This document shows, one piece after another, positions 1-64,000 of a stretch of DNA of 64,000 nucleotides. The position numbers were made by a program, and so were the translations under genes. The stretch covers positions 62,001-126,000 of the forward strand of contig JAEEIA010000053.1 of assembly GCA_016281125.1 (NCBI GenBank), read 5' to 3'. The notes under the pieces were generated by a model. That model saw nothing but the letters and a program-made list of their open reading frames with translations, was not told the DNA's origin and searched no databases. Numbering within the stretch: position 1 is the first letter of the stretch; each line of letters begins with the position of its first letter. The DNA comes from Oscillospiraceae bacterium. Lineage in GTDB: Bacteria > Bacillota > Clostridia > Oscillospirales > Ruminococcaceae.

Positions 1-2
1 TG

Positions 3-626
3 GCGGCGCTGCTCGGCGCAGGCATCGCCATCAACCGGCCGGTCGGAAATATGGTCGTGGATATCGGCGGCGGCACAACGGATGTGGCCGTGGTTTCGAT
101 GAACGGCATCGTGACGGCGCGTTCGCTCAAAACCGCCGGAAACAAGTTCGACCAGTCGATCATCCGCTATGTGCAGAATAAGTATCAGATTCTGCTCGGC
201 CCGAAATCTGCGGAGCAGGTGAAGATTTCGCTCTGCAATCTGTATAATCCCGGCGAAGAGCGCATCGCGCAGGTCAAGGGACGGAATATTTCCCGCGGGC
301 TGCCGGATCAGTGCGACCTTTCTGAGGCGGAGCTGTTTGAGGCACTGGAGGACGACATCAACGAGATCGGGGAAACGATCCGCCGCGTGCTGGAGGAAAC
401 TCCGCCGGAGCTGGTCGGGGATATCTGTCAGAGCGGCATTCTGCTGACGGGCGGCGGCGCGCTGCTCGGCGGACTGGAGCCGTATCTGACGAGAATGCTC
501 GGCGTGCCGTGCCGCACGGCAAAGGATCCGCTGACCTGCGTCGCGCGCGGAACAGAACAGGCCTTCCGCCGCAGAGATGTCCTCCTGGACGGCTTTGAAC
601 GCATCGACAACTACACGCAGGCGTGA
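3..626 (+). CDS. mreB: Rod shape-determining protein MreB/Mbl, 3' part
   Basis: The reading frame is open from the window edge, so the true start lies outside. What remains is the C-terminal two thirds of an actin-like MreB-family ATPase, which polymerises under the membrane and guides side-wall peptidoglycan synthesis. The phosphate-2 motif DIGGGTTDVAVVS is visible near the start, and the adenosine-binding GILLTGGGALLGGL lies about 50 residues before the C-terminus. The family is certain; MreB versus Mbl or MreBH cannot be separated from this fragment. A strong hairpin at 830-864 follows, beyond a dispersed repeat. Confidence 0.93.
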   Translation, partial: AALLGAGIAINRPVGNMVVDIGGGTTDVAVVSMNGIVTARSLKTAGNKFDQSIIRYVQNKYQILLGPKSAEQVKISLCNLYNPGEERIAQVKGRNISRGLPDQCDLSEAELFEALEDDINEIGETIRRVLEETPPELVGDICQSGILLTGGGALLGGLEPYLTRMLGVPCRTAKDPLTCVARGTEQAFRRRDVLLDGFERIDNYTQA

Positions 627-731
627 AAAGGTATCGCTGCGCGATGATTTGTAATGAGGACGCTGCCCTCAAACTCCCGCTGGGGACGTATCCCCAGAAC
701 CCATTTTGTATACTTCATTTCTCATATCGTA

Positions 732-799
732 GGATTCCCAAGGGATTGATCCCTTTGGCAGGTTTGGGCGGAGCCCATTCTGAATCCATCGGAGATACC
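732..799 (+). repeat. Dispersed hairpin repeat, copy A
   Basis: This copy reads GGATTCCCAAGGGATTGATC, then CCCTTTGGCAGGTTTGGGCG, then GAGCCC, and ends in ATCCATCGGAGATACC. Two hairpins are evident (AAGGGAT/ATCCCTT and GGGC/GCCC). Matching copies lie at 18564, 21903, 23889, 43879, 44216 and 57410. It sits between mreB and its terminator. No coding content is seen. Confidence 0.8.
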
Positions 800-829
800 T
801 CTTTACTGATACCGCTTTATCGAAAAGCT

Positions 830-864
830 GAGAGCGCCGACGCAAAGGTCGGCGCTCTCTTTTT
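830..864. terminator. Bidirectional terminator between mreB and a convergent gene
   Basis: A 12-bp perfect stem, GAGAGCGCCGAC/GTCGGCGCTCTC, with a 6-nt loop is followed by TTTTT on the plus strand. It separates mreB from the convergent minus-strand gene ending at 863. Confidence 0.88.
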
Positions 865-1561
865 ACGTAAAATCTCCTGCTGTGCTCAGTCCGTTGACCG
901 TGATGCGGCAGTCCGGATGCATCTCTTTCAGATGCGCGGCGGTTTCAGGCGGAATGCCCGCGTCACACCGGATCCGCAGTTCTGTCAGCGCAGTCAGCGA
1001 ATCCAGCGTATGCAGTGCCTCCGGCGGAATGCTCCGCTGAATATCCAGCGATTTCAGAAAGGTCAGGCTGCTCAGCGATTCGGTTTCGGATGTGCTCAGG
1101 TTGTGCTCAATCTCACAGCGGAACAGTGTCATCGCGGGCGCATCATCGCCTGCATGATAGTTATAGTACCGCACATTCTGCGGAATGCTGTCATCCTGAA
1201 GATGAAAGTCGAGCTTGATTTTATACGCACGCTCCGGCGCATCTGCTGTGTCCGCAAGATACGCATGTATATTCTGCACTGCACGGACGGTATCCGCAAG
1301 GGTTTCCGTCTGCGCGCAGAGCAGAATTGTTCCGGTTTCGCTGTCCAGCTCCGACTGATAGACGCTGACATTCCGCGTATGCTGTACGGTTTTCCGGAGC
1401 CCGGAAAAGGCCGGATCTGCCGCATTTTGCGCTGCAATTTCACTGCGGATGTACCTTCCGGCGGAGGTGAAATGCAGCGCAGTCAGCAGCAGCACCGCGA
1501 GGACTGCCGCCGCGGCCGTGCAGCCGAGAATGCAGGCCTTTTTCCTGCTGATGCTTTTCAT
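863..1561 (-). CDS. Membrane-anchored hypothetical protein
   Basis: This 232-residue protein has a basic start, one hydrophobic segment (residues about 8-30, Ala/Val/Leu-rich) and a soluble remainder predicted outside the membrane. Its C-terminal third has a leucine-rich pattern (SLTFLKSLDI, TALTELRI) like degenerate leucine-rich repeats. The second ATG is chosen because AGGAG lies 7 nt before it but only 1 nt before the first. It follows the VanZ-like operon after a 90-bp gap holding a strong hairpin, so it may be a separate or attenuated unit. I recognise no family. Confidence 0.65.
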   Translation of the reverse strand: MKSISRKKACILGCTAAAAVLAVLLLTALHFTSAGRYIRSEIAAQNAADPAFSGLRKTVQHTRNVSVYQSELDSETGTILLCAQTETLADTVRAVQNIHAYLADTADAPERAYKIKLDFHLQDDSIPQNVRYYNYHAGDDAPAMTLFRCEIEHNLSTSETESLSSLTFLKSLDIQRSIPPEALHTLDSLTALTELRIRCDAGIPPETAAHLKEMHPDCRITVNGLSTAGDFT

Positions 1562-1593
1562 TTGCATACTCCTGTGCGCAGAAACGGCAGGAT

Positions 1594-1628
1594 ACCGGCA
1601 GGACGTTCTGCGGATCCGTCCTGCCGGT
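1594..1628. terminator. Strong hairpin between two minus-strand genes
   Basis: ACCGGCAGGACG pairs perfectly with CGTCCTGCCGGT around an 11-nt loop. There is no immediate U-run on the minus strand, so it may be a weak terminator or an mRNA-stabilising stem within the vanZ-like operon. Confidence 0.5.
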
Positions 1629-1651
1629 CATACTGCGGTATGTGATGCTGC

Positions 1652-2263
1652 TCAGAACCGGTTCAGCGGTTCGCAGCTTCCCATAAAGTTTCTGCGGTAG
1701 AGAATCTGCTCCCGCTGATCCTCTCCGAGATGCCGGAGCACTGTGAAGAACGCAAGGAACAGCCCGCCCTCAGCGGCCAGCACCGGCAGGGATGTGTCCG
1801 AGAGGAACATGATGTCCAGCAGCGGCAGCACGATGCCTGCGACCAGCGCTGCGACGCGCAGTGCCTCCAGACGGCGGAGATACCACGCGCACAGTCCGAG
1901 GATGCCCGCCGGAATCAGCGCAAGCATCCGGACAAACAGCAGCATTTCCCAGACATAGCAGCCGCCCACGCTGCCCGCAAGCACGCAGCCCAGCAGCATG
2001 GAAATCAGATAGCAGACCACACCGGCAGCCGCATGCAGCGGCGTTTTTGCGGAAACCGAAATCAGGGTGCAGATCACTGCCCAGAGGAACAGCCCCTGGC
2101 TGACCTGGCCGATGGCATCGCTCAGAAAGCCGTACCCGTATGCCCCGCATGCTGTTGTCAGAATTCCGGCAGCCAGTCCGCCGATCACCAGCATCAGCAG
2201 GCGTTTGTGCGAGAATGCGCCCTCCGAAATCAAATTCCTCAGATCCCACTCGTTTGTTGTCAT
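1652..2263 (-). CDS. Polytopic membrane protein, unknown function
   Basis: This 203-residue protein is largely hydrophobic, with about five or six membrane segments (LLMLVIGGLAAGILTTACG; FLWAVICTLISVS; AAAGVVCYLISMLLGCVLAG; MLALIPAGILGLCAWYL; VAALVAGIVLPLLDIMF). An AAGGAGCG ribosome site sits 9 nt upstream of the ATG. Its start overlaps the stop of the VanZ-like gene by 4 nt (ATGA), so the two are translationally coupled. No catalytic motif is visible and I do not recognise the family. Confidence 0.75.
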   Translation of the reverse strand: MTTNEWDLRNLISEGAFSHKRLLMLVIGGLAAGILTTACGAYGYGFLSDAIGQVSQGLFLWAVICTLISVSAKTPLHAAAGVVCYLISMLLGCVLAGSVGGCYVWEMLLFVRMLALIPAGILGLCAWYLRRLEALRVAALVAGIVLPLLDIMFLSDTSLPVLAAEGGLFLAFFTVLRHLGEDQREQILYRRNFMGSCEPLNRF

Positions 2264-2793
2264 TTGAATCCACGCTCCTTATTGATTTTCTGTAAGACTG
2301 CACCGGTCAGCGGGCGCAGCCATGCGGAAATGATACAGCCCGCAGCGCCGCCTGCGGTATTCGTAATGAGGTCGGTGACGTCGGATGTCCGCCCGGTGAA
2401 CGGTTGAAGCAGCTCGATCGTCAGACTGAAAAAGAATGTCAGGATGACTGTTCCGAAAAAGCAGTATCCCTTTTTTGTCAGCGGCCGGAGAAAGCCGTAG
2501 GGCATGAGCAGCAGCGTATTCAGCCCGATCTGCCGCAGATAATCGCCCCTGCGCAGCTTCACGTCAATGAACGGCTGACTGTTCATCGGGGTGTACGGCA
2601 TCTCTCTCCAGAACGGAACCGAAACCAGCAGCGGCATCAGCGTCACATACAGCACCAGCCCCAGATGCACATACATCAGCGTCCTGACTGCAAGCATATC
2701 CGCACCCTGTTTTTTCCAGCGCGGAAACAGCACAAGCACATATACGCAGAGCATCACGATGAGGTCTGTGATGACAGGCATATTCAGTTCCAT
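2260..2793 (-). CDS. VanZ-like family membrane protein
   Basis: This 177-residue protein has the VanZ-like pattern: an N-terminal membrane segment, LVLYVTLMPL, a central NTLLLMPYGFLRPL and the hallmark TIELLQPFTGRTSDVTDLITNTAGGAAG (residue positions about 115-145). VanZ of Tn1546 raises teicoplanin resistance, but most chromosomal homologues have no proven role. The ATG at 2793 is chosen because AGGAGGG precedes it; the open frame extends 26 codons further upstream over the promoter. It is the first gene of a coupled pair with the membrane protein ending at 1652. Confidence 0.85.
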   Translation of the reverse strand: MELNMPVITDLIVMLCVYVLVLFPRWKKQGADMLAVRTLMYVHLGLVLYVTLMPLLVSVPFWREMPYTPMNSQPFIDVKLRRGDYLRQIGLNTLLLMPYGFLRPLTKKGYCFFGTVILTFFFSLTIELLQPFTGRTSDVTDLITNTAGGAAGCIISAWLRPLTGAVLQKINKERGFK

Positions 2794-2842
2794 TTGCCTG
2801 CATCCCTCCTGTAAGATCTGCGGCAGCTCCGTTTCTGCCTGT

Positions 2843-2871
2843 ATCATATCACGGCGGGCTGAAAAAAACAA
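2843..2871 (-). promoter_or_regulatory. Putative promoter of the VanZ-like operon
   Basis: On the minus strand TTGTTT, a 17-bp spacer and TATGAT lie about 50 bp upstream of the chosen start. The match to the sigma-A consensus is moderate. Confidence 0.45.
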
Positions 2872-2980
2872 GGCCTTTTTCCGTTTTTTCAGACATTCTT
2901 TCGCATTTCTTCATATTCCGGAAAGCAATGTCATCATTTTGCTTCGTTTTGTTCATTTATCTACAAAATCGTGAAAGCTA

Positions 2981-3009
2981 TTGATTATTCTGTTGGGATA
3001 TGTTATAAT
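2981..3009 (+). promoter_or_regulatory. Putative sigma-A promoter of the permuted binding protein
   Basis: TTGATT (2981-2986), a 17-bp spacer and TATAAT (3004-3009) sit 52 bp before the start codon. Confidence 0.75.
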
Positions 3010-3061
3010 AAGTGCAGTTATCCGTCTTTGAGGCGGACATTGAATGGGAGGTTGCTAGAAC

Positions 3062-3853
3062 ATGATGACGAAAAAATGCACAGCCGTACTGTCTGTACTC
3101 GCACTTTGCAGCGTGCTGATGACAGGCTGCGGTTCCAAAATCCCCGCGAACACGGTCAACAGCATCGCAGACCTGAACGGAAAAAAAATCGGCGTACAAA
3201 AAGGCACAACAGCAGATACGCTCGCAGGCGACATTGAAAATGCAGAACCGCAGCGCTATGTCAAGGCTGCTGACGGCGTGCAGGCACTGGAGCAAGGCGT
3301 CATTGATGCCGTCATCGCGGATCTGGAAACCGCCAATACATTCCTGGAAACACACCCGGGCATCCGTATTCTGGACGAGGCGTTCGCAGAAGAAGAATAT
3401 GCAATCGCAGTCGGCAAGAATAACACAGAGCTCCAGAAGGAACTCAACAGCGCACTGATGCAGCTGTTCGTGGACGGCACGCTCGGTACGATCAAGAGCA
3501 ACTACGAGGGTGACGAAAAGGGGCAGCACCCGTATGTGCCGAAGACGGATGTCAAAAGAGATAAGGGCAAGCTGTACATGGCAACCAATGCAGAATTCCC
3601 GCCCTATGAGTGGCGTGAGGGTGAGGACATCGTCGGCTTTGACGTGGACATGATGAACGCGGTCTGCGATTATCTCGGCTACGAGCTCCAGATTTCGGAT
3701 CTGGCCTTTGAAGCGGTCATTCCGAATGTGGAAAACGGCATCGCGGATGTCGGTGTTGCGGGTCTTTCCGTGACGGACGAACGCAAGGAGCATGTGCTGT
3801 TCACCAATGTTTATGCAACCACGCATCAGGTTGTTATTGTCCGGAGCAACTGA
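3062..3853 (+). CDS. Amino-acid ABC transporter binding lipoprotein with permuted lobes
   Basis: This 263-residue protein starts with a lipoprotein signal (lipobox LMTGC, Cys23). It is clearly related to solute-binding protein family 3 (PAAT polar amino acid transport), but the order is swapped. Residues about 34-150 match the usual second lobe and C-terminal helix (SIADLNGKKIGVQKGTTADT to FVDGTLGTIKSNYEG). Residues about 168-263 match the usual N-terminal lobe (LYMATNAEFPPYEW, VGFDVDMMNAVCDYLGYEL, SVTDERKEHVLFTNVYATT, QVVIVRSN), after which the protein ends. Both halves are intact, so a folded circular permutant is plausible. No permease or ATPase gene is adjacent. GGGAGG precedes the ATG. 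Confidence 0.88.
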   Translation: MMTKKCTAVLSVLALCSVLMTGCGSKIPANTVNSIADLNGKKIGVQKGTTADTLAGDIENAEPQRYVKAADGVQALEQGVIDAVIADLETANTFLETHPGIRILDEAFAEEEYAIAVGKNNTELQKELNSALMQLFVDGTLGTIKSNYEGDEKGQHPYVPKTDVKRDKGKLYMATNAEFPPYEWREGEDIVGFDVDMMNAVCDYLGYELQISDLAFEAVIPNVENGIADVGVAGLSVTDERKEHVLFTNVYATTHQVVIVRSN

Positions 3854-3891
3854 GAAAGCAGTCTGCCGGGCAATCCGAATCAAATGCTCGG

Positions 3892-3924
3892 AACAGGCGC
3901 CGGCGGAAACCGTCGGCGCCTGTT
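3892..3924 (+). terminator. Hairpin downstream of the binding-protein gene
   Basis: AACAGGCGCCG pairs with CGTCGGCGCCTGTT in an imperfect but long stem. Only TTT follows, so termination is likely but not strong. Confidence 0.6.
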
Positions 3925-4017
3925 TGCATACAATACGACAGAAGCGGGCGCTGATCATTTCCGGTTGGCGCCCGCAGCGGCAGATACAGTCTGCAAAAAA
4001 TTTTTTTCAAAAAGGGG

Positions 4018-4046
4018 TTGACAAATCCGTTTTTGTCTGCTATAAT
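4018..4046 (+). promoter_or_regulatory. Consensus sigma-A promoter of cysK
   Basis: TTGACA (4018-4023), a 17-bp spacer and TATAAT (4041-4046) form a perfect consensus. Transcription should begin near 4052, leaving a 5' leader of about 150 nt before cysK. Confidence 0.9.
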
Positions 4047-4051
4047 AATAT

Positions 4052-4205
4052 CATACCAAACAGATAGGATATATGGGTAAACATAGGAGGCGTATAGGCG
4101 ATGAAACGATGTTGACAGCGGAGGACTGTGCAGACCCTCCCCCGCAAATGATAACCGGAAACCCATAATAATATTATATATATATTTGAAAAGGAGCGTA
4201 TTCTC
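4052..4205 (+). promoter_or_regulatory. cysK leader with micro-ORF and hairpins, probable cysteine-responsive attenuation
   Basis: The leader holds AGGAGG (4085-4090) and a five-codon ORF encoding MKRC (4101-4115). A GC-rich hairpin follows at once: GGAGG (4120-4124) with CCTCC (4136-4140), plus flanking GC pairs. The same CCTCC could instead pair with the micro-ORF's AGGAGG. An outer stem ATGGGT (4073-4078)/ACCCAT (4161-4166) could close the whole region. The cysK ribosome site AAGGAG lies at 4191-4196. A Cys codon just before the micro-ORF stop fits ribosome stalling under cysteine shortage. No T-box or S-box sequence was recognised. The mechanism is inferred. Confidence 0.6.
4101..4115 (+). 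CDS. Leader peptide MKRC upstream of cysK
   Basis: ATG AAA CGA TGT TGA has AGGAGG 10 nt before the ATG. The Cys codon is the last sense codon, and a GC-rich hairpin starts within 5 nt of the stop. Such Cys-ending leader ORFs upstream of cysteine-synthesis genes are the expected form of a ribosome-mediated attenuator. Translation has not been shown. Confidence 0.55.
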   Translation: MKRC

Positions 4206-5132
4206 ATGAGCATTTATAAGAATATCACGGATCTGATCGGCGGTACGCCGCTGCTGGAGCTGACGCGCATCGAAAAGGCGAATCAGCTGGAAGCGACCGT
4301 TCTGGGCAAGCTGGAGTATTTCAATCCGGCCGGTTCGGTCAAGGACAGAGTTGCTGCTGCAATGATTGACGACGCAGAAGAAAAGGGACTTCTGAAGCCG
4401 GGCAGCGTCATCATTGAGCCGACCTCGGGCAATACGGGCATCGGTCTGGCCTCTGTCGCGGCGTCCCGCGGCTACCGTCTGATCATCACCATGCCGGAAA
4501 CCATGAGCATCGAGCGCCGCAATCTGATGAAGGCTTACGGCGCAGAGCTGGTTCTCACCGAAGGCTCCAAGGGTATGAAGGGTGCCATCGCCAAGGCGGA
4601 GGAGCTGGCTTCCGAGATTTCGGGCAGCTTCATTCCGTCGCAGTTCACGAACCCGGCGAACCCCGCGATCCATCAGCGGACGACCGGTGTCGAGATCTGG
4701 AATGACACCGAGGGTAAGGTTGATATTTTCGTGTCCGGTGTCGGCACAGGCGGCACGATCAGCGGCGTCGGCGCATATCTGAAGTCGCAGAACCCGAATG
4801 TGAAGGTCGTTGCAGTCGAGCCGAAGGGCTCCCCGGTGCTTTCCGAGGGTGTCGCAGGCAAGCACGGCATTCAGGGTATCGGTGCAGGCTTTGTGCCGGA
4901 AACGCTGAACACGCAGATCTATGATGAGATTATCACCGTGACGAATGAGGATGCCTATGCAACCGGCAAGGCTGTTGCCAGAGCCGAAGGCTTCCTGGTC
5001 GGTATTTCCTCCGGCGCGGCACTCTGGGCAGCACTCCAGCTGGCCAAGCGTCCGGAAAACAAGGGCAAGACCATTGTGGCGCTGCTGCCGGATACCGGTG
5101 AGCGTTATCTCTCCACCCCGATGTACGAATAA
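4206..5132 (+). CDS. cysK: Cysteine synthase A (O-acetylserine sulfhydrylase)
   Basis: This 308-residue, full-length fold-type II PLP enzyme converts O-acetylserine and sulfide to cysteine in the cytosol. The PLP lysine lies in [14 protein letters not shown] (about residue 43). The substrate loop is TSGNTGIG (about residues 76-83), the phosphate-binding [12 protein letters not shown] is near residue 180, and the C-terminal [12 protein letters not shown] is present. AAGGAG precedes the ATG. It stands alone, with its own promoter, a leader carrying a Cys-ending micro-ORF and a terminator, and no cysE neighbour. CysK versus cystathionine beta-synthase-like use cannot be fully excluded, but the length favours CysK. 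Confidence 0.96.
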
Positions 5133-5160
5133 GCCGATCACGGTATTTTCGATATATTCA

Positions 5161-5197
5161 AAACAGAGCGCTGGCCTTCGGGTCGGCGCTCTGTTTT
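5161..5197 (+). terminator. cysK terminator
   Basis: AAACAGAGCGC pairs with GCGCTCTGTTT around a loop of about 14 nt, and the stem ends in TTTT. Confidence 0.85.
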
Positions 5198-5238
5198 CTG
5201 CACAGCGTCCCCGCCGCTTCTCCCTGCATTGCCGCAGA

Positions 5239-5267
5239 TTGACAAAATGCCCTATCTGCTGTATAAT
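5239..5267 (+). promoter_or_regulatory. Consensus promoter of the S41 protease gene
   Basis: TTGACA, 17 bp and TATAAT end 32 bp before the start codon, giving a short leader. Confidence 0.88.
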
Positions 5268-5299
5268 AATAATACATTCAACGATTGGGAGGCTATACA

Positions 5300-7051
5300 A
5301 TGGATACTCTGGATACTCTTTTCGGTTCTCTGCGGCATGTCTTTGCCATGGCAAACAAAACGCAGATGATCTGGTGCGGTGCGGTTCTACTGAGTATGCT
5401 GCTTCTTGCAGTGCTGCATCATAAATGGCGGGAGGATTGGCAGAAACTCGGCAGATGGCGGCTGCTCTGTCTGATTCCGCTGCTGATCTGCGCGGTACAC
5501 GCATGGCTCTATGTCCGCGGATTTCCGTTGGCGCTCAGCATGTTTATCCCGCTGTACGCCATTGCCGTTCTGGCGCTGATTCCGATGCTGTTTGCAAAGC
5601 GGAAGATCGGCTACTGCATCACGGCATTTCTGACCGGTCTGCTGACAGCACTCTGCGGCTTCTATTTCTGCGGCACGGCTCCGAATCTTTTCAATGAATC
5701 GCAGAAAAGCTATACGGAATCCTTCCGCTCGCTTGTGCAGCACATGGACAAGACCTATGTCCTGAAAGAGTGGAAAGGGGCCGATTTTGCGGCGCTCGAA
5801 GCAAAATATCTGCCCGCAGTTCAGACCGCCGAGCAGGAACAGGATGCGGTAAAATTCATGAATGCCGTGCAGGAATTCACCAATGAACTGCACGACGGCC
5901 ATATCTATGCAGACTGTCAGATCGGCAAGGAAGAAGAAAAGCAGTCCGCATTTCACCAGCGTGAATACGGCCTTGCGATGGTGCAGCTTGACAGCGGCGA
6001 GGTGATCGCGGTCTGCACGTCGGAGGAAGTGAACAAGCTCGGCATCGAGGACGGCACCGTCATCACGCAATGGAACGGCAAGCCTGTTTTGCAGGCGGCT
6101 GCGGAGGATGTACCCGATTACGGCATCCCCGTGAAGGCCAACGCAGACCGGCTTGCGCCGCTGTATCTCTCTGCACTGGGCGGTGATACCGTCGATGTCG
6201 CGTTCCTTGACAAATCCGGCAGTGAAAAGACCGTCACGCTCTCTGATCTCGGCGATTGCCGGACGGCGCATGAAGCGATGGATGCGTTTTCTCACGCTCC
6301 GAAAATGGAATCGCCGGAGGATTATCAGGCATTTCTGGAGCAGAATTTCAGTGCAAAAATGCTGGATGACAAATGCGGCTATCTCATCCTGAACGCAGAA
6401 ACGCTGTCCTCAGATTTAATGGGACTGAAAAATATCACCGGCTACCTGACGGGTGATCAGAAATACGCAAGAGAAATTTTCCGCACGCGGCTCAATGAGC
6501 TGAAAGCACAGGGCATGGAGTATCTGGTCGTCGATCTGCGCAACAACATGGGCGGCTTAGACGAAATCGGCTGCGCGCTCTGCGACCTGCTGACCGACCG
6601 GGATTGGTACGGACAGGGGCTCGGCATCCGCAAAAACGGGCAGTATACCTGCGTTTCCGATCACGGCGTTCACGGCACCGGCGAATTCAAGGATCTGTCG
6701 GTCGTGGCACTGACGAATTACAACTGTGCCAGCGCGGGCGACGGAACCTCGCTCTATCTCTCCAAGCTGCCGAACGTCACCCTTGCGGGCATCACGGATC
6801 CGAGCGGCTGCAATCAGGAAACCGGCGGAATATGCGTGCTGTCCGGCGGCGTTGTCACAGTCGGTTATCCGGTCGGCCTCGTCATGGATGAAACCGGCGT
6901 CCCGAATGTCGATACCCGCGCAGACCGCATCAGCCGGAACCCGGTCGAGGAGCGCATTCCGCTGGATCTTGACGCGGCAATGGCAATTTTCCGTGATAAG
7001 GAAGACTATGAGCTTGACTGGGCGATCAACTACCTGGAAAACGGTCAGTAA
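5300..7051 (+). CDS. Membrane-anchored S41 family peptidase (C-terminal processing protease type)
   Basis: This 583-residue protein has four N-terminal membrane segments in the first about 125 residues, then a large extracytoplasmic region. A PDZ-like stretch (KLGIEDGTVITQWNGKPVL) is near residues 245-265. The peptidase core follows: LVVDLRNNMGGLDEIG near 415, then the probable catalytic serine in TNYNCASAGDGTS (about residue 478). The S41 family is known to cleave C-terminal tails using a Ser-Lys dyad; the lysine could not be assigned with certainty. The multi-pass N-terminus is unusual for CtpA proteins. The ATG at 5300 is chosen because GGGAGG lies 7 nt upstream. It is monocistronic. Confidence 0.85.
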   Translation: MDTLDTLFGSLRHVFAMANKTQMIWCGAVLLSMLLLAVLHHKWREDWQKLGRWRLLCLIPLLICAVHAWLYVRGFPLALSMFIPLYAIAVLALIPMLFAKRKIGYCITAFLTGLLTALCGFYFCGTAPNLFNESQKSYTESFRSLVQHMDKTYVLKEWKGADFAALEAKYLPAVQTAEQEQDAVKFMNAVQEFTNELHDGHIYADCQIGKEEEKQSAFHQREYGLAMVQLDSGEVIAVCTSEEVNKLGIEDGTVITQWNGKPVLQAAAEDVPDYGIPVKANADRLAPLYLSALGGDTVDVAFLDKSGSEKTVTLSDLGDCRTAHEAMDAFSHAPKMESPEDYQAFLEQNFSAKMLDDKCGYLILNAETLSSDLMGLKNITGYLTGDQKYAREIFRTRLNELKAQGMEYLVVDLRNNMGGLDEIGCALCDLLTDRDWYGQGLGIRKNGQYTCVSDHGVHGTGEFKDLSVVALTNYNCASAGDGTSLYLSKLPNVTLAGITDPSGCNQETGGICVLSGGVVTVGYPVGLVMDETGVPNVDTRADRISRNPVEERIPLDLDAAMAIFRDKEDYELDWAINYLENGQ

Positions 7052-7059
7052 CATAAAAA

Positions 7060-7075
7060 AGCGGTATCTCCGGCG
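7060..7075 (-). repeat. Fragment of the dispersed repeat terminus
   Basis: AGCGGTATCTCCGGCGGA is the inverted terminal motif of the dispersed element (compare 57410-57424) without the hairpin core. A similar fragment (AGGTATCTCCGGC) occurs at 7903-7915. Confidence 0.5.
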
Positions 7076-7147
7076 GATGAAAAACGGACCCAGGCACGGA
7101 GGCTCCATTCCGATTCATCGCGCAGCAATCCTTTTTTCGACAAACAG

Positions 7148-7184
7148 ACTGCCCCGAAGCAGCTTGTGCTTCGGGGCAGTTTTT
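7148..7184. terminator. Terminator between convergent genes
   Basis: ACTGCCCCGAAGC/GCTTCGGGGCAGT is a perfect 13-bp stem followed by TTTT. It lies between the S41 protease gene and the convergent DUF3267 gene. Confidence 0.9.
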
Positions 7185-7228
7185 GATATCGGAATCTGTC
7201 TGAGGGCAGCGCCGGATGCGTGACGGCC

Positions 7229-7831
7229 TCACTCAAAATAATACACGTCGTCCTTTTCGTTCTGCACAAAGCAGACCTTCGGCGTCTGCCGGAGCACCTG
7301 ATACGCGGTATAATAATCCGTATACGGCATCACCAGACCCATGACCGCAATGCCGAACACAATGCTGTTCAGCACGACCGTATCCTTCGGCAGCAGCCAG
7401 AACAGCACCAGCGGAATGATCCCCAGCACGGCGGGGAGCAGCGTCATCAGCAGAAAGCGTCCGCGCCGCATCGGATGCGAGGCCAGCGCAACAGCTGCAA
7501 ACGCACCTGGCACAATACCGATGTACACATAGGCGTCCTTCGGGTACACGATTGCGTGCAGCAGCTCATGCAGAAACATCAGCAGCAGGCCGATGACTGC
7601 GCCGACAGCAATCCAGAGCGGCCGGATCTGCCGGTGATGCATCAGCAGCGTTTTCAGGAAAACCGAGCCGCAGCAGAGCAGCGCAGGCGGCAGGACGAAC
7701 GGCAGTGCGGTTGTCATCATGCCGTTCAGGTCGCGCGGCATCCGCAGCTGAATCGCATGTTTCGGCAGCACGCCGGTCTGATAAATGTCAATGTCGCGGA
7801 TGATTCCGACCCATTTGATTCGCGGCATCAT
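7229..7831 (-). CDS. DUF3267 family membrane protein, putative zinc metalloprotease
   Basis: This 200-residue membrane protein has about five hydrophobic segments. The HEXXH-type motif FLHELLHAI (about residues 86-94) lies at the end of the second segment, followed by YVYIGIVPGAFAAVALASHP. This matches the DUF3267 putative zincin family. The substrate is unknown; peptidase activity is inferred from the motif alone. A GGGGG ribosome site lies just before two adjacent ATGs; the second (7828) has better spacing. It stands alone between terminators. Confidence 0.78.
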   Translation of the reverse strand: MMPRIKWVGIIRDIDIYQTGVLPKHAIQLRMPRDLNGMMTTALPFVLPPALLCCGSVFLKTLLMHHRQIRPLWIAVGAVIGLLLMFLHELLHAIVYPKDAYVYIGIVPGAFAAVALASHPMRRGRFLLMTLLPAVLGIIPLVLFWLLPKDTVVLNSIVFGIAVMGLVMPYTDYYTAYQVLRQTPKVCFVQNEKDDVYYFE

Positions 7832-7923
7832 ATTCCCCCTTTTTCAGATCTGTTTTTATTATATCACACCGCGCAGAAAAATGCAACGGCAGATTGTTAA
7901 AGAGGTATCTCCGGCAAACTAAC

Positions 7924-7950
7924 GGGCGCTTCCTGATTCCGGAAGCGCCC
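7924..7950. terminator. Hairpin at the end of the glycogen operon
   Basis: GGGCGCTTCC/GGAAGCGCCC with a 7-nt loop lies 40 bp downstream of the glgA stop on the minus strand. There is no clear U-run, so it may only stabilise the 3' end. Confidence 0.5.
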
Positions 7951-7989
7951 GCGGCTTATTTCAGATCAATCGAAACGGGAAATGCCCGC

Positions 7990-9423
7990 TCAGGAATCCC
8001 AGCTTTCCAGTTCTCTGTAAAGGCCGAGATACAACTCTGCGGAGGATGCCCAGCTGAAATCCTGCGACATCGCATTTTTGCGGATTTCCTCCCAGAACGG
8101 CTTGTTCTCGTAAGCGCCCTTTGCACGCAGGCATGCACCGAGCATATCATGCGCATTGTAGGTCTTGAACGTGAAGCCGGTGCCGTTCTCGCCGCCCGCA
8201 TCCCGGACGGAATCGCGCAGGCCGCCGGTTTCGCGGACAATCGGCATGGTGCCGTAGCGCATCGCATACATCTGTGCCAGGCCGCAGGGCTCGCTCTGCG
8301 AGGGCATCAGGAACATGTCGCAGCCCGCGTACAGTCTGCGGGAAAGCTGCGGATAGAACCCGAGCGTCACGCTGACTGCCTTCGGATAGCGCCACGCCAT
8401 TTCCTTGAAGAAGTCCTCGTAAATGCGTTCACCGCTGCCGAGCACGGCAAAATGGAAGCCGTTCTGCACCATTTCCTCAAAGACGTAGCGGATCAGGTCG
8501 ATGCCCTTGTGCGCGACAAAGCGCGAGCAGATGCCGATCAGCGGCTGGTCGTCCTCCGGCAGCCCGAGCTCCTGCTGGAGCGCGCGCTTGCACGCCAGCT
8601 TGCCCGCCGCATCCCCGATGCCGTAATGCGCATAGGGCGGCGTCAGTGCCTCATCCGTTTCCGGATCGTAGCTGTCCGTGTCAATGCCGTTCAGGAAGCC
8701 TGTCAGCTTATACTGCTTGTTTGTCAATGCCCTGTCCAGTCCGTGCGAATACCACGGATCGAGAATCTCCCATGCATAGCTCGGAGAAACCGTTGTGATC
8801 TTATCCGCGGTTTCAATCGCGCCCTTCATCATGTTGACATTGCCGTCATATTCCAGCAGATTCGCATGATACATCGGGATGCCCATGAGCTCGTTCAGCA
8901 CCTCCGTGCCGTACTTGCCCTGATAGGCGATGTTGTGGATCGTGAACACGGTATGGATCTTGTCGAAGCCCTCCTGATACTTGTAAAAGATCTGGTAGTA
9001 AACGGGCGTCAGTGCAGTCTGCCAGTCGTTGCAGTTGATGACGGCAGGCTTGAAGTCGATCACGCGGAGCATCTCCAGGATTGCACGGCTGAAAAACACA
9101 AAGCGCTCGCAGTCGTCATAGAAGCCGTAGATGCCGTCCCGCTTGAAATAATACTCATTGTCGATGAAGTAATAGGTCACGCCCTGATACACCGAGGTGA
9201 AGATGCCGCAGTACTGCTTTCTCCACGCCACATCGACCGTGATCGAGGTGATGAAAGTCATGTCCTTCCGCATGTCCTCGCCGATGGACTTGTACAGCGG
9301 GATCACGACGCGGCAGTCATGCCCCTTCCGGTTCAGTGCGAGCGGCAGTGCGCCGGCGACGTCCGCCAGCCCGCCGGATGCAACATAAGGTCTTGCTTCG
9401 CTTGCTGCATATAAAATATTCAT
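7990..9423 (-). CDS. glgA: Glycogen synthase (ADP-glucose)
   Basis: This 477-residue GT5 retaining glucosyltransferase elongates alpha-1,4-glucan from ADP-glucose. The N-terminal loop reads ASGGLADVAGALP (about residue 16), where many bacterial GlgAs have K-T/V-GGL, so the usual lysine is replaced. The second Rossmann domain is present, with ICSRFVAHKGIDL (about residue 300), and the donor-site region SQSEPCGLAQMYAMRYGT follows near residue 380. It is the last gene of the glgB-glgC-glgD-glgA operon, 17 bp after glgD, and is likely transcribed from the promoter near 14174. Confidence 0.96.
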   Translation of the reverse strand: MNILYAASEARPYVASGGLADVAGALPLALNRKGHDCRVVIPLYKSIGEDMRKDMTFITSITVDVAWRKQYCGIFTSVYQGVTYYFIDNEYYFKRDGIYGFYDDCERFVFFSRAILEMLRVIDFKPAVINCNDWQTALTPVYYQIFYKYQEGFDKIHTVFTIHNIAYQGKYGTEVLNELMGIPMYHANLLEYDGNVNMMKGAIETADKITTVSPSYAWEILDPWYSHGLDRALTNKQYKLTGFLNGIDTDSYDPETDEALTPPYAHYGIGDAAGKLACKRALQQELGLPEDDQPLIGICSRFVAHKGIDLIRYVFEEMVQNGFHFAVLGSGERIYEDFFKEMAWRYPKAVSVTLGFYPQLSRRLYAGCDMFLMPSQSEPCGLAQMYAMRYGTMPIVRETGGLRDSVRDAGGENGTGFTFKTYNAHDMLGACLRAKGAYENKPFWEEIRKNAMSQDFSWASSAELYLGLYRELESWDS

Positions 9424-9440
9424 GGTTCGCCCTCCGTTTC

Positions 9441-10565
9441 TCAGATCTCCGCGCCCTTTCCGATAAACAGCGGATAGCCGGCAGAACCGGTCAGCACGCG
9501 CTCGTCCGCGATGATCACATTCTTGTCCGTGATGACATTGCGGATGGAGCAGCGCTCTCCGATGACACCTGCCTGCGTAATGATGCTGTCCCTGACCATG
9601 GAGCCCTTTCCGATCCGGACGCCGCGGAACAGCACACAGTTCTCGACCTTGCCCTCAATGACGCAGCCGTCTGCGATCAGCGAGTTTTTGATATGCGATT
9701 CCAGTCCGAAGTGAACCGGCGCGTTATCCTTGGTCTTCGTCAGGATCGGTGCGTTCTTGGCAAAGAGCGCGTTCCGCTTTTCGGTATCCAGCAGCGCCAG
9801 ATTCGCGTTGAAATAGGACGCGAGCGAAACAATCTTCGAGTAATACTGCTTATGCTCATAGGCGAGAATCTTATAGCCCGCATTCCGGTCGAGCAGGATG
9901 TCCCTGCGCAGGCTGGTGCGGTTGCGGCTGATCGACTCCTTGACGATCTTCCGCAGGAAGTCCCGGCTCATGATATACATATCCAGCCCGAGATTGCAGC
10001 TTCCGGTCATCGGCGGGTTGATCATGACGTCATTGACAAAGCCGTCGCCGCCGATACCGAAGATTGTTGCAGCGGTGCCGTCCGTATGGTCATAGTATCC
10101 CTTGGCATAGATCACGGTAATGTCCGCGCCTGCCTGAATATGTGCTGCAACAGCCGGGCGGAAGTCGATGTTGGTGACGACATTGCAGTCCGACAGCACA
10201 ACGTAATCCGCATTGGAATGCTCCACAAAGCTCCACACATTGCCGAGCGCGTCCATTTTTCCGTGATAAATGGTCGAGCTGGTGTGGCTGTACGGCGGGA
10301 GCAGGTGCAGGCCGCCCTTTTTGCGGGCGAGATCCCATTCTCTGCCGGAGCCGACGTGATCGAGCAGCGAGCCGTAATTGCTTTTGGTGATCACGCCGAC
10401 CTGTGAAATGCCGGAATTGACGAAATTGGAAAGCGGAAAGTCGATCAGACGGTATCTGCCGCCGAACGGAACGGAACCCATTGTGCGGTTCTTGGTCAGA
10501 TCGAAGATCGCTTCATCATGGATGCTGGCAAACACCAGCCCCAGAACATTCTGATTGATTCCCAT
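9441..10565 (-). CDS. glgD: Glucose-1-phosphate adenylyltransferase, GlgD subunit
   Basis: This 374-residue paralogue of GlgC is typical of Firmicutes glycogen operons, where it forms a hetero-oligomer with GlgC. It has the nucleotidyltransferase fold ([20 protein letters not shown]) and a C-terminal left-handed beta-helix. The catalytic GGxGxRL loop of GlgC is missing: the N-terminus reads LGLVFASIHDEAI. That is the family's usual sign of a regulatory or weakly active subunit. The ATG at 10565 is preceded by GGAGG. It is followed by glgA and preceded by glgC. Confidence 0.94.
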   Translation of the reverse strand: MGINQNVLGLVFASIHDEAIFDLTKNRTMGSVPFGGRYRLIDFPLSNFVNSGISQVGVITKSNYGSLLDHVGSGREWDLARKKGGLHLLPPYSHTSSTIYHGKMDALGNVWSFVEHSNADYVVLSDCNVVTNIDFRPAVAAHIQAGADITVIYAKGYYDHTDGTAATIFGIGGDGFVNDVMINPPMTGSCNLGLDMYIMSRDFLRKIVKESISRNRTSLRRDILLDRNAGYKILAYEHKQYYSKIVSLASYFNANLALLDTEKRNALFAKNAPILTKTKDNAPVHFGLESHIKNSLIADGCVIEGKVENCVLFRGVRIGKGSMVRDSIITQAGVIGERCSIRNVITDKNVIIADERVLTGSAGYPLFIGKGAEI

Positions 10566-10591
10566 TGCTAAACCTCCGTTTTTTGCCGCGC

Positions 10592-11800
10592 TCAAATGGA
10601 TTCCGAAAGGATCTGCTTCGGTGCGACTTCCTTGCCCGCGCCGACGGTGATCCGGTGTCCTGTCACGGCAATGCCCCAGTTATCGCGTTCACTGCCGATA
10701 AACTCCGCGGGATCTCTGCCGACATGGGCGTTCTCCCCGATCACGCAGTCCTCGCCGACGATTGCATATTCCACGACGGCGCCCGCCTTGATCACGGTTC
10801 CGGGCATCACAACACTGTACTGCACCTGCGCGCCCTCCTCGATTGTCACACCGCCGAAGATGACGGAGAAATCAACCTTGCCGTTGATGACGGAGCCTTC
10901 GGTAATCATCGCATTTTCGATCTGTGCGGTATCACCGATATACTGCGGCGGCAGATTGCTGTGCCGCGAATAAATGCGCCAGGATTTGTCGTACAGGTTC
11001 AGCGGCTCTGCCGGAGCGAGCAGATCCATGTTCGCATCCCAGAGCGAATCCAGCGTGCCGACGTCCTTCCAGTAGCCCTCAAAGGTGTAGGCGTAGAGGC
11101 GCTCGCCATTATTGAGCATGGCGGGAATGATGTCCTTGCCGAAGTCCTTTGAGCCGGTGTTGGCATTCTCATTTTCGATCAGATACTTTTTCAGCTTCGA
11201 CCATGTGAACACATAAATGCCCATGGAGGCCAGCGTGGATTTCGGCTCTGCGGGCTTTTCCTCAAAGTCCGTAACGCGCATTTCATCATCGCAGATCATG
11301 ATGCCCATGCGCGATGCTTCCGAGCGCGGGACGTCCAGCACGGCAATCGTCAGATCGGCTTTCTGCGCCTTATGGAAATCGACCATCTTTGCGTAATCCA
11401 TTTTGTAGATATGGTCGCCGCCCAGCACGACAACATATTCCGGATCATAGCGCTCGATGAAGCTGATGTTCTGATAAATCGCGTTCGCAGTACCCTCGTA
11501 CCACGATGCACCGGAGTTGCTCTCGTAAGGCGGGAGCACATGGACGCCGCCGTTCATGCGGTCCAGATCCCACGGCTCGCCGTTGCCGATATACTCATTC
11601 AGCACGAGCGGCTGATACTGCGTCAGCACGCCGACCGTGTCAATGCCGGAATTGGTGCAGTTGGAAAGCGGAAAGTCGATCAGCCGGTATTTTCCGCCGA
11701 ACGGCACAGCCGGTTTCGCCATATCCTTTGTCAGTGCATAGAGTCTGCTGCCCTGTCCGCCTGCGAGGAGCATTGCTACGACCTCTTTTTTTGTATTCAT
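10592..11800 (-). CDS. glgC: Glucose-1-phosphate adenylyltransferase (ADP-glucose pyrophosphorylase), catalytic subunit
   Basis: This 402-residue enzyme makes ADP-glucose from glucose-1-phosphate and ATP, the committed step of glycogen synthesis. The nucleotide loop is [14 protein letters not shown] (about residues 11-24), with [16 protein letters not shown] next and [15 protein letters not shown] near residue 126. The C-terminal beta-helix region carries hexapeptide-type repeats. Its ribosome site is AGGAGGCG. It lies between glgB (20 bp upstream) and glgD (26 bp downstream). Confidence 0.96.
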
Positions 11801-11820
11801 AGGGTAAACGCCTCCTTCAG

Positions 11821-14040
11821 TTATTCTTTGCCGCCCTTCGCAGTCGCTTTTCTGGTGCGGGTGCGCTTCGGCTTTTCCTCAGCGGCCGGTGCGGCTTCTG
11901 CCTTCTTTGCGCGGGTGCGCTTCGGCTTCTCCTCGATGACCGGCGCGGCTTCTGCCTTCTTTGCGCGGGTGCGCTTCGGCTTTTCCTCGGTGACCGGCGC
12001 GGCTTCTGCCTTCTTTGCGCGGGTGCGCTTCGGCTTTTCCTCGGTGACCGGCGCGGCCTCTGCCTTCTTTGCGCGGGTACGCTTCGGCTTTTCCTCAGTG
12101 ACCGGCGCGGCCTCCTCCGCCTTAACGCGCGGCTTCGTCGGTGTGTATTTGTAATACTGCACCGAAAGCGGCGGGAGCGTCAGCGCGGCGGACTGGTCAA
12201 AGCCGTGCATCGGGTATTCCTCCGACTTCACTTTTTTCAGCGCCGTGCCGCTGCCGCCGAATGTGACGGCGTCGGAATCGAATACCAGCGTGTAGGTTCC
12301 GGGGAACGGCACGCCGATTTTGTAATCCTCTCTGCCGACCGGCACAAAGTTGCAGACCGCAATGATCTCATTGCCGCTGTCGTCGATGCGGCGGAACGCA
12401 ATCACGCTCTGCCGGTAATCGTCATTGGAAATCCAGCTGAAGCCCTTCCACGAATCGTCATTCTCCCAGAGCGCGGGGGTATCGCGGTAGAGCTTATTGA
12501 GCGCTTTGGAAAATTCCAGCAGAGATTTATGGTTCGGATAATCCAGCATGAACCATTCCAGCTCGGATTTGTAATTCCATTCCCTGCGCTGCCCGAATTC
12601 CTGTCCCATAAAGAGCAGCTTTTTGCCGGGATGTGCGAACATATAGCACAGGAACGCGCGGTAAGACGCGAATTTCTGCTCATCCGTGCCGGGCATCTTC
12701 TCGATCATCGAGCATTTGCCGTGAACGATCTCATCATGGGAAATCGGCAGCACGTAGTTCTCAGAAAAGCAGTAAAAGAACGAGAATGTCAGCTTGTCAT
12801 GATTGAATGCGCGGTACAGCGGATCCATAGACATATATGTGAGCATGTCGTTCATCCAGCCCATGTTCACTTTGAAGTTAAAGCCCAGGCCGCCGATGTC
12901 GGTCGGCTTGGTGACCAGCGGCCATGCGGTCGATTCTTCCGCAATCATCAGCACATCGGGGTGCCGTGCAAAGACCGCCTCATTGAGCTGCTTTAAGAAT
13001 GCGACTGCCTCAAGGTTCTCCCGGCCGCCGTTGATATTCGGACGCCACTCGCCGTCCCTGCGGTCATAGTCGAGATACAGCATGGACGCGACGGCATCCA
13101 CGCGCAGGCCGTCGATGTGGAACGAATCCAGCCACCAGCAGGCCGAGGAAATCAGGAACGAGCGGATCTCCGGCCGGCCGTAATCGAATACTCTGGTACC
13201 CCAGCCCTTGTGCTCGCGCTTGAGCGGATCGGTGTATTCGTACAGGCATGCGCCGTCGAACTCGTAAAGCCCCTGCTCGTCCTTCGGGAAATGCGCCGGT
13301 ACCCAGTCCAGAATGACGCCGATGCCCGCCTGATGGAACAGGTCGATCATCTTCCGGAAGTCATCCGGCGTGCCGAAGCGGGAGGTCGGCGCAAAATAAC
13401 CCGTGACCTGATAGCCCCAGGAACCGTCAAACGGATACTCCGTCAGCGGCATGAATTCGATGTGCGTATAGGAAAGCTCCTGCATATACGGGATCATCTG
13501 CTTCGCAAATTCCTCGTAGCTGAACGGATTTCCATCCTCATAGGTGCGCCACGAATCGAAGTGAACCTCGTAAATGTTCATCGGGGATTTATAGATGTTC
13601 GTCTGCGCCTTCTGCTTCTGCCATTTTGCATCCTTCCAGCGATAGGATGACTCAAACAGCTTGGTCGCATTCTGCGGCGCCGTTTCAAAATGGGTGCCGT
13701 AGGGGTCATTCTTCAGCAGCACCTCACCGGACTTGGTCAGGATGCTGTATTTATAGATCGTGAACGGCGGAAGCCTGTCGATGGCAGCCTCCCAGATTCC
13801 GTCTGCGACCGGCAGCATGGTATTGGCCTTGCGGTCCCACGCATTGAAATCACCGACGACTGAAACATCTATTGCATTCGGCGCCCAGACGCGGAAGACG
13901 GTTTTCTCGGCGCCGTCCCGCACCTCGGTATGCGCACCGAAGAAGCGCTGCGCTTCATAATTCCTGCCCTCAAAAAAGAGGTGCAGCGGAAACGCATTCG
14001 GGTTCTGACCCGCGTTCTGTCGTTTCTGTTCCGTGTTCAT
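11821..14040 (-). CDS. glgB: 1,4-alpha-glucan branching enzyme with Lys/Arg-rich repeat tail
   Basis: This 739-residue GH13 enzyme creates alpha-1,6 branches in glycogen. An N-terminal CBM48 region (VVGDFNAWD) precedes the TIM barrel with [14 protein letters not shown] (nucleophile Asp, near residue 312), MIAEESTAW (acid/base Glu) and [10 protein letters not shown]. After the normal C-terminal beta-domain (ending near residue 640) it carries about 90 extra residues: five near-identical 18-residue repeats of the type [18 protein letters not shown]. Such basic, histone-H1-like tails are not part of the family. It is the first gene of the glg operon. Confidence 0.95.
11861..12117 (-). repeat. 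54-bp tandem repeats in the 3' end of glgB
   Basis: Starts of the motif GTGCGCTTCGGC recur at 11861, 11915, 11969, 12023 and 12077 (the last as GTACGC), a strict 54-bp period. Units differ by a few substitutions, which suggests recent slippage or recombination. They encode the Lys/Arg/Ala/Glu-rich tail of GlgB. Confidence 0.9.
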
Positions 14041-14497
14041 GTGTTCCTCCTAAAAACGGCTCCGGCAGCGGCTGCCGGACGTTTCTCCGATACTGACGAA
14101 AGGCATTTGTTTGCTGATGCACCTCGTACACTTTGCGCAAAAATTGCCTTATGCGGCATCTCGCCGTATATACATTTTACCATAGAATTGCCCAAACTGC
14201 AAGTGTTTTTGCAATTTAAGGGAAATTTCGGAGATTCGGCCAATTTCAGAACGATCTTTTGTGCATAATGACAACACTTCGTGCCGAACTATGAAAAAAT
14301 CTGAAAATAATAACCGAATTGTTTTCTGAGTAGAACAATATGAACGGGAATGTCGGATTTGTGCGCCGTCAGTTTTCCGACATGCTGCACAAATCTGCAA
14401 GCAATTTTTTTATAATCCGGAATTGCCGCTCTCAGGCCGCAAACGCAGCTTTTGTAAAATATCATTCGAATTATACATGCTGTTAAGCCGGCGAATA
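14041..14497. other. Intergenic region upstream of the glycogen operon
   Basis: This stretch has no convincing gene. Its glgB-proximal half carries the putative glg promoter (14174-14202) and a 5' leader of about 130 nt. The rest (14210-14480) is AT-rich relative to neighbours and lies downstream of spoIIE. No obvious U-tailed hairpin was found for spoIIE here. Confidence 0.6.
14174..14202 (-). promoter_or_regulatory. Putative promoter of the glgB-glgC-glgD-glgA operon
   Basis: On the minus strand TTGCAG, a 17-bp spacer and TAAAAT precede glgB by about 130 nt. All four genes run the same way with gaps of 17-26 bp. Confidence 0.6.
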
Positions 14498-16735
14498 TCA
14501 GTCGTCTGCGACTGCCGCCGAAACAGCCGCCGCCAGCACGGTCATATCGTCCCGCGGATCGCCCTTTGCACTGCGCTGCGCCTTGTTGCAGACAGCGTGT
14601 GCGAGCGTTTGCAGATCCCCGCCCTGCTGCATCGTTTTCCGGATGTACGGGAACAGCTGCTCGTCGAGCCCGTCCGTCAGCAGGCAGAGCATGTCCCCGC
14701 GCTCCAGCTGCATGACCGCCGTGAACGGCTCCGCATCCGGCAGAATGCCGATCGGATTGGTCGCGGCCTGAAACAGCGTAATGCGCCCGGCATGCCGGAT
14801 GAAGGTCGGCCCCGCACCGTATTTGTACAGCGTGACCGTTGCCGTATCCGTGCAGATTTTCGCAATGTCGAGCGTCGCAAACCGCTCCTCCCCGGAACGC
14901 GTCATCATGAGTGCATTGATGATCTTCGCGGCCTCTCTGCACTCCACGCCGGACTGCACAAGCTGCCGGAAATCGGACAGCACGATCCTCGCATCCAGCG
15001 CGGCGCGCCGCCCTGATCCCATGCCGTCCGAAACCGCAAGATAATACGCACCGTCGCCGTCCGTGAAGGTATCCCAGCAGTCGCCGCAGGGCTCGTCCTC
15101 ATGCACCGCGCACTGTGCCGCAGCAGCCGATACGCAGAATCCGCCGGCAGAGCGCAGCAGGAGCCGCCGCACATTCCCGGCAATTTCCGTGCCGCAGAAG
15201 GCCAGCGGCTTTTGCAGCGCCTCGGACAGACAATCCTCAATCAGCTCCGGATCCGGCTCGTCATCCTTCGGCGCATACAGCTCAATCAGCATCCGCTGAT
15301 CCTCTCCGGTCGATACGGCCGCAGCCTTTACGGGAATGCCGAAGCGCTCCAGCACATCCGAAACAAAGCGCGTCAGCTCCCGGTGATAGGTTTTCTGCGG
15401 CGGCTGTGCGGCGCGTGTGAGCAGCGATTCGGTAATCTGCATCTGCGAAAACAGCAGCTTCTGCGATTCGCGCAGTCTTGCATTCAGCGCACGGGCGGTC
15501 AGTGCCTGCCGCTTAATCCGGGCGAACTCCGCGGTCACGCGCGCCGCCTGCACACAGTTGAACGGCGCTTTCAGCCTTGCGGAGGGCGGCTCCTGTGCCA
15601 GCCTGCGGAAGCAGCGCTTCACTTCATCGTCGCCGCTTTCCCAGCAGAGTGTCCGGCTTTTGCAGCTGCTGCAAATCTGCTCACAGACGCGGTCAGCAGC
15701 GTCGCAGCCGTCCTCGCTGCCGGACATCAGCCCGGCTATCTGCTCTGCCGCGCCGCGCACCCCGGCAATCGACTGCGAGAGAAACTGCATCCGCGCATTG
15801 GTCAGCGCGGCAAGATCCGCCTCGGAATCGTTCCACTGCAAAAGCTGCTCTGCGAGCTGCGGCGCAGGGTCAATCAGGAATGCCAGTCCTCCGATCATGC
15901 CGCCGACCCATGCGCCCGCAATGCCCGCGGTCTGCTGCGACAGAATCAGCCCGAGCGCACAGACCGCCTGAAAAACCAGATACAGAAAGCCCGCGGAATG
16001 TCCCGCGAGGCACCCAGCCGCAAATCCTGCCGCCGGGAGCATGGCGGCATAGCCTGCCGTTCCGGTATCTGCCAGCATGAGTGCCAGTGCGGAGAGCGTC
16101 CCGCAGGCCATGCCCCCGCTGATGCGGTACCGGCGCGCGGCGGTCAGTGTGACAAAGGCCGCGGCCATCTCCCCGAATCCGACGCTCATCAGCCGCACCG
16201 CGCAGAGCGCCGCAATGCAGAACACATAGCAGGCGGAAAAGGTCAGCCTGTCCGCATCGTGCAGACGCACCGGCAGCCCCGTGCCGATCCGCACGAGCAC
16301 CTCGCGGATACAGTAGGCGAGCACGCCTGCCAGAATGCTCCCGCAGATCCAGGGAATCCAGCCTGTCCCGTTGATCAGTCCGGCGAGCGCAAAAATCACG
16401 GCGGAAATCAGCGTGCTCCCCGCAGCGAGCATCGCGGATGCCTTTGACCCCGGCTGAATCCCGAGAATCCAGCGGAGCACGGCGGTCACAGCGACGGCGC
16501 AGAGCAGCGCAGGCTGCTTTTGCAGCATTCCGGTCAGCGCGTAGGATGCGGCGCTCCCGGCGAGTACGGCAGCGCCGCAGGCCGGGGACACCGCAGCCGC
16601 CAGTGCCGTATTCAGCGGCAGGGACATGCCGTTGAGCTGTACGGTCGCCAGCAGACAGGCCGCAGCCCCGCTGCCGGTCACCTTTGCTGCATAGCGGACG
16701 CGGGGATCCGCGCGCAGTTCGCTCCATTCGATCAT
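14498..16735 (-). CDS. spoIIE: Stage II sporulation protein E (PP2C phosphatase)
   Basis: This 745-residue protein has the SpoIIE layout: about 300 residues of membrane segments, a central cytoplasmic region with a Cys-rich patch (CEQICSSCKSRTLCW, near residue 345), and a C-terminal PP2C domain. The phosphatase metal-site motifs are visible: YYLAVSDGMGSGRRAA (about residue 562), LCLLTDGLDEQ and DPRDDMTVLAA. In spore formers SpoIIE dephosphorylates SpoIIAA at the polar septum and so activates sigma-F. The ATG at 16735 is chosen because GAGAGGA lies 9 nt before it and abuts the earlier ATG. No other sporulation gene is in the window. Confidence 0.93.
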   Translation of the reverse strand: MIEWSELRADPRVRYAAKVTGSGAAACLLATVQLNGMSLPLNTALAAAVSPACGAAVLAGSAASYALTGMLQKQPALLCAVAVTAVLRWILGIQPGSKASAMLAAGSTLISAVIFALAGLINGTGWIPWICGSILAGVLAYCIREVLVRIGTGLPVRLHDADRLTFSACYVFCIAALCAVRLMSVGFGEMAAAFVTLTAARRYRISGGMACGTLSALALMLADTGTAGYAAMLPAAGFAAGCLAGHSAGFLYLVFQAVCALGLILSQQTAGIAGAWVGGMIGGLAFLIDPAPQLAEQLLQWNDSEADLAALTNARMQFLSQSIAGVRGAAEQIAGLMSGSEDGCDAADRVCEQICSSCKSRTLCWESGDDEVKRCFRRLAQEPPSARLKAPFNCVQAARVTAEFARIKRQALTARALNARLRESQKLLFSQMQITESLLTRAAQPPQKTYHRELTRFVSDVLERFGIPVKAAAVSTGEDQRMLIELYAPKDDEPDPELIEDCLSEALQKPLAFCGTEIAGNVRRLLLRSAGGFCVSAAAAQCAVHEDEPCGDCWDTFTDGDGAYYLAVSDGMGSGRRAALDARIVLSDFRQLVQSGVECREAAKIINALMMTRSGEERFATLDIAKICTDTATVTLYKYGAGPTFIRHAGRITLFQAATNPIGILPDAEPFTAVMQLERGDMLCLLTDGLDEQLFPYIRKTMQQGGDLQTLAHAVCNKAQRSAKGDPRDDMTVLAAAVSAAVADD

Positions 16736-16949
16736 AAAAACCATTCCTCTCTTTTGCGGTATATGTCTATGCCGTCATATTATACCGCAAAAGCTGCGCG
16801 GAAAATGTAGAATGACTGCCCTGACAGCGCCTCTGCCGGATCGCTTCGGCATCGCAGAAAAAATCTGCGCAGCCGCTTCGACATTTTCCGAAATAACGGT
16901 ACTAAGAAGTAAGGAAACAGAAAATCTTTCCCGGAAGGAGGGATTGCCC

Positions 16950-17501
16950 ATGGACAGCGGTGCGGGCAGCTACCGCAGATTTCTTGCGGGCGACAATGAA
17001 GGACTGCGCGAGATCGTCTGCGCCTACCGTGCGGGACTGATCTTATATCTGAACAGCTTTGTCCAGAATATACACACGGCGGAGGAGCTGGCAGAGGATA
17101 CATTTTTTGAGCTGATGAAAAAGCGCCCGGATTTTTCCGGGAAAAGCACGTTCAGAACATGGCTCTATGCAATCGGCTACCATGTCACGGCAAAGTATCT
17201 CCGGAAGCACGCAAAGCTCCGGATTGTGCCGCTGGAATCGCAGGAGCATCTGGCTGACGCGCAGAGCCTGGAGCGCATCTGCATCCGGACCGAACAGAAG
17301 CGGATGGTGCATCAGGCGCTGCACAGGCTGAAGCCGGAATACCGGCAGGTGCTGTATCTCAGCTATTTTGAGGGCTTCCGCAATGCGGAGCTCGCACTTG
17401 TGATGCACAAATCGGACAGGCAGATCCGGGATTTGCTGTATCACGCAAAAAAAGCGCTGAAAAACGAACTGGAAAGGAGCGGATTTGAATATGAAGAATG
17501 A
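16950..17501 (+). CDS. ECF-type sigma-70 family RNA polymerase sigma factor
   Basis: This 183-residue protein has region 2 (NIHTAEELAEDTFFELMKKR, then KSTFRTWLYAIGYHVTAKYL, residues about 40-85) and region 4 with a helix-turn-helix (LKPEYRQVLYLSYFEGFRNA, residues about 130-150), the ECF arrangement without region 3. GGAGGG lies before the ATG at 16950; the open frame extends 46 codons further upstream without such a site. Its stop lies 11 nt inside the next gene, a single-pass membrane protein, a layout typical of sigma/anti-sigma pairs. The regulon is unknown. Confidence 0.9.
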   Translation: MDSGAGSYRRFLAGDNEGLREIVCAYRAGLILYLNSFVQNIHTAEELAEDTFFELMKKRPDFSGKSTFRTWLYAIGYHVTAKYLRKHAKLRIVPLESQEHLADAQSLERICIRTEQKRMVHQALHRLKPEYRQVLYLSYFEGFRNAELALVMHKSDRQIRDLLYHAKKALKNELERSGFEYEE

Positions 17502-18474
17502 TGAGGAGATGTATCAGAGCCTGCTGATGCGGTTTCAGACGTATCAGGCAAAAAAACGGCAGCGGCTGCGTACCCTCCGGCGGACGGTTCCGGTGCTGGC
17601 CGGATTCGGCTGTGCCGCCGTATCCGGGTTCGTCTGGCGAACGCATTTCACGGAGCCGCCGGAGATTCCGGTGCAGCAGATGCCGGAGGAGCCGCCTGTA
17701 ACAACTGCTTCTGCCGCAGGGACAGAGGCCGTTTTCCGTCAGACTGCGCGCCCGCAAAGCAGCCTGACCGCGCCTGCCGATCCGGCAGAATCCGCGCAGC
17801 AGACCGAACCGGCAGAATCGCAGGGAACGCAGACTGTTTCAGAAGATGTGCCCGCATCCGGCACCGAAGCTGCGCCGCTCCGGCAGACAGAGCCGCCGGT
17901 GACTGCTGCGATGCTGCCGCAAACCACCGTATCTGCGCAGACAATCCCGCCCGCGACAACCCCGGCCGCCGCAGAAACGGCGAAGCCGCCCGCGCCGCAG
18001 ACAACAAAAGCGCAGGCAGATCCCGGCATCCCCGGCACGCCGGGCGCGGTATTCACAAGCATGACCGTAAGCTATGAAGAAGCAAAGGAATTATTCGGAC
18101 ATCCGATTCAGCCGTGCAGCAGCGCTGATTTTCTGCGGTACAAAGCCGGAATCGTCAGCCGGAACGGCGATGTTCATGCGGACGGCTCATTCTGTCTGTC
18201 CGTGACATACGAATTTTCCGGCGGGCAGATCACGCTGACAGACCGGGACAGAATGCGCGGTTCGGACGGCGATCCGCGCGCGGAGCAGATGGAGTACCGC
18301 GGGAGAACCTTTTATGTCCTTACGCCGGATGCCTATGATGACAGCCTGCGGATCACGTATTACGCGGCAGGATTTGACCCGTTTGTACTCAGCGGGCTTG
18401 AATATCAGGCGGTGTTCGGAAAGGACGCGGATATTGACGGGATCATGGATCTTCTGATCGCGCTTGAAATGTAA
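17491..18474 (+). CDS. Single-pass membrane protein paired with the sigma factor, putative anti-sigma factor
   Basis: This 327-residue protein has about 28 cytoplasmic residues, one membrane segment (VPVLAGFGCAAVSGFVW, residues about 31-48), a Pro/Thr/Ala/Glu-rich extracytoplasmic linker (residues 55-185) and a compact C-terminal domain starting MTVSYEEAKELFGHPIQP. The overlap with the sigma gene and the topology suggest an anti-sigma role, but the cytoplasmic part is short and lacks a visible zinc-binding HXXXCXXC motif. It could instead be a sensor or wall protein controlled by the sigma factor. The ATG at 17491 is chosen; AAGGAG lies upstream. Confidence 0.7.
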   Translation: MKNDEEMYQSLLMRFQTYQAKKRQRLRTLRRTVPVLAGFGCAAVSGFVWRTHFTEPPEIPVQQMPEEPPVTTASAAGTEAVFRQTARPQSSLTAPADPAESAQQTEPAESQGTQTVSEDVPASGTEAAPLRQTEPPVTAAMLPQTTVSAQTIPPATTPAAAETAKPPAPQTTKAQADPGIPGTPGAVFTSMTVSYEEAKELFGHPIQPCSSADFLRYKAGIVSRNGDVHADGSFCLSVTYEFSGGQITLTDRDRMRGSDGDPRAEQMEYRGRTFYVLTPDAYDDSLRITYYAAGFDPFVLSGLEYQAVFGKDADIDGIMDLLIALEM

Positions 18475-18514
18475 GTACCCGCCCTTTGAAAACCCGTAAA
18501 CTTTTATTATTGTG

Positions 18515-18552
18515 AAAACAGGCGCCGACCGTTTGAGGTCAACGCCTGTTTT
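18515..18552. terminator. Terminator after the sigma/anti-sigma pair
   Basis: AAAACAGGCG and CGCCTGTTTT flank an imperfect inner stem, with TTTTC at the end. It is followed directly by a dispersed-repeat copy. Confidence 0.65.
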
Positions 18553-18563
18553 CTTCTCATTTC

Positions 18564-18635
18564 GGGATTCCAAAGGGACAAGTCCCTTTGGCGGGTTTGG
18601 GCGGAGCCCATTATCAATCATCGCGCAGTGATACC
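18564..18635 (+). repeat. Dispersed hairpin repeat, copy B
   Basis: GGGATTCCAAAGGGAC is followed by GTCCCTTTGGCGGGTTTGGG, CGGAGCCCATTATCAATC and a diverged right end near a GATACC. It lies between convergent genes, next to the gatB stop. Confidence 0.8.
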
Positions 18636-18644
18636 GCTTACTGC

Positions 18645-20042
18645 TTACAGCTTTGCGAGCTTTTCCTTGAGCAGCTCGGTGGCCTCCTGCGGATTCGCCG
18701 CACCCTTGGTACGCTTCATGACCTGTCCCATGAGTGCCTTGATCGCGGCCTCCTTGCCGGCCTTATAGTCCGCAACAGCCTTCGGATTTGCCGCGATGAC
18801 CTCATCCGCAACGGCATTCAGCAGGCCGGTATCCTGCACCTGCTCCAGCCCGAGCTCTTTGACCAGCACTGCGATCTCGCCGCCCTTTTCGCGGTATGCT
18901 TCCAGCAGCTTTGCCGGTGCGCTGCGGTTGATTTTGCCATCCGCGCAGAGATTTGTCAGCTCTGCCCAGACCTCGGCCGGAATGCTGCCCGCATCGGCAT
19001 CCGCAAGCATCAGATTTGCAAGCAACTTCGGCTGTTTTACAGTATCGGCTGCCGCCTGATACAGATTTGCGAGCTTCGGCTCGTCGCAGAGCGTCTTTGC
19101 CGTTGCCTCCGGCAGCTTGTACTCGTTGATATACTTCGCAAGACGCTCCTCCGGCAGATCCGGAATCATTGCCCGCAGACGTGCATGATCCTCGTCGGTC
19201 AGGATGATCGGCACAAGATCGGGATCCGGGAAATAGCGGTAATCGTTCGCATTTTCCTTGACGCGCATCGAATAGGTCTTGTCCTTTTCGGGATCGTAGC
19301 GGCGGGTTTCCTGCACAAGCTCCCGGCCCGCCTCGGTTTCGTCGATCTGCCGCGCCTTTTCCGCATCAATCGCCGCAACGATATGCTTTAAGCTGTTGAG
19401 GTTCTTGATCTCGGTACGGGTATACAGCTTCGTATCCCCGACCGGACGGATCGACAGATTGACGTCGCAGCGCATGGAGCCGGTTTCCATCTGGCAGTCG
19501 GATACGCCGACCCAGCGGATCAGCTCGCGCAGGCGCTCCAGATAGGCTCTCGCCTGTGCGGCCGTGCGGATATCCGGCTCGGAAACAATCTCGATCAGCG
19601 GCACGCCGCAGCGGTTGCAGTCCGCGCCGGAGCCGTAGTCGGTATGCACCAGCTTGCCCGCATCCTCCTCAATGTGGATGCGCGTGATACCGATGCGCTT
19701 TTCCTCGCCGTTCACGTTCACGTCAATATAACCGTGCTCGCAGAGCGGGTGATCGAGCTGGGAAATCTGATATGCCTTCGGCAGATCGGGATAGAAATAA
19801 TTTTTTCTGTCCATTTTGGAGAAGTGCGCGATTTCACAGTTCAGCATCATGCCCGCGCGCGCCGCAAAATCGACGACCTGCTTATTCAGCACCGGCAGGG
19901 TGCCCGGCATGCCCATGCAGACAGGACAGCAGCGGGTGTTGGGATCACCGCCGTGGTCTGCGGGGCAGTCGCAGAAAATTTTGGTCTTGGTACGCAGCTC
20001 AATATGCACTTCCAGACCGATGACACATTCGTATTTTGCCAT
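18645..20042 (-). CDS. gatB: Asp-tRNA(Asn)/Glu-tRNA(Gln) amidotransferase subunit B
   Basis: This 465-residue, full-length subunit of GatCAB binds misacylated tRNA and carries the kinase site that activates Glu-tRNA(Gln) or Asp-tRNA(Asn). The N-terminus is ECVIGLEVHIELRTKTKIFC, with TRCCPVCMGMPGTLPVLN (zinc site) and GSMRCDVNLSIRP next. A YqeY-like tail domain ends the protein (AIKALMGQVMKRTKGAANP). Its ribosome site is AAGGAG. It follows the 97-residue ORF and the NERD protein rather than gatA directly. Confidence 0.97.
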   Translation of the reverse strand: MAKYECVIGLEVHIELRTKTKIFCDCPADHGGDPNTRCCPVCMGMPGTLPVLNKQVVDFAARAGMMLNCEIAHFSKMDRKNYFYPDLPKAYQISQLDHPLCEHGYIDVNVNGEEKRIGITRIHIEEDAGKLVHTDYGSGADCNRCGVPLIEIVSEPDIRTAAQARAYLERLRELIRWVGVSDCQMETGSMRCDVNLSIRPVGDTKLYTRTEIKNLNSLKHIVAAIDAEKARQIDETEAGRELVQETRRYDPEKDKTYSMRVKENANDYRYFPDPDLVPIILTDEDHARLRAMIPDLPEERLAKYINEYKLPEATAKTLCDEPKLANLYQAAADTVKQPKLLANLMLADADAGSIPAEVWAELTNLCADGKINRSAPAKLLEAYREKGGEIAVLVKELGLEQVQDTGLLNAVADEVIAANPKAVADYKAGKEAAIKALMGQVMKRTKGAANPQEATELLKEKLAKL

Positions 20043-20044
20043 AT

Positions 20045-20338
20045 TTATTTGCTCCTTGATTCATTTTCGGATAAATAATACGCGATCAGCTGCCGGACAG
20101 TTTCCGGCGTGACGGCATCCGGCAGCGGAACCGGCGCCTTATAAACGGCAAACTGTTCTCCGGAACGCACACAGGAATCCAGCGGAAAGCAGCCGCTCCA
20201 TGAACTGTCCTCTGCAATGATATGCAGCCGCAGCATCTTTCCCGTCAGATACATTTCGTCATATTCCGGCGCGATGTACCAAAAATAGGTTTTGCCCTGA
20301 TAGTTCAGCTTTCGCTTGGATTTCGCGCTGATTGCCAT
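20045..20338 (-). CDS. Small conserved-looking hypothetical protein
   Basis: This 97-residue soluble protein (KRKLNYQGKTYFWYIAPEYD, then TGKMLRLHIIAEDSSWSGCF) has no signal or membrane segment. It starts 4 nt after the NERD stop and ends 2 nt before the gatB start region, so it is probably translated by coupling; its own ribosome site is weak. The regular beta-strand pattern and tight packing support a real gene. I do not recognise the family. Confidence 0.6.
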   Translation of the reverse strand: MAISAKSKRKLNYQGKTYFWYIAPEYDEMYLTGKMLRLHIIAEDSSWSGCFPLDSCVRSGEQFAVYKAPVPLPDAVTPETVRQLIAYYLSENESRSK

Positions 20339-20342
20339 AGCG

Positions 20343-21884
20343 TTATTCTGTTTCCCCTGACTGCGTCATATAGCGGCATTTCGGAAACGCTGAGCAGCCG
20401 TAAAACTGTTTTCCGGCATTATCGCCTTTTTTCGCAGTGCGCAGAACCAGTACCGCGCCGCAGCGGGGGCACTTCCGTTCAGTATCTTCCTGCTTTACGG
20501 GTTCCGGCTCGGGTTCTTTCACGGGTGGTTGCTCCTGTACAGGCGCTGATGTTTCATCCGGAACAGGCTCCGATTCCGTTTCATCTGAGCCGCTCATGTA
20601 TCTGCATTTCGGGAATGCAGAGCAGCCGTAAAACTGCTTTCCGGCATGATCGCCTTTTTTCACTGTTCGCAATACCAGTGCCGCGCCGCAGCGGGGGCAC
20701 TTTCGTTCAGTATCTTCCTGCTTTACGGGTTCCGGCTCGGGTTCTTTTACGGGTGGCTGCTCCTGTACAGACGCTGATGTTTCATCCGGAACAGGCTCCG
20801 ATTCCGTTTCATCTGAGCCGCTCATGTATCTGCATTTCGGGAATGCAGAGCAGCCGTAAAACTGCTTTCCGGCATGATCGCCTTTTTTCACTGTCCGCAG
20901 CACCAATGCAGCACCGCAGAGGGGGCATTTTCGCTCAGTATCTTCCTGCTTTGCGGGTTCCGGTTCGGGCTCTGTCACGGGGGGCTGCTCCTGTACAGGC
21001 GCTGTCGTTTCATCCGGAACAGGCTCCGATTCCGTTTCATCCGTGTCGCTCATGTATCTGCATTTGGGGAACGCCGAGCAGCCGTAGAACTGCTTTCCGG
21101 CGGTTTCACCTTTTTTTGAAGTACGCAGAATCAGTACAGCGCCGCAGCGAGGACACTTTTTGTCAGTTCCTTCCGCATGATTCTGTGCGGGTTCTTCCGG
21201 AGCAGACTGTATCTCTTCCGGCTGCATTTCAGCCGGACTGCTCTCCGTTCTTCTGTTTGCAGAATACTGTGATTGTATCCGTTCAACATGAGCCTGCTTC
21301 ATCGCCTCATCCGCATTTTGCAGAATAGAGAGTGTATCATAAATACTTTTCTTCTGCTTTTCATCCAAAACATCCGGAAGCCGTTTCCACATAGAACGCA
21401 CGGTCAGGAACAGATCGCCGCGATGAATCACCTTGCAGTGTTCATCGTAAAATTGCAGCTGTTTCAGTTCACAGCGTTCTGAAAATACAATCAGAGAAAA
21501 GCAAGGAATCGCATCGTCTTTCAAAAATGCTTTCAACCACTTAATATGGCCGCGGTTTTGCCAGATCGGATTGAAAAAACGAAATTTGGATTTGTCCGGC
21601 ATGGATTGAGTCCAGTATTGATCCTTCTCCCGCCCGAAAATCCAGCCGGAGAAGTTTTTGCTCTCAATCACAAACAAGCCTTTTTGTGTAATGTAAATCA
21701 GATCTATTTCAGTTGTTTCTCCGATCCCGGCAGGAATATAGACATTCCGGAGCATCAGTCCGCTGTAACCGAACAGCTTTGACCATTTCAGCGAACGGGC
21801 AGTCAGATCCTCACCGTACTGCCCGACCAGATCGCTGCTGTTATCGCCGAGCAGCTGAAGCCGGATCCAATCTCCAAAATTCAT
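20343..21884 (-). CDS. NERD domain protein with four topoisomerase-type zinc ribbons
   Basis: This 513-residue protein starts with a NERD (nuclease-related) domain: GQYGEDLTARSLKWSKLFGY, then ETTEIDLIYITQKGLFVIES followed by KNFSGWIFG (residues about 20-85), with the E..ID..ESK active-site pattern. Four zinc ribbons follow at about 243, 319, 395 and 471, each CPxCG...GCSAFPKC, like the C4 ribbons at the C-terminus of topoisomerase I. They are separated by Glu/Pro-rich linkers. NERD proteins are thought to act on DNA; the substrate is unknown. GGAGG precedes the ATG. It interrupts the gat operon. Confidence 0.88.
   Translation of the reverse strand: MNFGDWIRLQLLGDNSSDLVGQYGEDLTARSLKWSKLFGYSGLMLRNVYIPAGIGETTEIDLIYITQKGLFVIESKNFSGWIFGREKDQYWTQSMPDKSKFRFFNPIWQNRGHIKWLKAFLKDDAIPCFSLIVFSERCELKQLQFYDEHCKVIHRGDLFLTVRSMWKRLPDVLDEKQKKSIYDTLSILQNADEAMKQAHVERIQSQYSANRRTESSPAEMQPEEIQSAPEEPAQNHAEGTDKKCPRCGAVLILRTSKKGETAGKQFYGCSAFPKCRYMSDTDETESEPVPDETTAPVQEQPPVTEPEPEPAKQEDTERKCPLCGAALVLRTVKKGDHAGKQFYGCSAFPKCRYMSGSDETESEPVPDETSASVQEQPPVKEPEPEPVKQEDTERKCPRCGAALVLRTVKKGDHAGKQFYGCSAFPKCRYMSGSDETESEPVPDETSAPVQEQPPVKEPEPEPVKQEDTERKCPRCGAVLVLRTAKKGDNAGKQFYGCSAFPKCRYMTQSGETE
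20400..21180 (-). repeat. 228-bp tandem repeats encoding zinc ribbon plus linker
   Basis: The same phase (ACTTYCGTTCAGTATCTTCC) recurs at 20471, 20699 and 20927, an exact 228-bp (76-codon) period; a fourth, more diverged unit begins near 21080. Units 2 and 3 are nearly identical, which points to recent duplication. Confidence 0.88.
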
Positions 21885-21902
21885 ACTGTCCTCCGATAAA
21901 GC

Positions 21903-21989
21903 GGGATTCCAAAGGGACAGTGTCCCTTTGGCAGGTCAACATGAAGAAACAAGTTTCTTCATGTTTGAGGGCGGAGCCCTCATTATCAA
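21903..21989 (+). repeat. Dispersed hairpin repeat, copy C, with an inserted second hairpin
   Basis: GGGATTCCAAAGGGACAGTG, then TCCCTTTGGCAGG is followed by an extra inverted repeat (AACATGAAGAAAC/GTTTCTTCATGTT) before GGGCGGAGCCCTCATTATCA. It lies between gatA and the NERD gene, inside the operon on the antisense strand. Confidence 0.8.
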
Positions 21990-23429
21990 TCAAACACCGC
22001 TCTCATACGCCGCCGCAGCCTGATAGAGCTTCGCCTCGGAGAAAGCAGGGCCGATGAGCTGGAATCCGACGGGGAGATTTGCGCCGTCCTGCGCGACGGT
22101 ACCGCAGGGAACGGAAATCGCGGGCAGACCGCCGAGGTTCACCGGCACGGTGCAGATATCACCGAGCGCCATTTCCATCGGGTCGCTGGACTTCTCCCCG
22201 ATTTTGTACGCCGGTGTCGGTGCGACCGGAGCCAGCAGCATGTCATTCTGCGAAAACAGCTCCTTGAATGCGCGGATCAGCAGCGTTCTGGCCTGCTGCG
22301 CCTTCTTATAGTACGCATCGTAATAGCCCGCAGAAAGCACGTAGTTGCCGAGCAGAATTCTGCGGCGCACCTCGCGGCCGAAGCCCTCAGTACGGGTCTT
22401 GCGGTAGAGGCGGTCGAGATCCTCAACGCCCTCTGCGCGGTAGCCGTAGCGGATGCCGTCGAATCTTGCAAGATTCGAGGACGCCTCCGCACAGCAGAGC
22501 ACATAATATGCAGGCAGCGCATAGCTGACTGCCGGGAGCGAGCATTCTTCGATCTTTGCGCCAGCGCCTTCGAGCGCCTTTGCGGCGTTCCGCACGAGCG
22601 CGGCCACATCCGCATTGATGCCCTCGCCGAAATACTCCTTCGGCAGACCGATGCGCATACCGGAAAGATCCTTGCCGATCAGTGCGGAATAATTCGTATC
22701 AAACTCCGGCAGCGAGGTCGAGTCGCGGCGGTCATGGCAGGAGATTGCCTCCAGCACCTTTGCGTTATCCGCAACCGTTTTTGTCAGCGGGCCGATCTGG
22801 TCAAAGCTGGATGCATACGCGACAAGGCCGTAACGCGAAACGGTGCCGTAGGTCGGCTTCATACCGACCACGCCGCAGAACGATGCCGGCTGACGGATCG
22901 AGCCGCCGGTATCGGAGCCGATTGCAAAGGCGCACTCATTTGCCGCGACAGCCGCCGCAGAGCCGCCCGACGAGCCGCCCGGCACATAGTCCGGCGCCGC
23001 GGGATTGCGCGTCAGCTGCAATGCGGAGTTTTCCGAGGAGCTGCCCATCGCAAACTCGTCCATGTTGGTCTTGCCGAGCATGACCGCGCCCGCCTTTTTG
23101 AGCTGCTCCGTGACGCATGCGTCATAGACAGGCAGCCAGTGTTCAAGCATTTTTGAGGCACAGGTCGTGCGCACGCCCTTGGTGCAGATGTTGTCCTTCA
23201 TGGCAAAGGGGATGCCGGTCAGCGGGCCTGCGGTGCCATCTGCGAGCATTTTGTCCGCAGCTTCGGCCTGCCGATATGCTTCTTCCTCGGCCACAGTCAG
23301 ATATGCCCCGACGGTGCCGTCCGTTTCCGCAATCGCCTGCAATGCATCCGCGGCAAGCTCTTTTGCGGTGACCTGTTTGTTTTGCAGCAGTTCAGAGAGC
23401 GCTGCAACGTCCATTTCACGGTATCTCAT
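21990..23429 (-). CDS. gatA: Asp-tRNA(Asn)/Glu-tRNA(Gln) amidotransferase subunit A
   Basis: This 479-residue amidase-signature subunit hydrolyses glutamine and passes ammonia to GatB. The Ser-cis-Ser-Lys triad region is complete: GIPFAMKDNICTKG (Lys, about residue 77), YVPGGSSGGSAAAVAA (about 150) and GSDTGGSIRQPASFCG (about 172). Its ribosome site is AAGGAGCG. It starts 14 bp after gatC; a dispersed repeat and the NERD gene follow. Confidence 0.97.
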   Translation of the reverse strand: MRYREMDVAALSELLQNKQVTAKELAADALQAIAETDGTVGAYLTVAEEEAYRQAEAADKMLADGTAGPLTGIPFAMKDNICTKGVRTTCASKMLEHWLPVYDACVTEQLKKAGAVMLGKTNMDEFAMGSSSENSALQLTRNPAAPDYVPGGSSGGSAAAVAANECAFAIGSDTGGSIRQPASFCGVVGMKPTYGTVSRYGLVAYASSFDQIGPLTKTVADNAKVLEAISCHDRRDSTSLPEFDTNYSALIGKDLSGMRIGLPKEYFGEGINADVAALVRNAAKALEGAGAKIEECSLPAVSYALPAYYVLCCAEASSNLARFDGIRYGYRAEGVEDLDRLYRKTRTEGFGREVRRRILLGNYVLSAGYYDAYYKKAQQARTLLIRAFKELFSQNDMLLAPVAPTPAYKIGEKSSDPMEMALGDICTVPVNLGGLPAISVPCGTVAQDGANLPVGFQLIGPAFSEAKLYQAAAAYESGV

Positions 23430-23443
23430 ATCCTGCGCTCCTT

Positions 23444-23731
23444 TCAGCCGATGACCTTCGGCAGCGTGATCAGGCCGTCCTCGGACTGCGTGCCGGAGAG
23501 CAGCAGGTCACGGTCAAGGCGCGGCGCAAACGGCTCGTCCTCGCGCAGGACGTTTTCAAGCGGCGCGATATGCGCGGTCGGCTCCACGCCCTCGGTATCG
23601 AGTGCGGAAAGCTGCTGGAAAAAGGTCAGCATCTCGGCAATGCTGCCGGAGAGCGCCTCTGTTTCGTCTTCGGGAATGTCCAGTCTGGAAAGCCATGCAA
23701 GGGTATCCAGTGTTTTGGCATCTAACTGCAT
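23444..23731 (-). CDS. gatC: Asp-tRNA(Asn)/Glu-tRNA(Gln) amidotransferase subunit C
   Basis: This 95-residue protein wraps around and stabilises GatA and GatB. The family pattern is clear: WLSRLDIPEDE near the start, MLTFFQQLSALDTEGVEPTA in the middle and VLREDEPFAP near residue 60. It is the first gene of the gatC-gatA-(NERD, 97-residue ORF)-gatB run, downstream of a good sigma-A promoter. Confidence 0.94.
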   Translation of the reverse strand: MQLDAKTLDTLAWLSRLDIPEDETEALSGSIAEMLTFFQQLSALDTEGVEPTAHIAPLENVLREDEPFAPRLDRDLLLSGTQSEDGLITLPKVIG

Positions 23732-23775
23732 GTTGATTCTCCTTTGTTTGATGTGCGGCTTTTGCGAATACTCTT

Positions 23776-23804
23776 ATTATAGCATATAATACTAAAAAGT
23801 GCAA
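23776..23804 (-). promoter_or_regulatory. Promoter of the gat operon
   Basis: On the minus strand TTGCAC, 17 bp and TATAAT lie about 45 bp upstream of gatC. Confidence 0.75.
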
Positions 23805-23888
23805 TGGGCGAAGTGGAAATAATCCTTTCGTTTTACTGCATGAGTGTTAATATGGCGGGCGGCACTGCCGCCTCTGCTTGTAGAAAAA

Positions 23889-23947
23889 GTGTCTCCGACG
23901 GATCCGAAATGGGGGCGCTGCCCCATTATCAATCCATCGGAGATCCC
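23889..23947 (+). repeat. Dispersed hairpin repeat, copy D (short form)
   Basis: The left terminus GTGTCTCCGACGGATCC and the right terminus AATCCATCGGAGATCCC are inverted repeats. Between them are ATGGGGGCGCTGCCCCATTA and no AAAGGGAC hairpin. It abuts the stop codon of the metallophosphoesterase gene. Confidence 0.75.
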
Positions 23948-25044
23948 TATTCCCCCGCAATGTCGATCACGCAGTATTCGCTGATGCAGCCGGTCTTGAA
24001 CGGGATCGCCCAGCCCGAGGCACCGGATGTCACGATAAACTGCGTGTTTCCGCGCATTTCCGTTCCGTAAACGCGGTCGTTCGCACCGATTGCCAGCCCG
24101 ATCAGTCCGGCCGGGAACAGATGCCCGCCGTGCGTATGTCCGGACAGCACAAGATCCGCACCCGCTGCCGCCTCTGCATCATAGTCGTTCGGCTGGTGAT
24201 CCAGCATAATGATGTATCTGGACTGATCCAGCGGTTCTGTCAGTTCCTGCGCGGTTTTCCGGTCTGCATCGTAACCGTCGCGCCGCCCGCAGACATAATA
24301 TCCGTCCGCAATCTCGGCCGTTTCGTCATACAGAATCCTCACGCCGTTTTCCGTCAGAGCGGCGGCCAGCTCGTCATCGGTGAAGTCACGGTAATGGAAA
24401 TAACCGCGGTCGTGATTGCCGTAAACATAAAACACGCCGTATCCCGTGCTGAGCTGCCCGAGCGCTTTGCATGCGGCAAGCATATCCGCTTTTTCACTTT
24501 CGTCATCAACGAAGTCGCCGCAGATCAGCACCAGATCGGGCTTCTCCTGCTGAATCCGGCTGCAAAGCGCGGTGAATTTTTCGCCGTCGAGCGTCAGGCC
24601 GAGATGCGTGTCTGCGAGCATGACCGCACGCAGATGCGCGTCCGGCGCCAGCTTGTCCGAACGGACAGAATACGCTGTCCGGTAAATGTGATGTGCAAAA
24701 TACCAGCCTGCACCGAGGACGGCAAACGTCAGCAGGAGCGCTGCGCCGCCCGCATAATTGCGCGTGCGTTCCTTTTTCCGGATTTTCCGGATAATCCATG
24801 CAATCAGATCGCAGAAAATCCAGATCACCATGAAGTAGATGATGAGCACAGGCATGGTGTACCGGTTGAACAGGAACGCGGTGCTGAGAATGCCCGCAGC
24901 CAGCAGTGCGGCGATTATCCATGACAGCAGCTTATGCTTCTGCCCGAGCTGTTCCAGACAGCGGAACCGGTGAAACCGGCTCACAAGATAAATGATGCCG
25001 ATGAGGGCAAGCACCGCCACCACAATAAAAATAGTCACCCACAT
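23947..25044 (-). CDS. Membrane-anchored metallophosphoesterase (copy 1)
   Basis: This 365-residue protein has about four N-terminal membrane segments (residues 1-125) and a C-terminal calcineurin-type phosphoesterase domain. The metal-site motifs are in order: MLADTHLGLTL, LICGDFVDDE, YGNHDRGYF, IIMLDHQPNDYD and LSGHTHGGHLFPAG. This matches the YkuE/YaeI-type family; the true substrate is unknown. It is about 85 bp downstream of a close paralogue and probably shares its transcript. Confidence 0.88.
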   Translation of the reverse strand: MWVTIFIVVAVLALIGIIYLVSRFHRFRCLEQLGQKHKLLSWIIAALLAAGILSTAFLFNRYTMPVLIIYFMVIWIFCDLIAWIIRKIRKKERTRNYAGGAALLLTFAVLGAGWYFAHHIYRTAYSVRSDKLAPDAHLRAVMLADTHLGLTLDGEKFTALCSRIQQEKPDLVLICGDFVDDESEKADMLAACKALGQLSTGYGVFYVYGNHDRGYFHYRDFTDDELAAALTENGVRILYDETAEIADGYYVCGRRDGYDADRKTAQELTEPLDQSRYIIMLDHQPNDYDAEAAAGADLVLSGHTHGGHLFPAGLIGLAIGANDRVYGTEMRGNTQFIVTSGASGWAIPFKTGCISEYCVIDIAGE

Positions 25045-25128
25045 AGTTCATTTCCGTCCTTTTTGATTTGATTCCGTCAGCACGCTCCGCGCGCAAATGT
25101 ATTCCTGCGGCGTCCGCCGGAGGGCGCT

Positions 25129-26220
25129 TTATTCCCCTGCAATGTCGATGACGCAGTATTCGCTGATGCAGCCGGTCTTGAACGGGATTTCCCACCCGGA
25201 CGCGCCGGATGATACAAGAAACTCCGTGTCTTCGCGCTTTTCATCACCGTATAAGCGATCGGTTTCACCGAGCACGACGCCGAGCTGTCCGGCCGGGAAC
25301 ACATGCCCGCCGTGTGTATGTCCGGCCAGTACAAGATCCGCACCTGCTTCCGCTTCCGCATCAAAGTCCTTCGGCTGATGATCCAGCATGATAATATACT
25401 TTGACTTGTCCAGGGGAGCGGTCAGATCCTGAGCGGATTTCCGCTGATCGTAAAAGTCGCGGCGTCCGCAGAGATAAAACCGATCTCCGATTTCCTTGGT
25501 TTCGTCTATCAGGATCGTCACGCCGTTGTCGAGCAGTGAGTCGATCAGATCGTCGTCGCTGAAGCTGCGGTAATCGACAAACGGATCGTGATTTCCGTAG
25601 GCAAAATATGTGCCGTATGTCGATTGAATCTGACCGAGCGCACGGCTTGCAGCAATCAGATCCTTTTTCTTGCTGTCGTCATCGACATAATCGCCGCAGA
25701 GCAGCACCAGATCGGGCTCCTCCTTCTGGATCCGTTCGCAGAGCGCCGTGAATTTATCGCCGTCAAGTGTGTTGCTGAGATGCGTATCTGTCAGCAGAAC
25801 CGCCCGCAGATGGTCATCCGGTGTCAGCTTGTCCGAACGGAAGGAATACGATGTCCGGAAAACATGATGCATGCTGACCCAGCCGCCGATGAGGAGCATC
25901 AGTGTCAGCAAAAGCGCTGCGCCGCCCGTGTAATTGAAGGTGCGCTCTTTTTTGCGGTACTTCCGGATGATCCATCCGACCAGATCACAAAGGAGCCAGA
26001 TCAGCACAAGATGAATGATGATCAAGGCCATGGTGTACCAGTTGAAGACAAGTCCGCTGCTCAGAATGCCGGTGACCAGCAGTGCAGCCAGCAGCCATGA
26101 AAGCCGCTTCTGCTTTTTCGCAAGCTGTTCCAGAACGTAGAACCGGTGAAACCGGTCCACAAGATAAATGATGCCGATGAGCGCAAGCGCCGCTGCCAAA
26201 AGAAATACCTTCGTCCACAT
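25129..26220 (-). CDS. Membrane-anchored metallophosphoesterase (copy 2)
   Basis: This 363-residue protein matches its downstream neighbour along its whole length, so the pair is a tandem duplication. The motifs are LLTDTHLSNTL, LLCGDYVDDD, YGNHDPFVDY, IIMLDHQPKDFD and LAGHTHGGHVFPAG; the C-terminal ISEYCVIDIAGE is identical in both. Its N-terminal membrane region is conserved in layout but less in sequence. It has its own promoter at 26275. The ribosome site is weak. Confidence 0.88.
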   Translation of the reverse strand: MWTKVFLLAAALALIGIIYLVDRFHRFYVLEQLAKKQKRLSWLLAALLVTGILSSGLVFNWYTMALIIIHLVLIWLLCDLVGWIIRKYRKKERTFNYTGGAALLLTLMLLIGGWVSMHHVFRTSYSFRSDKLTPDDHLRAVLLTDTHLSNTLDGDKFTALCERIQKEEPDLVLLCGDYVDDDSKKKDLIAASRALGQIQSTYGTYFAYGNHDPFVDYRSFSDDDLIDSLLDNGVTILIDETKEIGDRFYLCGRRDFYDQRKSAQDLTAPLDKSKYIIMLDHQPKDFDAEAEAGADLVLAGHTHGGHVFPAGQLGVVLGETDRLYGDEKREDTEFLVSSGASGWEIPFKTGCISEYCVIDIAGE

Positions 26221-26274
26221 GTTTGATTTTCAACCCCGTTTCGTTCTGAATTTTATCCCGCTGAACTGTATACT

Positions 26275-26303
26275 ATTATACATGCTCCGCCCGGCAAAGT
26301 CAA
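26275..26303 (-). promoter_or_regulatory. Promoter of the metallophosphoesterase pair
   Basis: On the minus strand TTGACT, 17 bp and TATAAT sit about 50 bp before the start of copy 2. Confidence 0.8.
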
Positions 26304-26458
26304 CCGTACAGACGGCATATTTTTCCGGCCGCGCGCATATATATCCCTGTGGAGCCGGTTTCTGCGGAAACAGCCGCTTCTGACTGCACAACATTTTCCG
26401 GTTATCAAACGTAAAACTGTGCAGATATACAAAGAATGTGAAAAGATAAAGAAAACCC

Positions 26459-26486
26459 TTGATTTTTTTCCAAAACATGGTACAAT
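26459..26486 (+). promoter_or_regulatory. groESL promoter
   Basis: TTGATT, a 16-bp spacer and TACAAT end 4 bp before the CIRCE operator, so a repressor bound there would cover the transcription start. Confidence 0.8.
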
Positions 26487-26490
26487 AGAT

Positions 26491-26517
26491 TTAGCACTCA
26501 AAGAAACAGAGTGCTAA
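26491..26517 (+). promoter_or_regulatory. CIRCE operator (HrcA binding site)
   Basis: TTAGCACTC, nine bases and GAGTGCTAA form the perfect CIRCE consensus. HrcA binds this site in many bacteria to repress groESL outside heat shock; hrcA itself is not in the window. Confidence 0.98.
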
Positions 26518-26550
26518 GTTCTCCGCAGGAGAGTGCCAAAATTACGGTGA

Positions 26551-26877
<327 letters not shown>

Positions 26878-26948
26878 GCAGCATCCGCAGGGAGCTGATT
26901 CACGGTGATACCGTTCCGGCAGGCAGCCGGGTTTATGAAAGGAGCTAA

Positions 26949-28580
<1,632 letters not shown>

Positions 28581-28616
28581 GCGCGGACACTTTATCCGAA
28601 GCGAACAAATCAATAT

Positions 28617-28661
28617 ACAAACAGCCGCATCTCCGTCAGTGAATGCGGCTGTTTGCTGTTT
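28617..28661 (+). terminator. groEL terminator
   Basis: AAACAGCCGCAT/ATGCGGCTGTTT with a 12-nt loop is followed by GCTGTTTTT. Confidence 0.8.
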
Positions 28662-28768
28662 TTGCGGCGGGGCTTTGTGTACTGTCCTTCGGGGTCATAT
28701 ACCGGTTTGCAGCAGCGGTCATATTCCGCCGGCTGCCGTTTGCATTTCAAGAATCAGATAAAAACGCC

Positions 28769-28797
28769 TTTACTTTTCAGGCAGCATAGTGTATAAT
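28769..28797 (+). promoter_or_regulatory. Putative promoter of the TraX-like gene
   Basis: TTTACT, 17 bp and TATAAT end 35 bp before the start codon. The -35 box is weak. Confidence 0.55.
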
Positions 28798-28832
28798 AAT
28801 ACCATCATGTGAAAACGGAGGACATAATAGTT

Positions 28833-29606
28833 ATGCCAAAAGCATCATATTTGGATAAGCTGAAATGCATAAACCGAGATCTGCTGAAATGGATCGCATT
28901 GTTTTTCATGGGAATCGGTCATTTTCTACTGTATACTTTTGAAGAATTCCATTATTTCGGATTACACGGTTTCATCTTTAAATTTTTCATAATGATGGAA
29001 TACATTGCACCGCCTGTCTTTTTCTTTTTTATTTCAGAAGGATATCGTTATACGCACTCCAAAAAGAATTATTTCATCCGGCTGCTTGTTATGACACTTG
29101 TCACCCAGATCCCGTATGTTCTATTTCACACATATGACCAGAACCATACAATATCATTTGATTTTCTGATGTTTCTGACAAATTGGAATGTGATCGCAAC
29201 ACTTCTTCTTGGATTTGTGTCCATTGCCATTTGGGATAGTTCAAAACATCCGGTGCTAAAAGTAGTTGGCATTCTTCTTTGCTGTTCAGCGGGCTATTTC
29301 ACTGAATGGTCTTTTTGGGGTGTTCTCTTCATACTATTGTTATATATTTTCAGAGAGCGTCCATGGATTCGTTTTGCAGCCTATGAATCACTAATGCTGG
29401 TCTATGTGCTCTACATGAGCGGGTTCTCGATATTTGGATTTCATTGGTTGCTGTTTATGGTTTTCAGTTTGCCGATCATCATCATCACACTGTTTTACAA
29501 CGGAAAAAAAGGACACTTTCCAAAATTGTCAAAGTATTTCTTCTACTTCTTTTACCCTGCACACCTGTTATTGATTTATATTGTGAAAATTCTGTATAAA
29601 GCATAA
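28833..29606 (+). CDS. TraX family membrane protein
   Basis: This 257-residue polytopic protein has about eight membrane segments. The N-terminal NRDLLKWIALFFMGIGHFLL and the central EYIAPPVFFFFISEGYRYT-type stretch match the TraX family, named for F-pilin acetylation and related to membrane acyltransferases. Chromosomal Firmicute homologues have no proven role. The coding sequence is clearly AT-richer than its neighbours, with long runs of Phe/Ile/Tyr codons, which suggests acquisition by transfer. The ATG at 28833 is preceded by GGAGG. It is flanked by terminators. Confidence 0.82.
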   Translation: MPKASYLDKLKCINRDLLKWIALFFMGIGHFLLYTFEEFHYFGLHGFIFKFFIMMEYIAPPVFFFFISEGYRYTHSKKNYFIRLLVMTLVTQIPYVLFHTYDQNHTISFDFLMFLTNWNVIATLLLGFVSIAIWDSSKHPVLKVVGILLCCSAGYFTEWSFWGVLFILLLYIFRERPWIRFAAYESLMLVYVLYMSGFSIFGFHWLLFMVFSLPIIIITLFYNGKKGHFPKLSKYFFYFFYPAHLLLIYIVKILYKA

Positions 29607-29653
29607 ATGCAGATGAAAACCTGCCGCTTCTCTGTTCATATGTATCAGGAAAC

Positions 29654-29690
29654 AACCAGCCGCATCTCCGGAACAGAGATGCGGCTGGTT
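29654..29690. terminator. Bidirectional terminator
   Basis: AACCAGCCGCATCTC pairs perfectly with GAGATGCGGCTGGTT, a 15-bp stem with a 7-nt loop, between the TraX-like gene and a convergent small gene. The stem core resembles the groEL terminator. Confidence 0.88.
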
Positions 29691-29700
29691 ATCTTTGAAA

Positions 29701-30084
29701 TCAATAAAATTCGGTATATGCGAGGTAAGTATAGATCGCATAGAAGGCCGTTTCCAGAATCGGGAAAAACAGGTTGTAGTGATGCCGGATTGCGCTGAGC
29801 AGTGAGACTATCATGACGATCAGGCTGATCCGGGCGAACTTTTTACAGAGATAGGGGTCGCCCTGGATCCCTGCCTTGCCGGCCAGAATGGAAATCACGC
29901 CCACAATGATCGGATAGAGCAGAACCAACGTTGAGAAAAATGTGATGCCGCCCTGCGTGATCGAATCCATTCCGCTGGTTGCGAGGAATAAGGAACCGAG
30001 CAGAATCAGACAGACCAGAACATTCAGTCCGCCGATGACGATTGCAATAATGTTGCATACTTTGAAAATAGTGCTTTTGTCCAT
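29701..30084 (-). CDS. Small four-helix membrane protein, unknown function
   Basis: This 127-residue protein has four hydrophobic segments (NIIAIVIGGLNVLVCLILLG; FFSTLVLLYPIIVGVISILA; FARISLIVMIVSLLSAI; LETAFYAIYTYLAY). The ATG at 30084 follows AAGGAGG; the longer open frame upstream lacks a ribosome site. It is monocistronic, and I recognise no motif. Confidence 0.75.
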   Translation of the reverse strand: MDKSTIFKVCNIIAIVIGGLNVLVCLILLGSLFLATSGMDSITQGGITFFSTLVLLYPIIVGVISILAGKAGIQGDPYLCKKFARISLIVMIVSLLSAIRHHYNLFFPILETAFYAIYTYLAYTEFY

Positions 30085-30183
30085 GGTGATTGTCCTCCTT
30101 GGATGTAAATTTTCTAATATTATACACAAAAAAAGCCGGTTTGTCAAGTCCCGCAAGAAAATTTCACTTCGGCGGCGGAATCA

Positions 30184-30212
30184 TTGACAGCCTGCGGCAT
30201 CCGTGCTATAAT
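30184..30212 (+). promoter_or_regulatory. Consensus promoter of mnmA
   Basis: TTGACA, 17 bp and TATAAT end 47 bp before the mnmA start. Confidence 0.88.
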
Positions 30213-30259
30213 AGGCTTGCAGTAAAAAACAGCGCAGGCAGCGCTGAAACGGAGGAAAT

Positions 30260-31300
30260 ATGAAAAAAGCACTGATCGCCATGAGCGGCGGCGTGGATTC
30301 CAGTGTGGCAGCCTATCTGACCATGCAGGCGGGGTATTCCTGCATCGGCTGCACGATGCGGCTGCACGGCAAAAGCGGTCTGCCGGACGATACCGCGGAT
30401 GCGCGTGCTGTCGCAGAGCGCCTCGGGATTCCGTTCCGTGTGTTTGACCTGACGGAGCTGTTCCGGGAAAAGGTCATCGGCAGCTTTGTGAACTGCTATC
30501 TCTGCGGCAGGACGCCGAACCCCTGCATCGAATGCAACCGGCATCTGAAATTTGCGAAGCTGCTGGAATGTGCGGCGGAGCTCGGCTGCGATACGCTCGT
30601 GACCGGACATTATGCGCAGGTTGTGCAGACGCCCGCAGGCGCACGCCTGATGCGGGGCGCCGATCCCGCCAAGGATCAGAGCTACGTGCTTTACATGCTG
30701 ACGGCAGAGCAGCTCGCGCATGTGTATCTGCCGCTCGGCGGACTGACCAAGGCGCAGGTGCGTGCAATCGCGGAGGAGCAGGGCTTTGTCACTGCGCATA
30801 AGCAGGAATCTCAGGACATCTGCTTTGTGCCGGACGGCGACTATGCGCGCGTGGTCGAACGGGAGAGCGGCGTGCACCCGTCGCCCGGCGATTTCGTTGA
30901 TCTGCACGGCAATGTCATCGGGCAGCATCAGGGACTGATTCATTATACGGTCGGGCAGCGACGCGGTCTGGGCATCGCAGTCGGCAAGCCTGCCTATGTC
31001 TGCGGACTGGACGTTCCCGGGAACCGTGTCATTATCGGGGACAATGCGGATCTGTTTTCCGATACCTGTACGCTGGAAAACGTCAGCTGGACGGCGGGGG
31101 ATCCGCCCGCAGAACCCGTGCGCTGTCAGGCGAAAATCCGCTACCGGCACCCGGCGCAGCCCGCATTGCTGACCTTTACGGGACAGGATACCGCCGTGCT
31201 CCGCTTTGACGAGCCGCAGCGCGCCATTACCGCAGGACAGGCCGCCGTCTGCTATGACGGAGAGATGCTGCTGGGCGGCGGAACGATTACCGGTGCATGA
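30260..31300 (+). CDS. mnmA: tRNA-specific 2-thiouridylase
   Basis: This 346-residue enzyme makes the 2-thio group of wobble uridine 34 in Lys, Glu and Gln tRNAs. The PP-loop AMSGGVDSSVAAYL is at residues about 7-20. The catalytic cysteines lie in GRTPNPCIECNRHLKF (about residue 93) and ESQDICFVPDGDY (about residue 190). HYTVGQRRGLGIAVGKP is also conserved. GGAGG lies before the ATG. No iscS-type sulfur donor is adjacent. Confidence 0.96.
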   Translation: MKKALIAMSGGVDSSVAAYLTMQAGYSCIGCTMRLHGKSGLPDDTADARAVAERLGIPFRVFDLTELFREKVIGSFVNCYLCGRTPNPCIECNRHLKFAKLLECAAELGCDTLVTGHYAQVVQTPAGARLMRGADPAKDQSYVLYMLTAEQLAHVYLPLGGLTKAQVRAIAEEQGFVTAHKQESQDICFVPDGDYARVVERESGVHPSPGDFVDLHGNVIGQHQGLIHYTVGQRRGLGIAVGKPAYVCGLDVPGNRVIIGDNADLFSDTCTLENVSWTAGDPPAEPVRCQAKIRYRHPAQPALLTFTGQDTAVLRFDEPQRAITAGQAAVCYDGEMLLGGGTITGA

Positions 31301-31462
31301 TCCGGCGCACACAAACCGCACACACCGCATACGATAATTCCGGGAGCTGCTCCCGGAATGTCCGTGAAAAAATAGGAATATATTGCCGCAATGCGGCAAA
31401 AACAGTTTCAAAAAGTTGAAGATACTATATATTACATTAGTATGAAGAATTTTGGTATCCCA

Positions 31463-31491
31463 TTGCTTTTTTGAAAAGAGTGTGATATAAT
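31463..31491 (+). promoter_or_regulatory. Promoter of the VanY-type peptidase gene
   Basis: TTGCTT, 17 bp and TATAAT end 48 bp before the start. Confidence 0.7.
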
Positions 31492-31539
31492 AAAAAGGTA
31501 CGCAAAATATCCCGGTTATCAAACAGAAAGGAAACAAAA

Positions 31540-32823
31540 ATGGCTGAGCAAAGATATAATCCGAACGGCCGCCGTCCCGCAAACGGCAGCCGCAATCCCA
31601 ATGCCGGACGCAGACCCGCGCCCGCACCGAACGGACGCAGACCTGCTCCGAAAAAACGGAAGAAGAAATCCGCAGTATCCGCGCCGCTTGTCGGCCTGCT
31701 GCTGCTTGCAGTCGCCGGAATCGGCGGCGGCATCTGGCTGATTCACGCCAAGGGCAAGGACGGGCTGAACACGAACAGCAACACCCCGCCCACAGCCGAT
31801 GTCAGCATGACCGATACGACGGGCGCGGTCACCACCGCCGATTCGGAGGTGACATATACGACCGCTGATACCATCACCCTGATGCAGACAACCGTGACGA
31901 CCGTCACGACAGAAGCCCCCGGCAAGGTCACCGGCATCAAGCTGTCCTTCTACGAGGCCGTGATGAAGGTCGGTGATGACACCGTCATGCCGCTTGTAAC
32001 CATGGAGCCTGCCGATGCGAAGGATGTTTCCGAAAAGTGGGAATCCTCCAACAACGCCGTTGCAACCGTTGACAACATCGGCCGGATCAAGCCGGTCGGC
32101 GTCGGCAACTGCACTGTCCGCGTCACATCGGTCAGCAATCCGAAGATCTATGCGGAGGTCAAGGTCAAGGTTGCGGCACCGGCTGTCACGACGACTGTTT
32201 CCGCTGCCGGAACCACCGTATCCGGTGCAACCGCAGAGCCTGCCGTGACCTATACGACCGCTGTCGGCGCAGACGGCAAGCGCACCGACATTGAGGTCAA
32301 GGACGGCATCACCTATATTCAGGGGCTGATGATCGTCAACAAGAGCTATCCGCTGCCGAAGGAATACAACCCCGGCGGCATGACCGCAGATACCAAGGCA
32401 GCCTTTGATGAAATGGTGCGCGATGCTGCGGCGGCCGGACTTTCCCTGAAATCGGTTTCCGATTTCCGCTCCTACGAAACACAGGATCAGCTCTACAAGA
32501 ACTACTGCAACCGCGACGGTCAGGTGCTGGCGGATACCTATTCCGCAAGACCCGGACATTCCGAGCACCAGACGGGCATGGCCATCGACATCAACTGCGC
32601 CGGCTCTGCATTTGACAACACGCCGGAGGCAAAGTGGGTGGCTGAAAACTGCTGGAAGTACGGCTTCATCCTGCGCTATCCGCAGGGCAAGGAGAGCATC
32701 ACCGGCTACCAGTACGAATCCTGGCACGTCCGCTATGTCGGCAAGGACTGGGCAAAGAAAATCACCGAAAGCGGCCTGACGCTGGAGGAATACTTCAAGA
32801 TCGACTCTAAATACGCAAGCTGA
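31540..32823 (+). CDS. Membrane-anchored M15B D-Ala-D-Ala carboxypeptidase (VanY type) with Ig-like domain
   Basis: This 427-residue protein has a basic Pro/Arg-rich cytoplasmic N-terminus (residues 1-45), one membrane segment (APLVGLLLLAVAGIGGGIWL), Thr-rich linkers, a BIG2-like Ig domain (VTGIKLSFYEAVMKVGDD to YAEVKVKV, about 127-215) and a C-terminal peptidase domain. The zinc-site pattern is visible: HSEHQTGMAIDI (His and Asp) and ESWHVRYVG (His). The family trims the terminal D-Ala of peptidoglycan stems. GAAAGGAAAC precedes the ATG. It is monocistronic, with no vancomycin-resistance neighbours, so a housekeeping wall role is likely. Confidence 0.92.
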   Translation: MAEQRYNPNGRRPANGSRNPNAGRRPAPAPNGRRPAPKKRKKKSAVSAPLVGLLLLAVAGIGGGIWLIHAKGKDGLNTNSNTPPTADVSMTDTTGAVTTADSEVTYTTADTITLMQTTVTTVTTEAPGKVTGIKLSFYEAVMKVGDDTVMPLVTMEPADAKDVSEKWESSNNAVATVDNIGRIKPVGVGNCTVRVTSVSNPKIYAEVKVKVAAPAVTTTVSAAGTTVSGATAEPAVTYTTAVGADGKRTDIEVKDGITYIQGLMIVNKSYPLPKEYNPGGMTADTKAAFDEMVRDAAAAGLSLKSVSDFRSYETQDQLYKNYCNRDGQVLADTYSARPGHSEHQTGMAIDINCAGSAFDNTPEAKWVAENCWKYGFILRYPQGKESITGYQYESWHVRYVGKDWAKKITESGLTLEEYFKIDSKYAS

Positions 32824-32840
32824 ATCACAAATCAAACGAA

Positions 32841-32881
32841 TCACCCGCACGGCTGACGAACGCTGTACGGGTGATTTTTTT
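32841..32881 (+). terminator. Terminator of the VanY-type gene
   Basis: TCACCCG/CGGGTGA with an imperfect inner stem is followed by TTTTTT. Confidence 0.85.
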
Positions 32882-32892
32882 GCATTAGAAAC

Positions 32893-32930
32893 GCACCCGC
32901 CCTCCGGTGCAGCATCGGAAAGGCGGGTGC
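32893..32930 (-). terminator. Terminator of the minus-strand dockerin-like gene
   Basis: GCACCCGCC/GGCGGGTGC lies about 35 bp downstream of the stop at 32967, with a T-rich stretch on the minus strand. Confidence 0.7.
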
Positions 32931-32966
32931 GGAAATAAACAGAATAGTCTATGTGTTCAGCGGAAA

Positions 32967-33866
32967 TTACCAGAGTCTTTTGACGTAACCGAAGTTGCCG
33001 TTCATTCTGTACGTGTAGGTGAAATCGCCGTAGCCGTCAGACTGATCGTTCGTGAGCGTATCATAATCATAGTAGTTCAGGCTCCAGTCGTGATCAAACG
33101 TGCAGGCAGCGACCAGAACATCCGTGCGCGGGTTGTTCGTGAAGTTGTTCGTGTAATTGCCGTTGCTGTTGCAGTAATCGCCGAGCTGGGTGCGGTCGTT
33201 GCCCCAGACATAGTAGTTGGTGTGGCAAAGAACCACGCCGTCGCCGTTTGCATCGCCCTGCTTGATCGGACGGATGACATATGTTGCGATCCACTGCTCG
33301 CTGTTGTTGAAAATGATGGTGCCGCAGGAGTTGGAAACCGGAATATCATACTTGATCTTGCCGTTCTGGAGCTCGGTCACCTTCATGCCGCCGGAAACCT
33401 GCGTCACAAAGACCGTTCTGGTCTGGGTGCCTGCCGGATTCGTGAGAATCAGCTGATCGCCGAGCGTTTCTCTGTAATACTTGCCGTTTGCATAGCATTC
33501 CATGAAGATCGTGGTATCAAAATAGCTCTCCGCCATCTTTCTGGCGAGTGCTGCGGAACCGTAAATTGTGGAGCCCTGCTGATTGCCGGTGAGCGTGGTG
33601 GAGCTGAAGCCCGGGCCGACCGTGACGCCGAGGGTTGCGTTCTGATTCCAGTTTGCATTTGCCCGGAATTTCACGCCGTTCCAGCCGTTGTTCTTCCATG
33701 CGCTCTTGACAGTGTTCATGCGGGTCTGGGATTCAGCCTGTGTCTGCGTGACGCTTGTGTACTGGAATGCGTTGCCGGCGGCGGATGCGGTCATTGCCTG
33801 ACCCGCACAGAATGCTGTCGCGGCGGCCATAACGAGTGCTGCTGCTTTGATCTTTGTGAATTTCAT
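32967..33866 (-). CDS. Secreted protein with degenerate dockerin-like C-terminus (paralogue 1)
   Basis: This 299-residue protein has a signal peptide ending near ASA-AG. A conserved module follows (FDTTIFMECYANGKYY, LGDQLILTN, TVFVTQVSGGMKV, TELQNGKIKYD; residues about 30-200), then RPIKQGDANGDGVV (a dockerin calcium loop) and a second, eroded repeat (YYDYDTLTNDQSDGYGD). Dockerins dock enzymes onto cohesin scaffoldins; here the repeats are too degenerate to be sure. The N-terminal module has no recognised fold. The ATG at 33866 is chosen because GAGGTG precedes it. It is paired with a paralogue at 34359. Confidence 0.78.
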   Translation of the reverse strand: MKFTKIKAAALVMAAATAFCAGQAMTASAAGNAFQYTSVTQTQAESQTRMNTVKSAWKNNGWNGVKFRANANWNQNATLGVTVGPGFSSTTLTGNQQGSTIYGSAALARKMAESYFDTTIFMECYANGKYYRETLGDQLILTNPAGTQTRTVFVTQVSGGMKVTELQNGKIKYDIPVSNSCGTIIFNNSEQWIATYVIRPIKQGDANGDGVVLCHTNYYVWGNDRTQLGDYCNSNGNYTNNFTNNPRTDVLVAACTFDHDWSLNYYDYDTLTNDQSDGYGDFTYTYRMNGNFGYVKRLW

Positions 33867-33922
33867 TTCTTTCACCTCATGAAAATATTTACGCTGAATA
33901 CAGAAATGCAGCGTATGTCCGG

Positions 33923-33951
33923 ATTATACCACATGTTGAATCGAATGTCAA
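33923..33951 (-). promoter_or_regulatory. Promoter of secreted dockerin-like paralogue 1
   Basis: On the minus strand TTGACA, 17 bp and TATAAT. The spacer ends in TTCAACATGTGG, almost the same as the promoter of paralogue 2 (TTCAACTTGTGG). Confidence 0.85.
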
Positions 33952-34300
33952 TATTATGAATTGTATTTTAATAATTACATATTTTATAATTAACTTGCGA
34001 AATAGCAATTTTACGCAACTATGCTGAAAAATCACTTAATATTATACTTTTTGTTCTGAAAATGCATGAGAGCACGGTTCCGGAGCCGCTTTCCGCGATC
34101 CTGGGCGGAATGTAATATCAGAAAAATATATAATATTAAGATTTTACAGGAAAATGCGAAAGAAATTGAACATTGAAGCTATACATATCCTCGTGTACAA
34201 AATGAAGATATCCTGCAAAATATGCAGAATTTGTACGCTGGACGCAGAATACAGATTGATACAAAATGCAAACAGGAATCCTGGCGCATATTGCAAAACG
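33952..34300. other. AT-rich gap between the two dockerin-like genes
   Basis: This stretch is far more AT-rich than the window average and holds no convincing gene. It lies upstream of the promoter of paralogue 1 and beyond the terminator of paralogue 2. Short direct runs such as AATATTAAGATTTTA are seen, but no clear repeat. Confidence 0.6.
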
Positions 34301-34302
34301 AA

Positions 34303-34326
34303 CACCCGCACAGTGCTGTGCGGGTG
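34303..34326 (-). terminator. Terminator of secreted dockerin-like paralogue 2
   Basis: CACCCGCAC/GTGCGGGTG with a 6-nt loop lies 33 bp past the stop and is followed by a T-rich stretch on the minus strand. Confidence 0.75.
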
Positions 34327-34358
34327 CTGTTTCAATACGGATAAAGGAAATAACGGAA

Positions 34359-35207
34359 TCAGTTGATGCTCTTCAGGTATCCGTAGCTGCCGTGCATGGT
34401 GCCGTCAGTGGTGTACCAGTAAAGGTTGTTGTACCAGACTTTATAGTCTTCTTTTTCGGTGACTTGCTGGTCGCCATTCATGTCCAGCGCAGCCGTGATG
34501 GCGTTGCTCCAGGTGCCCGGAATGCCATAGGTAAGATAGCTCTGGAAGACAGCAGCGTCGCCGCTGATGTTGTGATGAGCATTGAGATACACATAGGAAT
34601 CGCCGTTTGCATCGCCCCGCTTGATCGGACGGAGATAGTTGTTGACAGTCCAGCGATCGCCGTTGAACGTCATTGCGCCGTTGTTCACACCGTAAGTGCG
34701 GTCATACTTGATCTGGCCGTTGACCAGTTCAACAGCCTTGATGCTGCTGCCGGTTTTGGTGATGAAAAGGTATCTGGTAGAGCCGTTTCTGGAGATGCAG
34801 ATCTGGTCACCGATTCTGGGCGCAAATTCCTTGCTGCCGCCGCCGAAGGACATGAAGATCGTTGTGCCTTCAAAATAATCCTGCGCAAGCGATCTGACCA
34901 AAGACATGCCGCCGGTCAACGCCTGATTCTGATGGTAGCTACCCGGGACATAGGAGTTGTAGCCGCCGCCGATGATGATGCCGCTGTAAACGGTTTTATT
35001 CCAGTAGGTGTTCGGGAGATAATCGTTGTTCCACCAGCCGGACTTCCATCTTGCGACGTAGGTGTCCATTGTAGACTGGCGCTCCTTGACTTCCTGCGCA
35101 GTCTGAGTGTACTGGAATGCTGCCGATGCAGTGATTGCCTGCATGGAGCAAACGCCGGAGATCGCTGCCATAGCTACTGCTGCGATTTTAAGTTTTGCGG
35201 ATTTCAT
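34359..35207 (-). CDS. Secreted protein with dockerin-like C-terminus (paralogue 2)
   Basis: This 282-residue protein has a signal peptide ending near ASA-AF. The N-terminal module matches its neighbour (FEGTTIFMSFGGGSKE, RIGDQICISRNG, YLFITKTGSSIKA, VELVNGQIKYD). The tail reads RPIKRGDANGDSYVYLNAHH and, about 30 residues on, ALDMNGDQQVTEKEDY, so its second calcium loop is better preserved than in paralogue 1. GAGGTG precedes the ATG. The pair arose by tandem duplication and keeps similar promoters. Function unknown; a cell-surface or cellulosome-associated role is inferred only from the dockerin-like tail. Confidence 0.8.
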   Translation of the reverse strand: MKSAKLKIAAVAMAAISGVCSMQAITASAAFQYTQTAQEVKERQSTMDTYVARWKSGWWNNDYLPNTYWNKTVYSGIIIGGGYNSYVPGSYHQNQALTGGMSLVRSLAQDYFEGTTIFMSFGGGSKEFAPRIGDQICISRNGSTRYLFITKTGSSIKAVELVNGQIKYDRTYGVNNGAMTFNGDRWTVNNYLRPIKRGDANGDSYVYLNAHHNISGDAAVFQSYLTYGIPGTWSNAITAALDMNGDQQVTEKEDYKVWYNNLYWYTTDGTMHGSYGYLKSIN

Positions 35208-35256
35208 AATTCTTCACCTCATGATTCGTTTTTTACACATCGCGCGATGTGCCTAC

Positions 35257-35285
35257 ACTATACCACAAGTTGAAACAGTTGTTAA
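35257..35285 (-). promoter_or_regulatory. Promoter of secreted dockerin-like paralogue 2
   Basis: On the minus strand TTAACA, 17 bp and TATAGT; the spacer shares TTCAAC-TGTGG with the promoter of paralogue 1. Confidence 0.75.
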
Positions 35286-35700
35286 TATTATTAGATGTAT
35301 TTTAATAATTATTATATCTAAAATGATATTGCTTTAACGAAAATGCGCATCGTTGTGCTATATTGCTACAAACAATGCCGATTTTGTTGCATAACAGGCA
35401 GTTTCATATTTTAAGAAACCTGGATTTCACATAATCGCAGGAGAAATATAATTATCATCATTATTAATAATTTACATCCTGAATAATTCAGCGCCATTTT
35501 TACATTTTCTACGATGTAATTTATCAAATTCTATACAATCTGTATTGTTATATAGGACTATATTGTCTTAACAAAAGCCATGCTTTATCAGCAGGCGTTT
35601 CCCTCATTGTATGTATATTGCGAAAATAAGAAAGCCGGACTGCGCACAGCCCGGCATGTACAAATAAAGAAAACGACCACGCATTTCTGCATGATCGTTT
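35286..35700. other. AT-rich non-coding stretch
   Basis: No gene is supported here. It is strongly AT-rich up to about 35620, then returns to ordinary composition near tRNA-Val. GCCGGACTGCGCACAGCCCG with GGC near 35633-35655 can form a hairpin and may be a terminator. Confidence 0.55.
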
Positions 35701-35705
35701 TTCGT

Positions 35706-35782
35706 TGGTGAGGATGAGCGGACTTGAACCGATGACCCCCTGCATGTCAAGCAGGTACTCTAACCAACTGAGCTACACCCTC
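35706..35782 (-). tRNA. tRNA-Val (anticodon GAC)
   Basis: On the minus strand the acceptor GAGGGTG pairs with CATCCTC, followed by A and an encoded CCA. The D arm is GCTC/GAGT, and the anticodon arm CCTGC-TTGACAT-GCAGG gives anticodon GAC. The T arm has the TTCAAGT loop with one mismatch in its stem. Length is 77 nt. Confidence 0.95.
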
Positions 35783-35919
35783 ACAACAGAAACTATTATA
35801 GCACATTCTTCCGGATTTGTCAACCCCTATTTCAAAAAAATTTCCGTACGGGATAAAAAGCAAACAGCAGCGGAGCAGCCAGCACACATTCCGGCGCCGG
35901 CTACTCTGTTTCTGCCAAG

Positions 35920-36564
35920 TTATTGCTGTTCAATGGCGCTGACCGGACATGCATCCGCACAGCAGCCGCATTGCAGACATTCGTCCTGCTGTATAACGGC
36001 GCTGCCGCCGTCGAGCGTAATGCAGCCGTTCGGACATGCATCCGCACAGGTGCCGCAGCCGATACAGTTCTCTGTGACGACATAACCGCCGGTCTGCGCT
36101 GCCGGAGCAGCGGTTTCGGTCTGCTGCTTCTGCCCGAAGACAAAGCTGCCGCGGTCAACCGGCTTTTTGGTAAGGTCATACCACTCGCCGGTTCCTTCGT
36201 ACAGACGGAAAACGGTGAGCGCCTCTTTACTCTTGTCGTCCGGACAGATCTCGTCCATGTACGGATTCAGCGCAAAGAGCTTCGGCAGCATGTCCTGTCC
36301 GAGCTCCTCCACCTTTCCGCGCACGGATACGGCGGTGCTGTGCAGCGGATCCTTGCCCATGCACCCGGAAAATGCCGCATACGGCTTCTTTTTCAGCCGC
36401 TTGCAGAAATCCTTGTCCTTTGACGTGATGAAATACAGTCCGTTTTCATCGGCGTACATCAGATCAATGACGCAGGTTACCGGCAGACCCTCCTCGTCCA
36501 CGGTCGCGGCAACGGTCGTATGAATCTGACTGACCAGCAATTCAAAACAGTCTTTTGCTGTCAT
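35920..36564 (-). CDS. FMN-binding split-barrel protein fused to a 2x[4Fe-4S] ferredoxin
   Basis: This 214-residue protein has an N-terminal pyridoxamine 5'-phosphate oxidase-like split barrel (residues about 1-140: TTVAATVDEEGLPVTCVIDL, FITSKDKDFCKRLKKKPYAA, STAVSVRGKVEEL). A Thr/Ala linker leads to a C-terminal ferredoxin with two clusters (CIGCGTCADACPNGC and CLQCGCCADACP). A flavin or similar cofactor paired with iron-sulfur clusters suggests an electron-transfer or reductase role in anaerobic metabolism; the substrate is unknown. GGAGGTG precedes the ATG. No partner gene is adjacent. Confidence 0.88.
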   Translation of the reverse strand: MTAKDCFELLVSQIHTTVAATVDEEGLPVTCVIDLMYADENGLYFITSKDKDFCKRLKKKPYAAFSGCMGKDPLHSTAVSVRGKVEELGQDMLPKLFALNPYMDEICPDDKSKEALTVFRLYEGTGEWYDLTKKPVDRGSFVFGQKQQTETAAPAAQTGGYVVTENCIGCGTCADACPNGCITLDGGSAVIQQDECLQCGCCADACPVSAIEQQ

Positions 36565-36628
36565 ATGAAGATCACCTCCGCTATCAGTATAGCATATTTT
36601 TTCAAATCCGTAAAGAGTCTGATCAAAT

Positions 36629-37153
36629 TTAGCCGCGCCCGTGATCCGATGCCCAGTCCATCATCTCCGGTGTATCTGTGGGATAGACCACATAACGGTA
36701 TTGCCGCGGCTTTTTCCCGTATCTGCAAAGCATCACATGCTTTCCTTCAATCTCCGAGCTTTTCCCGTGAATACCGACTTGCAGCCCGCGCACCTCCTCA
36801 CCGGTACCGTCCATCCGAATCGAAACATGGTCGTAGGAGTAATCGGTATCACTCGTTCTGAAATACTGAAAAACGGTACCGTAACAGACCTGAAACTTCG
36901 ATGGGCAGAACACCCTGATGATAAACGGGATGGCGAAAAGTGAAGCTATAATTACGCCGGTAAGATCGAACGGAGCATCGTCCCAGAACACCGCAATCAG
37001 CGAGAACACAGCAGCAAAGCCGATGAGGAGGAATGCACAGCCCGCATTGGTCTTCCGTCCTTCCCGGCACATGGCTTTCCGGATGTTTTCATCCGGATCG
37101 GTAAAGGTGACGTTTTCGATTGCAACGACATTGTTTGCAGTATTCTGTTCCAT
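36629..37153 (-). CDS. Two-pass membrane protein of a local paralogous family (member 1)
   Basis: This 174-residue protein starts with a soluble motif (VVAIENVTFTDPDENIRKAM), then two close membrane segments (residues about 38-80) and a beta-rich C-terminal domain (YGTVFQYFRT, YDHVSIRMDGTGEEVRGLQV, EGKHVMLCRY, YRYVVYPTD). The same plan repeats in the next two genes upstream. No known family is recognised. It is the last of three same-strand genes, but its own ribosome site is weak. Confidence 0.72.
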   Translation of the reverse strand: MEQNTANNVVAIENVTFTDPDENIRKAMCREGRKTNAGCAFLLIGFAAVFSLIAVFWDDAPFDLTGVIIASLFAIPFIIRVFCPSKFQVCYGTVFQYFRTSDTDYSYDHVSIRMDGTGEEVRGLQVGIHGKSSEIEGKHVMLCRYGKKPRQYRYVVYPTDTPEMMDWASDHGRG

Positions 37154-37200
37154 AGATTCAGACTTCTTTTATATGTATGTATGATTGTATGACAGTGCAG

Positions 37201-38277
37201 TCAGAACGGTTTGTCTGCCGGATAGATTGCGATGAAATCCTGCGCGGTGCGAACAAGCACGGCGCGGGTTCCCTCCGGATTGCTGCCGCAGTAAGAAATG
37301 TCAATGCGCTGATCGACAAGCGTCTGACCGGTTTCCTCCGCGGTCAGCGTCATGCAAAGCGGCGATGTCCGCTTGCAGCTCTCGATCCGGACGAACGCGC
37401 CCAGCAGCGTCATATTCTGCCCGGTTTTGTTTTCGCGGCGCCATACCAGCACAATAAGCGCGGCAACAATCAGAAAGATCGGCGCTGAGATGTACCAGTA
37501 TGTTGTAAAGAATTCCGGTTCCATGACGAAAAAGACAGCCGCAACCGGGAGCAGTATCAGAATGGCGAGCGCCTGCGCAAGGCCGTTCTTCTGACCGATG
37601 CGCTTGCTGATCTGCTGATGCAGCTCCGGCGGCAGCTCGCGGAACGGAATGTCGCGGATGGTCGCTTCATTCACGGCCGGCGCAAACTCAGTTTGATCCT
37701 GCGCAAAGCGGTTCTGTGTATCTGCCGCAGCGTCGGGCAGCCGCACCGCGCGGTTCGGATCACCCCAGTACGGGTGCTCCGATACAACCGTAGAGAACAC
37801 ATGATACTGATTCGATTTCCGCAACGGCTTCCGGCAGAGCATCACAGGGACGTCCTCGATGCCTTGTTCAGGAATATGCAACGTCACGACGAGATTGTGA
37901 ATGAGTTCACCGGTATCGTCCAGCCGGATCGTGACATAGCGATAAGTGGAATCGGTGTCGCTGCCGGGATCGACGACCTGCTTTGAGCAATACTCGATCA
38001 CCGTGCCGAACCGCACGCCGCATTCAAACGGCCCGAGCATTTTGCGGAACATATAGATCTCCAGTCCGAGCAGCGGCAGCAGTACGACAAGCGCATAGGG
38101 GTTCCGGCTTTGGAATGTAAAATATGTGCCCAGTATCAGGATGACGCCGAAAAAGATTGTCCCGCCCAGCCATGTGCGGATATGATCCTTCCGAATGATC
38201 TGATAGGCTTCTTCAGAGGGTGGATTGAATGCAACGTCCTGGATCCGGACGCTGCGAAGCTGATTCTGTTGTGCCAT
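37201..38277 (-). CDS. Membrane protein with two tandem copies of the local paralogous domain (member 2)
   Basis: This 358-residue protein contains the domain of its neighbours twice. Copy one runs from RIQDVAFNPPSEEAYQIIRK through two membrane segments to YVTIRLDDTGELIHNLVVTL and PVMLCRKPL. Copy two starts at ATIRDIPFRELPPELHQQIS (about residue 208), again with two membrane segments and a diverged beta-rich tail. AAGGAG precedes the ATG. Internal duplication is evident by eye; the function is unknown. Confidence 0.78.
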   Translation of the reverse strand: MAQQNQLRSVRIQDVAFNPPSEEAYQIIRKDHIRTWLGGTIFFGVILILGTYFTFQSRNPYALVVLLPLLGLEIYMFRKMLGPFECGVRFGTVIEYCSKQVVDPGSDTDSTYRYVTIRLDDTGELIHNLVVTLHIPEQGIEDVPVMLCRKPLRKSNQYHVFSTVVSEHPYWGDPNRAVRLPDAAADTQNRFAQDQTEFAPAVNEATIRDIPFRELPPELHQQISKRIGQKNGLAQALAILILLPVAAVFFVMEPEFFTTYWYISAPIFLIVAALIVLVWRRENKTGQNMTLLGAFVRIESCKRTSPLCMTLTAEETGQTLVDQRIDISYCGSNPEGTRAVLVRTAQDFIAIYPADKPF

Positions 38278-38298
38278 AATACGCTCCTTGTCAGACGG

Positions 38299-38817
38299 CT
38301 ATTCATTCTCCATGACGCTGTACGGAAATACCGTAAAGTTGTTGTTTAGAATCGTGGCCACTACCACATGGGAATTGGGAAGCTCCTCTTTCTTCATATA
38401 GTACGAGGCACGGATCGGCACGACCGCGGCCAGATTGTTTTCGCCGTCCAGCAGCACGGTCAGAAGCGGAATATCACGATAGATAGGCTCCCCGTATTCA
38501 CCTGTGCTGCTCTGTTCCTTCATCTCATCATAACGGACAACCCAGCCGGTGCGGATCCCTTTGATCTTTACCTCGTCGAAGTATAATACATATGTGGCGA
38601 GTCCGACGAGGCCGGCAAGCGGCACCAGCAGGATAAAGGAAAGCGGCGGCGGGATCAGTCCGACGACGAACAGGCCAAGCACCCCGAATATCAGGATCGC
38701 AAAAAGCGGGGCATCCCTGCGCTGCATTCGTTTCATTTTTTTCAGCGCCTCCGGCGGCGGCTGCATCAGACCGATCGTTTCGATCGGGACGACTGTGTAA
38801 GGTGTTTGTTGTGTCAC
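38299..38817 (-). CDS. Two-pass membrane protein of the local paralogous family (member 3)
   Basis: This 172-residue protein keeps the family's N-terminal motif (VPIETIGLMQPPPEALKKMK), two membrane segments (FAILIFGVLGLFVVGLI; SFILLVPLAGLVGLATYVL) and a C-terminal beta-domain (GWVVRYDEMK, IPLLTVLLDGENNLAAVVPI). It starts with GTG preceded by AAAGGAG. It is the first of the three-gene cluster, downstream of hpf. Confidence 0.75.
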   Translation of the reverse strand: MTQQTPYTVVPIETIGLMQPPPEALKKMKRMQRRDAPLFAILIFGVLGLFVVGLIPPPLSFILLVPLAGLVGLATYVLYFDEVKIKGIRTGWVVRYDEMKEQSSTGEYGEPIYRDIPLLTVLLDGENNLAAVVPIRASYYMKKEELPNSHVVVATILNNNFTVFPYSVMENE

Positions 38818-38872
38818 GGTTTTCTCCTTTGTTTATATAATGTTATCAGACGGTGCTGTGCGGCATAGTACG

Positions 38873-38904
38873 GCAAAAGCACCGGACAGAACCGATGCTT
38901 TTGC
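38873..38904 (-). terminator. hpf terminator
   Basis: GCAAAAGCACCGG and CCGATGCTTTTGC form a near-perfect stem, 40 bp downstream of the hpf stop on the minus strand. Confidence 0.7.
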
Positions 38905-38944
38905 AAAAAACTCATATCAGCGCGGAAAATCCCGCGTCAGAAAA

Positions 38945-39478
38945 TCAATCGACGGACGGCTCCAGCAGCGCGTAATCGTCGTCCATGCGGCGGTAGACAA
39001 TGTTGATCGAGCCGTTTTCCGCATTCTGGAAGACGAAGAACGAATGCCCCAGCATGTTCATCTGGAGAATGGCCTCCTCGACGCCCATCGGCTGGACGCG
39101 GAACGCCTTTCTGCGGATGAGGTTGTACTCAGTCTGCTCCTCCACGGTATCGGTGAAGGCCTCCGGCGAAAGTGCGCTCTCCTTGATGCGTTTGCCGAGC
39201 TTGGTCTTGTTGCGGCGGATCATGCGGATGATCTTGTCGATTGCAGCATCGAGTGCATCATTCTTGTCGGTGGCACTCTGCTCTGCACGGTAGATCATGC
39301 TGCCTGCACGGACAGTCAGCTCGCAGACGATCTGGCCGCGGAGCTCATTGAGCGTGATCTTGGCTTCTGCTTCATCCTCGAAGAATTTATCCAGCTTCTG
39401 ATTCAGCTTTTTTTCTGCATATTCCGAAAAACTCGGACCGATCTGGATCTTTTTTGCCATAATATTCAGCTTCTTCAT
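38945..39478 (-). CDS. hpf: Ribosome hibernation promoting factor, long form
   Basis: This 177-residue protein has an N-terminal HPF/YfiA domain (IGPSFSEYAEKKLNQKLDKF, residues about 14-33, and DALDAAIDKIIRMIRRNKTK near 85). The C-terminal dimerisation domain is also present (NLIRRKAFRVQPMGVEEAIL then QMNMLGHSFFVFQN, residues about 118-152). Long HPF pairs two 70S ribosomes into inactive 100S particles in stationary phase. AGGAGG precedes the ATG, and a consensus promoter lies upstream. Confidence 0.93.
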   Translation of the reverse strand: MKKLNIMAKKIQIGPSFSEYAEKKLNQKLDKFFEDEAEAKITLNELRGQIVCELTVRAGSMIYRAEQSATDKNDALDAAIDKIIRMIRRNKTKLGKRIKESALSPEAFTDTVEEQTEYNLIRRKAFRVQPMGVEEAILQMNMLGHSFFVFQNAENGSINIVYRRMDDDYALLEPSVD

Positions 39479-39528
39479 AAGTTCATTTCCTCCTTTGCTC
39501 CGGCACTTCTTTGCCGGTTGCTGTATCT

Positions 39529-39557
39529 ATTATAGCATATTTGTACAAAAAAATCAA
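39529..39557 (-). promoter_or_regulatory. hpf promoter
   Basis: On the minus strand TTGATT, 17 bp and TATAAT lie about 50 bp upstream of hpf. Confidence 0.78.
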
Positions 39558-39655
39558 GACCTATTTCAGCTTTTTGAGAAAAGTTTTGAACAGGTCTGAA
39601 AATTTCGGTAAGGCGCGAAAAACATGATACTTTTATTAAGGTGCGGCGGCCGTGC

Positions 39656-39684
39656 TTGACTTTCCTGCGAATACATGGTATAAT
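39656..39684 (+). promoter_or_regulatory. Promoter of the DJ-1/fthC/mltG/U32 operon
   Basis: TTGACT, 17 bp and TATAAT end 60 bp before the DJ-1 family start codon. The four genes that follow overlap end to start. Confidence 0.85.
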
Positions 39685-39743
39685 AACTTGATATATTATG
39701 TGCATCGGCTGAAGCTCAGCCGTTCAGAAGGAGGCACAGCGAT

Positions 39744-40289
39744 ATGATTTATGTTTTTCTTGCGGAAGGCTTTGAGGAGATTGAGGCACTGACGCCTGTG
39801 GACTGCCTGCGCAGAGCCGGAAAGACAGTGCAGACTGTCGGCGTCGGCGGCAGCGTGATTATGGGCGCACACGGCATCCCCGTGGCGGCGGATATCACCG
39901 CGGAGGACATACAGCTGAATGAAGCACTGGAGATGATCGTGCTGCCCGGCGGAATGCCCGGCACGCTCAACCTCGGGAAGAGTCAGGCGGTGCAGGATGC
40001 GCTTACCTACTGTTCCGGGCAGAAGCGCCTGATCGCGGCCATCTGCGCGGCGCCATCTGTGCTCGGCGCAAGAGGCTTGCTCAGCGGAAAAACCGCAACC
40101 TGCTATCCGGGCTTTGAGCCGCAGCTGACCGGCTGCAATGCCGTTGCGGCGCCGGTCTGTCAAGACGGCAATATCATCACCGGCAGAGGCCCCGGCGCAG
40201 CCATGGACTTTGCACTTCATCTGGTCGCAGTGCTCTGCGGCAAGGCGAAGGCAGAGCAGCTCGCACAGGGCATGGTATATACAAAATGA
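39744..40289 (+). CDS. DJ-1/PfpI family protein
   Basis: This 181-residue protein is close to the YajL/DJ-1 branch. The conserved Glu lies in FLAEGFEEIEALTPVD (about residue 14) and the reactive Cys in IAAICAAPSVLGARGLL (about residue 100, nucleophile elbow). DJ-1 proteins are linked to glyoxalase/deglycase or stress functions; the activity here is not assigned. AGGAGG precedes the ATG, and it overlaps the next gene by 4 nt. Confidence 0.92.
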   Translation: MIYVFLAEGFEEIEALTPVDCLRRAGKTVQTVGVGGSVIMGAHGIPVAADITAEDIQLNEALEMIVLPGGMPGTLNLGKSQAVQDALTYCSGQKRLIAAICAAPSVLGARGLLSGKTATCYPGFEPQLTGCNAVAAPVCQDGNIITGRGPGAAMDFALHLVAVLCGKAKAEQLAQGMVYTK

Positions 40290-40867
40290 ACAGCATCACC
40301 GCGCAGAAAAAAGAGCTGCGCGCCGCAATGATGCAGCAGCGGCGGGCGATGTCCTTCGCATTCCGGCGGGAGGCTGACCGCGCAATCGCGGAGGCCGTGC
40401 TCCGGCATCCCGCTTACAGGGCAGCAAAGCAGGTGCTTGCCTATGTTTCGATGCCGCATGAGGTCGGGACAAGGGCGATTCTGGAGGCCGTGCTGGCGGA
40501 CGGAAAAACGCTCGGGCTGCCGGTCTGCGAGCCGGAAACCTGTACGATGCTGTTTTACCGGCTGGACGCGCTCTCGGAGCTGACGGCGGGGGCTTACCGG
40601 ATTCCGGTGCCGCCTGCATCGCCGGAGCGGCTGCTGGTGCCGTCGGAGGATACGCTGATGATCGTGCCGATGCTCGCATTTGACGGGCAGGGCTACCGGC
40701 TCGGCGCAGGCGGCGGATATTATGACCGTTTTCTCGCCGCACATTCCGTGCAGGCGGTCGGGATTTGTTATGCGGATTGCAGAATGACGCAGCTGCCGCA
40801 TGACAATAATGACAGAAAGCTGGCAAGCTGCGTTACGGAACAAAAAACGGAGGATTTTTATGGCTGA
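40286..40867 (+). CDS. 5-formyltetrahydrofolate cyclo-ligase
   Basis: This 193-residue enzyme converts 5-formyl-THF to 5,10-methenyl-THF with ATP. It has the basic N-terminal substrate region (KKELRAAMMQQRRAMS), VLAYVSMPHEVGT and the ATP/phosphate loop GYRLGAGGGYYDRFLA (about residues 132-147). It begins in the stop codon of the DJ-1 gene (ATGA) and its end overlaps the mltG start by 8 nt, which indicates tight translational coupling. Confidence 0.93.
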   Translation: MNSITAQKKELRAAMMQQRRAMSFAFRREADRAIAEAVLRHPAYRAAKQVLAYVSMPHEVGTRAILEAVLADGKTLGLPVCEPETCTMLFYRLDALSELTAGAYRIPVPPASPERLLVPSEDTLMIVPMLAFDGQGYRLGAGGGYYDRFLAAHSVQAVGICYADCRMTQLPHDNNDRKLASCVTEQKTEDFYG

Positions 40868-42407
40868 TGAGAACAAGCCGCTGGACGGCAGCGCGCAGGA
40901 AACTGCGGAAACTGCCGAAGCGGCTGCGGAGGCACTGACGGAAACCGCGGAGGCAGCAGAGCAGTCTGCGGATGCGGCGGCCGATGCTGCGGAGGATACC
41001 GCGGCAGAGGTAGAGGCGATTGTGCAGGAAGCGCTCGGCACACCGGAAGGGGAAGCTGCTCCCGCAGCGGAAGAAGCCTCTGCGGAAACGCCTGCGCAGC
41101 CGAAGAAGCCGGCAGCGCAGAAGAATTCCGCAAAAAAGAGCGGGCTTGCAGGCATGCTGCCGAAGAAAAAGAAGAAGCGTCCGCGCAAGCGTTCCATTGA
41201 GGATGAGCTTGCCGACCTTGCCGCAGAAGAGGCCGAATTCGATTCCTGGGGCAGACCGATCAAAAAGAAGAAAAAGCGCCGCCGCAGAAAGACGCGCAAG
41301 CTGTCCTGCACGCTTGTGCTGCTGACGCTGATTCTTGCGCTGTCCTCGGTGCTCTCCGTCCTGATTCTTGCCGTTGCAAAGGAAATGTACGGCATTGACA
41401 AGGACTATAATAAGAAGATTGTCATGATCGAAGAGGGCGCCGGTACGCGGGCCATTGCGGAGCAGCTGCAAAAAGAGGGCATCATCACGCTGCCGCAGGT
41501 CTTCCGGCTTGTTTCCCGTATGAACGGCATGGACGGCAAGTATATCGCCGGTGAGCATCACCTCACGCCGTCAATGTCCTATGAAACGATGATCGACGAG
41601 CTCTGCACGAACTATCAGGAGGAAGGCCGCGAGCCTGTCCGTGTGACCATTCCGGAAGGCTATACGCTGCTCCAGGCTGCACAGGTTCTGGAGGAGCACG
41701 AAGTCTGCACGGCAGAGAGCTTCCTGTTCTTCTTCAACAGCGGCCAGAACGGCATGTTCAAATTCGAGCAGTACCTGCCGGAGAAGTCCTCGCTGAAATT
41801 CCAGCAGATGGAGGGCTACTGCTTCCCGGATACCTATGAATTCTACGTCAATGAGGATCCGAATATCGTTGCGCAGAAGATCTACGCAAACTTCAACTCC
41901 AAAATGACCGACGCTGACTATAAGAAGATGAATGAGCTCGGCTGGGATCTGGACAAGGTCATCACGCTTGCGTCCATCATCGAGGCGGAATCCGGCGGCA
42001 GCTCAAAGTATATGAAGCATGTTTCGTCGGTCTTCCACAACCGTCTGCTGCATTCGGCAGAATTCCCGAAGCTCCAGTCCGACCCGACCAGAAAGTATGC
42101 AGAGGATGTCATCGCACCGAATCTGGAGCGTGACAACCCGACCATGCGCATGGCCTATAACACCTATGAAGGTGCAGGCCTGCCGCCCGGCGCAATCTGC
42201 AACCCCGGCAGAGCTGCCATTGAAGCGGCGCTGTATCCGGATCAGACCAACGACTTCTACTTCAACGCGAATATCGACACCGGCGAAACCTACTTCGCGG
42301 AAACCTATGAGCAGCATAAGCAGAATCTGGCCTTGGTCAATGCACAGTATGCTGCTGCGGAGGCTGCCGCAAACGGTGAGAACGCCAATGCCGGCGGCGA
42401 TGAATAA
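40860..42407 (+). CDS. mltG: Endolytic transglycosylase MltG
   Basis: This 515-residue protein has a long Ala/Glu-rich cytoplasmic N-terminus (residues 1-75), a Lys/Arg-rich stretch, a single membrane segment (LSCTLVLLTLILALSSVLSV, about 165-185), a LysM-like region and the YceG domain. The catalytic glutamate is in TLASIIEAESGGSS (about residue 377), and the C-terminal GLPPGAICNPGRAAIEAALY is typical. MltG cuts nascent glycan strands and limits their length. The ATG at 40860 follows GGAGG. The acidic tail is longer than in most homologues. Confidence 0.94.
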   Translation: MADENKPLDGSAQETAETAEAAAEALTETAEAAEQSADAAADAAEDTAAEVEAIVQEALGTPEGEAAPAAEEASAETPAQPKKPAAQKNSAKKSGLAGMLPKKKKKRPRKRSIEDELADLAAEEAEFDSWGRPIKKKKKRRRRKTRKLSCTLVLLTLILALSSVLSVLILAVAKEMYGIDKDYNKKIVMIEEGAGTRAIAEQLQKEGIITLPQVFRLVSRMNGMDGKYIAGEHHLTPSMSYETMIDELCTNYQEEGREPVRVTIPEGYTLLQAAQVLEEHEVCTAESFLFFFNSGQNGMFKFEQYLPEKSSLKFQQMEGYCFPDTYEFYVNEDPNIVAQKIYANFNSKMTDADYKKMNELGWDLDKVITLASIIEAESGGSSKYMKHVSSVFHNRLLHSAEFPKLQSDPTRKYAEDVIAPNLERDNPTMRMAYNTYEGAGLPPGAICNPGRAAIEAALYPDQTNDFYFNANIDTGETYFAETYEQHKQNLALVNAQYAAAEAAANGENANAGGDE

Positions 42408-43617
42408 GCCGGAGCTGCTTGCCCCTGCGGGCGACGCGGAATGCTTCGGTGCCGCGCTGCAATTCGGTGCGGATGCCGTATATGTCGGCGCAAAGCATTA
42501 CGGAATGCGCGCTGCGGCAAAAAACTTTGATTATCGTGCACTGTATGATGCGGTGCAGCAGGCGCACCGGCAGGGCGTCAGGGTGTATCTCACCGCGAAC
42601 GTCCTGCCGCGCAATGCGGAAATGGATGCATTTCCGGCATTTGTCAGAAAGGTCAGCGCGTGCGGCGTCGATGCCGTCATTGCAGCCGACCTCGGTGTGA
42701 TCACGCAGCTCAGAACGCTGGCACCGGAGCTGACCGTCCACGCATCCACGCAGACCGGCGTCGTCAATTACCAGACGGCGAATGCGCTGTATGCGCTCGG
42801 CGTGAAGCGCGTGGTGCTCGCAAGAGAGCTGTCCATCGAAGAGATTGCGGAAATCCGCGCAAAAACGCCGAAGGATCTGGAAATCGAAATCTTTGTACAC
42901 GGCGCAATGTGCATGAGCGTTTCGGGGCGCTGCCTGCTCTCGGAGTATCTGACAGGCAGAGATGCGAACCGCGGCGCGTGTGCGCAGTCCTGCCGCTGGA
43001 AATACGCGCTCATGGAGGAAAAGCGTCCGGGGCAGTATTTTCCCGTGGACGAGGACAGCGACGGCAGCTACATCTTAAACGCAAAGGATCTCTGCCTGCT
43101 CCCCTATCTGAAAGAGCTTGCGGAGGCAGGCGTCGATTCGGTCAAGATCGAGGGCAGAGCCAAGGCGGCATACTATGTCGCGGGCGTGACGAACGCTTAC
43201 CGCATGGCGCTGGATGCGCTCTTTGATGCCCCGCCGCGGGAAGTGCCGGACTGGGTCATGCAGGAGCTGAACAATGTCAGCCACCGCCCGTATACGGTCG
43301 GGTTTGCCTTCGGGCAGCGCAAAGACCTGATCTGGCAGGAGGAAAACGGCTACATCCGCGATTACGAGGTCGTCGGCATCGTGCAGAAGCAGGAAAACGG
43401 CCGGCTGTATGTCAGCCAGCGGAACCGCTTTTTCGCGGGCGATGAAGTCGAAATCCTGATGCCGCAGAAAAAGCCACTTGTCCTGACGGTCACCGACCTG
43501 CAGAACGGCGAGGGCGAGCTGATCGAAGCCGCAAATCATGCGGTCATGGACTGCTCGTTCCTCTGTGAGCAGGAAGTTCCGGCGGGGGCATTTGTACGGA
43601 AACAGACTGCTGAATAA
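42400..43617 (+). CDS. U32 family peptidase-like protein (TrhP/YegQ type)
   Basis: This 405-residue protein shows the U32 signature: PELLAPAGDAECFGAALQFG at the start and IFVHGAMCMSVSGRCLLSEY (about residue 168), with Cys-rich RGACAQSCRWKY next. Despite the name, characterised relatives (TrhP, RlhA, UbiU/V) are iron-sulfur tRNA, rRNA or quinone hydroxylation factors. The TrhP branch, acting on wobble 5-hydroxyuridine, is the best guess. It starts 8 nt inside mltG. Confidence 0.88.
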   Translation: MNKPELLAPAGDAECFGAALQFGADAVYVGAKHYGMRAAAKNFDYRALYDAVQQAHRQGVRVYLTANVLPRNAEMDAFPAFVRKVSACGVDAVIAADLGVITQLRTLAPELTVHASTQTGVVNYQTANALYALGVKRVVLARELSIEEIAEIRAKTPKDLEIEIFVHGAMCMSVSGRCLLSEYLTGRDANRGACAQSCRWKYALMEEKRPGQYFPVDEDSDGSYILNAKDLCLLPYLKELAEAGVDSVKIEGRAKAAYYVAGVTNAYRMALDALFDAPPREVPDWVMQELNNVSHRPYTVGFAFGQRKDLIWQEENGYIRDYEVVGIVQKQENGRLYVSQRNRFFAGDEVEILMPQKKPLVLTVTDLQNGEGELIEAANHAVMDCSFLCEQEVPAGAFVRKQTAE

Positions 43618-43630
43618 GGGGGCGTAACAA

Positions 43631-43819
43631 ATGTTCCAGAAAGACGGCATTACATACGAAACTGAGCAGGAATATCAGTTTGCGAAGCAGAATAACGTAA
43701 CTGAACCGAAAAAGCGCACAGCTGCCGAAAGTATATGGCGGGTGCTTGCAGTCGTTTGCGTGCTGATCGTGCTGCTTTTTATCATCAGTGTCTGGTCCGA
43801 AGGATCGCCGCCTGTCTGA
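43631..43819 (+). CDS. Small single-pass membrane protein (paralogue a)
   Basis: This 62-residue protein has the N-terminal motif KDGITYETEQEYQFAKQNN, then a basic stretch and one membrane segment (VLAVVCVLIVLLFIISVW). A second copy lies 150 bp downstream. GGGGGCG precedes the ATG. It follows the U32 gene by 13 bp and may be the last gene of that operon. Unknown function. Confidence 0.7.
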   Translation: MFQKDGITYETEQEYQFAKQNNVTEPKKRTAAESIWRVLAVVCVLIVLLFIISVWSEGSPPV

Positions 43820-43878
43820 TCTTCACCGTTTGCAGCATCATCAAGCGGCTGCATCCGGAGACGAACATTTCCATAAAT

Positions 43879-43951
43879 GGGATTCCAAAGGGGCATTGCC
43901 CCTTTGGCTGGGCTTGGGGCGGAGCCCCATGATCAATCCGCCGGAGGCACC
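43879..43951 (+). repeat. Dispersed hairpin repeat, copy E
   Basis: GGGATTCCAAAGGGGCATTG, then CCCCTTTGGCTGGGCTTGGG, GCGGAGCCCCATGATCAATC and CGCCGGAGGCACC. The first stem has changed from GGGAC/GTCCC to GGGGC/GCCCC, a compensatory change that keeps the pairing. It lies between the two micro-protein genes. Confidence 0.85.
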
Positions 43952-43969
43952 TTATAAGGAGGATCGAAA

Positions 43970-44173
43970 ATGTATATCAAGGACGGCATTACATACGAAA
44001 CCGAAGAAGAATACATGTATGTGCGGCACGGCAGCAAGCCGGAACCGACGAAGGGACTCTCCAAAAAAGAGCGTGCGTGGCTGATTGCAGTCATCGTCCC
44101 GCTGATTGTACTGATCGCTCTTTTTCTGCTGATTCCGGAAACGCCGCCGAAATATCTGCCGATGCTGCTCTGA
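43970..44173 (+). CDS. Small single-pass membrane protein (paralogue b)
   Basis: This 67-residue protein has the N-terminal motif KDGITYETEEEYMYVRHG, matching paralogue a, then one membrane segment (LIAVIVPLIVLIALFLLI) and a short tail. AAGGAGG precedes the ATG. Each paralogue is followed by a copy of the dispersed repeat, so the duplication may have included or been mediated by it. Confidence 0.72.
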   Translation: MYIKDGITYETEEEYMYVRHGSKPEPTKGLSKKERAWLIAVIVPLIVLIALFLLIPETPPKYLPMLL

Positions 44174-44215
44174 TGCAGCCAGAGCTGCCGTTTTGGCAAA
44201 CAGTCTGTCTAATAT

Positions 44216-44289
44216 GGGATTCCAAAGGGACTGCGTCCCTTTGGTCAGGCTTGGGCTGAAAGCCCATTCAAAATCCGCCGGAGGCACAT
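44216..44289 (+). repeat. Dispersed hairpin repeat, copy F
   Basis: GGGATTCCAAAGGGACTGCG, then TCCCTTTGGTCAGGCTTGGG, CTGAAAGCCCATTCAAAATC and CGCCGGAGGCAC. Its right-end GGAGG (44280-44284) is the only ribosome-site candidate for the gene starting at 44296. Confidence 0.85.
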
Positions 44290-44295
44290 CTGAAT

Positions 44296-46185
44296 ATGAA
44301 CCTCTTTGAAAAAATCGAGCCGCTGCTGCTCAGGGTACAGAAGCCTGCGCGGTATATCGGCGGCGAGCCCGGAAGCATCATGAAGGACAAATCGCAGGTC
44401 AAGGCGCGGTTTGCCTTCTGCTTCCCCGACCGCTACGACGTCGGCATGAGCCACCTCGGCATGAAGGTGCTCTACGCGGTCATCAATCAGCGGCCGGAAT
44501 ACTGGTGTGAGCGCGTGTTTGCGCCGGACACCGACTTTGAAGCGCTGATGCGGGAGCACAAGCTGCCGCTCTACGCACTGGAAAGCCTGGAGCCGGTCAA
44601 AGACTTCGATTTCATCGGCTTCACGCTGCAATATGAGCTTTGCTATACCAATATCCTGAATATGCTGGATCTGGCGGGCGTGCCGGTGTGGCAGCGCGAC
44701 CGCGGCGAAAGCATTGCGCCGATTGTCTGCGCGGGCGGCTCCTGCGCGTGCAACCCGGAGCCGATTGCAGAGTTTGTCGATCTGTTCTTCCTCGGCGAGG
44801 GCGAGGAGGTTGACCTGGAGGTCATGGATCTCTATGTCAGAATGCGCGATGCAGGCGCGACGCGCTCGGAGTTTCTGAAAGCGGCCGCGCAGATTCAGGG
44901 TGTTTATGTTCCCTCGCTCTACGATGTCAGCTACAACGAGGACGGCACTGTGAAAGCCGTCACCCCGAAGGACGGCGCCCCCGCGACCGTCCGCAAGCGG
45001 ATCATCGAAAACTTTGACAAATGTCCGGCGCCGGAGAGCTTTGTTGTGCCGTTCTCGGAAATCGTGCATGACAGAGCCGTCACGGAGGTGCTGCGCGGCT
45101 GTCTGCGCGGCTGCCGGTTCTGTCAGGCGGGATTTTTATACCGCCCGTTCCGTGAAAAAACGCCGGATACCATCTGCGATCAGGCAAAAAAGCTGATTGA
45201 CAATACCGGCTATGAGGAGCTGTCCCTGTGCTCGCTCTCTACCTCGGATCACTCGCGGATCGAGGAGATGATGGACGGCCTGCTCACCTTTACCGACAAC
45301 GAGCACATTAACCTGAGCCTCCCCTCTTTGCGTGTCGATAATTTCAGCACCGGTCTGATGAACCGTCTGCGCAGAGTCCGCAGCAGCGGCCTGACATTCG
45401 CCCCCGAAGCCGGGACGCAGCGGATGCGCGACGTCATCAACAAGAACGTCACCGAGGAGGAGCTGATGCGTACCTGCAAAATCGCATTCAACGCGGGGCA
45501 GACCTCCGTGAAGCTCTACTTCATGATGGGACTGCCGACCGAAACGGATGACGATATCCGCGGAATCATTGAGCTGGCGCAGCGCGTCGTGGACATGTTC
45601 TACGAAATGGAGCACAGGCCGAAGGGCAAGCCCGTGCAGATCTCCTGCTCGATTGCGACCTTTGTGCCGAAGCCCTTTACGCCGTTTGAATTCCACCCGC
45701 AGGATACGCGTGAGATGATCGCGCACAAGCAGAAGATTCTGGAGGAGGCCGTTGCCGGACACAAACGCATCCGTGCAAGCTGGCACTTCCCCGAAACCAG
45801 TATTCTGGAAGCAGTGCTCGCCAAGGGCGACCGCAGGCTCTGCAAGGTCGTCTACGGCGCATGGAAGCGCGGCTGCATCTTCGATGCGTGGTCGGAGCAT
45901 TTCAGTTACCCGGGTTGGCTGGAGTCCTTTGCGGAGCAGGGACTGAGCGTTGAATTTTACGCGAACCGTCCGCGGCCGTACGACGAGGTGTTCCCGTGGG
46001 ATCATCTTGATTATTACGTGGACAAGGCGTTCCTGATCCGTGAGAACGAGAAGGCCAAACAGGCACAGACCACCAAGCATTGCCGACTGCAATGTGCGGG
46101 CTGCGGCGTCACCAAGGTGACGGGGCATCCGTGCTTTGATTACGGCAAAGCAGCACCGGCCCCGTCCGGCACAGCGACAAACTAG
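44296..46185 (+). CDS. B12-binding domain radical SAM protein (TIGR03960 type)
   Basis: This 629-residue protein has an N-terminal cobalamin-binding-like region (FCFPDRYDVGMSHLGMKVLY), then a radical SAM core whose cluster motif is LRGCLRGCRFCQAGF (about residue 268). A Cys-rich end follows (CRLQCAGCGVTKVTGHPCFD). The family is usually next to, or fused with, a DUF2344 protein; here that partner begins at 47247 after two DUF2500-like genes. The substrate is unknown. The ribosome site lies within repeat copy F. Confidence 0.92.
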   Translation: MNLFEKIEPLLLRVQKPARYIGGEPGSIMKDKSQVKARFAFCFPDRYDVGMSHLGMKVLYAVINQRPEYWCERVFAPDTDFEALMREHKLPLYALESLEPVKDFDFIGFTLQYELCYTNILNMLDLAGVPVWQRDRGESIAPIVCAGGSCACNPEPIAEFVDLFFLGEGEEVDLEVMDLYVRMRDAGATRSEFLKAAAQIQGVYVPSLYDVSYNEDGTVKAVTPKDGAPATVRKRIIENFDKCPAPESFVVPFSEIVHDRAVTEVLRGCLRGCRFCQAGFLYRPFREKTPDTICDQAKKLIDNTGYEELSLCSLSTSDHSRIEEMMDGLLTFTDNEHINLSLPSLRVDNFSTGLMNRLRRVRSSGLTFAPEAGTQRMRDVINKNVTEEELMRTCKIAFNAGQTSVKLYFMMGLPTETDDDIRGIIELAQRVVDMFYEMEHRPKGKPVQISCSIATFVPKPFTPFEFHPQDTREMIAHKQKILEEAVAGHKRIRASWHFPETSILEAVLAKGDRRLCKVVYGAWKRGCIFDAWSEHFSYPGWLESFAEQGLSVEFYANRPRPYDEVFPWDHLDYYVDKAFLIRENEKAKQAQTTKHCRLQCAGCGVTKVTGHPCFDYGKAAPAPSGTATN

Positions 46186-46211
46186 GATTCTGACCTGAAA
46201 GGAGAACAGTC

Positions 46212-46751
46212 ATGGGATTTTCGTTCGGTTTCGGCGGGCTGTTCAGCATCATGTTTTTCATCATGTTTGCTGCAATCGCCGTTTTCTTTCTCTACACAAT
46301 TATTCACAAGCTCTCCGAAGAAGCAAAAAACAGTCAGGCACCCGTGCAGAAGATATCGGCACGGATTGTCAGCAAGCGCACAGAGGTTCACGGCACAAGC
46401 GGCTCTGTGAATGCCGACGGCATGATGACAGGCGGCACGACATCCACGTCACATTATGTGACCTTTGAGGCGCCGGACGGTTCCCGTCTGGAGCTGAAGG
46501 TGAAGGGCAGCGAATTCGGAATGCTGGCGGAAGGCGACTGCGGCGAGCTGACCTTCCAGCGAAAGCGGTATCTCGGTTTTAACCGGATGCAGACGCCCGA
46601 GCAGATGCTCTATGCTCAGCAGGTTCAGGAGCAGCAGCTTCTGAATCAGGTCATGCAGGCGCAGATGATGTACGGGCAGCCAATGCCGGAGCAGATCCCT
46701 CCGGATCAGTTTATACAGACAGAAAATGAACAGCAGAGAATGCAGTTCTGA
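46212..46751 (+). CDS. DUF2500-like membrane protein (copy 1)
   Basis: This 179-residue protein has one membrane segment (FSIMFFIMFAAIAVFFLYTI), then a DUF2500-like beta-domain (VQKISARIVSKRTEV, HYVTFEAPDGSRLELKVKGS and GDCGELTFQRKRYLGFNRM) and a Gln/Met-rich tail. AAGGAG precedes the ATG. A shorter relative follows. Its position between the radical SAM and DUF2344 genes is noted, but a functional link is unproven. Confidence 0.8.
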   Translation: MGFSFGFGGLFSIMFFIMFAAIAVFFLYTIIHKLSEEAKNSQAPVQKISARIVSKRTEVHGTSGSVNADGMMTGGTTSTSHYVTFEAPDGSRLELKVKGSEFGMLAEGDCGELTFQRKRYLGFNRMQTPEQMLYAQQVQEQQLLNQVMQAQMMYGQPMPEQIPPDQFIQTENEQQRMQF

Positions 46752-46822
46752 CACATTTTTATTATTTTGATAAGGAAAGAGGATTTTCACACTGAACAAA
46801 CAACATTTTGGAGGTACATGAC

Positions 46823-47221
46823 ATGACAGGTGGAGGAAATCCGTTTACGTATGTAGGCCCGATCCTGCGGATGGTTCCGCTGGGTATTTTCGTGATCTGC
46901 GCAGTGATCTTCGTGATTCTCTGGGTGCGCCGCAAGCAGAAGGAAAAGCGCGGCGAGCTCAACGGCATGACGACTGTGGATGCAACGGTCATCTACAAGC
47001 GGCGGGATGTGCGGCGCGACATCAACACAGCGCCCTATGACGAGCGCTACTGCAACACCAATTTCTACTATGTGACGTTTGAGGAGAAAACCGGCAACAA
47101 GCTGGAGCTGCTGGTTTCCGGAAGCGTCTATGAATCCGTCCGGCGCGGTGAAAAGGGCGTGCTGTCCTATCAGGGACTGCGCTTTGTGAACTTTATGCCG
47201 AAAAAGCATCAGCAAATCTGA
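46823..47221 (+). CDS. DUF2500-like membrane protein (copy 2)
   Basis: This 132-residue protein has one membrane segment (IFVICAVIFVILWV) and the same beta-domain as copy 1 (TVDATVIYKRRDVRRD, YYVTFEEKTGNKLELLVSGS and GEKGVLSYQGLRFVNF), without the Gln/Met tail. The ATG at 46823 follows GGAGG. It ends 25 bp before the DUF2344 gene. Confidence 0.8.
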   Translation: MTGGGNPFTYVGPILRMVPLGIFVICAVIFVILWVRRKQKEKRGELNGMTTVDATVIYKRRDVRRDINTAPYDERYCNTNFYYVTFEEKTGNKLELLVSGSVYESVRRGEKGVLSYQGLRFVNFMPKKHQQI

Positions 47222-47246
47222 GCCGGACGAAAAAGGAGAGTCGTCT

Positions 47247-47927
47247 ATGGTACCGGTGAGAGCGACCTTTGAAAAGCGCCGCCGTGCAAAATACATCTCG
47301 CATCTGGATCTGATGCGCTGTATGCAGCGCGCGTTCCGGCGCGCCGGTGTGCCGATCTGGTTCACGGAGGGCTTCAATCCCCATGCATATCTGATGTTTC
47401 CGCTGGCGCTTTCTCTCGGCTATGAAAGCGGATGCGAATGCATGGATTTCCGCATCGACGGCGATATGTCCATGGAGGAGGCAATGACACGCCTGAACAG
47501 CGTGCTGCCGCCGGATTTGCAGATTCTGGCAGTCGCGGCACCTGTCCGGAAACACACGGACATTGCCTTTGCGGATTACGCCGTGCGGCTGGACTGTGCG
47601 GATGCAGCAACCTCTGCGGAGGCGCTGCGCGCAGCCTGGGAGCAGTTCCACGCACAGCCGGAAATCCTTGTGGAGAAAAAGACCAAGCGCGGCACCGCGC
47701 AGGTTGATGTCAAAGCACAGGCGCAGGTGACGGACGTGCAGACCGCAGAACAAGCGCTGGTGCTAAAGCTGCGGATGCCCGCGGGCACCTCGGTGAATGT
47801 GAATCCGGGGCTGCTGACTGACGCATTCCTCGCATGGCTGCCGGAGCATGCCCCCGCAGTGCGAACCGGCATGATGCATGCGGAGCGCCTCGCAATTCTC
47901 TGCGAGGACGGAACGCCGTTTGCTTAA
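47247..47927 (+). CDS. DUF2344 (TIGR03936) radical SAM-associated protein
   Basis: This 226-residue soluble protein has the family start VRATFEKRRRAKYISHLDLM and RCMQRAFRRAGVPIWFTEGF, with NPHAYLMFPLALSLGYESGC next. It is the usual partner of the B12-radical SAM protein (44296), often fused to it. AAGGAG precedes the ATG. The reaction of the pair is unknown; a link to RNA or ribosome maturation has been suggested from gene context in other Firmicutes. Confidence 0.9.
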   Translation: MVPVRATFEKRRRAKYISHLDLMRCMQRAFRRAGVPIWFTEGFNPHAYLMFPLALSLGYESGCECMDFRIDGDMSMEEAMTRLNSVLPPDLQILAVAAPVRKHTDIAFADYAVRLDCADAATSAEALRAAWEQFHAQPEILVEKKTKRGTAQVDVKAQAQVTDVQTAEQALVLKLRMPAGTSVNVNPGLLTDAFLAWLPEHAPAVRTGMMHAERLAILCEDGTPFA

Positions 47928-47947
47928 CAAATGTTTCTTTTCGCTGA

Positions 47948-47976
47948 CGCCCCTTCGGAGTTTGCTCCGAGGGGGC
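47948..47976 (+). terminator. Hairpin after the DUF2344 gene
   Basis: CGCCCCTTCGGA pairs with TCCGAGGGGGCG with one mismatch. A short T-stretch follows only after CCGC, so this is a modest terminator. Confidence 0.5.
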
Positions 47977-47981
47977 GCCGC

Positions 47982-48247
47982 TTTGTTCCATGACTGTGCA
48001 ATCGTCGCATTCAACTGTCCGATTGTATCTTCTTTCTGAAATCGGATTCCGTCTGTTCTGTAACCGCTTTGTAACCTTTTGCATCCCGAACGCCGCCGGA
48101 TTTTTGTCGGCCTTGATAAAAAAAGCGTGCCGTTTTTGTAGGTTGTTCACAAGAGAAACGCGGAAACATCAGAAAATACGTTCGGATTCCGGCCGCCTGA
48201 CAGCTTTGAACATCGGCTTCAGGAAAACTTCATGAAATCTTCAAAGG
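47982..48247. other. Intergenic region with no supported gene
   Basis: No convincing coding frame lies between the DUF2344 hairpin and the next promoter. Open frames here are short and lack ribosome sites. Confidence 0.6.
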
Positions 48248-48276
48248 TTGACAAAGTGATTACAACGTGCTATAAT
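48248..48276 (+). promoter_or_regulatory. Consensus promoter of the dockerin/cysteine-peptidase-like gene
   Basis: TTGACA, 17 bp and TATAAT. It lies inside the longest open frame, which rules out the start at 48232 and supports the start at 48430. Confidence 0.88.
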
Positions 48277-48282
48277 AGCAAT

Positions 48283-48429
48283 ACGCTCCGGAATCAAAGC
48301 CGGGGTGAACGGAAGCAAAAAGCGAATATATACAGACGAAATATAAAACAAAAGAAAAAAAGGGAAAACCGGGAAAGCCTGTGCTCGCCCACTACCTCAA
48401 CCCATCGGAAAGAGAAGGTCACCCACCCC
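48283..48429 (+). promoter_or_regulatory. Long 5' leader, possible riboswitch-like element
   Basis: The leader of about 147 nt contains GAATCAAAGCCGGGGTGAAC followed by GGAAGC, then an A-rich stretch and CCTCAACCCATCGG. The GGGGTGAA core and CAACCC segment recall parts of the ydaO (cyclic-di-AMP) riboswitch, which often precedes wall-hydrolase genes, but the full consensus is not met. I treat the assignment as weak. Confidence 0.25.
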
Positions 48430-49959
48430 ATGAGAGAACAAATGAAACGGCTCCTTTCAGCGGCAGCTGCACTGTGTATGCTGCCGGGCATGGCTGTTCT
48501 GCCGTCCTTCGGCTATACAGCCAGTGCCGAAACTGCTGCCGTCGTCACAGCCGCCGCAAGTGCTGTGTCATACCAGCAGTCCGCCGCCCTTGCGGCTCTG
48601 GTGCAGCGCATCGAAGAAGGTGCCTGCGGTCTGTATCTGGATAATCAGGAATGGACAGAACCGGAGGAACCGCTCGCAGTCGGCACCAATCTGAACACAC
48701 AGCAGAGATATTACGTAAGAACCACGACCGGCCTGTCGCAGTGGGGCAAACAGTGTTATATTTATTCACAGGGCGTTTACAGCCAGCTGTTTGACGCACT
48801 TCCTCTGAACGGAAATTCGTATTCAGTGAAACAGCCGTTCAACGGGAACGATGATATTTTGCTGGCGCGCACCGTGCTCCAGGGGCCTGCTGAGATTACG
48901 CCGCAGGTGCTTGCCGAAGCAAAGGTGATGCCGGGCGCATATCTGCGCACGACAACGGATACGGAAACCGGCAAATTCAACGGCAGTGCAGGTCATTCGC
49001 TGATCATTCTCGGATATGACGACACGACGATCACCGTTCTGGAGGGCAATGCCAACGGAATGGGCGCAATCGCGGAATCGACCATCAGCTACGAGGAGTT
49101 TGCACACCGGTTCACGACGGGCTGGAACAGAACTGTCACGCATATCATCCAGCCGGATGCGGATGTGTATGAGAAGCGCTTCGGCCTGACCTATTCCTAT
49201 GCCGCACCGCCGGCTCCGGCTGAGGAGAATGCCGCGCCGGTCACGACAGCCGCCGAAACCGCGACTGCTCCGGTTACTGCTGCAGCTGTCACGACGACAA
49301 CCGCAGCTGTGACGACCTCAGCAACCACGGCAGCGACGACAACCACCGCAGCTGTAACGACCGCAGCGGCATCGACGGTTCTGACAACAACGACAACCGC
49401 CGCACCGCAAACAACAATTTTGCAGCCGCGTCTGCTTGCAAGTGCCGCACCTGCGCAGCTTCTGCCCGCTGTGTATACGGCGGATCCGATCCGCGTGACG
49501 CGCAAGACCACAAAGGTTGCGCTGTTCCTGCCGGATGCAAAGCGCTTTACCTGGAGCAGCAGCGACACGAATATCGTGCAGGTCGATGAGAACGGCAAGG
49601 TGACGGTTCGTCAGAACGGAAAAGCCGTCATCACCGCAGCCAGCAGCGAAATGCGCTATGCATTCCCGATTGAGGTGCAGGTCGTCAGCTGGGCAGAACT
49701 CGGAGATATCAATCTGGACGGCTCCGTGGATCCGGCCGATGCGACGCTCGCGCTCCAGATCTATGTGGACACGCTGGTCGGAAGCGGCCTGCGCGACGAA
49801 ATGACCGATGTGCAGTTAGCACACGCGGATGTCGATGACAACGGCGAGGTCAGCGTGGAGGACGCGCAGAATATTCTGCGGTTCTACGTGGAATATACGC
49901 TTTCTGAGTCCGGCCTGAGCCCGATGGAAACATGGGCAAGGCTGCTCGGAATGGAATAA
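48430..49959 (+). CDS. Secreted dockerin protein with a cysteine-peptidase-like domain and Ig-like domain
   Basis: This 509-residue protein has a signal peptide (residues about 1-35), then a domain with LSQWGKQCYIYSQGVYSQLF (candidate Cys) and SAGHSLIILGYDDTTITVLE (candidate His), a CHAP or NlpC/P60-like layout (about 95-240). A long Thr/Ala linker, a BIG2-like Ig fold (RKTTKVALFLPDAKRFTWSS, about 355-420) and a C-terminal dockerin with two calcium loops (GDINLDGSVDPADATLALQI and ADVDDNGEVSVEDAQNILRF) follow. Anchoring to a cell-surface cohesin is expected. The ribosome site is weak; the ATG at 48442 is an alternative start. Confidence 0.85.
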   Translation: MREQMKRLLSAAAALCMLPGMAVLPSFGYTASAETAAVVTAAASAVSYQQSAALAALVQRIEEGACGLYLDNQEWTEPEEPLAVGTNLNTQQRYYVRTTTGLSQWGKQCYIYSQGVYSQLFDALPLNGNSYSVKQPFNGNDDILLARTVLQGPAEITPQVLAEAKVMPGAYLRTTTDTETGKFNGSAGHSLIILGYDDTTITVLEGNANGMGAIAESTISYEEFAHRFTTGWNRTVTHIIQPDADVYEKRFGLTYSYAAPPAPAEENAAPVTTAAETATAPVTAAAVTTTTAAVTTSATTAATTTTAAVTTAAASTVLTTTTTAAPQTTILQPRLLASAAPAQLLPAVYTADPIRVTRKTTKVALFLPDAKRFTWSSSDTNIVQVDENGKVTVRQNGKAVITAASSEMRYAFPIEVQVVSWAELGDINLDGSVDPADATLALQIYVDTLVGSGLRDEMTDVQLAHADVDDNGEVSVEDAQNILRFYVEYTLSESGLSPMETWARLLGME

Positions 49960-50035
49960 AATCAGATGCCAAGATCGCCTGCACAGTGCTGATGCAGGCG
50001 ATCTTATTGTGCAGGAAAAGGAAGTTTTGCTGTCT

Positions 50036-51892
50036 ATGACGCCGCAAACCATACTCAAGGAATATTTCGGATACGACCGTTTCCGCGACGGACAGGAAGC
50101 GCTGATCCGGCAGATTCTCTCCGGCGGGGACGTGCTCGGCATCATGCCGACCGGCGCGGGAAAATCCATCTGCTATCAGGTGCCTGCCATGCTGATGACC
50201 GGCATCACGGTTGTGGTTTCCCCGCTGATTTCGCTGATGCAGGATCAGGTCGCGGCACTGAAGGACGCCGGGCTCCCGGCAGCCTGTCTGCACAGCAATC
50301 TCGATCAGCGCGCGTATTTCGATACGCTCGATGCAGTGCGCCGCGGCGAGATCCGGCTGCTCTATGCGGCGCCGGAGCGTCTGCTGACCGATGCGTTTCT
50401 CTCGCTGACGGATACGGTTGCAGTCGCAATGGTCGCCGTCGATGAGGCGCACTGCCTTTCACAGTGGGGACAGGATTTCCGTCCGGGATATTTGCAGATT
50501 GCGGAGTTTCTGGATCAGCTGCCGCGGCGTCCGGTCGTTGCGGCGTTCACCGCGACCGCAACGCAGTCCGTGCGGGATGACATCCGCAGACTGCTTGGGC
50601 TCCGAGAGCCGCTGGAGCTGGTCACCGGCTTTGACCGGAAGAATCTCCGTTGGATCGTCGAACGGCCGGCAAAGAAATATGACGCGCTGCTGCGGATCCT
50701 GAAACGGAACAAAGGCAAAAGCGGCATCGTATATTGTATTTCCCGGCGTGTCACGGAGGAAATCTGCTCCAAGCTCTGTGCCGACGGCTTCCGGGCGGCG
50801 CGGTATCACGCGGGGCTGTCGCCGGAGGAGCGCACGGCCAATCAGGAGGCGTTTCTCCGCGACGAGGTGCAGATCATCACCGCGACCAATGCGTTCGGCA
50901 TGGGCATTGACAAATCCAATGTGTCATTTGTTGTGCATTACAATATGCCGAAAAGCATGGAGGCGTACTATCAGGAGGCGGGCAGAGCCGGGCGCGACGG
51001 GAGCCCGGCAGAGTGTACACTGCTGTACAGCCCGCAGGACATCCGCACGAATACGTTTCTGATTGAGAACTCCGAGCAGGAGAACGACCGTCTGACGCCG
51101 GAGCAGCGCAGCGCCGTCAGGCAGAAGGATTTTGAGCGCTTGCAGGCAATGGTGCGGTACTGCTCGCTGACGGACTGCCTGCGGCATTATATTCTGGGCT
51201 ATTTCGGGGAGCAGTCCCCGACGCACTGCGGCAACTGCGGCAGCTGCCTTGCGGAAACCGAAACCGTGGACGCGACCGTTCCGGCACAGAAGATTCTCTC
51301 CTGCGTATTCCGCGTGGCGCAGCGCGGACGCCGCTGCGGAACGAAGATGCTCTGCGATATTCTCCAGGGAAAAGATACGAAGCAGCTGAAAGAAGCCGGT
51401 TATCAGACCCTGTCAACTTACGGGCTGCTCGGGGATATTTCCCGCATTCATCTGGAGCATATGGTCAGCATTCTGCTCTCCCGCGGCTACCTGATGACCG
51501 ATACCGGGCAGTACGCGACGCTTTCCCTGACGCCGAAGGCGAACGCCGTCCTGCGCGGGCAGGAAACCGTGCAGATGGCGCTGCCGCAGCATGACCTGAA
51601 ACAGACCAGACGGGAGCAGCAGCTTGCGAATATGCCGGATTACGGCGTGGACGAGGTGCTGTTCCAGAAGCTCCGCCGTGTGCGCGAAAAGCTCGCGGCA
51701 AAGGAATTTGTCCCGGCGTATATCGTCTTTTCGGATGCGACGCTGCGCGACATGTGCAACAAGCGTCCGCTGGACGAGACGCAGATGCTCGCCATTTCCG
51801 GCGTCGGCAGATACAAGATGGACAAGTACGGCGAGGCCTTCCTGACCGCGCTGCGGGAATACGCCGCGGAGCAGGAACCGGCTGTTCCATAA
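50036..51892 (+). CDS. recQ: ATP-dependent DNA helicase RecQ
   Basis: This 618-residue 3'-5' helicase acts in recombination and fork repair. Motifs in order are FRDGQEALI (motif 0), MPTGAGKSICYQVP (Walker A, about residue 40), VDEAHCLSQWG (DEAH), the helicase C domain with TNAFGMGIDKSNVSFVVHYN and QEAGRAGRDG, the RecQ zinc site (CLRHYILGYF, CGNCGSC), a winged-helix region and an HRDC domain at the end (YIVFSDATLRDMCNKRPLDE). The ATG at 50036 is chosen with AAAAGGAAG upstream. Confidence 0.96.
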   Translation: MTPQTILKEYFGYDRFRDGQEALIRQILSGGDVLGIMPTGAGKSICYQVPAMLMTGITVVVSPLISLMQDQVAALKDAGLPAACLHSNLDQRAYFDTLDAVRRGEIRLLYAAPERLLTDAFLSLTDTVAVAMVAVDEAHCLSQWGQDFRPGYLQIAEFLDQLPRRPVVAAFTATATQSVRDDIRRLLGLREPLELVTGFDRKNLRWIVERPAKKYDALLRILKRNKGKSGIVYCISRRVTEEICSKLCADGFRAARYHAGLSPEERTANQEAFLRDEVQIITATNAFGMGIDKSNVSFVVHYNMPKSMEAYYQEAGRAGRDGSPAECTLLYSPQDIRTNTFLIENSEQENDRLTPEQRSAVRQKDFERLQAMVRYCSLTDCLRHYILGYFGEQSPTHCGNCGSCLAETETVDATVPAQKILSCVFRVAQRGRRCGTKMLCDILQGKDTKQLKEAGYQTLSTYGLLGDISRIHLEHMVSILLSRGYLMTDTGQYATLSLTPKANAVLRGQETVQMALPQHDLKQTRREQQLANMPDYGVDEVLFQKLRRVREKLAAKEFVPAYIVFSDATLRDMCNKRPLDETQMLAISGVGRYKMDKYGEAFLTALREYAAEQEPAVP

Positions 51893-52220
51893 TTTTCCGG
51901 TCGCAGAATCGGAAAAACTGCATATGATACTGTTAAGCGGCAATTCCGCGCTCCGGAACGGACGGGAAGTGGCGGCACAGGATCGGTGCAGGCGCCCTCA
52001 GAACAGCTTCCGGTCCGGGAGCCGGAAGCGGCGCTTTTCAGATAACAGAGCCGCAGCGGACGGGGACTGTCTGCTGCGGCTTTTTCTGCTCGTCATTTCT
52101 TGCGCTGAAAAAGCCCTGTTTCGCATCCAAAATTATTACATTTGACTGAAAACGTAATGAATTTGTACAGATTCACGGAAAGGATGCCGAAATTGATAAC
52201 CGGATTTTACAAAATGGTCG
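51893..52220. other. Intergenic region between recQ and the binding-protein promoter
   Basis: Besides the terminator at 52050 it holds no supported gene. CTTCCGGTCCGGGAGCCGGAAG near 52007-52028 can form a second hairpin. Confidence 0.6.
52050..52085 (+). terminator. recQ-side terminator
   Basis: GCCGCAGC/GCTGCGGC with a 15-nt loop is followed by TTTTT. Confidence 0.82.
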
Positions 52221-52249
52221 TTGACATCCCCGCAGAAATATGCTAAAAT
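52221..52249 (+). promoter_or_regulatory. Promoter of the sugar-type binding lipoprotein gene
   Basis: TTGACA, 17 bp and TAAAAT, with a leader of about 105 nt downstream. Confidence 0.82.
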
Positions 52250-52255
52250 GGTATC

Positions 52256-52359
52256 GGGTAAACAGCGCCGGAAACAAAATACGGAAAGTCCGGTGTCTGC
52301 GGTTTCCGCACACTGTTTTTTCTGCTTTGTTTGGGGAAAATTTAAGGAGGAGCAACAAA
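52256..52359 (+). promoter_or_regulatory. Leader with intrinsic terminator and alternative pairing (attenuator candidate)
   Basis: Within the leader, TGCGG (52298-52302) pairs with CCGCA (52306-52310), extended by outer GTG/CAC pairs, and TGTTTTTTCT follows: a terminator inside the 5' leader. Upstream CGGAAAC (52269-52275) is perfectly complementary to GTTTCCG (52302-52308), which overlaps the terminator stem. The two pairings exclude each other, as in transcription attenuation. AAGGAGG for the gene lies after the terminator. The signal sensed is unknown. Confidence 0.55.
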
Positions 52360-53736
52360 ATGAAACGATCTGCTCAAACGCTGGCTCTGCTGCTTGCAGC
52401 TTCATCCGCTGCGGGTCTGCTGGCCGGATGCGGCGAGGCTGCCAGTACGGGAAAACAGCTCGATTCCGCAACCGCGGCCGAGGTCGCGGAAATTGCAGCA
52501 AAGGACGAGCGGCTGAAAGGCGAACTGGAAAATAAAACCATCAAATGGATGGCGAACTGGGACATCAATCCCGATGCAACCGGCAAATCCACGCCGATTG
52601 AACTTGCGATCTTCCAGAGCCGTTACGGCGGCAAGGTTGAGTATCATGAGGTCGTCTGGGAATCCCGCTTCGATCAGCTGACCAATTCGATCAACGGCGA
52701 TGAGGGCATTGACTTCTTCCCGGCAAACGATCTCGACTGCATCCCGAAGGGCGCAATCAATGATATTTTTGTGCCGATCGACGATTACATTGATTTTGAG
52801 GATCCGCTGTTCAAGGACACCAAGCCGATTTCCGATCTGTTCATGTGGAATGGCAAGCATTATGTCATTGCCAATAATGTCACCGGCGATAACTGCGTCG
52901 TGATTTATAACCGCGAAACGGTGGAGGAAAACGGCCTGAAGGATCCGGCCAAGCTGTTTGCAGAAGGCAAATGGGACTGGAACACCTTCACCGATGAGCT
53001 GAAACAGTTTGCGGATCCGGAAAACGGTCAGTACGGTCTGGACGGCTGGTGGTTTGAAGCCGGTCTTTCCGCAACAACCGGCGTGCCGTATATCGGCATG
53101 GAGAATGGCAAGCTCGTCAGCAATCTGAAAGATCCTGCGATTGAGCGTGTGCAGAACTGGTTCTATGAGCTCGGCACGAGCAACTGCGTCGCAATCGGCG
53201 TCGGTGATTTCGGCTGGACGACGCATAAGGAGTACATCGGCGAGGGCAAGGAGCTCTTCTATCCGTGCGGCGTCTGGGCGCTGCTCAACGACTCGTGGAA
53301 GAAGGACTTCGGCGAGAATGCCATGTTCGTGCCGATGCCGAAGGATCCCGAGGCAAAGGATTACTATATCCCCTGCGGTCTGGACGGCTACGTCATGGTC
53401 AAGGGCGGCCACAATCCGGAGGGCGTTGCGAAGTTCGCAGCCTGCAAGCGCATGATGATTACAAATCAGCGCGCAGATGAAATTGCGACCGAGCTGCTTT
53501 ATACGGACTACGGCTGGACAAAGGAAATGGTCGATATGCTGCACACCTGCCATGATCTGGCACGTGCAAATCCGCATTACGATTTCTACAATGCGGTTTC
53601 CAGCGACGTTTCCACGATCCTCGACAGCAGTGAAAACAGTATCCGCATCGCAGCCAAGGGAGAGGTCAAGTGGAGTGAATCCGTCGGCGTAATCAGCTCC
53701 GCAGTTGACGCATTTCTTGAGGATGCAAATTCCTGA
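52360..53736 (+). CDS. Extracellular solute-binding lipoprotein (carbohydrate ABC transporter type)
   Basis: This 458-residue protein has a lipoprotein signal (lipobox LLAGC, Cys24) and a large binding domain with the family-1-like features NRETVEENGLKDPAKLFAEG and KWDWNTFTDELKQFADPENG (about residues 185-225). FYPCGVWALLNDSWKKDFGE follows near residue 310. Such proteins deliver sugars or other solutes to ABC permeases; no permease or ATPase gene is nearby, so the partner is encoded elsewhere or the protein acts as a sensor. The ATG at 52360 follows AAGGAGG. Confidence 0.88.
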   Translation: MKRSAQTLALLLAASSAAGLLAGCGEAASTGKQLDSATAAEVAEIAAKDERLKGELENKTIKWMANWDINPDATGKSTPIELAIFQSRYGGKVEYHEVVWESRFDQLTNSINGDEGIDFFPANDLDCIPKGAINDIFVPIDDYIDFEDPLFKDTKPISDLFMWNGKHYVIANNVTGDNCVVIYNRETVEENGLKDPAKLFAEGKWDWNTFTDELKQFADPENGQYGLDGWWFEAGLSATTGVPYIGMENGKLVSNLKDPAIERVQNWFYELGTSNCVAIGVGDFGWTTHKEYIGEGKELFYPCGVWALLNDSWKKDFGENAMFVPMPKDPEAKDYYIPCGLDGYVMVKGGHNPEGVAKFAACKRMMITNQRADEIATELLYTDYGWTKEMVDMLHTCHDLARANPHYDFYNAVSSDVSTILDSSENSIRIAAKGEVKWSESVGVISSAVDAFLEDANS

Positions 53737-53943
53737 TTCGTGTGACGGATCAGCAGCAGAGTCCGGGGCAGAAAAGCCGGGCTCTGCATTTTTGCGTAAT
53801 TTTCAATTCAGTTACCCTGAAAAAAATGATAGACCGATTCTTATTTCGTATTCACGACAAACATTCGGTTTTATTTCATGAAATATGTGCATTATGCTCA
53901 AAATCGTACTCTATAATTCTACAACCGAACACTTTTTAATTAC

Positions 53944-53972
53944 TTGAAAATCATATGAAACTATGCTATAAT
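53944..53972 (+). promoter_or_regulatory. Promoter of the leucine-rich repeat gene
   Basis: TTGAAA, 17 bp and TATAAT end 51 bp before the start codon. Confidence 0.78.
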
Positions 53973-54023
53973 GATTATAATGCAACCAATAGGCATCATT
54001 ATCATTTTTCAGGAGGCGCGGCT

Positions 54024-57000
54024 ATGGGATTCAAAATTAAAAACGGCGTTTTGCTGAAATATGAAGGTGTCAGCGCGCTGGAAAAGCTCGGCATCCGCAA
54101 GCAGGATGAAACCCTTGCGGTGCCGAAAAATGTAACGGCAATCGCGGATGAAGCGTTTTCGATGACGGAGGTCAGCAGCATTTTCCTGCCGCCTTCGGTC
54201 ACGCAGATCGGGGAGCGCGCCTTTGCGCTCTGTGCGGATTTGCAGCATGTTGAGTTTTCCGAGGGCCTGCGGGAGATCGGCACGAATGCCTTTGACGGCT
54301 GCCATGTGCTCCGCACGGCCAAGCTGCCGGATACCTGCACGGCAATCGGTGCATGGGCATTCTGCAACTGCGGCGGCCTGCGGTCGCTGCGGCTCTCTGA
54401 GAAAATGGAGGCGATCCCCCGCGGAGCGTTCTCCGGCTGCTCCAGATTAGAGGAAATCACTGTGCCGGCCGGCGTCGAGCACATCGACAACCGCGCATTC
54501 TATGCGTGTACCTCGCTCGTGAATGTGAAGCTCTCCAAGGGACTGCGCACCATCGGACGCGAGGCGTTTGCGTGCTGTTCCTCGATGAAGGCGATCTATA
54601 TTCCCGAAACCGTCACCGAAATTGCGGAGGACGCGTTTGCGGGCTGTACAGAGCTCAAGACTGTGATTATCCCGCCGTCTGTGACCAAGCTCCACCCCTA
54701 TGCATTCGGCTCGGAGAACCATATCCAGACGATCACGACCGTGACGGGCAGCGCTGCACATCAGTTTGCAGTCGACAACGGCATTTTCTGCTATACCGAA
54801 AAGGAAGCGGCCAAGCTGCGCGGCTGCAACCCTTCCTTTTTCATTGAATACGGCATCCTGAAAAAATATACGCAGGAATACAACGTGCGGGATATCATGG
54901 TGCCGGAGGGAACCATCTGCATCGGCAAGCACGCGTTCGAGCAGAACCGTCAGCTTGTCAGCGTCGTCATTCCGGAGGGCGTTGTGGAGATCAGCAGCTA
55001 TGCGTTCAACGGCTGCCGCAGTCTTCAGCGGGTCTATCTGCCCACCACGCTCCGGACAATCGGCCGGTTTGCGTTCCGGGACTGCCCGCTGCTGGAGGTC
55101 ATCCTGCCGCAGGGGATTGAGGTCGTGGAAAAGAACGCATTCCAGGGCTGCACAACCATGCGCAGATTCTATATGCCGGATACGCTGAAGGTGCTTGACA
55201 ACGAGGCGCTGCGTGACTGCATGTCCCTGAGCGAGCTGCGGTTCTCCGCCAGCCTCGAATCCGTCAGCGAAGGCGTCTGCGTGGGCTGCTCGTCGCTGCG
55301 CACTGTCGTCATTCCGGAGGGGCCGCGCTATATCCAGCAGAATGCGTTCCGCGGATGCAGCAGCCTTTCGGAGGCGTTTATACCGGACAGCGTTTCTGAG
55401 GTTTCCGGCAATGCCTTTGCCGATACCCCGCTGTTCAAAATGACTGCCGGTCATTATATCGTCGGCAGATTCCTGATTAAAGCGGACGGATACAGCCCAA
55501 TTCCGGTCGGCGTTCACCGCATCGGCCCGCGTGCCTTTGAGCGCGGCGGACTGCGGCAGGCCGTCATTCCGGAGGGCGTCATCAGCATCGGCGATCAGGC
55601 GTTCGCAAACTGCGGCGTCCTGACGGATGTGGTGATCCCGAAAACCGTGACGGAAATCGGCGTGGATGCGTTTGCATATACGCCGTGGATGACGCGCCGC
55701 ACGGAGCCGTTTACCATCGCAGGCGCAAATATTCTGCTGCATGCAAGTGTCACGACGCCGACGGTGAACATTCCGGTCGGTGTCCGCTGCATTGCGCCCT
55801 CGGCGTTTTCGCAGCTGCCCGCCAGACATATCGTGATTCCCGAAGGCGTCACGCATATCCAGCACGGTGCATTTTCGTACTGCGAACAGCTGGAAACCGT
55901 TGAGCTGCCCTCGACGCTGCGCCGCCTGGACGGATACATGTTCCACGGCTGCACCAAACTGACAAAGGTGCTGTTCCGCGGCGGCCCGGAAAAGGTCGGC
56001 CACGCGATGTTCAGCAGCTGTCTGTCACTGAAAACGGTCACGCTGCCGGATACAATCCGGGAGATTGACAATGAAGCATTTTATCATGCAGGCATTGAGA
56101 AAATCGTGATTCCGGACGGTGTCACGCGCATCGGACAGTCTGCATTCAGCCACTGCGACCGCCTGACGGATATTGCGATTCCCGCCTCCGTGACGGAAAT
56201 CAGCGAGAACGCATTCACAGAATGCCCGAAGTTCCGCGTCCATGCGGATCCCGGCAGCTACGCAGAGCGCTATGCCAAGCAGCATCACATGATGATGACG
56301 CTTGTGCCGATGAATATGTCCGTATTTGCGGAGGAACCCGAGGAACAGCTGTTGCAGCAGGATGTGCCGGAGCAGCGGAGAGCCGCCGCCGGCGTACCGG
56401 CAAGCACAGATCCCGCATTCCTCTGGGAGCAGCCCAAGCCGGAACCAGCAGCGGCAGAATCCGAAGCGGCCGCACTGCAGCAGACGGAAGCCGTTCCGGA
56501 AGCAGCGCAGGCCGAATCGGCTGCGGAACAGTCTGCTGCCGAAGAAAAGCCTGCAAAGCGGCCTGAAAAGGAAAAGCCCGCGAAGAAGCAGGCCGAGCAG
56601 AAGCCGGATGCAGATCAGCAACCGGAGAAGAAATCTGCCGGAAAGAAGACCGCGGCGGACGAACAGCCGAAGGAGGCTGCTGCTGAGAAACCCGCAGAAC
56701 CCGTCACAGAGGAGCAGTCTGCGACGAAGAAGCGGAGCAAGACCGTCACCTTTGACGAGGAAGAGGAGCAGAACTACGCCGAGCGGATCAAGCGCGAGCT
56801 GGAAACGGCGCGCAAGAAGTCCGTCACGGCGGATCCGAAGGCCAAGCTGCCGAAGCTCGAGCTGGAGGAGGAGCCTGCACCTGCGCCGGAAAAGCCGAAG
56901 CGCCGCAAGAAGAAGGAGCTGACCGAGGAGGAACGCGAGCTGAAACTGCGCGCAAAGGAAACGCCGGAGGAAACCAAGGCGCGTCACCGCGCAAAGCTGC

Positions 57001-57353
57001 TGGACGATCTGCCCGATCTGCCGCCGGAGCCGAAGAAGCCGCGCCCTGTCGCGGAGCCGCTGCCGGAGGAGATCAAATTGCAGCTGCCGCCGGAGGCGAT
57101 CCAGACGGAGCCGAAAAAGGAGCCGGTCAGCAAACTGCCGGACATTCCGGAGCTGCCGCGCAGACCGAAGCCCGCAAGGACGATTCGCCTGGATATTCCG
57201 ATGATCGACGAGGTCAAGCCGATCGAGGTACCGAAGGCAGACGAGGGCAAACCGCCTGTGCTGTCCAACCCGGCGGAGCAGGAGAAGGATCCGTTTGCGG
57301 ATGCCGATATCCACTGGAACAGCGATCAGACGACTTTCACGATCCGGTTCTGA
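54024..57353 (+). CDS. Cytoplasmic BspA-like leucine-rich repeat protein with charged C-terminal tail
   Basis: This 1109-residue protein has no signal peptide and no membrane segment. Residues about 25-760 are LRR_5 (BspA-type) repeats of roughly 23 residues in several blocks (for example VTEIAEDAFAGCTELKTVII). From about 790 it becomes a low-complexity Pro/Glu/Lys/Ala tail with strongly basic and acidic runs, ending in HWNSDQTTFTIRF. BspA-type repeats are usually found in secreted or surface proteins, so the absence of an export signal is unusual. AGGAGGCG precedes the ATG. It is monocistronic, with a terminator. Confidence 0.88.
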   Translation: MGFKIKNGVLLKYEGVSALEKLGIRKQDETLAVPKNVTAIADEAFSMTEVSSIFLPPSVTQIGERAFALCADLQHVEFSEGLREIGTNAFDGCHVLRTAKLPDTCTAIGAWAFCNCGGLRSLRLSEKMEAIPRGAFSGCSRLEEITVPAGVEHIDNRAFYACTSLVNVKLSKGLRTIGREAFACCSSMKAIYIPETVTEIAEDAFAGCTELKTVIIPPSVTKLHPYAFGSENHIQTITTVTGSAAHQFAVDNGIFCYTEKEAAKLRGCNPSFFIEYGILKKYTQEYNVRDIMVPEGTICIGKHAFEQNRQLVSVVIPEGVVEISSYAFNGCRSLQRVYLPTTLRTIGRFAFRDCPLLEVILPQGIEVVEKNAFQGCTTMRRFYMPDTLKVLDNEALRDCMSLSELRFSASLESVSEGVCVGCSSLRTVVIPEGPRYIQQNAFRGCSSLSEAFIPDSVSEVSGNAFADTPLFKMTAGHYIVGRFLIKADGYSPIPVGVHRIGPRAFERGGLRQAVIPEGVISIGDQAFANCGVLTDVVIPKTVTEIGVDAFAYTPWMTRRTEPFTIAGANILLHASVTTPTVNIPVGVRCIAPSAFSQLPARHIVIPEGVTHIQHGAFSYCEQLETVELPSTLRRLDGYMFHGCTKLTKVLFRGGPEKVGHAMFSSCLSLKTVTLPDTIREIDNEAFYHAGIEKIVIPDGVTRIGQSAFSHCDRLTDIAIPASVTEISENAFTECPKFRVHADPGSYAERYAKQHHMMMTLVPMNMSVFAEEPEEQLLQQDVPEQRRAAAGVPASTDPAFLWEQPKPEPAAAESEAAALQQTEAVPEAAQAESAAEQSAAEEKPAKRPEKEKPAKKQAEQKPDADQQPEKKSAGKKTAADEQPKEAAAEKPAEPVTEEQSATKKRSKTVTFDEEEEQNYAERIKRELETARKKSVTADPKAKLPKLELEEEPAPAPEKPKRRKKKELTEEERELKLRAKETPEETKARHRAKLLDDLPDLPPEPKKPRPVAEPLPEEIKLQLPPEAIQTEPKKEPVSKLPDIPELPRRPKPARTIRLDIPMIDEVKPIEVPKADEGKPPVLSNPAEQEKDPFADADIHWNSDQTTFTIRF

Positions 57354-57367
57354 GAGAAGAATGCAAA

Positions 57368-57395
57368 AAGGGGATGCGCTTTGGCGCGTCCCCTT
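57368..57395 (+). terminator. Terminator of the LRR gene
   Basis: AAGGGGATGCGC/GCGCGTCCCCTT is a near-perfect 12-bp stem with a 4-nt loop. Confidence 0.78.
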
Positions 57396-57409
57396 ATCTT
57401 GTCCAAAAG

Positions 57410-57469
57410 CGGTATCTCCGATGGAATGATAACGGGCTCCGCCCCGTGATAAAGCCGCCGGAGGTACTT
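57410..57469. repeat. Dispersed hairpin repeat, copy G (short form)
   Basis: The left terminus GGTATCTCCGATGGA and the right terminus GCCGCCGGAGGTACT are inverted repeats, with ACGGGCTCCGCCCCGT between. Like copy D it lacks the AAAGGGAC hairpin. It lies between the terminators of two convergent genes. Confidence 0.78.
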
Positions 57470-57483
57470 GTTCGATAAACACA

Positions 57484-57511
57484 AAAGAGCACAGCCGAAG
57501 CTGTGCTCTTT
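57484..57511 (-). terminator. Terminator of the large dockerin gene
   Basis: AAAGAGCACAGC-CGAA-GCTGTGCTCTTT is a perfect 12-bp stem with a tetraloop, followed on the minus strand by TGTG. Confidence 0.88.
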
Positions 57512-57543
57512 GTTGTTATGCTGTTGTCATGCCGTTCCGGAAA

Positions 57544-60012
57544 TCAGTCGTCCTTCTTTGCCGGTGCGAGCATTCCGCGGTAAGCAGCTGCATAGTCATC
57601 ACGTCCGAGCGGCTCGCTGTGCAGATCCTTCAGCGGGGTAACCTTTCTGCGGCAGATGTCAGCAGAATCCCAGCCGAGGCCTTCCTTCATCGCAACAGTG
57701 ATGTGCGTGTAGTACTTCAGGATGCCCTGTGCATCTTCAACGGTGATCTCGCCGTCGTTGTTGCCGTTCGCATCGCCCCAGACGTCCATTGCATAATGCA
57801 TGAACGGCAGGCATGCCTTTGCATTTTCGGCATCACCAAATGCCTTCTTAATGGCCTTCATGTCGAAGAACCAGTCACCAACATCCTTCTTTGCAACTCT
57901 GACGTGCGTGTAGTAGAGAAGTGCGAGCTGTGCGTCATCAACGCTGACCTCACCGTCGAGGTCGGAGTCGCCGCGGAGAACGAGGTAAACGGAGAACTTG
58001 CCTGCTTCCAGACCGTTCTTGATGCCTGCTTCTTCGATGAGCTCATCGCCGTAGCCTGCATCGCGGATTGCCTGCTTCACAGCGTCCTCATCGGTCAGCT
58101 TGAAGTAAACAGACTTGATGGTCATGCCAGTACCCTGCGGCATTTCCAGATCAGCCGGCTTCAGAGCATCCGGCTTGAATGCGTCGGTGACATCCTTGGT
58201 CTTGAGAACCTGCTCGATGCCGCCCTCATAGAAGTGCAGGGAAACGCTCAGGTTGGAGAGGTCGAATTCAGTTTCTTCCTCGGACCAGAAGACCATACCC
58301 TCATCCTTGACACCGTCAAACTCGAAGGAGATGTAGGTGGCAGCAGTGGTGGTGGTCGGTTCCGGTGTGGTGATCGGCGTGGTGGAGGTTACAGGAGCCG
58401 GAGTGGTTTCGCTCACCGGAGTGGTTTCGCTCACCGGAGTGGTTTCGCTCACCGGAGTGGTTTCGCTCACCGGAGTGGTAGAGGTGCCCTGAGCCGGCGT
58501 GGTATCGCTGCCCTCAGGCGGAGTGGTCTGAACCGGAGTCGTTACACTGCCCTCAGCCGGCGTGGTGTCGCTTGCCGGTACGGTAGTGTCTTCCGGATTC
58601 GTGGTCGTCGTAACCGTGGTCGTGGTGGACTCAGATGCTACTGCGGTGGTCGTGGTGACAGCCGGAGTGGTGTCGGTCACGACTTCGATGATACGCTCGA
58701 CATCGAAGAATGCGCTGCCGCTCATGCCGTAATCGGACTCAGCGGAAGCAGTCAGCTTCTTGGAGGACTTGATTTCCTTAATGGTGTAGCCCTCTGCCAG
58801 CCATTTTGCCTCGTACTTGTCGCGGATGGCCTGTGCGACTTCGTCAGCCTTGTCATCCTCAAGCGTCAGGATTGCCTTTGCGGAGTAGCCGTCGATGGAA
58901 TACTCAGCGCTGGTTGCCTTATCGGTAATTTCCTTGATGCTATTCTTGCCGGTGAGCGGAATGGTAACATTCACATACTCGCCGTAATTGCTGTTGATGA
59001 ATTCGACAGCCTTATCGTAGCCCTTCTGGACACGCTCGTCTTCCCAGAACTGGGAAACCGTAGCCGGCTTCTTCTCCTCGAACTTGCTGATGACCTTATC
59101 AGCGTACTTTTCCGGAGCGCCGACACCCTTTGCAGCCTCAACGAGCTTCTCGGTGTAGTCGGTGTAGAGCGTATCGAGATCGGATGCGGAAGCGCTCAGT
59201 GCCTTCACAGCCTCGATCATCTTAGCAACACAGCTCTCGCCGTCCTTTGCCTTCTTGACGTACTTGTCCAGCTTATCGTTGAACTTTGCGGTGTTGCCGC
59301 CGTTCTTTGCAGCAGCATCCTTCAGGAGCTGTGCAGCCTCATCGAGCTTTGCGAGGACATATTCCTCAACAGCCTTGTAGTCGGTGTAGGTCTTCCCCTT
59401 GTCATCGGTCAGGGTGATCTTGTAGGAAACAGTCTTTGCCTCAGCATCGAACTTGGCATCAACCAGAACCTTGCAGCTCAGGTTGAACTTCGTCCAGTCA
59501 GCCTTGACCGGCTTGCCGCCGACCGTGCCTTCCTTGCCGCCGTTCTGGATGCGCATTTCCTGCTCGATCAGAGCGCCTGCGATCTCGCCGATGTTTGCAA
59601 TCTCGAATTCAGCCTTGCCGGTGCCGTCGCTGTTGACAGTGATCTTTGCCGGGGAAACAGCTGCGAGAAGATCGTCTGCCGTAGCAGAGTCGATGCGGTC
59701 AGACTTCAGCATCGCTTTCTTTGCGTACTTCTTGCCCTGTTCAAGAGCAACCGTGAAGCTCTTGTCGCCAGCTGCCAGCAGGGCAGCTTCAGCTTTGTCG
59801 TTCCAGTCGGAATGCAGACCGACCAGCGGATCTTCTTCATTCAGCGGGACGAACAGAACACGCTCCTGATCGACAACGATCGGGAATTTCGTTTCAGACT
59901 CTGTTCCTTCCGCTGCGCTGATGTTCAAGTTTGCTGCGACAGCGGAAAGCTGGCTCAGCACGAGAATCGAACTGGAAGCGGCTGCAAGTGTACGCTTGAA
60001 AATTGATTTCAT
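57544..60012 (-). CDS. Large secreted dockerin protein
   Basis: This 822-residue protein has a signal peptide (residues about 1-34) and a helix-rich Lys/Ala/Asp region (about 35-440) of no recognised family. A Thr/Ser/Pro/Glu linker with TTPVSE repeats follows (about 455-560), then a beta-domain (TYISFEFDGVKDEGMVFWSE), an X-module-like stretch (DEDAVKQAIRDAGYGDELIE) and a dockerin. Its two calcium loops (GDSDLDGEVSVDDAQLALLY and GDANGNNDGEITVEDAQGIL) are separated by an unusually long insert (about 60 residues). It may be a structural cellulosome or cell-surface component. AAGGAGAGG precedes the ATG. Confidence 0.85.
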   Translation of the reverse strand: MKSIFKRTLAAASSSILVLSQLSAVAANLNISAAEGTESETKFPIVVDQERVLFVPLNEEDPLVGLHSDWNDKAEAALLAAGDKSFTVALEQGKKYAKKAMLKSDRIDSATADDLLAAVSPAKITVNSDGTGKAEFEIANIGEIAGALIEQEMRIQNGGKEGTVGGKPVKADWTKFNLSCKVLVDAKFDAEAKTVSYKITLTDDKGKTYTDYKAVEEYVLAKLDEAAQLLKDAAAKNGGNTAKFNDKLDKYVKKAKDGESCVAKMIEAVKALSASASDLDTLYTDYTEKLVEAAKGVGAPEKYADKVISKFEEKKPATVSQFWEDERVQKGYDKAVEFINSNYGEYVNVTIPLTGKNSIKEITDKATSAEYSIDGYSAKAILTLEDDKADEVAQAIRDKYEAKWLAEGYTIKEIKSSKKLTASAESDYGMSGSAFFDVERIIEVVTDTTPAVTTTTAVASESTTTTVTTTTNPEDTTVPASDTTPAEGSVTTPVQTTPPEGSDTTPAQGTSTTPVSETTPVSETTPVSETTPVSETTPAPVTSTTPITTPEPTTTTAATYISFEFDGVKDEGMVFWSEEETEFDLSNLSVSLHFYEGGIEQVLKTKDVTDAFKPDALKPADLEMPQGTGMTIKSVYFKLTDEDAVKQAIRDAGYGDELIEEAGIKNGLEAGKFSVYLVLRGDSDLDGEVSVDDAQLALLYYTHVRVAKKDVGDWFFDMKAIKKAFGDAENAKACLPFMHYAMDVWGDANGNNDGEITVEDAQGILKYYTHITVAMKEGLGWDSADICRRKVTPLKDLHSEPLGRDDYAAAYRGMLAPAKKDD
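58398..58478 (-). repeat. 18-bp tandem repeats in the dockerin-protein linker
   Basis: CCGGAGTGGTTTCGCTCA is repeated four times without change (58398, 58416, 58434, 58452), plus a partial fifth. In frame it encodes the six-residue unit TTPVSE. Copy number could vary by slippage without breaking the frame. Confidence 0.92.
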
Positions 60013-60132
60013 TCTAACCTCTCCTTTGTTATAATGGATTATGTACGGAATGTGTCACAGATCCGTGTTCAAAGCGGGTCGTACAGCCTGATTTCGATCC
60101 TCTTGCGTACTGGGACACATATACATACTGCC

Positions 60133-60161
60133 ATTATAGCATTATTCTCCGAAAATTGCAA
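60133..60161 (-). promoter_or_regulatory. Promoter of the large dockerin gene
   Basis: On the minus strand TTGCAA, 17 bp and TATAAT, leaving a leader of about 115 nt. Confidence 0.78.
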
Positions 60162-60380
60162 GCGTTTTTGCCCAAATTGTAAAGATTCAACAAAGTGCAT
60201 ATTTTTGTATCACAGCGTTTAGCGAATTTTAACACGCATTTTCCGGTCTTTTCCACATCCCGGAAACGGCAGAATTGCTGTATCCGGCGGGAATTCTTGT
60301 CAAAATGCACAAAAGCGCCCAAAGATTGCGGATTATTGAAAGTTAATAAATAAATTTATATCAAAATCGTACAAAAAGTA
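60162..60380. other. Intergenic region between divergent promoters
   Basis: AT-rich, with no supported gene. It separates the dockerin promoter from the promoter of the transcript at 60415. Confidence 0.6.
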
Positions 60381-60409
60381 TTGACAAACCAGAAATTATG
60401 TGCTATAAT
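60381..60409 (+). promoter_or_regulatory. Consensus promoter of the 60.4-kb transcript
   Basis: TTGACA (60381-60386), a 17-bp spacer and TATAAT (60404-60409) form a perfect consensus, yet no ordinary gene follows before the terminator at 60822. Confidence 0.9.
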
Positions 60410-60495
60410 ACAGACAAGAAAAGAACAGAAACACCAGACAGAACAGGAGGCGTTCCCAATGGGCTAACAGCATAAATCGCAATCAAGAATCAAAG

Positions 60496-60762
60496 AAAGG
60501 ATGTGCTTCCGATGCAGAGGTACAGCGGCGGTTGAATACCGCGAAGGAGACAATTAACAAATGTATGAACCAAATAGCCAAAAGGATGTGTTTCCGATGC
60601 AGAGTTCAATGAGCGGATAAAATCATTTACTGATCGGGTCGATCAATATCAGGATGCCAAAATCAAGCAGAAGGATGTGTTACCGATGTACAGGTAAGCG
60701 TGTTCGCAAGAGGCGGATAACAGCAGGAAAATCTGAGAAGAAAGGAAGTGCTACCGATGCCG
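60496..60762 (+). repeat. Four irregularly spaced direct repeats in the 60.4-kb transcript
   Basis: Units start at 60496, 60581, 60670 and 60741 and share about 20-24 bases (AAAGGATGTG, then YTWCCGATGCAGAG). Copies 1 and 2 are closest; copies 3 and 4 diverge. The sequences between them are unrelated except for a recurring GCGGATAA-like tail about 20-45 nt after each unit. Confidence 0.85.
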
Positions 60763-60821
60763 TGCTCCCATAGACAGCACAGCGGCCGATATGGTATAGG
60801 TCGGAAGCCGTGCGGTGAATC

Positions 60822-60870
60822 AAAAAGCTGACGACACTGTCACCCGTGCAGACAGTGTCGTCGCTTTTTT
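60822..60870 (+). terminator. Terminator of the 60.4-kb transcript
   Basis: GACGACACTGTC pairs perfectly with GACAGTGTCGTC around a 9-nt loop; AAAAAGC before and GCTTTTTT after extend the stem and supply the U-run. Confidence 0.95.
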
Positions 60871-60908
60871 ATAGTATTGCGCTCCGGCACACCGGGGCTT
60901 TTTGCTGC

Positions 60909-61724
60909 TCAGAGGTTTTTCGCAGCATAACCCGTCCAGCTGCGGTCGCGGGAGAGCGCGCCGCCTGGCGCAAAGACCTGTGCCGCGTCCGCATCATCCA
61001 GCAGATACGCGTCAAACCATGCATTCATGTAGCCCGTATAGGAGCCCGGGCTCGTGCAGCATTTGGTATGACCGGCATTTTTCAGGCTTGCGTATACCGC
61101 CGTGCAGTTCGTCGCGTTATACGCGGGTTTGACATACAGCGATGCCGGAACAATCCAGTCAGAGGAGCCTGCCGCGTAAAACGTCGGGACGGTCAGCTGT
61201 GCGGCACTGCCGGTCTGGACATTGCCCGCAATCGTAAAAACGCAGTCGATGCGTGCATCAGCGGCTGCGGCCTTGACGGCGCTCATGCCGCCCTGCGAAT
61301 GTCCCGCCGCTCCGATGTGTTCCAGATCCGCCTTGCCGTAAAAGACGCTGTCGGCGTCGGCGTTTTCCGCGGTGATAAAGTCGATTGAAGCGCGCTGCGC
61401 ATTGCCGTTTCCGGCGAACAGCTCGCGGTTCGCGATGACGATGTAGCCGTGCTCAGCCAGCCCGGAGAGCAATCCGTAATACAGTGCGGGCGCGCACATG
61501 GTACCGTTTGCCCAGACGATAACCGGGTAGGTCGCCTCATCCTGCACGAGCAGGCTTTCGGGATAGAAAACAATCTGTCCTTCGCTGAGCCAGTCGTCGC
61601 AGATGACGCCGCCGCTGTTGTAGGAAGCGGCGGATACGGGTGCCGCTGCGGCACCCTGCACGAATGCCGTGCAGAGCATGCCTGCAAAGAGCGCGCTGAA
61701 CAGCTTTTTCTTAATTTGTTTCAT
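60909..61724 (-). CDS. Secreted alpha/beta hydrolase (cutinase/lipase-like)
   Basis: This 271-residue protein has a signal peptide ending near VSA-AS. The hydrolase core shows the oxyanion-side stretch YPVIVWANGTMCAPALYYGL, the nucleophile elbow GAAGHSQGGMSAVKAAAADA (Ser about residue 140), a probable acid in SSDWIVPASL and the His in NAGHTKCC. The layout resembles secreted cutinase or polyester-hydrolase-like esterases, but the substrate cannot be told. The ATG at 61724 follows AAAGGATG. There is no dockerin, so it is free or wall-associated. It converges on the 60.4-kb transcript. Confidence 0.85.
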   Translation of the reverse strand: MKQIKKKLFSALFAGMLCTAFVQGAAAAPVSAASYNSGGVICDDWLSEGQIVFYPESLLVQDEATYPVIVWANGTMCAPALYYGLLSGLAEHGYIVIANRELFAGNGNAQRASIDFITAENADADSVFYGKADLEHIGAAGHSQGGMSAVKAAAADARIDCVFTIAGNVQTGSAAQLTVPTFYAAGSSDWIVPASLYVKPAYNATNCTAVYASLKNAGHTKCCTSPGSYTGYMNAWFDAYLLDDADAAQVFAPGGALSRDRSWTGYAAKNL

Positions 61725-61783
61725 AATATAACATCCTTTCTCAGTATGATTCATCCGCGTCCGTTTTACATGCGGATATTTTA

Positions 61784-61812
61784 ATTATAACAAGATTGCT
61801 CTTATTTGTCAA
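61784..61812 (-). promoter_or_regulatory. Promoter of the secreted hydrolase gene
   Basis: On the minus strand TTGACA, 17 bp and TATAAT lie about 60 bp upstream of the start. Confidence 0.85.
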
Positions 61813-61896
61813 TATTAGCGCAAGAAAAAACAGATTTCTTCTATTGAAAGGGGTGCGTGCTGTGTGAAATAAACATGAAACCGGTTTTTCAGAGAA

Positions 61897-61925
61897 TTGA
61901 CTTTTTCAGGGAAATCCTTTATAAT
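61897..61925 (+). promoter_or_regulatory. Promoter of the unknown gene/ogt pair
   Basis: TTGACT, 17 bp and TATAAT end 33 bp before the start at 61959. This rules out the longer upstream frame as the coding start. Confidence 0.8.
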
Positions 61926-61958
61926 AAGCCCAAAGATTCTCACAATCGGAGGGGCGAT

Positions 61959-62618
61959 ATGAACGCGCTTGCAATAAAAACAATCCCCGTATCGGATCAG
62001 TATGAAAACGAATGCATTGTGATTGATGATATTCCGTTCCATGAATATCTGATAAAATGGTATCAGGGAAACGGGTGGGGCAAGATACCGCAGCCAATCG
62101 CACCTGTGGAGGATCTTGCGTTCGCATGGAACGCGGAATATGATTATGAGGGCGACGCAAGATTTATGGCGTTTCTTCTCAAGCAGGATAAGGTGAATCT
62201 GCCGCTGCTGCTTTGTCCTGATGACTGCGATTTTTCATGTATTGTTATCGTCGCAGAAGTGGAGAAAACAGCAGATTTTGTCTATTGGAAACGCATAGGC
62301 AAAATCAATCATTCCATTGAAACTTTTGAAGAAGAAAAGGCGCACGGCATTGCTTATGTTGAAGCCTATACCGAGGAGGACTGGATCAAGTATCATGATC
62401 CTGACCTGCATGATGTTCACTCTGATACATGGCGTGAATGGATTTCTGCAAACTGGTCAGAGGAATTATTCCGGCGGAGAATCAACTATACTTACCCCTG
62501 CTATCAGGATGACAGAAACATTGATTGGATATATGAATGCAGCTGGTGTTTTGACCGGAACCAATATGATGAACTGACTGCTTCATGCAATCCGCATTGG
62601 TTCATGGACGGAGAATGA
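61959..62618 (+). CDS. Acidic soluble protein of unknown function
   Basis: This 219-residue protein has no signal or membrane segment and is rich in Trp, Tyr, Asp and Glu (IDDIPFHEYLIKWYQGNGWG; AFAWNAEYDYEGDARFMAFL; HDPDLHDVHSDTWREWISAN). It recalls the small acidic proteins found as toxin-immunity or house-cleaning partners, but I recognise no family and no toxin is adjacent. GGAGG precedes the ATG. It ends 1 nt before ogt and is probably co-transcribed with it. Its composition is slightly AT-richer than the neighbours. Confidence 0.7.
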   Translation: MNALAIKTIPVSDQYENECIVIDDIPFHEYLIKWYQGNGWGKIPQPIAPVEDLAFAWNAEYDYEGDARFMAFLLKQDKVNLPLLLCPDDCDFSCIVIVAEVEKTADFVYWKRIGKINHSIETFEEEKAHGIAYVEAYTEEDWIKYHDPDLHDVHSDTWREWISANWSEELFRRRINYTYPCYQDDRNIDWIYECSWCFDRNQYDELTASCNPHWFMDGE

Positions 62619-62619
62619 T

Positions 62620-63120
62620 ATGATTTACAAACACTGCTGCACTTCGCCGCTCGGCAAGATCACCCTTGCCAGTGACGGCGAAGCCCTCACGGGATTATGG
62701 TTTGACGGGCAGAAACACTTTCCCCATAATCTTGCAGCAGAAAGCACCGAAGCAGAGCTGCCGGTATTCACTCAGACCGTCAACTGGCTTGATGCATATT
62801 TCAGCGGAAAAGAACCTGACTTCATGCCGCCGATCAGCCTGCACACCACACCGTTCCGCAAAGCTGTCTATGATATACTCCTCACGATACCTTACGGGCA
62901 TACCATGACCTATGGCGAGATTGCGGGTATCCTCGCAGAGCAACAAGGCATTCAGCGTATGTCAGCGCAGGCAGTCGGCGGAGCGGTCGGACATAATCCG
63001 ATTGCAATTATCATTCCCTGTCACAGGGTGATCGGAGCAGACGGCAGCCTGACGGGATACGCGGGCGGTCTGGACAGAAAGAGCTGGCTGCTTCGGCTTG
63101 AACAGACCGACACAATATAA
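62620..63120 (+). CDS. ogt: Methylated-DNA--protein-cysteine methyltransferase
   Basis: This 166-residue suicide enzyme removes alkyl groups from O6-alkylguanine. The active-site motif IPCHRVIG (Cys about residue 131), the helix-turn-helix region YGEIAGILAEQQGIQRMSAQ and the VGGAVGHNPIAII motif are complete. It follows the unknown gene by 1 nt. A terminator and tRNA-Leu lie downstream. There is no Ada regulatory domain. Confidence 0.95.
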   Translation: MIYKHCCTSPLGKITLASDGEALTGLWFDGQKHFPHNLAAESTEAELPVFTQTVNWLDAYFSGKEPDFMPPISLHTTPFRKAVYDILLTIPYGHTMTYGEIAGILAEQQGIQRMSAQAVGGAVGHNPIAIIIPCHRVIGADGSLTGYAGGLDRKSWLLRLEQTDTI

Positions 63121-63123
63121 AAC

Positions 63124-63155
63124 ACCCCCGCAGACGCATTTGAATCTGCGGGGGT
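63124..63155 (+). terminator. ogt terminator
   Basis: ACCCCCGCAGA and TCTGCGGGGGT form a strong stem followed by TCATATGTT. Confidence 0.75.
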
Positions 63156-63173
63156 TCATATGTTCATAAAGGA

Positions 63174-63257
63174 TGCCGGCGGCGGGGGTCGAACCCGCAC
63201 GGTATCGCTACCAACGGATTTTGAGTCCGTCACGTCTGCCAATTCCATCACGCCGGC
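63174..63257 (-). tRNA. tRNA-Leu (anticodon CAA)
   Basis: On the minus strand the acceptor GCCGGCG pairs with CGCCGGC, followed by discriminator A; CCA is not encoded. The anticodon arm ACGGA-CTCAAAA-TCCGT gives anticodon CAA. A long variable arm (class II) precedes the T arm GCGGGTTCGACCCCCGC. Length is 84 nt. Confidence 0.95.
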
Positions 63258-63338
63258 TTACCGGAACAGTATAGCATATTTTGCGTGTTTTGTCAATCCC
63301 CGATGCAGCGCCCGTCAGAAAAAATGCGGGAGAGCCTC

Positions 63339-63367
63339 TTGCATAATCGGGCGAAAAGTAGTATAAT
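63339..63367 (+). promoter_or_regulatory. Promoter of asnB
   Basis: TTGCAT, 17 bp and TATAAT end 51 bp before the start codon. Confidence 0.75.
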
Positions 63368-63418
63368 AGGAAAGGCAATTTTGATTTCCCGTTCAGACAC
63401 ACACAGGAGGCTAAATTT

Positions 63419-64000
63419 ATGTGTGGAATCATCGGCTTTTCAGGCCGCATCGACAACGCGGAGGCTGTTCTTTCCGAAATGATGAATCGGATCCGTCACC
63501 GCGGACCGGATGCAGGCGGCAGGTATCTCAATGGCGAGATTGCCCTCGGACACCGCCGGCTTTCGATCATCGACATCACAGAGCAGGGCGACCAGCCCAT
63601 TTATAATGAAGACCGATCAATGGTGCTCGTCTTCAACGGTGAGATCTACAACTACAAGGAAATCCGGGAGGCGCTGCTTGCAGCGGGACATACCTTCCGG
63701 ACGGAAACCGACTCGGAGGTGCTGATTCACGGCTACGAGGAATACGGCACGGAGCTGCTCAACAAGCTCCGCGGCATGTTTTCCTTTGTGATCTGGGACG
63801 AAAAGGAAAAGACGCTCTTCGGCGCACGCGACTTCTTCGGCATCAAGCCGATGTATTACGCGCAGATGGGCGGCAGCTTCCTCTTCGGCAGTGAGATCAA
63901 GGCGTTCCTGCCGCATCCGCATTTCAAAAAGGAACTGGATACGGATGTGCTGGAGCAGTATCTGACCTTTCAGTATTCCCCGACGGAAGAAACATTTTTC
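63419..64000 (+). CDS. asnB: Asparagine synthase (glutamine-hydrolysing), 5' part
   Basis: This frame is open to the window edge (194 codons seen). It begins MCGIIGFSG, so Cys2 becomes the N-terminal nucleophile of the glutaminase domain after Met removal. Further motifs are RIRHRGPDAGG, LGHRRLSIID, VFNGEIYNYKEIR and FGARDFFGIKPMYYA. The synthetase domain lies beyond the window. AGGAGG precedes the ATG. AsnB makes asparagine from aspartate, glutamine and ATP. The organism also has GatCAB; asnB supplies free asparagine separately from tRNA-dependent amidation. Confidence 0.95.
   Translation, partial: MCGIIGFSGRIDNAEAVLSEMMNRIRHRGPDAGGRYLNGEIALGHRRLSIIDITEQGDQPIYNEDRSMVLVFNGEIYNYKEIREALLAAGHTFRTETDSEVLIHGYEEYGTELLNKLRGMFSFVIWDEKEKTLFGARDFFGIKPMYYAQMGGSFLFGSEIKAFLPHPHFKKELDTDVLEQYLTFQYSPTEETFF

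Follow-up and report, generated by a model that had tools for sequence, protein, structure and literature searches.

The closest described counterparts of the locus reported here are the bacterial minigenes, of which phage lambda bar is one. These have a ribosome-binding site, a start and a stop within a few codons, and they work through ribosome occupancy or drop-off rather than through a protein. As reported in one paper, ribosome occupancy at a strong ribosome-binding site protects the RNA that carries the six-codon LEE4 minigene, and the authors suggest the same protection for the two-codon minigene (mg2) of axe-txe; the axe-txe mg2, LEE1 and LEE4 mini-ORFs appear there as leader elements that act on a downstream gene (PMC8708949). 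The locus studied here shares the basic plan, but two to six such units stand in tandem and account for the greater part of an RNA that has its own promoter and terminator and is kept throughout a genus. Moreover, where the precedents described there act in cis on a downstream gene, the array in the window (the whole 64,000-nt stretch of Oscillospiraceae DNA that was analyzed) has no such gene.

CsrB and RsmZ are terminated, stand-alone sponge RNAs with tandem GGA units. The array RNA likewise carries tandem GGA-containing units and is terminated and stand-alone; it differs in that its units have an AUG and in-frame stops and in that it belongs to a genus in which no CsrA was found. Dual-function sRNAs such as RNAIII and SgrS encode a conserved peptide, and they have in common with the array the combination of short ORFs with a structured part, but in the array the peptides drift while start and stop stay, and unit 2 has no conserved peptide. 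Leader-peptide attenuators of the trpL and ermC type also place short ORFs beside hairpins, whereas no conserved same-strand gene that could be regulated lies downstream of the array in the 19 loci compared. The Gram-positive sRNAs RsaA and RNAIII are reported to have C-rich sequences that pair with Shine-Dalgarno (SD) regions, and the array RNA is similar in having a 3' hairpin with a fixed C-rich loop; here the loop is CCCGUG(CA), the putative acting part. Among the top matches of a full-text search of open-licence papers there was no description of such an RNA.

In the window, about 455 nt lie between a sigma-A promoter (60381) and a terminator (60822-60870), and five units, each with an SD sequence, an ATG and a micro-ORF, lie inside (Table 1). 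The preliminary description of this stretch had proposed this framing and five AGGA-N10-ATG units, and both are borne out by the promoter hexamer and its spacer, the terminator arms and T run, and the ORFs listed in the table. The 19-mer that it quoted, AAAGGATGTGYTWCCGATG, is exact in units 2 and 3, but unit 4 has GAAGGATG... and unit 5 has GGAAGTG. A degenerate 18-mer, AARGAWGTGYTWCCGATG, matches four times in the 3.9 Mb genome, always in the array and on the same strand, with no match on the opposite strand and none in a reversed control. The K-D/E-V-L/F-P-M series that had been read in the same frame of the units is a property of this 18-mer, but it belongs to no protein, and successive ATGs use all three frames in the 28 relatives that carry the RNA. 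The relatives have a comparable promoter 5' of their RNA. For the RNA as a whole, structure prediction gives a fold somewhat more stable than those of shuffled sequences (z -2.35, 0/100 shuffles as stable), and a comparison of the RNA with Rfam 15 gave no match at the gathering score and none up to E = 1.

Table 1 Positions of the array RNA, its parts and its neighbors in the window
Feature	Position	Strand	Details
BspA-type leucine-rich-repeat protein	53955-57353	+	adjoins divergent gene
Divergent gene, secreted-looking protein	57544-60012	-	822 aa; beside RNA
Leader of divergent gene	60013-60150	-	possibly a regulatory leader
Sigma-A promoter	60381-60409	+	TTGACA (60381-60386)-17-TATAAT, extended -10 (TGC); TGCTATAAT ends at 60409
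Unit 1	60446-60467	+	GGAGGCGTTCCCA then ATG (60459) GGC TAA = MG*
Unit 2	60499-60535	+	SD; ATG at 60512; MQRYSGG*; stop TGA 60533-60535
Unit 2 start hairpin	60503-60523	+	stem 60503-60509/60517-60523; start codon in loop 60510-60516
Unit 2 stop hairpin	60528-60542	+	stem GCGGT/ACCGC; stop codon in loop 60533-60537
Unit 3	60584-60620	+	ATG at 60597; MQSSMSG*
Unit 4	60673-60697	+	ATG at 60686; MYR*
Unit 5 (last)	60744-60831	+	ATG at 60757; 24 codons (24-mer); TGA
Hairpin at RTGGTATAG motif site	60786-60804	+	ATGGTATAG in loop
3' hairpin and terminator	60822-60872	+	arms 60822-60841 and 60851-60870; loop 60842-60850, ACCCGTGCA; T run after

The RNA is present in 28 of 30 same-genus genomes, a count that draws on a nucleotide search, a model of unit 2, pattern searches and inspection of the fetched stretches. 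In genome G002 the RNA would be cut off because the neighboring gene begins at base 130 of the contig, and in genome G011 (75% complete) neither the RNA nor an orthologue of the neighboring gene was found. Related genomes are counted separately here unless dereplication is stated; regions L037, L045, L046, L117 and L121-L125 were taken as array-free and left out of the counts, and one spurious relaxed-pattern match in L038 was dropped. We also note, in genome G010 (L122:549-570), a unit-like start (GGATGTGATTCCAATGGGCTGA, MG*) shortly 5' of an apparent protein gene elsewhere in the genome. At E 0.01 the unit 2 model matched 21 of the 30 genomes of the genus, and in the nucleotide search of 61 relatives strong matches were confined to the genus, the best elsewhere having E 0.002. 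When 396 genomes of the family (7 from this genus, 389 from outside it) were scanned with the exact pattern, no tandem cluster appeared outside the genus; all outside-genus genomes with at least two same-strand matches were checked by position, and in none were two matches close together. The 18-mer AAGGATGTGYTTCCGATG identified 35 stretches in genome contigs, 16 with at least two units and 19 with single matches (15 preceding open frames of at least 41 codons, 4 preceding frames of 7-17 codons); the same search of viral contigs gave no match, and phages gave short chance matches only. The named records that carry the array represent metagenome-assembled Oscillospiraceae, Clostridiales or Ruminococcus sp., and the titles of several give rumen, omasum, rectum or horse faeces as the source; the bacteria that appear to make the RNA are an uncultured gut group. 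Conservation of the repeats in homologues, on which the preliminary description had staked its case, is what was found.

The most regular property of the units is their punctuation. The pre-start motif GG[AG]NG[TC]G-N2-3-N-C[CT], searched from the promoter onward until a gap of >160 nt and with no demand for an ATG, gave 88 copies in 23 loci, and ATG comes next in 88/88. Five further loci and a relaxed pattern bring the set to 107 units, with two to six in the RNA of each of the 28 genomes; since the relaxed pattern itself demands ATG, the statement that ATG always comes next rests on the 88. With a limit of 12 codons, which was our own choice, 78/79 non-last units have an in-frame stop, compared with 26/79 and 25/79 in the other two frames. 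The corresponding figures are 94/107 versus 32 and 41 for all units and 54/55 versus 22 and 19 for dereplicated non-last units (Fisher 4e-16), and with a limit of eight codons 66/79 non-last units have a stop, versus 15 and 9. The array therefore has the SD sequence, start and stop within a few codons that characterize a bacterial minigene. The stops of the 107 units are TGA (47), TAA (46) and TAG (14), and orthologous units exchange them, as in L006 and L007, where unit 1 has TAA and TGA and unit 2 has TAA and TAG, respectively. Three ORFs have one codon, 19 have two, 17 have three and 47 have 7-10; last units are often longer, ranging from 2 to 34 codons, with 24-34 codons in 10 of the 28 genomes. 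Successive starts are 51 to 143 nt apart and never <51, and their relative frames are distributed 27, 21 and 31 among 79 pairs, so that neighboring units have no common frame; a single-frame repeat protein was rejected on these grounds.

The encoded peptides do not follow suit. First units of the relatives read MG*, MGC*, MGR*, MGA*, MQ*, MW* or M*, with MGH... in three distant ones. Unit 2 often encodes MQKYxxG(x), and its constant MQKY coincides with the 3' arm of a hairpin formed with the spacer GTGCTTC. In equal-length pairs among 17 orthologous unit 2 ORFs, differences are flat over the three codon positions (114/108/102), and we conclude from this that the unit 2 peptide is not conserved; codons with a single change include 40 synonymous and 58 nonsynonymous cases, related pairs being counted many times. 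In units 3 and 4 some pairs of near relatives differ freely and others little, and examples from units of near relatives are MCRTARFQDN versus MCTTARYVTD and MQKVYISK versus MQRYIIT. These comparisons support the view that the units are selected for initiation and prompt termination and that their peptides are not, and the RNA, as judged from its sequence, seems built for ribosome visits rather than for protein coding. The array of micro-ORFs put forward in the preliminary description is thus strongly supported by the frame-specific early stops found across the genus, but as a set of start and stop elements and not as a set of peptides.

As a ribosome-binding site, a typical unit, AGAAAGGATGTG, deviates at only 1 of 12 positions from AGAAAGGAGGTG, which we take to be the anti-SD complement; the match is extended yet interrupted, typically AAAGGA-N-GUG, and a fixed CCR stands before the AUG. 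Over 15 positions in the best register the units have a mean match of 10.2, compared with 8.5 in 97 ordinary gene starts (picked by script from 19 loci and possibly including some false ORFs), whereas the longest exact run has a mean of 6.2 in the units and 6.5 in the ordinary starts, which makes the sites extended without being exceptionally strong when measured by exact run. CC occurs at -3/-2 in 107/107 units and 3/97 ordinary starts, a contrast that is partly built in because the unit-finding patterns asked for C[CT] there, and GYG at -9 to -7, which is fixed in the units, occurs in 6/97. A GGA...UCC mini-hairpin 5' of the ATG was considered and discarded, as positions -11/-4 show no covariation (A-T 60, A-A 20, G-T 16, G-A 6).

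In unit 2 two successive hairpins hold the start codon and the stop codon, respectively, in their loops, and the GGA lies 5' of the hairpin and not in its loop (the other units have no settled fold). For the stop hairpin the native arms give -8.5 kcal/mol and swapped arms -5.6, with 0/300 swaps as good, in a set of 18 units that includes one last unit (of L039) with an identical start sequence. For the start hairpin of unit 2, swaps and covariation say little because the sequence hardly varies between orthologues. When all 107 units are taken together 0/300 swaps are as good for the start hairpin, but without units 1 and 2 this rises to 12/300, and to 50/300 after dereplication (7/300 and 6/300, respectively, for the stop hairpin). 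The AUG-in-loop hairpin was therefore dropped as a rule for every unit and kept for unit 2 only, and in the other units the start- and stop-in-loop arrangement appears weakly supported or not supported.

The 3' hairpin, which was located via the CCCGTG hexamer itself, has this loop core in 27 of 28 RNAs and TTCGTG in the remaining one. Its stem varies yet pairs, with 96% pairing in native arms versus a mean of 79% and a maximum of 84% for arms exchanged between genomes with the register fitted anew, and 95% versus 60% when the register is fitted to native arms only. The hairpin thus appears to covary and is supported as a structure by these comparisons, and it has the conserved C-rich loop on a stable stem that is typical of C-rich-loop sRNAs. 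It lacks a directly following T run >3 in 9 of 28 relatives, so the end of the RNA is less certain there, and the CCCGTG loop may therefore serve more than termination. Elsewhere in this genome, the inspected matches to the 15-mer of this loop plus its own stem, two of them exact and one with a single mismatch, all lie in longer sequence and have no T run. RTGGTATAG is found in 10 of 28 RNAs; because the last ORF includes it in five cases and not in the other five, and because its stop (it reads start-GTA-stop) is unchanged in all ten, it looks like an RNA motif. The alternative of a structured RNA, also raised in the preliminary description, accordingly stands for unit 2 and the 3' CCCGUG-loop hairpin but not for most of the other units.

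The anatomy of the array is well supported, and from it we infer that the RNA is transcribed and translated and what its function would be. A plausible, though still tentative, reading is that a regulatory RNA, with its 3' hairpin as the acting part, is protected or gated by the ribosomes that occupy it. A stand-alone RNA of ~455 nt would carry tandem ribosome-binding sites, with each start promptly followed by a stop, and it would be kept covered by ribosomes, each unit (spacing 51 nt or more) holding one. Such cover would protect the RNA and/or hold its hairpins open, and the supply of initiating ribosomes would then be reflected in how much of the RNA there is or in what shape it takes. As the effector, the conserved 3' hairpin with its CCCGUG loop would act on a partner, either RNA or protein, and the RNA may share its regulation with the divergent secreted-protein gene. 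It is possible, if rather doubtful, that the array represents a new RNA class whose coding is under selection for its punctuation only, with tandem start-stop modules that load ribosomes onto an otherwise regulatory RNA and make it a gauge of translation initiation, and with start codons in hairpin loops, an AUG in that of unit 2 and an RUG in each of two 3' loops. If this is true, bacteria would employ the translation of serial, near-empty ORFs as one working part of a stand-alone RNA, and ribosome occupancy alone as a regulatory output becomes directly testable. The signature of frame-specific stops without peptide conservation could then be used to search for similar RNAs now filed as non-coding.

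An RNA of this kind might instead, if abundant, work in trans as a sink for ribosomes or initiator tRNA, tying up 30S subunits or making peptidyl-tRNA by drop-off and so lowering translation. The number of sites per RNA would suit such a sink, as would the many ORFs of one to three codons, the start codon in the unit 2 hairpin loop and the GUG in the 3' loop, and peptidyl-tRNA arising from minigenes is mentioned in the literature; but drop-off is less expected at 7-10 codons, the length of 47/107 units, a single-copy gene needs very strong expression to matter, and the fixed 3' loop is left unexplained. We consider a sink unlikely. The fixed GYG and CCR, which go beyond ordinary starts, the tandem copies, and the reappearance of WCC-N-RUG in the 3' loop as CCCGUG would all fit a sponge for an RNA-binding protein that recognizes GGRNGYGNNWCCRAUG, with translation secondary. 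Such a sponge predicts neither the frame-specific stops (78/79 versus 26 and 25) nor the exchange of three different stops, the GYG may equally be an SD extension, and the candidate protein CsrA was not found in the genus, which leaves this reading distinctly unlikely. The micro-peptides themselves are a quite improbable product, whether as signals, formyl-peptides or antimicrobials: start, SD and stop are kept and unit 2 often has its MQKY consensus, but unit 2 has no third-position bias, other units differ even between near relatives, some are merely M* or MG*, and MQKY can be explained by pairing with the spacer.

The CsrA form of a sponge, of the CsrB type, was suggested in the preliminary description by the resemblance of AAGGAUG to the CsrA core, together with a check for CsrA in the genome. 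That check found none: PF02599 is present in 0/30 same-genus genomes, only 13 of which have a completeness of 90% or more and a contamination of 5% or less; an identical search is positive in 5/31 more distant relatives and 3/14 control genomes. With no CsrA found in the genus, a CsrA/RsmA sponge has practically no probability left and is refuted, unless all the assemblies miss CsrA or a non-homologous CsrA exists. It is hardly more credible that the repeats are chance or decaying, functionless sequences; the intervening sequences do diverge fast, but position and grammar are kept in 28 genomes, with in-frame stops and compensatory stems.

The divergent gene beside the RNA has a counterpart in 27 of the 28 relatives that begins with a similar peptide (MK or MN...) and in most of them has a similar leader; for the remaining genome, G014, the script took another start, but a homologue of the gene is present there. 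The 822-aa protein has no Pfam match at E 0.01, and a search of 247 family genomes found its N-terminal part in four, which all belong to this genus and include the window's own. A dockerin domain suspected by eye at its end found no support in Pfam and PDB sequence searches and was rejected. Most of the genus shares a similar leader of this gene (TATGTATATGTGTC...GACACAT...CGTACATAATC), possibly a regulatory one, whose TATGTATATGTGTC/CGTACATAATC arms, ~100 nt before the start codon, can pair in many relatives. Pairing of the array RNA with this leader, the sole target tested and with five random swaps per locus, was rejected, as native pairs are no better than swapped ones (-9.0 versus -9.5 kcal/mol for the loop and -18.3 versus -18.5 for the units). 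On the other side of the array, the next gene in the window is on the minus strand, with no cis gene after the array, and downstream genes are not common to the 19 loci. A few families recur in two or three of them, and an exception is the leucine-rich-repeat family, which lies 3' of the array in L140. A BspA-type leucine-rich-repeat protein also adjoins the divergent gene in the window, and members of the BspA-type cluster lie near the RNA in 13 of the 19 loci compared.
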